In this document: piece after piece, positions 1 to 16,385 of the stretch
How the letters are laid out: each line of letters opens with the position of its first letter
Numbering within the stretch: position 1 is the first letter of the stretch
Origin: an uncultured Eubacteriales bacterium
Lineage (GTDB): Bacteria; Bacillota_A; Clostridia; Oscillospirales; Oscillospiraceae
Assembly (NCBI GenBank): GCA_949451265.1
Contig: CASTQR010000016.1
Span: 1 to 16,385, forward strand
Reading direction: 5' to 3'
DNA length: 16,385 nucleotides
The notes under the pieces: model-generated
Databases searched by the model: none
What the model was told of the DNA's origin: nothing
The model's input: the letters and a program-made list of their open reading frames with translations, nothing else
Made by a program: the position numbers and the translations under genes

Positions 1-392
1 AACACCAGCAGGCCGGTGAGGTAGTTCACAACAACCACCACCACCGCCACCAGCAGCTTGGCGATGAGCTTGTCGGCGTGGAGCAGGTCCACCAGCAGCA
101 TCAGCAGCACCGTCTCCAGCCCCAGGGAGAACAGGCGGGACAGGACGAACTCCCCGGCCTCCCGCAAGCCCCGGCGGGCGGTGGAGCGGTAGACCCACTT
201 GCCGTTGGCAAAGTAGGAGAAGGCCACCGCCCCCACCCAGGCGATGATGTTGCTGACGGCGTAGTGGAGATTGACGGGCCCGGTGAGGAGGGCGTAGATC
301 ACGTAGTTGATCACGGTAGTCATAACGCCTACCACCAGGTAGGCGAGCTGTTCCCTGTGGGCGGTGATGAGGCCGCGGATTTTCTCTGTCAT
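1..392 (-). CDS. GtrA family membrane protein (3' end cut by window edge)
   Basis: Small integral membrane protein of the GtrA family (PF04138). Members help move or modify lipid-linked sugars for cell-surface polysaccharide or teichoic acid glycosylation. About 130 residues are visible, starting MTEKIRGLITAHREQLAYL, and four hydrophobic segments can be read at about residues 16-38, 46-68, 83-105 and 111-130, matching the four-helix GtrA fold. The family motif with FSYFANGKWVY lies near residues 59-69. The ATG start at 392 has GGAGG about seven bases upstream. The usual length is 120-150 residues, so only a few C-terminal residues should be missing beyond base 1. The glycosyltransferase partner, if any, would lie to the left, outside the window. 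Family assignment is confident; the exact substrate is unknown. Confidence 0.85.
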   Translation of the reverse strand, partial: MTEKIRGLITAHREQLAYLVVGVMTTVINYVIYALLTGPVNLHYAVSNIIAWVGAVAFSYFANGKWVYRSTARRGLREAGEFVLSRLFSLGLETVLLMLLVDLLHADKLIAKLLVAVVVVVVNYLTGLLV

Positions 393-468
393 GGGCTGTC
401 CTCCGGTGTATAGGCTGCGGCGCGGGGCAGGGCCCGCGGGGGCCCCGTTCCAATTGACGTTCTAAAAT

Positions 469-497
469 AGTTTACCATAAAGGGAGGGGGTTTTCAA
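469..497 (-). promoter_or_regulatory. Putative sigma-A promoter of the GtrA gene
   Basis: On the minus strand a -35 box TTGAAA (492-497) and a -10 box TAAACT (469-474) are separated by exactly 17 bases. They sit about 75 bases upstream of the GtrA start codon. The short stretch between this promoter and the leuA leader promoter holds no other clear signal. Confidence 0.5.
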
Positions 498-540
498 TAC
501 CTGGCGGGAAATTTCACCAGGGGACAGGGGAAACAGCCTC

Positions 541-570
541 TTGACAAGGCCCCCGGCCCCACGGTATAAT
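541..570 (+). promoter_or_regulatory. Sigma-A promoter of the leuA-proC operon
   Basis: Perfect consensus boxes are present: TTGACA (541-546) and TATAAT (565-570), with an 18-base spacer. Transcription would start near 577, just ahead of the first T-box stem. Confidence 0.85.
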
Positions 571-576
571 AATCCC

Positions 577-847
577 CAAGCAAAAGGCGTGGATGGGAAC
601 AAGACGCGGCCCGTCCCCCGCCCAGAGAGCCGGCGGCTGGTGCGAGCCGGCGGGGGGAACCGCGTGGATACTGGCCCCGGAGCCGCCAGTCTGAACACAC
701 CAAGTAGGATTGGACGGGTGATCCCGTTACAGGTCATGGCCTTGCTGGAGGCCGAGAGCGCGCATTGGGCGACCGTGCGCGGAAGTAGGGTGGTACCGCG
801 TGATCCCGCCGATCACGCCCCTGACATAACCGTCGGGGGCGTTTTTT
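577..847 (+). ncRNA. T-box leader (leucine-type), tRNA-sensing riboswitch
   Basis: Cis-acting leader that reads uncharged tRNA and decides between termination and read-through into leuA. The invariant T-box sequence AGGGTGGTACCGCG lies at 787-800. Its TGGT bulge would pair with a tRNA ending A-CCA, which fits tRNA-Leu (discriminator A). Stem I is visible: ACGCGG (604-609) pairs with CCGCGT (660-665), and between them are the AGAGAGCCGG (633-642) and GGTGCGAGCC (648-657 region) elements typical of the distal loops. The specifier is probably CTG at 671-673, placed by its distance to the conserved CCCGGAG block that follows; CTG encodes leucine, matching leuA. The leader ends in the terminator at 815-847. 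T-box identity is very secure; the specifier triplet is an inference by pattern. Confidence 0.92.
815..847 (+). terminator. T-box-controlled intrinsic terminator
   Basis: An 11-bp stem (815-825 with 832-842, one G-T pair) and a 6-base loop are followed by a run of six T (842-847). It competes with the antiterminator that contains the T-box sequence at 787-800. Confidence 0.88.
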
Positions 848-881
848 GATTCCCCCGCGCATCCAAAAGGAGGAAAACCCC

Positions 882-2582
882 ATGAAGCTGAAGCCCGGAT
901 TTGAGAAGTACATTCCCTTCAAGCCCCAGCCCATCGAACACCGCACCTGGCCGGATAAGACCATCACCAAGGCCCCGGTATGGTGCTCCGTGGATCTGAG
1001 GGACGGGAACCAGGCCCTCATCGACCCCATGAATTTGCAGGAGAAGCTGGAGTACTTCCACACCCTGGCGGACATCGGGGTGAAGGAGATCGAGATCGGC
1101 TTCCCCTCCGCCTCCGAGACGGAGTACGAGATCTGCCGGGAGCTCATTGAGGGCAATCACATCCCGGACGACGTGACCATCCAGGTGCTGGTGCAGGCCA
1201 GGGAACACCTTATTAAAAAAACCTTCGAGGCCATCCGGGGCGCGAAGAACGTGATCCTCCACTTCTACAACTCCACCTCCACCCTCCAGCGGAAGGTGGT
1301 GTTCCACATGGATACCGACGGGATCACGAAAATCGCCACCGACGCGGCGGATCTGATCTACGAGATGGCCCAGCCGGTGATTGCGGATGGTATGAACTTG
1401 CGCTTTCAATACTCCCCGGAATCCTTCATGGGCACCGAAATGGACTACGCCGTGGAGATCTGCGCCGCCGTGCTGGATCACCTTCACGCCGACGAGAACC
1501 ACAAGGTGATCCTGAACCTGCCCACCACGGTGGAGAACTGTATGCCCAACCAGCTGGCGGATATGCTGGAGTACTTCATCCGCAAGCTGCCCGGGCGGGA
1601 GCGGGCTATCATCTCCCTCCACCCCCACAACGACCGGGGCACCGGCGTGGCCACCACCGAGATGGGGCTGCTGGCGGGGGCCGAGCGGGTGGAGGCCACC
1701 CTGTTCGGCAACGGGGAGCGCACCGGGAACGTGGATATGGTGACACTGGCCATGAACATGTACACCCAGGGGGTGGACCCGGAGCTGGACTTCCACGACA
1801 TCAACAGGATCCGGGATATGTACGAGCGGTGCACCAAAATGAAGGTGGGGGAGCGCCAGCCCTACGCCGGTGAGCTGGTGTTCACCGCTTTCTCCGGCAG
1901 CCACCAGGACGCCATCAACAAGGGCGTGCACTACATGAACGAGAGCGGCACCGATCTGTGGGAGGTGCCCTACCTGCCCATCGACCCCGCCGACGTGGGG
2001 CGGCAGTACGAGCCCATCATCCGCATCAATTCCCAGTCGGGGAAGGGCGGGGCGGCCTTCGTCATGATGCAGAACTTCGGCTACGACCTGCCCAAGGCCA
2101 TGCACGCCGAGTTTGGCGCGGTGGTGCAGAAGGAATCCGACCGGATCGGCAAGGAGCTGAAGCCGGAGCAGATCTTCGCGCTGTTCGACCAGGAGTACCT
2201 GTCCGTCCCCAAGACCTACCAGCTGGAGCGCCACTCTTTCCATGAGGACTCCCGCCACGGGGACGTGAGCCGGGTGGCCTTTGTGGGCCAGGTGGGCTAT
2301 AAGGGCCGTACCATGGAGGCCTACGGACAGGGGAACGGCCCCATCGACGCCTTTTTCAACGCCCTCCACGACCTGCCGGAGGGGCACATTGAGGGGTACC
2401 AGTTTGTGGACTACAAGGAGCACGCCATCTCCTCCGGCTCGGACACCCAGGCGGTGTGCTACATCCACCTGAAGGATCCGGACGGACGGGACGTGTTCGG
2501 CGTGGGCAAGAGCCACAACATCAACCGGGCCTCCCTGCGGGCCATCCTGTGCGCCATCAACCGGTCTTTGCTGGGCGCGTGA
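882..2582 (+). CDS. leuA: 2-isopropylmalate synthase (long, actinobacterial-type LeuA)
   Basis: First committed enzyme of leucine biosynthesis: condenses acetyl-CoA with 2-ketoisovalerate to 2-isopropylmalate in the cytoplasm. The 566-residue product has the catalytic TIM-barrel signature SVDLRDGNQAL with Arg40 and Asp41, the metal-binding pair His247/His249 in LHPHNDRGTG, and the GNGERTGNVD motif at 276-285. The C-terminal third (about 430-566) corresponds to the leucine-binding allosteric domain, so feedback control by leucine is expected. Length and the N-terminal extension before the barrel match the LeuA type found in Mycobacterium and Corynebacterium rather than the 510-residue E. coli type. 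The ATG at 882 is chosen because AAGGAGG (867-873) sits eight bases upstream; an in-frame TTG at 846 lies inside the terminator T-run and is rejected. Expression is controlled by the T-box leader, and proC follows after 25 bases. Confidence 0.96.
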   Translation: MKLKPGFEKYIPFKPQPIEHRTWPDKTITKAPVWCSVDLRDGNQALIDPMNLQEKLEYFHTLADIGVKEIEIGFPSASETEYEICRELIEGNHIPDDVTIQVLVQAREHLIKKTFEAIRGAKNVILHFYNSTSTLQRKVVFHMDTDGITKIATDAADLIYEMAQPVIADGMNLRFQYSPESFMGTEMDYAVEICAAVLDHLHADENHKVILNLPTTVENCMPNQLADMLEYFIRKLPGRERAIISLHPHNDRGTGVATTEMGLLAGAERVEATLFGNGERTGNVDMVTLAMNMYTQGVDPELDFHDINRIRDMYERCTKMKVGERQPYAGELVFTAFSGSHQDAINKGVHYMNESGTDLWEVPYLPIDPADVGRQYEPIIRINSQSGKGGAAFVMMQNFGYDLPKAMHAEFGAVVQKESDRIGKELKPEQIFALFDQEYLSVPKTYQLERHSFHEDSRHGDVSRVAFVGQVGYKGRTMEAYGQGNGPIDAFFNALHDLPEGHIEGYQFVDYKEHAISSGSDTQAVCYIHLKDPDGRDVFGVGKSHNINRASLRAILCAINRSLLGA

Positions 2583-2607
2583 TAAACTTGAGAAAGCGGG
2601 TGCTGAC

Positions 2608-3432
2608 ATGAAGAAGGCGGCCTTTATCGGCGTGGGAAATATGGGCGGGGCGCTGGCCCGGGCGGCGTGCCGGGCGGTGGGCGCGGATCAGGTGGTGCTG
2701 TTCAACCGCACGCCGGACAAGGCGGAGGCCCTGGGGGCGGAGCTGGGCTGCGAGGTGGTGGGCAGCGCCGCCGACGCGGCCTGGGCGGCGGAGTACCTGT
2801 TCCTGGGGGCCAAGCCCGACGGGATCCCGTCCCTGCTGGAGGAGCTGGGGCCCCAGCTCCGGGACCGCCACCGGGTGGGGGAGGACAAGGTGGCCGTTTC
2901 CATGGCGGCGGGGCTGACCATCAAGGATCTGCGGCCCCACCTGGCGGGGGCGGGGTACTATGTGCCCATCGTGAGGATAATGCCCAACACCTGCGCGGCC
3001 ATCGGCAAGGGCATGACTGCCCTGTGCGCCGGGGAGGCGGTGGGGGAGGAGCACATCCGGGGCGTGGAGGAGATCCTGTCCGCCACCGGACGGGTGGAGC
3101 GCATCCCCGAGGGGATAATGGATCAGTTCGCCGCCGTGGCGGGCTGCGGCCCCGCCTTTGTCTACCCCTACATCGAGGGGCTGGCGGACGGCGGGGTGAT
3201 GGCGGGCCTGCCCCGGGCCAAGGCGGTGGAGTACGCCGCCCAGATGGTGCTGGGGGCGGCGGCCATGGTGCTGGAGAGCGGCAAACACCCAGGCCAGCTC
3301 AAGGACGAGGTGTGCTCCCCCGGCGGCTCCACCATCGCCGGGGTGGCGGAGCTGGAGCGCCACGGCCTGCGGGCCGCGGCCATGGACGCGGTGATGGCGG
3401 CCTGGCGCAGAAGCATGGAGCTGGGCAAGTAG
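2608..3432 (+). CDS. proC: Pyrroline-5-carboxylate reductase
   Basis: Last step of proline synthesis: NAD(P)H-dependent reduction of 1-pyrroline-5-carboxylate to L-proline. The 274-residue protein opens with the Rossmann nucleotide-binding motif FIGVGNMGGAL (residues 6-16), has the RIMPNT block near residue 120, AGCGPAFVYPYIEGLADGG around 175-193, and the C-terminal family signature LKDEVCSPGGSTIAGVAEL. Length is normal for the family. The gene starts 25 bases after leuA with only a weak ribosome site, and no promoter is visible between the two, so it is probably co-transcribed with leuA and would share T-box control. It is followed directly by a terminator. Confidence 0.95.
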   Translation: MKKAAFIGVGNMGGALARAACRAVGADQVVLFNRTPDKAEALGAELGCEVVGSAADAAWAAEYLFLGAKPDGIPSLLEELGPQLRDRHRVGEDKVAVSMAAGLTIKDLRPHLAGAGYYVPIVRIMPNTCAAIGKGMTALCAGEAVGEEHIRGVEEILSATGRVERIPEGIMDQFAAVAGCGPAFVYPYIEGLADGGVMAGLPRAKAVEYAAQMVLGAAAMVLESGKHPGQLKDEVCSPGGSTIAGVAELERHGLRAAAMDAVMAAWRRSMELGK

Positions 3433-3439
3433 GATATCA

Positions 3440-3470
3440 AAAAAGCGCGATGGGAGCCGTCGCGCTTTTT
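3440..3470 (+). terminator. Intrinsic terminator after proC
   Basis: An 11-bp perfect stem (3440-3450 with 3460-3470) with a 9-base loop; the arm ends in five T on the plus strand. It closes the leuA-proC unit just ahead of the next promoter. Confidence 0.85.
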
Positions 3471-3494
3471 CATGCCCCGGCGCGGAAAAAAGCC

Positions 3495-3522
3495 TTGACA
3501 AATCGAGCGTTTGTACTATAAT
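3495..3522 (+). promoter_or_regulatory. Sigma-A promoter of the radical SAM / DUF4130 operon
   Basis: TTGACA (3495-3500) and TATAAT (3517-3522) with a 16-base spacer. A start near 3529 gives a short leader before the GTG start codon at 3562. Confidence 0.8.
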
Positions 3523-3534
3523 AAAAAGTACAAA
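3498..3534 (+). promoter_or_regulatory. Inverted-repeat operator over the promoter (regulator unknown)
   Basis: A 25-bp palindrome, TTTGTAC (3510-3516), 11 bases, GTACAAA (3528-3534), has the -10 box at its centre. A second inverted pair, ACAAA (3498-3502) with TTTGT (3510-3514), overlaps the -35 box and shares the middle half-site. Such an arrangement is expected to let a dimeric repressor block RNA polymerase. The motif does not match the Firmicute LexA box (GAAC-N4-GTTC), Fur, PerR or NrdR boxes. Confidence 0.55.
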
Positions 3535-3561
3535 TGTTTGATTTTATGGGAGGGGAATCCT

Positions 3562-4833
3562 GTGGAGGTTCTGACCAAGCTGACCATTCTGGCGGACGCC
3601 GCCAAGTACGACGCCGCCTGTACCTCCAGCGGGGTGATCCGGGGGGCAAAGCCGGGGACCATCGGCACCGCCACCAACTCGGGCTGCTGCCACACCTTCT
3701 CCGCCGACGGGCGGTGTGTGTCCCTGATGAAGGTGCTGTATACCAACCACTGCTGCTATGACTGCGCCTACTGCGTGAACCGCCGCTCCAACGATGTGCC
3801 CCGGACGGCCTTTACCCCAAAGGAGCTGGCGGAGCTGACCATCCAATTTTACCGGAGGAACTATATCGAGGGACTGTTTTTGTCCTCCGCCGTGCTGAAA
3901 AGCCCGGACTACACCACGGAGCGGATGATCGAGACCCTGCGTCTGCTGCGCACCGAGTACCGCTTCAATGGCTACATCCACGCCAAGGCCATCCCTGGTG
4001 CGGACCCGGGGCTGACCTATGAGCTGGGTCTGCTGGCGGATCGGCTCAGCGTCAACATCGAGCTGCCCTCCGAGAGCTCCCTGCGGCTGCTGGCCCCGGA
4101 CAAGAGCCGGACGTCCATCTTCACCCCCATGGCCCAGATCCGGGACGGGGCCGCCCAGTCCAAGGCGGAGCTGAAGCTCTACCGCCACGCGCCGAAGTTC
4201 GCCCCGGCTGGGCAGTCCACCCAGATGATCGTGGGGGCCACCCCGGAGAGCGACCGGCACATCCTGTCCCTGACCGAGGGGCTGTACCGGAAGTACCGGC
4301 TGAAGCGGGTGTTTTTCTCCGCCTATATGCCGGTGTCCGACCACAAGAGCCTGCCCGTGCCCGCCGGGTTCAAGCCGCCCCTGCTGCGGGAGCACCGGCT
4401 GTACCAGGCGGACTGGCTGCTGCGGTTCTACGGCTTTACGGCGGGGGAGATCCTGGACGAGACCCGCCCCAACTTCGACGAGGCCCTGGATCCCAAGAGC
4501 GACTGGGCCCTGCGGCACCCGGAGTTCTTCCCGGTGGAGGTGAACCGGGCGGACTACGAGGCCATCCTGCGGGTGCCCGGCATCGGGATGCGGGGGGCGG
4601 AGCGGATTGTGGCCGCCCGGCGGTACGGCCCCCTGTCCTTCGAGGGGCTGAAGCGGCTGGGCATCGTGATGAAGCGGGCCCAGTATTTCATCACCTGCGG
4701 GGGGCGGATGCTGCCGGGGCTGCGGTTCAGCCCTGAGAGCGTCTACCGCCGCCTCACCGGGCTGGAGCAGGCGGCCCTGGGCGGCGGAGAGAGCTGGCAG
4801 CAGATCTCCCTGTTCGACGGGGCGGTGGGCTGA
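3562..4833 (+). CDS. Putative DNA modification/repair radical SAM protein (TIGR03916-like)
   Basis: Radical SAM enzyme of the family that is always found next to a DUF4130-type partner; a role in DNA repair or modification has been proposed from gene context, but no reaction is established. In the 423-residue product the iron-sulfur cluster motif is Cys64-X3-Cys68-X2-Cys71 (NHCCYDCAYC), followed by a radical SAM barrel to about residue 280. A helix-hairpin-helix DNA-binding segment with VPGIGMRGAERIVAAR at 338-353 lies near the C-terminus. The N-terminus (KLTILADAAKYDAACTSSG) is typical of the family. The GTG at 3562 is preferred because GGGAGGGG lies at 3548-3554; upstream in-frame TTG at 3511 falls inside the promoter. 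The stop codon is one base from the partner's ATG, which indicates translational coupling. Confidence 0.9.
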   Translation: MEVLTKLTILADAAKYDAACTSSGVIRGAKPGTIGTATNSGCCHTFSADGRCVSLMKVLYTNHCCYDCAYCVNRRSNDVPRTAFTPKELAELTIQFYRRNYIEGLFLSSAVLKSPDYTTERMIETLRLLRTEYRFNGYIHAKAIPGADPGLTYELGLLADRLSVNIELPSESSLRLLAPDKSRTSIFTPMAQIRDGAAQSKAELKLYRHAPKFAPAGQSTQMIVGATPESDRHILSLTEGLYRKYRLKRVFFSAYMPVSDHKSLPVPAGFKPPLLREHRLYQADWLLRFYGFTAGEILDETRPNFDEALDPKSDWALRHPEFFPVEVNRADYEAILRVPGIGMRGAERIVAARRYGPLSFEGLKRLGIVMKRAQYFITCGGRMLPGLRFSPESVYRRLTGLEQAALGGGESWQQISLFDGAVG

Positions 4834-4834
4834 C

Positions 4835-5641
4835 ATGACGGCTTACCGCTACGACGGCACCTTCGCCGGGTTCCTGACCTGTGTGTGGGACGCCCTGGAG
4901 GGCGGGGTGGAGCCGTCCGCCTTCCTGCTGCCGGGGGACGGGGCCACCCTCTGGGCGGAGCGGATCGTGGCGGCGGACGAGGGGCGGGCCCGGCGGCTGT
5001 ACGCCGCGCTGAAAAAACGGGCGTCCCCCGCCTTCCAGAAGCTCATCGCCCGGGGCTTCCTCACCTGCCTGCCGGAGAAGGAGCTGGCCCTGTTCACCCT
5101 CATCCGCCGGGGGCTGCGGGAGGGGGACCGGGTGCGGCTGGACCTCAGCGACCCGGTGATGGCCCGGGTGAACCTGGCGCTCACCAAAATGTGGACGGAG
5201 TGGGATCACTTGAAGGGCTTCGTCCGCTTTTCCGAGCTGGACGGCGTGCTGGTGGGGGAGATCGAGCCGAAAAACCGGGTGCTGCCCCTGCTGGCCCCCC
5301 ACTTCGCCGCCCGGTACTCCGGGGAGCGGCTGGCCCTGTACGACCGCACCCACCACGAGATCTTTTTGTCCGAACGGGGGCGGTGGAAGCTCCTGCCGGC
5401 GGAGGACTTCCGCATGGGCCCCGCCGGAATGGAGGAAAAATCCTACCGGGCCATGTGGCGGAGGTATTATGACACCATCGCCATTGAGGGGCGGCGCAAC
5501 CCGAAATGCCAGTCCACCCACCTGCCCAAGCGGTACCGCCATGTGATGACGGAGTTTTTGACCGACGAGGAGATGGAGCGGAGCCTGCCGGGACAGGCCC
5601 CGGCCTCCCTTGGGGATGGAACGGAAGGAACCCCCGGGTAA
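4835..5641 (+). CDS. DUF4130 / TIGR03915-type DNA metabolism protein, partner of the radical SAM enzyme
   Basis: A 268-residue soluble protein of the family that accompanies the radical SAM enzyme upstream. In other genomes the family is sometimes fused to a uracil-DNA-glycosylase-like domain; here there is no such C-terminal domain, so this is the stand-alone version. Recognisable blocks are YRYDGTFAGFLTCVWDA at the N-terminus, MARVNLALTKMWTEWDHLKGFVRF around 108-131, YDRTHHEIF near 169 and NPKCQSTHLPKRYRHVMTEF near 226-245. The ATG at 4835 follows the previous stop by one base. The last codons and stop sit in the left arm of the convergent hairpin (5628-5669). Family assignment is firm; the biochemical role is unknown. 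Confidence 0.87.
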   Translation: MTAYRYDGTFAGFLTCVWDALEGGVEPSAFLLPGDGATLWAERIVAADEGRARRLYAALKKRASPAFQKLIARGFLTCLPEKELALFTLIRRGLREGDRVRLDLSDPVMARVNLALTKMWTEWDHLKGFVRFSELDGVLVGEIEPKNRVLPLLAPHFAARYSGERLALYDRTHHEIFLSERGRWKLLPAEDFRMGPAGMEEKSYRAMWRRYYDTIAIEGRRNPKCQSTHLPKRYRHVMTEFLTDEEMERSLPGQAPASLGDGTEGTPG

Positions 5642-5669
5642 ACCGCGCGGACGGTTTACTCAGGGGTTC
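5628..5669. terminator. Bidirectional hairpin between convergent operons
   Basis: GAACCCC (5628-5634) pairs with GGGGTTC (5663-5669) and GTAAACC (5638-5644) with GGTTTAC (5653-5659). It lies between the ends of the plus-strand DUF4130 gene and the minus-strand LuxC-like gene and overlaps the former's stop codon. T-runs on both sides are weak, so efficiency is uncertain. Confidence 0.65.
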
Positions 5670-5676
5670 TTCCTGT

Positions 5677-6939
5677 TCAGCGTTCCACATCCACCACCCG
5701 GACGTAACGGCGCAGGGGATATTCCCCGTCGTGGGCCTCGCCGGGGAAGGAGGCGGACATGGACTCGGCCCGTGTGACGCGGGTCACGCCCGCCCGGGCC
5801 AGCAGCTCCGTCAGCGCCTCCCGCTGTTCGGGAGGACACAGGAGGCCCGCCGTCTGGAGCCGCCCCTTCTGGCGGCGCAGGGCGGGCAGAAGCTCCCCTT
5901 GGGGCAGCAGCTTCACCAGCACGTTCCCCTCCATGGGGGACAGCTCCAGCTCCTGATCGGGCCGGAGAAGGACGGAACAGCCCCGGCCCTGGATCAGCGC
6001 TTCCCCCGCCGCCGTCCCGTCCACGATGCGCTCCAGCAGGGCGGTGCGGCCGCTGAGGGAGGCGGAGGCCCCGCCGGACGGGCCGGGGCGCTTTGCCGCC
6101 GCCTGTTCCAGGCAGGGCAGGAAGTCCCGGCAGAAGGCCAGCGCTTCCTCCCAGTCGCCGGAGTCCAGGAAAACCACCTGACAGGAGGAGCAGAGCCGCT
6201 GGCCCGTCTCCACAATGTGGGCGGCCAGGGCGGACAGCTCCCCGTCCCGGTTCTCGCAGCCGGAGACGTAGGCGAAGCTGAGGCGGTGGCCCCACTCGAT
6301 GAGCTTGCACCCCGGCCCGGCCAGGGAGCGGGCGGCCTCAATGGCCCCGTCGCCGCCCCAGACCACCAGGCCGTCGGCCAGGGCCGCCAGGGCCTCCATG
6401 TCCTCCCGCTGGCCGGAGGGGAGGTCGAAGGCGTAGAGGTAGGGGGACAGCCGGGGCTCCTGCTCCGTCAGAAGCTGGAACGCCGCCAGGGACAGGCCCT
6501 TGTCGCCGTGGGGGAGCTTCACCAGGTTGATGTTGCCGGTGAGCAGGCCCTCCAGGGCGGTGTACACCGGCAGGCCCGACATATTGCCGGGGGCGATGTG
6601 GAACAGCGTGCCCAGGGGCAGGATGCGGGCGGTGGTTTTGGGGAACCGGCTGGGGCGGAAGGGATCGGGGCCCAGCTCGGTGGCCAGTTTGGCCTCCAAG
6701 GTTTCCCGGCGCAGCAGGGGGAGCAGGTCAGCCAGCCCCACCCCGGCGGGCAGGAAGCGGGAGATCAGCGCGTCAAACTCGCCGGAGGCCAGACGCCTGC
6801 CCAGGGCGTCCACGGCGGCGATGACCGCCTCCGTGTCCAAGGGCGGGCCGGCACGGACAGCGTTGAGCTGGGCTTCCAGGCCGTTCAGTACGTTCTTCCG
6901 CTCCGTATCGGAGAGCAGTTTTCCGTTGGCGAAGATCAA
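5677..6939 (-). CDS. LuxC-like acyl-CoA reductase
   Basis: NAD(P)H-dependent reduction of an activated fatty acyl group to the aldehyde; member of the LuxC family (PF05893), related to aldehyde dehydrogenases. The 420-residue product has the block LPLGTLFHIAPGNMSGLPVY near 110-129, a candidate general base Glu215 in LIEWGHRLSFAYVS, and the likely acyl-accepting Cys250 in QRLCSSCQVVF, at the position of the catalytic cysteine of Vibrio LuxC. The start is taken as TTG at 6939: GGGGGAG lies six bases upstream, and the TTG overlaps the TGA stop of the upstream LuxE-like gene by four bases, giving translational coupling. The frame stays open far upstream (to 7449), but that part is only a shadow of the LuxE-like gene. 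The natural substrate is unknown. Confidence 0.85.
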   Translation of the reverse strand: MIFANGKLLSDTERKNVLNGLEAQLNAVRAGPPLDTEAVIAAVDALGRRLASGEFDALISRFLPAGVGLADLLPLLRRETLEAKLATELGPDPFRPSRFPKTTARILPLGTLFHIAPGNMSGLPVYTALEGLLTGNINLVKLPHGDKGLSLAAFQLLTEQEPRLSPYLYAFDLPSGQREDMEALAALADGLVVWGGDGAIEAARSLAGPGCKLIEWGHRLSFAYVSGCENRDGELSALAAHIVETGQRLCSSCQVVFLDSGDWEEALAFCRDFLPCLEQAAAKRPGPSGGASASLSGRTALLERIVDGTAAGEALIQGRGCSVLLRPDQELELSPMEGNVLVKLLPQGELLPALRRQKGRLQTAGLLCPPEQREALTELLARAGVTRVTRAESMSASFPGEAHDGEYPLRRYVRVVDVER

Positions 6940-8060
6940 AACGACTCCCCCTTTCCCAGCAGCTCGGATGCCCCGGCGGCGCAGGTCTGGATATCGCCCA
7001 TCCCCACCCGGCCTAAAATGGTGAGATAGGGGGTCTTGATGCCGCAGCCGCACTGCTCCCCCGGCGTCAGGCAGCCCAGGTCGTCGGTCATGACGCTGAG
7101 GGTGGGGGTGGCGCACATCAGGGGCGAGATCAGGTTGATCAGCCCCACCCGGCCCATGGGCAGGGGCTCCAGGGTGTCCGGATCCCGGATGATCACCCGG
7201 CCATAGGCGGGGATGTGGAAATGGTGGCGCTTGCAGGTGTTGTAAAAGATCGGGTGCTCCACCGCGCCGAACAGCTCGTTGATGTTCTCCTCCGGGACGC
7301 CCAGCACCCTGTCCGCCAGGGCGTAGAGGGTGCCCTTGTCCACCTCCTGGGCGGAGTGCTGCTTCCAGCCCCCGGCCAGGATGATCCGGGAGCCGTGGGG
7401 CAGCTTCACCCGCAGGCCCAGCTCCTCCATCCGCTTCAGGCCGAACCACAGGTAGGAGGGGAACCCGATGACCCTGGTGGGGAAGGGGGATCCCTCCAGC
7501 TTCTTCAGGGCCTTGGCCACCGAATCCAGGTCGGGGAGGTAGGCCCCGTCCACCATGCGCAGGGCGTAGGTGCGGCTGAGGGGCGGGGAGAAGTGGGTGA
7601 GGCCGAACATGGTGCGGGTGACGCCGGTGTGGTTGGACTTGTGGGGCTTGTAGCCCAAAATGACGCAGTGGGCGGGGACAGGGGACACCAGGTGGTGGCG
7701 GAAGCCCAGGTTGATCACCATGGGGGCCTCCGCCAGGATGGAGCCCCAGTCAAAGCCGATGCGGCTGAATTTGCCGCTGGTGCCCGACGAGGTGACCTTC
7801 ATGGCCATCCGCCACTGGGGCATGGAAAATAGGGCCCGTCGCTTGAAAAAGAGGGTGGGGATCACGGGGATCTTCGCCAGATCGTCCATGGTTTGGAGCT
7901 GGTCCGGGGAAAAGCCCAGGTGTTTGCAGATGGCGGCGTAGCCGGGGCAATGGCGGATGTGGTAGGCGCAGTTGTCCCGGCAGGCCCGGAGAAAGGCCCG
8001 GTGGGAGCCGGGCAGGTTGTAGGGCCGGAGCCGCCAGAACAGCCGTTGACGGGACAGCAT
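6936..8060 (-). CDS. LuxE-like acyl-protein synthetase
   Basis: ANL-superfamily, ATP-dependent enzyme of the LuxE type (PF04443): activates a fatty acid as acyl-AMP, then moves it to a cysteine for hand-over to the LuxC-like reductase. The 374-residue protein has the AMP-binding loop VTSSGTSGK at residues 89-97, a block with GAVEHPIFYNTCKRHHFHIP, and a cysteine near the end (Cys360) in a place comparable with the acyl-carrying Cys364 of Vibrio harveyi LuxE (comparison from memory, not aligned). Length equals typical LuxE. The ATG at 8060 has AAAGGAGG eight bases upstream. It forms a two-gene operon with the LuxC-like gene. No luxA, luxB or luxD is nearby, so light production is not implied. 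Confidence 0.87.
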   Translation of the reverse strand: MLSRQRLFWRLRPYNLPGSHRAFLRACRDNCAYHIRHCPGYAAICKHLGFSPDQLQTMDDLAKIPVIPTLFFKRRALFSMPQWRMAMKVTSSGTSGKFSRIGFDWGSILAEAPMVINLGFRHHLVSPVPAHCVILGYKPHKSNHTGVTRTMFGLTHFSPPLSRTYALRMVDGAYLPDLDSVAKALKKLEGSPFPTRVIGFPSYLWFGLKRMEELGLRVKLPHGSRIILAGGWKQHSAQEVDKGTLYALADRVLGVPEENINELFGAVEHPIFYNTCKRHHFHIPAYGRVIIRDPDTLEPLPMGRVGLINLISPLMCATPTLSVMTDDLGCLTPGEQCGCGIKTPYLTILGRVGMGDIQTCAAGASELLGKGESF

Positions 8061-8086
8061 GGGTGTCGCCTCCTTTGCGGGGAATG

Positions 8087-8128
8087 ACGGTATACCCGTA
8101 TTATAACATGACGGCGCCGGAATTTGAA
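8087..8128 (-). promoter_or_regulatory. Promoter of the LuxE/LuxC-like operon, with a small palindrome
   Basis: On the minus strand a perfect -10 TATAAT (8100-8105) is preceded, 17 bases upstream, by a weak -35 TTCAAA (8123-8128). Immediately downstream of the -10 box is a short inverted repeat ACGG-N5-CCGT (8087-8099), which could be an operator. The distance to the start codon is about 30 bases. Confidence 0.65.
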
Positions 8129-8149
8129 CGCCCAGTTTATCCGGAAACG

Positions 8150-8181
8150 AAAAACAATCCGCACACAGGTGCGGATTGTTT
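8150..8181 (-). terminator. Intrinsic terminator of the ABC transporter / kinase operon
   Basis: Perfect 13-bp stem (8152-8164 with 8169-8181) with a 4-base loop. On the minus strand it ends in a run of five T, directly downstream of the histidine kinase stop. It also separates this operon from the LuxE/LuxC promoter. Confidence 0.9.
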
Positions 8182-8188
8182 GCCTGGT

Positions 8189-9079
8189 TTAGGGCCCCTC
8201 CGGGAAGCGCAGCTCCACCCGGAGCCGCCCGTCCTCGTACCGGGCGGCGATGGTTCCGCTCAACCGCTCCGTGAGGGCCTTGGCGATAGACAGGCCCAGC
8301 CCGGTGGAGTGGCGGCCCGTCTCCACGGTGTAGAAGCGGTCGAACAGCCGCCCCACCTGCACCTCGTCCAGCTTGGTTGCGGCGTTGGAGAGGGTGATGG
8401 CGCCGTCCTCGTCCAGGGCCACCTCCAGATCCCCGGCGCTGTACTTCAGCGCGTTGGCCAGCAGATTGCCCAGAATCCGGGACAGCGCCGCCCGATCCAG
8501 ATTCCGCGCCACCCGCTTCTCCGGCAGGGACACGGAGGGCGTCACGCCGCCCTCCATCAGCGCCCCGTAGAAGGAGGCCACCGCCTCCTCCACCGCCCCG
8601 TTCAGATCTACGGGTTCCAGAACCAGATCGTCCTCCAGGCTGGCGGCCACGGAGTAGCGCAGCAGCTCCTCGGTGAGCCGCCGCATGGCCTCCGCCCGGT
8701 CGCCGATGAGGGCCAGGTAGCGGGCCTGTTCGGGGGTCTTGTCCCCTTTGTCCAGCAGCTCCAGGTAGCCGCAGATGGCGGTCAGGGGCGTGCGCAGGTC
8801 GTGGGACACGTTGGTGACGGCCTCCTTCAGCTCCCGGTCGCCGTTCTCGTACCGCTGGCGCAGGCGGCGCAGCTCCTTGAGCTGAGCGTTCAACTCCGCC
8901 GCCAGTCTGCGGGCGTGGGCGTCCCGGGTGGGCAGGAAGATGGGGGTGTTGGTGTCGGAGGAGAGCCGCTCCCCCAGCTGGCCCGTGATGTCGTCCAGGC
9001 TTCTTTGGAGCAGATACAGCCGGAGGAGCAGCACCAGCGCGAGGACGGACAGCGCGGCGCAGATCAGCCAGGGGAGCAT
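8189..9079 (-). CDS. Sensor histidine kinase with one membrane segment and no sensor domain
   Basis: Autophosphorylating kinase, probably partner of the OmpR-type regulator encoded at the head of this cluster. The 296-residue protein has one hydrophobic segment (about residues 2-24), a short charged coiled linker, then the phospho-acceptor His93 in NVSHDLRTPLTAI, the N box with Asn209 in GNLLANALKYS, and the ATP-lid motif GLGLSIAK. The classical DxGxG box is replaced by ITLSNAA, a variant seen in many Firmicute kinases of this type. No extracellular loop or HAMP domain exists, which suggests that the signal comes from the neighbouring transporter. ATG at 9079 is chosen (GAGG eight bases upstream); a GTG at 9088 is possible. 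It starts 10 bases after the permease stop. Confidence 0.92.
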   Translation of the reverse strand: MLPWLICAALSVLALVLLLRLYLLQRSLDDITGQLGERLSSDTNTPIFLPTRDAHARRLAAELNAQLKELRRLRQRYENGDRELKEAVTNVSHDLRTPLTAICGYLELLDKGDKTPEQARYLALIGDRAEAMRRLTEELLRYSVAASLEDDLVLEPVDLNGAVEEAVASFYGALMEGGVTPSVSLPEKRVARNLDRAALSRILGNLLANALKYSAGDLEVALDEDGAITLSNAATKLDEVQVGRLFDRFYTVETGRHSTGLGLSIAKALTERLSGTIAARYEDGRLRVELRFPEGP

Positions 9080-9089
9080 GGAGGTCACC

Positions 9090-9911
9090 TCATTTCAGGT
9101 CTTTTCTGCGGAATAGGGCCGCGCCGATGGCGGTAAAGGCGATGATGTCGATCAGGGAGTATAACGGAAGCCGCTCCGGGTGCGCCACGTCCGCCCGCAT
9201 ATATTGCAGGGACTGCCCCGCGGGCAGGAGATTCTGGAGGGCTTCCAGCACCTGCCTCTCCGTGCCACCCACATAGCGGGGGTTGGGTTCGCCGGGGATC
9301 ACCTCGCCGGACTCGGTGACCTCCATGGACAGGTATTCCGGGTGCATCAGGGGGATTTCGATATTGCCTGCCCCGATGTAGAGCATCAGCATTCCCACCA
9401 GGCAGATCACCGCCGCCCCGCTTTTCCGGGCGCAGTTCATCACCACAAGGGTATACAGGGCGCAGTACGCCGCCAGCAGGGCCAGCGTCCCCAGGGCCAG
9501 GAGGATCAGCGTCCCCGGTTCCAGGGCCGGGGGCTCGTAGATAAAGAGGCCCACCGCCAGCACGGGCAGCACATAGGCCGCGGCGGCGGAAATAGCCACG
9601 GCGATACTTGTAATGAGGTGGGACAGGTAGATGGACAGGCGGGTGTGGCCCACCGTCAGCTTGCTGCGGACGGCCCCGTCGCTGTACTCCGCGCCGAAGA
9701 ACAGGGGGATGAACGCCGCCATGCCGAAGCCCAGCAGCAGGGCGTAGGTGAACAGGTCAATGGTGAGGTAGAACTTGGCGCCCCATTTCAGATAGTGGTT
9801 GAGGTGCTGGAGGGTGAAGAACACCCCAAAGGCGAACATCACCCCCAGCAGCCCCCAGAACAGCCCGCTTTTCCGCAGACGGAAAAAGTCTGCGGCCAAC
9901 AGATTCCTCAT
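9090..9911 (-). CDS. ABC-2 type permease, second of a paralogous pair (LanE/LanG-like)
   Basis: Membrane subunit of an ABC exporter, 273 residues, about six membrane segments. The N-terminus MRNLLAADFFRLRKSGLFWG and the C-terminus ALFRRKDLK are nearly repeated in the upstream permease. A roughly 70-residue hydrophilic loop lies between segments 5 and 6 and contains PNPRY, GTERQV, LLPAGQSLQY, also shared with the upstream copy. In between is GAEYSDGAVRSKLTVGHTRLSIYLSHLI, typical of bacitracin/lantibiotic-immunity permeases. ATG at 9911 is preferred (AGGTGG upstream); GTG at 9920 is the longer alternative. It begins 10 bases after the upstream permease stop. The transported compound is inferred to be a peptide or other cell-envelope toxin; that is not shown by sequence. 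Confidence 0.85.
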   Translation of the reverse strand: MRNLLAADFFRLRKSGLFWGLLGVMFAFGVFFTLQHLNHYLKWGAKFYLTIDLFTYALLLGFGMAAFIPLFFGAEYSDGAVRSKLTVGHTRLSIYLSHLITSIAVAISAAAAYVLPVLAVGLFIYEPPALEPGTLILLALGTLALLAAYCALYTLVVMNCARKSGAAVICLVGMLMLYIGAGNIEIPLMHPEYLSMEVTESGEVIPGEPNPRYVGGTERQVLEALQNLLPAGQSLQYMRADVAHPERLPLYSLIDIIAFTAIGAALFRRKDLK

Positions 9912-9920
9912 GCCGCCCAC

Positions 9921-10760
9921 CTACTTCAGATCCTTCCGCTTGAACAGCGCCGCCCCCGCCCCGGCGGACACCACAAGTATGCCCAGCGAATACGCCGCCA
10001 GCAGGGCCGGGTTTTCTACGCTCATGTCACCGTACTGGATGGATTGGCAGCCGGGGAGAAAGTCGTACAGGAACTGGTATACCTCCCGTTCCATCCCCCG
10101 TGGATATTGGGGATTTGGCTTCGGTTCTTCCTCCACAACCTGCCCGTCAGCGGCGATGGAATATTCACGCAGAAATTCCGGGGCATTGAGCCGCGAGTTG
10201 ATATAGATGCCTGCGAACAGCAGGAGGAACACACCCAAAATGCACGCCACCGCCGATGCGGCTTTGCGGGCGCACAGCATGGCCACGAAGGTATACAGTG
10301 CGGAAAACGCCGCCGCCAGTGCCAGTGTCCCCAGCATAAATAGTGCGCACTGGGCTGCGGCCAGCCGGATGCCGTTGAGCAGAGGCACGCCGAGGGCCAG
10401 CACCGCCAGGATGTAGGCTGCGCAGAACGCGAAGGAAGCGGCCACGGCGGTGATAAGGTTGGCGAAGTAGATGGACAGGCGGGAGTGCCCCACCACCATT
10501 TTGTTGCGGAGCGCCCCATCACTGTACTCCGTGCCGAAAAACAGGGGGACGAATACCGCCATCACAATGCCGATCAGCAGGCCGTGGCGGAAAAGCACCT
10601 CATCCAAATAAGAGAGCTGGCCGAACTGGGCATAGGCGGCCTGTTCCCAATAGCGCTGGAGGGTGAAGCCCGCCCCCAGCAGGAGCATCAAAATGAGACA
10701 GCCCCAAAACAGCATACTTTTTCTCAAACGCAGGAGGTTGGCGCTGAGCAGCTTAGTCAT
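9921..10760 (-). CDS. ABC-2 type permease, first of a paralogous pair (LanE/LanG-like)
   Basis: 279-residue membrane subunit with about six hydrophobic segments: near residues 14-33, 54-75, 95-120, 128-157, 160-182 and 250-271. It carries GTEYSDGALRNKMVVGHSRLSIYFANLI after segment 2 and the hydrophilic loop with PNPQY, GMEREV, FLPGCQSIQY before the last segment; all recur in the next gene, so the two arose by duplication. ATG at 10760 overlaps the ATPase stop by eight bases, indicating coupled translation; an upstream in-frame start would lie deep within the ATPase gene. It should pair with the second permease to make a heterodimeric channel, as in LanFEG transporters. Confidence 0.87.
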   Translation of the reverse strand: MTKLLSANLLRLRKSMLFWGCLILMLLLGAGFTLQRYWEQAAYAQFGQLSYLDEVLFRHGLLIGIVMAVFVPLFFGTEYSDGALRNKMVVGHSRLSIYFANLITAVAASFAFCAAYILAVLALGVPLLNGIRLAAAQCALFMLGTLALAAAFSALYTFVAMLCARKAASAVACILGVFLLLFAGIYINSRLNAPEFLREYSIAADGQVVEEEPKPNPQYPRGMEREVYQFLYDFLPGCQSIQYGDMSVENPALLAAYSLGILVVSAGAGAALFKRKDLK

Positions 10761-11667
10761 GGGAAGCACCCCCCACCAGGTTGACGAAGTAGCTCTCCAG
10801 GCTCTCATCCCGTTCCTGGGCGGACAGAAGCTCGCAGCCCTCCCCGTCCAGGGCGCGGCTGAGCTGGGAGATGTTCAGCTGGGCGAACACGTCCGCCTGC
10901 CCGTCGCTTAGAATCTTGTAGTCGACCCCCATGCCGTCCAGCACCCGGGCCAGGGCACGGGTATCGGTGACCTCCACCCGCAGGCACTTGCGGCAGGCGG
11001 CCTCCAGCTCCCGGGCGGACAGCTCCTTGACGATGCGGCCCGAGTCGATAAAGCCGTAGTGGGTGGCCAGCTTGGACAGCTCGTCCAGGATGTGGGAGGA
11101 GATCAGCACCGTGATATTCCGCTCCCGGTTCAGCTTCAGGATCAGCTCCCGGATCTCGATGATGCCCTGGGGATCCAGGCCGTTCACCGGCTCGTCCAGC
11201 ACCAGGAAGTCCGGATGCCCGGCCAGCGCCACGGCGATGCCCAGCCGCTGCTTCATCCCTAAGGAGAAGTTGCGGGCCTTTTTCCTCCCCGTGTCCTCCA
11301 GACCCACCAGCTTTAAAAGCTCCGGGACGCCGTCGTCGGATGGCACGCCCAGCACCCGGAACTGCTCCTTCAGATTGTCCTCGGCGGTCAGATCCAGGTA
11401 GATGGACGGCGTCTCCACCACCGCCCCCATCCGGCGGCGGACCTTGGCGATCTCCTTCCGGGTAAAGTCGGTGCCGTAGAGGAGGTAGCTGCCCGACGTG
11501 GGGGCTTGCAGGCCGCAGATCAGCCGGATCAGGGTGGTTTTGCCCGCCCCGTTGCGGCCCACAAAGCCGTAAATGCTGCCCTTGGGCACGCGCATGGTGA
11601 GGTTGTCCAGGGCCTTGAAGTCCTTGTAGTGCTTGCTGAGGCCCTGGGTGGCCAGTACGTATTCCAT
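10753..11667 (-). CDS. ABC transporter ATPase, BcrA/LanF type
   Basis: Cytoplasmic ATPase that powers the two adjacent permeases; 304 residues, the usual size of BcrA-type proteins. Walker A is GRNGAGKT at 37-44, the signature SLGMKQ at 135-140, Walker B FLVLDE with catalytic Glu159, and the switch His192 in LISSH. At the Q-loop position a glutamate is found (Glu85 in VVETPSIY), the E-loop variant described for lantibiotic-immunity LanF ATPases. A C-terminal extension of about 90 residues follows the ATPase core, as in BcrA. The ATG at 11667 has GGAGG seven bases upstream. Family and motifs are certain; the role in resistance to a bacitracin- or lantibiotic-like compound is inferred from the E-loop, the twin permeases and the two-component genes. 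Confidence 0.93.
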   Translation of the reverse strand: MEYVLATQGLSKHYKDFKALDNLTMRVPKGSIYGFVGRNGAGKTTLIRLICGLQAPTSGSYLLYGTDFTRKEIAKVRRRMGAVVETPSIYLDLTAEDNLKEQFRVLGVPSDDGVPELLKLVGLEDTGRKKARNFSLGMKQRLGIAVALAGHPDFLVLDEPVNGLDPQGIIEIRELILKLNRERNITVLISSHILDELSKLATHYGFIDSGRIVKELSARELEAACRKCLRVEVTDTRALARVLDGMGVDYKILSDGQADVFAQLNISQLSRALDGEGCELLSAQERDESLESYFVNLVGGASHD

Positions 11668-11704
11668 AAAAATGCCTCCGTTTCCGATGTAGGGCGGGAC
11701 GACC

Positions 11705-11735
11705 CGGCCCGCTGCTCAGGGTTCGCCGCGGGCCG
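11705..11735 (-). other. GC-rich hairpin in the ABC ATPase leader
   Basis: CGGCCCG (11705-11711) pairs with CGGGCCG (11729-11735) around a 17-base loop, about 40-70 bases upstream of the ATPase start. No T-run follows on the minus strand, so it is not a plain terminator; it could be an RNA processing or attenuation structure, or chance in GC-rich DNA. Confidence 0.3.
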
Positions 11736-11771
11736 CCATCATCCCCCCCAAAAAGCAAGCTTAGCAGGAAA

Positions 11772-11814
11772 CGGTCAAGAAAGCGGTCAAGGAAACCGTT
11801 CAGATTTCGTCAAG
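11772..11814 (-). promoter_or_regulatory. Tandem direct repeats upstream of the ABC operon, possible response-regulator site
   Basis: On the plus strand related units recur about one helical turn apart: CGGTCAAG (11772), CGGTCAAG (11784), CGTTCAG (11797) and CGTCAAG (11808). Regularly spaced direct repeats are the usual target form of OmpR-family regulators, and one is encoded upstream. On the minus strand these units read as TTGACC/TTGACG, so they also resemble -35 boxes, but no convincing -10 box is seen at the right distance. The last unit overlaps the stop codon of the TfoX-like gene. Confidence 0.4.
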
Positions 11815-12082
11815 ATTTCGGAGGCGTTCCCTTGAGGCGGTCGCTGAACCCCTTCAGCTCCTGCTTTTTCTCCTCGGAAAGGCGGTTATAGTCCGTGTCC
11901 GTAACGGCCCCCTCCAGGACATACAGGTGCACCAGGCAGATCTCCGGGAACACCACTTTCATCCGGAAAAATGCCTCCTTAGAGCCCGTCTCCCGCAGCT
12001 TGTCCGGCGTGTCGATGCCCACGGCGGTGAGCTTCCGGGCCATCTCCCTGCCGATATTCCGCATGGACTGTAAGTCTGCCAT
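11810..12082 (-). CDS. TfoX C-terminal-domain protein
   Basis: A 90-residue protein made only of the TfoX/Sxy C-terminal domain (PF04994): SMRNIGREMARKLTAVGIDT, PDKLRETGSKEAFFRMK and LYVLEGAVTDTDYNRL match the family pattern, in which helix-hairpin-helix-like helices are found. The N-terminal TfoX domain is absent. In gamma-proteobacteria TfoX/Sxy promotes competence gene expression; small Firmicute versions have no known function. The ATG at 12082 has AAGGAGGAG at good distance. It lies 92 bases after the response regulator stop and 142 bases before the ABC ATPase start, all on the same strand. Whether it takes part in the transport system or is a passenger is not known. Confidence 0.85.
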   Translation of the reverse strand: MADLQSMRNIGREMARKLTAVGIDTPDKLRETGSKEAFFRMKVVFPEICLVHLYVLEGAVTDTDYNRLSEEKKQELKGFSDRLKGTPPKS

Positions 12083-12107
12083 GCCGTTCTCCTCCTTATT
12101 CTGTCCG

Positions 12108-12266
12108 CATTTTGAAGCCGATGCCCCTCGTCGCCGCGGGCTCCATATCCCTCACGGCGGCGTTCCGCCGCCGCTCACTCACTTGCCGCTCCTCCTCTCC
12201 GAAACGAACCCGCTTCGCTGGGCTTCGTTTCGGGATGGCCTTCGGCCATTTTAAATCCAATGCCCC
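12108..12266 (-). repeat. Palindrome-rich insert with duplicated GIGFKM codons at the response regulator 3' end
   Basis: Two related 20-base copies, CATTTTGAAGCCGATGCCCC (12108-12127) and CATTTTAAATCCAATGCCCC (12247-12266), flank about 119 bases. Read on the minus strand each encodes GIGFKM, and the three differences are all synonymous. Between them are three hairpins: 12155-12170 (6-bp arms), 12199-12233 (10-bp arms, CCGAAACGAA with TTCGTTTCGG) and 12235-12249 (ATGGCC-TTC-GGCCAT). The right copy closes the response regulator domain; the left copy is followed by CGG ACA GAA TAA, which looks like the original gene end. This resembles a small mobile or interspersed repeat, but copy number elsewhere cannot be seen here. 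Confidence 0.5.
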
Positions 12267-12897
12267 ACACTGATTCAATGCAATCTCCCGCCCCGGCGTC
12301 CCGCAGCTTTTTCCGCAGGTTGCTGATGTGGGTTTTCAGGGAGCTCTCGGTGCAGTCCGGGGTGTCCCGGGCGATCTCGTCCAGCAGCCGGGACTTGGTG
12401 ACCACCTGGGAGGGGGCGGCCATCAGCAGGTGCAGGATGGCGTACTCCGTCCGGGTGAGCCGCACCTCCCTGCCGTCCACGGACACCCAGCGGGCGTCCG
12501 GCTCCAGCCGCAGGGGGCCGAAGGTGAGGGCCGCCCCCGGCCTGGCGCCTGCCTCCCGCAGCCGCACGGCCACACGGGCCAGCAGCTCCCGCAGGACGAA
12601 GGGCTTTGTCACGTAGTCCGCCGCGCCCCCCAGCAGAAGGGCGGTCTTACTGTCCACGTCCGCCCTGGCGCTGACCACGATGACGGGGATGCCCGCCAGC
12701 CTGGGCAGAATCTCCTCCCCGGACAGGCCGGGGAGCATGAGATCCAGCAGGGCCAGATCGGGCCGCTCCCGCTCCAGGGCCAGCACCGCCTCGGTGCCGG
12801 AATAGGCCCGGCCCACCCGGTAACTCTCCCCCTCCAGGGCCTCCTGGAGGAGGTTTCCAATGTGGATATCGTCGTCGATGACCAGGATGTGCTTCAT
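12175..12897 (-). CDS. OmpR-family response regulator with an added C-terminal tail
   Basis: Phosphorylation-controlled transcription factor, probably partner of the histidine kinase at the far end of the cluster and regulator of the ABC transporter. Receiver domain at 1-110: acidic pocket Asp8/Asp9, phospho-acceptor Asp52 (LLDLMLPG), Ser76 and Lys98 (YVTKPF). Winged-helix DNA-binding domain at about 125-217, with LTRTEYAILHLLM, SSLKTHISNLRKKL and ESVWGIGFKM. Normal OmpR proteins end just after this motif; here 23 further residues (AEGHPETKPSEAGSFRRGGAASE) follow, encoded by the palindrome-rich insert. The last about 14 conserved codons are AT-rich, unlike the rest of the gene. ATG at 12897 is chosen because MKHILVIDDD is the natural N-terminus; the ribosome site is only moderate. 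Confidence 0.92.
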   Translation of the reverse strand: MKHILVIDDDIHIGNLLQEALEGESYRVGRAYSGTEAVLALERERPDLALLDLMLPGLSGEEILPRLAGIPVIVVSARADVDSKTALLLGGAADYVTKPFVLRELLARVAVRLREAGARPGAALTFGPLRLEPDARWVSVDGREVRLTRTEYAILHLLMAAPSQVVTKSRLLDEIARDTPDCTESSLKTHISNLRKKLRDAGAGDCIESVWGIGFKMAEGHPETKPSEAGSFRRGGAASE

Positions 12898-12932
12898 TCG
12901 GATACGCCCCGTTTCCCTGTTTCGCTGTTCCA

Positions 12933-12961
12933 ATTATACGGAAGAAATGGGGAAAGCGCAA
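12933..12961 (-). promoter_or_regulatory. Putative promoter of the response regulator operon
   Basis: Perfect -10 TATAAT (12933-12938) with TTGCGC (12956-12961) 17 bases upstream as a weak -35 box, minus strand. It lies about 35 bases before the start codon, in an unusually AT-rich intergenic stretch. A weak -35 fits an activated promoter. Confidence 0.55.
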
Positions 12962-13018
12962 GGAAAAAGGGTTGAAATTTCTTTTAAGGCTGCCGCTGGA
13001 CTGTTGGCGGCGGCGCGG

Positions 13019-13055
13019 AAAAAACCCCGGCCCGGTTGCGAAAACCGGGCCGGGG
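13019..13055 (-). terminator. Strong intrinsic terminator of the hybrid kinase / HD-GYP operon
   Basis: A 13-bp perfect GC-rich stem (13025-13037 with 13043-13055) with a 5-base loop, followed on the minus strand by six T (13019-13024). It lies about 80 bases beyond the HD-GYP gene stop; a smaller hairpin (13098-13104 with 13112-13118) lies between. Confidence 0.92.
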
Positions 13056-13136
13056 CCTATCCTGTCATGGACTGGTGAATGCGCTGAATGGCGGGGAGCC
13101 GGAGCAAAAATCTCCGGCCCGCGTTCCGGCGGGGCC

Positions 13137-14984
13137 TCACCGCTTCCGCCCCGCGTCGTCGTACATCCGGCGGCAGGCGGCCCGCTGTCCTTCCTCCAGG
13201 GCCGCGCGCAGACACTCCGCCGTCCCGGCGTCCCGCAGCCGTGCGGTGAGCAGGGGGGAGAACCGCCGTCCCTCCAGCGCCACGGCCTCCTCCACCGCCT
13301 GGTCAAAGGACAGCTTCCGCCCGGTGCGGATCCAGCCCGCCCGGGTGATGCCGTCCAGCCAGTCCACCAGGGAGATCACGTCCACCATCTGCCGTTCCGG
13401 GCAGTCCAGGCGGCGGTAGCTCTCCGGGTAGCCCCGGCTGCCATCGTACCAGGCGTGGTGGCCCAGGGCGGCGGCGGCGTAACGCCGGGTGGACGCCCGG
13501 GGGGACAGCAGCGCCTCCCCGCCCAGGGTGTGCAGGCGGGCCATCTCGTACTCGCCCTTGAGCCACTGGCGGGCGCTGCGGGCGTAGAGCTCGATGACGT
13601 TGATCTTGCCCACGTCGTGGAACAGGCCGCAGCCCAGGGCGTAGTCCCCCGCGGCCCGCCGCTTTTCCTCCGGATCGTCCATGGCCCGGAGGAAATCAAT
13701 GTCATCGAAGAAGTCCGGCTCGTCCTCCAAAATGAGCCGACACAGCGCCGCCGCCCCCTGGCCCACCATCCGGGAGTGGATGTAGACCTCGGGGGCAAAG
13801 CGGATCAGCAGCAGCTCCAGAAATTCGCCGTAGGGCACGCCCCGCCCCGTCTCCACGAAGGTATAGGCCAGCTGGCGCAGGAACCGGAACAGGTTCCCGT
13901 CCCCCGGATCTCCGGGGAAGGCGTCCACGTAGCTCAGCGCCCGACGGTACAGCCCGTCCACATAGGCGGCCCGCCCCGGCACCCGCTCCGGGTACTGCTG
14001 GAGGTACTGGCAGTAGAAGGCGGGCAGGGACACGGTACAGTACATCCCCTCCAGGGAGAAGTCGTCGGGCTCGGCCTCGTCCATGAGGCACTCCATCTCC
14101 CGCAGGAGATAGTCCAGATCGAAGATGCCGCAGTAGTACTGGATGGCGTAGTAATTGAACACCGACCGGGCCAGGGGCCGCTTCCCGGATGTCTCCGCTT
14201 CCTGGATCCGCCGCTGGTAGACGATGTAGACCGACTCCATGATGTCCGCCATGTCCTGGGGGGACATCACCTTTTCCTTGCTGTAGGAGATGCTGGAGGC
14301 CATATTCTGGTGGGTCAGGTAGATAAACCGGTCCCAGGGCAGGTCGGGCTCCTTCTCCTGGTAGCCCTTGTCCTGGAGGACCTGGAGGGTGCGCTTCACC
14401 AGCCGCACCTTTTCGCCGGGGACGGCGAACTGGCCCAGGGCAATATTGGCCCGGCAGCGCAGGATGTAGCCGCGGGTCTCTGTGTCGTCGATCTCGTCGT
14501 AGTATTTGAGGTAGGCCGCCCCCTCAGTGAAGCACAGCCGCATTTGGATAGTGAATTTCTCGAAGTCCTTCAGTTCCAGCCCCACCAGTTTGCCCACCTG
14601 ATTGTTGCGGCCTATGCCCAGCCAGTACAGCCCCCGGATGATGGCGTTCCGGTCCCGTTTCTGACGGGCCAGGGTGAGCAGGGCCTGCCGGATCTGGCAG
14701 AACAGCCCCACGTCCGTTTCCTTCTGCCCGTCAAAGAGCTGGAAGGAGAACTCCTCCAGCTCCGCCACGGTGTCCTCCCCGCACTGGAACAGGTCGTCCA
14801 GCACCGGGAACAGGCGCCCCCGCAGCAGCTCCATATTGCGCAGCGCCAGCTCCTGCCGCCGGGTCTCGTAGTCCCGCAGCTGGGCGGCGTAGGCGTCGAA
14901 GGGCAGGCCCTCCGGCTTTTTCCACGCGGCCAGGGCGGCGATCCGCGTTAAATTGTCCAGGTATTCCCGCTGGTACGCCTGCAC
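13137..14984 (-). CDS. HD-GYP-like phosphohydrolase with a long helical N-terminal region
   Basis: A 615-residue soluble protein. The C-terminal 200 residues carry the HD-GYP pattern of cyclic-di-GMP (or related dinucleotide) phosphodiesterases: a leading His in VYIHSRMV, His456-Asp457 with Lys460 in HDVGK, a His in LHTLGG, His509-His510 in GHHAWYDGS, Gly518-Tyr519-Pro520, and Asp in SLVDWLDG. The usual DGxGYP is widened to DGSRGYP by one residue. The first 400 residues are predicted helical, rich in Leu, Tyr and Glu, without membrane segments, and are not recognised; they may be TPR-like and sense or bind a partner. The GTG at 14984 is preferred because GGGGGAGG lies eight bases upstream; the GTG at 14993 sits inside that site. 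It begins 28 bases after the hybrid kinase stop, so both are likely in one operon. Confidence 0.82.
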   Translation of the reverse strand: MQAYQREYLDNLTRIAALAAWKKPEGLPFDAYAAQLRDYETRRQELALRNMELLRGRLFPVLDDLFQCGEDTVAELEEFSFQLFDGQKETDVGLFCQIRQALLTLARQKRDRNAIIRGLYWLGIGRNNQVGKLVGLELKDFEKFTIQMRLCFTEGAAYLKYYDEIDDTETRGYILRCRANIALGQFAVPGEKVRLVKRTLQVLQDKGYQEKEPDLPWDRFIYLTHQNMASSISYSKEKVMSPQDMADIMESVYIVYQRRIQEAETSGKRPLARSVFNYYAIQYYCGIFDLDYLLREMECLMDEAEPDDFSLEGMYCTVSLPAFYCQYLQQYPERVPGRAAYVDGLYRRALSYVDAFPGDPGDGNLFRFLRQLAYTFVETGRGVPYGEFLELLLIRFAPEVYIHSRMVGQGAAALCRLILEDEPDFFDDIDFLRAMDDPEEKRRAAGDYALGCGLFHDVGKINVIELYARSARQWLKGEYEMARLHTLGGEALLSPRASTRRYAAAALGHHAWYDGSRGYPESYRRLDCPERQMVDVISLVDWLDGITRAGWIRTGRKLSFDQAVEEAVALEGRRFSPLLTARLRDAGTAECLRAALEEGQRAACRRMYDDAGRKR

Positions 14985-15012
14985 CGCATCCACCTCCCCC
15001 TGATGCCGCCCG

Positions 15013-16385
15013 TCAGGGCGCCAGCCGATCCCGCAGAATCTCCGTCAGCCGATCCGGGTCCACCGGCTTGGAGACATGGTCGTTCATCCCCGCCTCCTGG
15101 GACAGCCGCACGTCCTCCACAAAGGCGTTGGCCGTCATGGCCACAATCCACACGCTGCCCGCGTCCCCTCTGGGCAGGGCGCGGATGTTCCGGGCGGCGT
15201 CGTAGCCGTTCATCACCGGCATCTGGATATCCATAAATACGATGTCGTAGTAGCCCTCCGGGGAGGCGGCGAACTTCTCCACCGCCTCTTTCCCGTTGCC
15301 GGCCACCTCGATCTGCACGCCCGTCATGCCCAGCAGCTCGGTGGCGATCTCCTGGTTCAGCTCATTGTCCTCCACCAGCAGCACCCGGCTGCGGCTGTAG
15401 TCCGCGTCCTCGCCGGATCCGGCCCCGCCGGACTGGCCCGCCCCGCCGGTGAGGGCGGACAGCGTTTCCAGCAGACGGCTGCGGAACAGCGGGCAGGGCA
15501 CAAAGGCGTTCACCCCCGCCCGGACGGCCCGGTACTCGATCTGGGCCCAGTCCTCCTCCGACACAAGCAGGATGGGCAGGCCCTGCCCCGCCAGCTGCCG
15601 GGCGTGGGCGGCCAGGTTCAGCGGCGGCATATCCGTCAGCTCCTGCCCCAGCAGCAGGGCACAAGGCAGGCGGTTCTCGTACTGGGCCTCGGTGAGCCAG
15701 GTCACCGCGTCCAGCCCCGTGGACTTGTGGACGGGCTCCAGCCCCGCCTGCCGCAGGTAGTCCAGGATCTGCTCCGCCCGGGCTGTCAGGCTCTCCGCCA
15801 CCAGCACCGTGCCGCCCGGGGGCAGGGAGGGCACCTTCTTCCCTTGCCGGGACACAGGGAGGGGAAAGGCCACCGTAAACAGGCTGCCCTGGCCCTCCTG
15901 GCTCTCCACCCGGATGCCGCCGCCCATGCTGTCCACGATCCGCTTGACGATGGCCATGCCCAGGCCGGTGCCCTCGATCTTGCTCATAGTGGTGTTGTAG
16001 GCCCGCTCGAAGGGGACGAAAATGCGCTCCAGGAACTCCGGGCTCATGCCCATGCCGTTGTCCCGGCAGGTGAAGTCCAGCCACACCGCCCCCTCCAGCT
16101 CCGGGGCGGGGCGCTGGGTGAAGTCCACCTGGATCTCGCCGCCCTCCTGGGTGTATTTCACCGCGTTCCCCACGATGTTCACCAGGATCTGCCGCAGACG
16201 CAGGGGGTCGCCCACCAGGTTCTCCTCCAAAATCTCCCCGATCCCGATCTTCAGCACCTGCCCCTTCTGGGCGGCCTGGGGCAGGAGGATCACCGCCGCG
16301 TCGTGCACCAGATCCGCCAGGGAGAAGTCGTGATAAGGTACAATAAGTTGCGCAAATAAAAAAGACAAGGTTTGCAGCTCTCTGG
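15013..16385 (-). CDS. Hybrid histidine kinase with tandem receivers (5' end outside window)
   Basis: Partial gene, about 450 residues visible. In order: the HATPase domain (N box NIVGNAVKYT, DNGMGM, GTGLGMAIVKRIVD), a degenerate receiver (about 15460-15830) that starts VLVAES and has no phospho-acceptor aspartate, and an intact receiver with LLVEDNELNQ, phospho-acceptor Asp in FMDIQMPVMNGYD (codon at 15229-15231) and Lys in HVSKPVD. Such proteins act in multi-step phosphorelays. The HisKA domain and sensor would lie to the right. Upstream of YHDFSLADL the frame stays open to the edge, but the last about 15 codons (…TLSFLFAQLIVP) are AT-rich and do not look like the end of a HisKA domain. The downstream HD-GYP-like gene is the most likely partner. 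Confidence 0.88.
   Translation of the reverse strand, partial: RELQTLSFLFAQLIVPYHDFSLADLVHDAAVILLPQAAQKGQVLKIGIGEILEENLVGDPLRLRQILVNIVGNAVKYTQEGGEIQVDFTQRPAPELEGAVWLDFTCRDNGMGMSPEFLERIFVPFERAYNTTMSKIEGTGLGMAIVKRIVDSMGGGIRVESQEGQGSLFTVAFPLPVSRQGKKVPSLPPGGTVLVAESLTARAEQILDYLRQAGLEPVHKSTGLDAVTWLTEAQYENRLPCALLLGQELTDMPPLNLAAHARQLAGQGLPILLVSEEDWAQIEYRAVRAGVNAFVPCPLFRSRLLETLSALTGGAGQSGGAGSGEDADYSRSRVLLVEDNELNQEIATELLGMTGVQIEVAGNGKEAVEKFAASPEGYYDIVFMDIQMPVMNGYDAARNIRALPRGDAGSVWIVAMTANAFVEDVRLSQEAGMNDHVSKPVDPDRLTEILRDRLAP

What the first reader, a model, noticed from the sequence alone, without database searches (positions are those of the whole stretch)
12094..12300. Response regulator 3' end carries a palindrome-rich insert that duplicates and recodes the last conserved codons
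The conserved OmpR C-terminal motif GIGFKM occurs twice, 139 bases apart. The distal copy uses GC-rich codons like the rest of the genome and runs into CGG ACA GAA TAA plus a ribosome site, as the original gene end would. The copy in the real reading frame uses AT-rich codons (ATT GGA TTT AAA), and the codons just before it (GAT TGC ATT GAA TCA) are AT-rich too. All three differences are synonymous. Between the copies lie three strong hairpins that also encode a 23-residue foreign tail. This fits an element that inserts into response regulator genes and carries a replacement for the target's last codons, similar to how phages and integrative elements restore the 3' end of their target gene. 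If so, it would be a tiny, coding-sequence-restoring mobile repeat.
Basis: partly seen in the sequence, partly recalled or inferred. Interest (0 to 1): 0.72.

Follow-up and report, generated by a model that had tools for sequence, protein, structure and literature searches.

The report
Tiny mobile element carrying gene tails
A roughly 107-base repeat with a conserved RNA fold, present in many copies in Oscillospiraceae genomes, inserts near the ends of genes and in at least some cases arrives with its own slightly rewritten copy of the gene's last codons, so the gene keeps working.

Summary
The insert (window 12246-12128, minus strand) belongs to a dispersed family: a ~107-nt scaffold with strong base-pair covariation, at no Rfam threshold, matched in 37 of 41 genomes of a relative's genus and 109 of 150 of its family. 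In 22 of 150 copies the end of the preceding gene is present twice: complete and in frame before the element, and again starting at the element's 3' end. In 30 hand-framed pairs, 113 of 144 differing codons are synonymous. In gpmI the downstream copy equals the tail of the nearest element-free relative, while the in-frame tail and the element resemble those of a more distant species: the unit [tail + element] seems to have moved horizontally into the gene. Of 36 repeat-bearing copies, 7 by script and 13 by eye also carry 10-15 nt antisense to the insertion junction just before the scaffold, like a guide. No enzyme was identified. The closest precedent, mitochondrial homing ORFs carrying replacement C-termini, encodes a nuclease; this does not. 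In the window the tail has no stop before the element, which adds 23 residues.

The parts
12178..12897 (-). host gene: OmpR-type response regulator, 240 codons including the 23-residue element-encoded tail
   Evidence: Response_reg and Trans_reg_C; the second domain ends at residue 217
12247..12285 (-). AT-rich tract of 13 codons GAT...ATG, the presumed carried (replacement) gene end
   Evidence: in the element-bearing orthologue of G024 9 of 12 comparable synonymous codons of the last 14 are identical (element-free orthologues: up to 7 of 12)
12247..12266 (-). upstream repeat copy (GGGGCATTGGATTTAAAATG), in frame
12235..12246 (-). pre-scaffold segment GCCGAAGGCCAT; position where some other copies carry an antisense guide; no convincing guide here
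12128..12234 (-). conserved scaffold, ends GACGA; model R1 match 12127-12234, 101.7 bits, the only strong match in the window
   Evidence: the window copy is itself in the model
12199..12234 (-). scaffold hairpin 1
12128..12195 (-). scaffold domain 2 (outer stem, internal loop, apical hairpin)
12175..12246 (-). element-encoded C-terminal extension AEGHPETKPSEAGSFRRGGAASE plus TGA stop
   Evidence: full tail in 9 of 120 listed homologues, one of them identical to the window protein; with partial forms 16 of 120
12096..12127 (-). native gene end displaced downstream: GGGGCATCGGCTTCAAAATGCGGACAGAATAA, starts directly at the scaffold 3' end
   Evidence: encodes GIGFKMRTE-stop as in element-free homologues
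11810..12082 (-). next gene, TfoX_C-domain protein, just downstream of the native gene end

Best explanation
The insert is one copy of an undescribed family of small, ORF-less mobile elements of Oscillospiraceae and relatives. The mobile unit is: a copy of the target gene's last codons (usually with stop), a short spacer that in some copies is antisense to the insertion junction, and a ~107-nt structured scaffold ending GACGA. It homes into the same place of an orthologous gene: the entry point lies inside the gene's last codons, often at T|G. The incoming tail replaces the gene end, with a few codons of upstream co-conversion, and the native end is left behind the element. Shown: the family, the fold, the exact 3' junction, the doubled gene ends, the mostly synonymous differences and, in gpmI and ilvC, that tail and gene body have different histories. 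Inferred: that the antisense spacer acts as a guide, that the scaffold RNA recruits an enzyme acting in trans, and that break repair (or target-primed copying followed by recombination) does the insertion. In the window a unit entered the response regulator gene; its tail lacks a stop before the scaffold, so translation runs 23 codons into the element.
For: Multicopy: 37 of 41 and 109 of 150 genomes. Fold: 28 of 31 pairs with changes on both sides, covariation 0.607 against 0.216 shuffled, 0 of 500. Doubled ends anchored at the element 3' end: 22 of 150 copies at score 12 or more, 1.7 expected from mismatched pairs. Codon differences in 25 pairs: 99 synonymous, 23 not; with five more pairs 113 and 31; one pair per gene (14 genes) 59 and 14; 22% synonymous expected for random single changes. 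gpmI: G001 against element-free G028, body 426 of 465 synonymous codons identical, tail 2 of 9 (p = 1.6e-6); the downstream copy differs from G028's tail at 0 of 30 bases, the in-frame copy at 7; the in-frame tail differs from element-bearing G032 at 2 of 30, and the G032 gpmI element is the nearest relative found (0.84, next 0.75) although its gene body is more distant (334 of 416). ilvC: G039 against element-free G005, body 283 of 310, tail 3 of 15 (p = 5.9e-10). Clean empty site: eno of G031 continues into the same 3' flank that follows the downstream copy in G025. Antisense of the junction: 12 nt or more in 5 of 36 repeat-bearing copies, about 0.2 expected; sense matches of 8 or more in 0 of 36; the same eno spacer stands in G001, G038, G025 and G008.
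Against: No enzyme found: RRXRR, RVT_1, Y1_Tnp and TnpB-type genes do not track the element. In ilvC the three copies at one junction (G039, G001, G004) share parts of the rewritten tail but their scaffolds are unrelated (0.55-0.68), so tail and scaffold need not travel together. Element-free alleles can carry similar tails: gpmI G018 is as close to the G001 in-frame tail as G032 is (2 of 30), ilvC G033 differs from the G039 tail at 2 of 33. 128 of 150 copies show no doubled end at the score used. The window has no clear guide, and by script 29 of 36 repeat-bearing copies lack an antisense match of 10 nt. For the window G024 shares tail and element, so vertical descent is not excluded.
Confidence: 0.67

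Rival explanations
1. Ordinary transposition of a MITE-like repeat with long, variable target-site duplications (about 18 to 94 bp); the two gene ends were identical at insertion and then drifted.
For: Several repeats are identical or nearly so: eno L205 44 of 44, ECH L132 51 of 53 bases, ilvC G029 18 of 18 coding bases. A duplication that spans the stop codon would preserve the gene without any carried tail.
Against: The downstream copy is outside the gene and should change at all codon positions, yet 113 of 144 differing codons are synonymous. In gpmI the downstream copy is unchanged relative to G028 while the in-frame copy has 7 of 30 changes. Known duplications of insertion sequences are much shorter (recalled).
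Confidence: 0.2
2. An intron-like RNA element: the antisense spacer is an internal guide sequence pairing across both splice sites, and tail plus scaffold can be spliced out, so both gene ends encode the same protein and both stay under coding selection.
For: Where found by script, the spacer pairs with 4-8 nt on one side and 3-7 nt on the other side of the junction, like P1 and P10 of group I introns (recalled). It would explain mostly synonymous differences between two constrained copies.
Against: Copies inside genes read as tadA, a methyltransferase, a VirB4-like ATPase and a small membrane protein keep the frame through the element, which splicing would not need; but that test lists only open copies, and frame-broken copies inside genes were not sought. 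In aspS of G036 the downstream copy is frameshifted. No intron family among Rfam matches up to E = 5 in 15 loci. The spacer base opposite the T of the junction is A, not the G of a group I wobble.
Confidence: 0.08
3. A protein-level element like Rickettsia palindromic elements: a palindromic repeat kept because it adds a tolerated peptide to genes.
For: The scaffold can be open in frame: 37 of 169 copies are open for 50 codons either side in some frame, chance frames included. The response regulator tail recurs, fully or partly, in 16 of 120 listed homologues.
Against: Many gene-end copies lie after the stop codon; does not explain the doubled ends or the antisense spacer.
Confidence: 0.04

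Closest known systems
Mitochondrial mobile ORFs (mORFs) of fungi: Allomyces atp6 and Glomus atp6, atp9, cox2, nad3 (PMC3630166, passages seen)
   Same: An inserted foreign C-terminus that differs from the native one largely at synonymous sites, native end left downstream and like that of the nearest relative, inferred horizontal transfer.
   Different: Those elements encode a LAGLIDADG or GIY-YIG endonuclease; here there is no ORF, only a ~107-nt structured scaffold, in many genes per genome, in bacteria.
Rickettsia palindromic elements and other MITEs (PMC10969869, passages seen)
   Same: Dispersed palindromic repeats of about 100-150 bp, some in frame in genes.
   Different: Here the flanking repeats are gene ends of variable length, some copies have an antisense spacer, and the fold is two-domain with covariation.
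OMEGA RNAs of IscB (HEARO) and TnpB (search listing with abstract starts only; details recalled)
   Same: Structured RNA scaffold next to a guide-like segment and tied to a mobile element.
   Different: No IscB- or TnpB-type gene tracks it; the guide-like segment is 10-15 nt and centred on the insertion point; no HEARO match.
Group I introns (recalled)
   Same: A short sequence complementary to both sides of the insertion point.
   Different: No intron match in Rfam (15 loci).

Membership tests
fungal mitochondrial mORF homing elements | carried C-terminus diverged at synonymous sites, native end like nearest relative | tested here: met
   (gpmI G001, ilvC G039)
fungal mitochondrial mORF homing elements | endonuclease ORF inside the insert | tested here: not met
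   inserts examined are the scaffold plus a short spacer; a search for gene ends repeated further upstream found no ORF-bearing version among copies with enough flank
Rickettsia palindromic elements | in-frame insertion in coding sequence | tested here: inconclusive
   some copies in frame, many after the stop codon
MITE of a DNA transposon | terminal inverted repeats and short fixed target duplication | tested here: not met
   scaffold ends differ in the alignment; flanking repeats about 18 to 94 nt
OMEGA RNA (IscB) | RRXRR protein in the genome | tested here: not met
   over the cut-off in 1 of 42 genomes, G016, which has no element match
OMEGA RNA (TnpB) | TnpB-type protein in the genome, scaffold at the tnpB 3' end | tested here: not met
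   over the cut-off in 14 of 42 genomes; of 18 fetched loci 5 have an R1 match (two of these weak or partial) near the gene, 13 have none
OMEGA RNA | guide adjacent to scaffold matching the target | tested here: inconclusive
   antisense spacer of 10 nt or more in 7 of 36 repeat-bearing copies by script, 13 by eye
group I intron | conserved catalytic core | tested here: not met
   no intron among Rfam matches up to E = 5 in 15 loci
group I intron | splicing | not testable with these tools
   needs RNA data
REP elements mobilised by RAYT (Y1) transposase | Y1 transposase in the genome | tested here: not met
   16 of 42 genomes; none in element-rich G001, G018, G024, G041

The most novel reading that the evidence does not exclude
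A natural cleave-and-rescue element: a tiny RNA with a target-specific guide directs an enzyme in trans to cut the end of a (often housekeeping) gene, and the element supplies a rewritten end that keeps the gene working, so it spreads through orthologous genes across species without encoding any protein. Against the simplest form: in several spacer-bearing copies the in-frame end still matches the spacer.
Probability: 0.35. Interest if true: 0.95.

Novelty: categorically new. Interest (0 to 1): 0.85.

Why it matters
It would be a bacterial mobile element that targets housekeeping genes and pays for the damage by bringing a spare gene end, with no protein of its own. It makes direct questions testable: which enzyme uses the scaffold, whether the spacer is a guide, and how such units acquire new target genes. 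It also means that some C-terminal tails and unusual gene ends in Oscillospiraceae proteins are element-derived, which matters for annotation and for trees built on gene ends.

Tried and rejected
Own-genome search was not possible because no genome is held, so copies were sought in genomes of relatives. Response-regulator specificity was dropped once copies were found in other genes. Simple long target-site duplication was my working view; it lost ground when ortholog comparisons showed tails with a different history. IscB, reverse transcriptase, Y1 and TnpB as partners: presence does not follow the element. A link to TnpB looked promising because copies follow tnpB-like genes in G034, but of 18 fetched loci 13 have no R1 match, so it looks like another target. 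Longer versions with an ORF between tail and scaffold: none seen among copies with enough flank. Phages: no match; plasmids: 1 record, not opened; viral contigs: 1 contig with one exact pattern, not studied. Literature listings showed me no description; they cover open-licence papers only. A catalogue of 3,161 candidate structured RNAs of human microbiomes (PMC8040213, passages seen) has supplementary tables I could not see, so an unlabelled listing there is possible.

Rows left out of the synonymous count: of the 25 repeats shown, L168, L163, L144, L142 and L152 (element-in-element, non-coding or weak) and L180 (same locus as L099). Six pairs were added by hand: L089, RR of G024, ilvC of G001, G004 and G029, aspS of G041. 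Not were pgk G130, L403, L396, eno G025 and the decayed aspS G036, which speaks against the pattern; one search adds them (the last only up to its frameshift) and lowers the share from 81% to 78%. Still out: aspS G039, eno of G001 and G038 from the ortholog loci, eno G036, L384's second copy, L385, L404. All pairs were framed by hand. In one search the longest antisense matches include ordinary hairpins (L090, L104, L201, L214, L176), not guides. In one search I judge the junction misplaced by the script, or the spacer outside its search window, in L108, L205, L364, L099, L180 and aspS G039; these six are the difference between 7 by script and 13 by eye (L099 and L180 are one locus). The controls include orthologous genes.

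On recheck I lowered confidence in the best explanation from 0.70 to 0.67 and raised the intron rival from 0.06 to 0.08, because element-free gpmI of G018 is as close to the in-frame tail as G032, and because the in-frame test lists only open copies.

Full report
What is there. The response regulator gene (minus strand, 12897-12178) ends GIGFKM plus 23 residues. A second GIGFKM followed by RTE-stop begins at 12127, 139 bases on, and runs into the ribosome site of the next gene. Differences between the copies are synonymous. The in-frame gene end is AT-rich (9 of 14 codons with A/T at position 3, body 15 of 203). Element-free orthologues vary too: AT3 of the last 14 codons is 0.50 in G039 and 0.36 in G005, so this sign alone is not decisive. 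Of the 120 homologues listed (best of 7,999 scored), 52 end exactly GIGFKMRTE and 16 have the element-like tail, one of them the window's own protein.

It is a dispersed family. The 121-base insert matched all five genomes reached through the first five loci, 3 to 15 matches each. A covariance model from 28 copies, the window's included, finds 37 of 41 genomes of the genus, up to 52 matches in one genome with 94 candidates scored per genome, and 109 of 150 genomes of the family with 25 candidates scored each. G014, G016, G017 and G027 had none. No Rfam family reaches its threshold on the element; the best is STnc380, 23.9 bits against a cut-off of 60, E = 0.034, not seen again in 15 other loci (the tmRNA match there is a neighbouring gene).

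It has an RNA fold. Of 31 pairs, 28 show changes on both sides in at least one sequence; 93.4% of cells pair against 72.6% in shuffles; the covariation score is 0.607 against 0.216 (0 of 500 shuffles reach it), and sliding the partners lowers it to 0.09-0.14. A U-G pair kept in 22 of 28 copies would be a C-A mismatch on the other strand, so the strand running towards GACGA is taken as the RNA. The structure was derived from the same alignment, so some bias remains.

Doubled gene ends. Among 150 copies, a repeat starting at the element's 3' end and also present in the 180 bases upstream is found in 22 at score 12 or more; mismatched pairs give 1.7. The genes are unrelated: aspS, eno, gpmI, pgk, ilvC, rpoD, comM, an enoyl-CoA hydratase and others, named by me from their sequences, not by a search. 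The downstream copy starts directly after GACGA; the upstream copy is, in the gene-end cases, the in-frame end with stop; the gap to the scaffold varies. In a set of 175 copies enriched by hand for such loci, 36 have the repeat and 14 of 36 junctions, as placed by the script, read T|G.

The ends differ mostly at synonymous sites. In 25 hand-framed pairs (301 codons) 99 codons differ synonymously and 23 do not, with 22% synonymous expected for random single changes, p = 2.5e-43. Adding five pairs left out before, one of them decayed, gives 113 and 31 in 372 codons; one pair per gene (14 genes) gives 59 and 14. A downstream copy drifting freely outside a gene would not give this. Decay is seen in places: in aspS of G036 the downstream copy is frameshifted.

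Tail and gene have different histories. gpmI of G001 is closest to G028 and G038, both without element there. Its body shares 426 of 465 synonymous codons with G028 but its tail only 2 of 9. The copy behind the element is identical to G028's tail (0 of 30), while the in-frame tail differs from G028 at 7 of 30 and from G032 at 2 of 30. G032 carries an element after gpmI that is the nearest relative of the G001 one among those compared (0.84, next 0.75), although its gene body is more distant (334 of 416). Against this, element-free G018 is equally close to the in-frame tail (2 of 30). In ilvC, G039 against element-free G005 has body 283 of 310 and tail 3 of 15, and its tail is closest to that of element-bearing G001 (11 of 15). 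The rewritten tract begins some seven codons upstream of the junction, as co-conversion would. Also against a simple reading: the three ilvC scaffolds at that junction are unrelated (0.55-0.68), and element-free G033 differs from the G039 tail at only 2 of 33, so tails and scaffolds can part.

The antisense spacer. Just before the scaffold, some copies carry the reverse complement of the junction: aspS GCGCCCATCAT in G003 and G036, longer in G039 and shorter in G004 and G041; eno GTCGCCCAGCTCC in G001, G038, G025, G008; pgk CCGGGCAGCTCC in G130 and G174; a ribonuclease-H-like gene (15 nt); a flagellin-like gene (13 nt); an enoyl-CoA hydratase (12 nt); rpoD (10 nt) (gene names mine). By script, antisense matches of 10 nt or more to the junction occur in 7 of 36 (controls 0.4 and 0.75) and of 12 or more in 5 of 36 (0.23 and 0.25); sense matches of 8 or more in none. 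By eye I count 13 of 36. The window lacks one. In aspS G004 and the hydratase the in-frame end still pairs with the spacer, so protection by rewriting is not general.

Copies inside genes. In genes I read as tadA (two genomes), a methyltransferase (three copies in two genomes), a VirB4-like gene and a small membrane-protein gene the element is open through in frame. It is tolerated as protein there. The test lists only open copies, so it does not show that frame-broken ones are missing.

Partner. RRXRR proteins exceed the cut-off in 1 of 42 genomes, one without the element. Reverse transcriptases are in 25 of 42 and not found in element-rich G005, G022, G025, G032 and G037; Y1 transposases in 16 of 42; TnpB-type proteins over the cut-off in 14 of 42. 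No partner is claimed.

What it is like. Fungal mitochondrial mORFs bring a foreign C-terminus, largely synonymous but diverged, and leave behind a native end that matches the nearest relative (PMC3630166, passages). This works like that, in bacteria, without the nuclease gene. Rickettsia palindromic elements share size and in-frame tolerance (PMC10969869, passages). Each known family considered fails on at least one tested feature or could not be settled, so I rate the kind as new, with the reservation that subscription papers and supplements were not searched.

Back to the window. The response regulator site is filled in G001, G002, G024 and, in a deleted form, G041; the window, G001 and G002 elements are each other's nearest relatives. 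In G024 the element is shortened and followed by a native-like end without its stop. The window insertion thus looks like an older member of the family in which the new end has no stop before the scaffold, giving the 23-residue tail.

Noticed in passing
L420:1459-2664 (minus) and loci L421-L437: A TnpB-like gene of about 400 residues (Pfam) upstream of a gene that looks like csrA, with a conserved RNA-like region after its stop; it resembles exapted TnpB regulators of flagellar loci (recalled). In G034 (two loci) and G002 the element sits right after its stop; weak or partial R1 matches in G029 and G019.
   Followed up: partly
L168:806-1108: Three tandem in-frame copies of the element in a small membrane-protein gene.
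   Followed up: no
L100:1501-1609, L124:1175-1283, L163:468-686: Copies immediately 5' of the tmRNA gene (Rfam match in L100; same start sequence in the others), two copies in a row in L163.
   Followed up: no
L104:307-670, L399:2001-2110, L400:2001-2110, L135:98-605: Copies directly before what look like tRNA or 5S rRNA genes; in L135 two copies, each followed by the same antisense tRNA-like gene (read by eye).
   Followed up: no
L387-L393: In G085 the element lies at a constant place inside a longer multicopy repeat, some copies at contig ends, suggesting recent spread.
   Followed up: no
L369 and L374, after the eno stop codon: In G042 and G036 a stretch resembling the eno antisense spacer is followed by a different hairpin, perhaps a second element family using the same site.
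   Followed up: no
L001:6773-6900, L002:6774-6900: In these relatives the native response regulator end and the TfoX_C gene do not follow the element.
   Followed up: no
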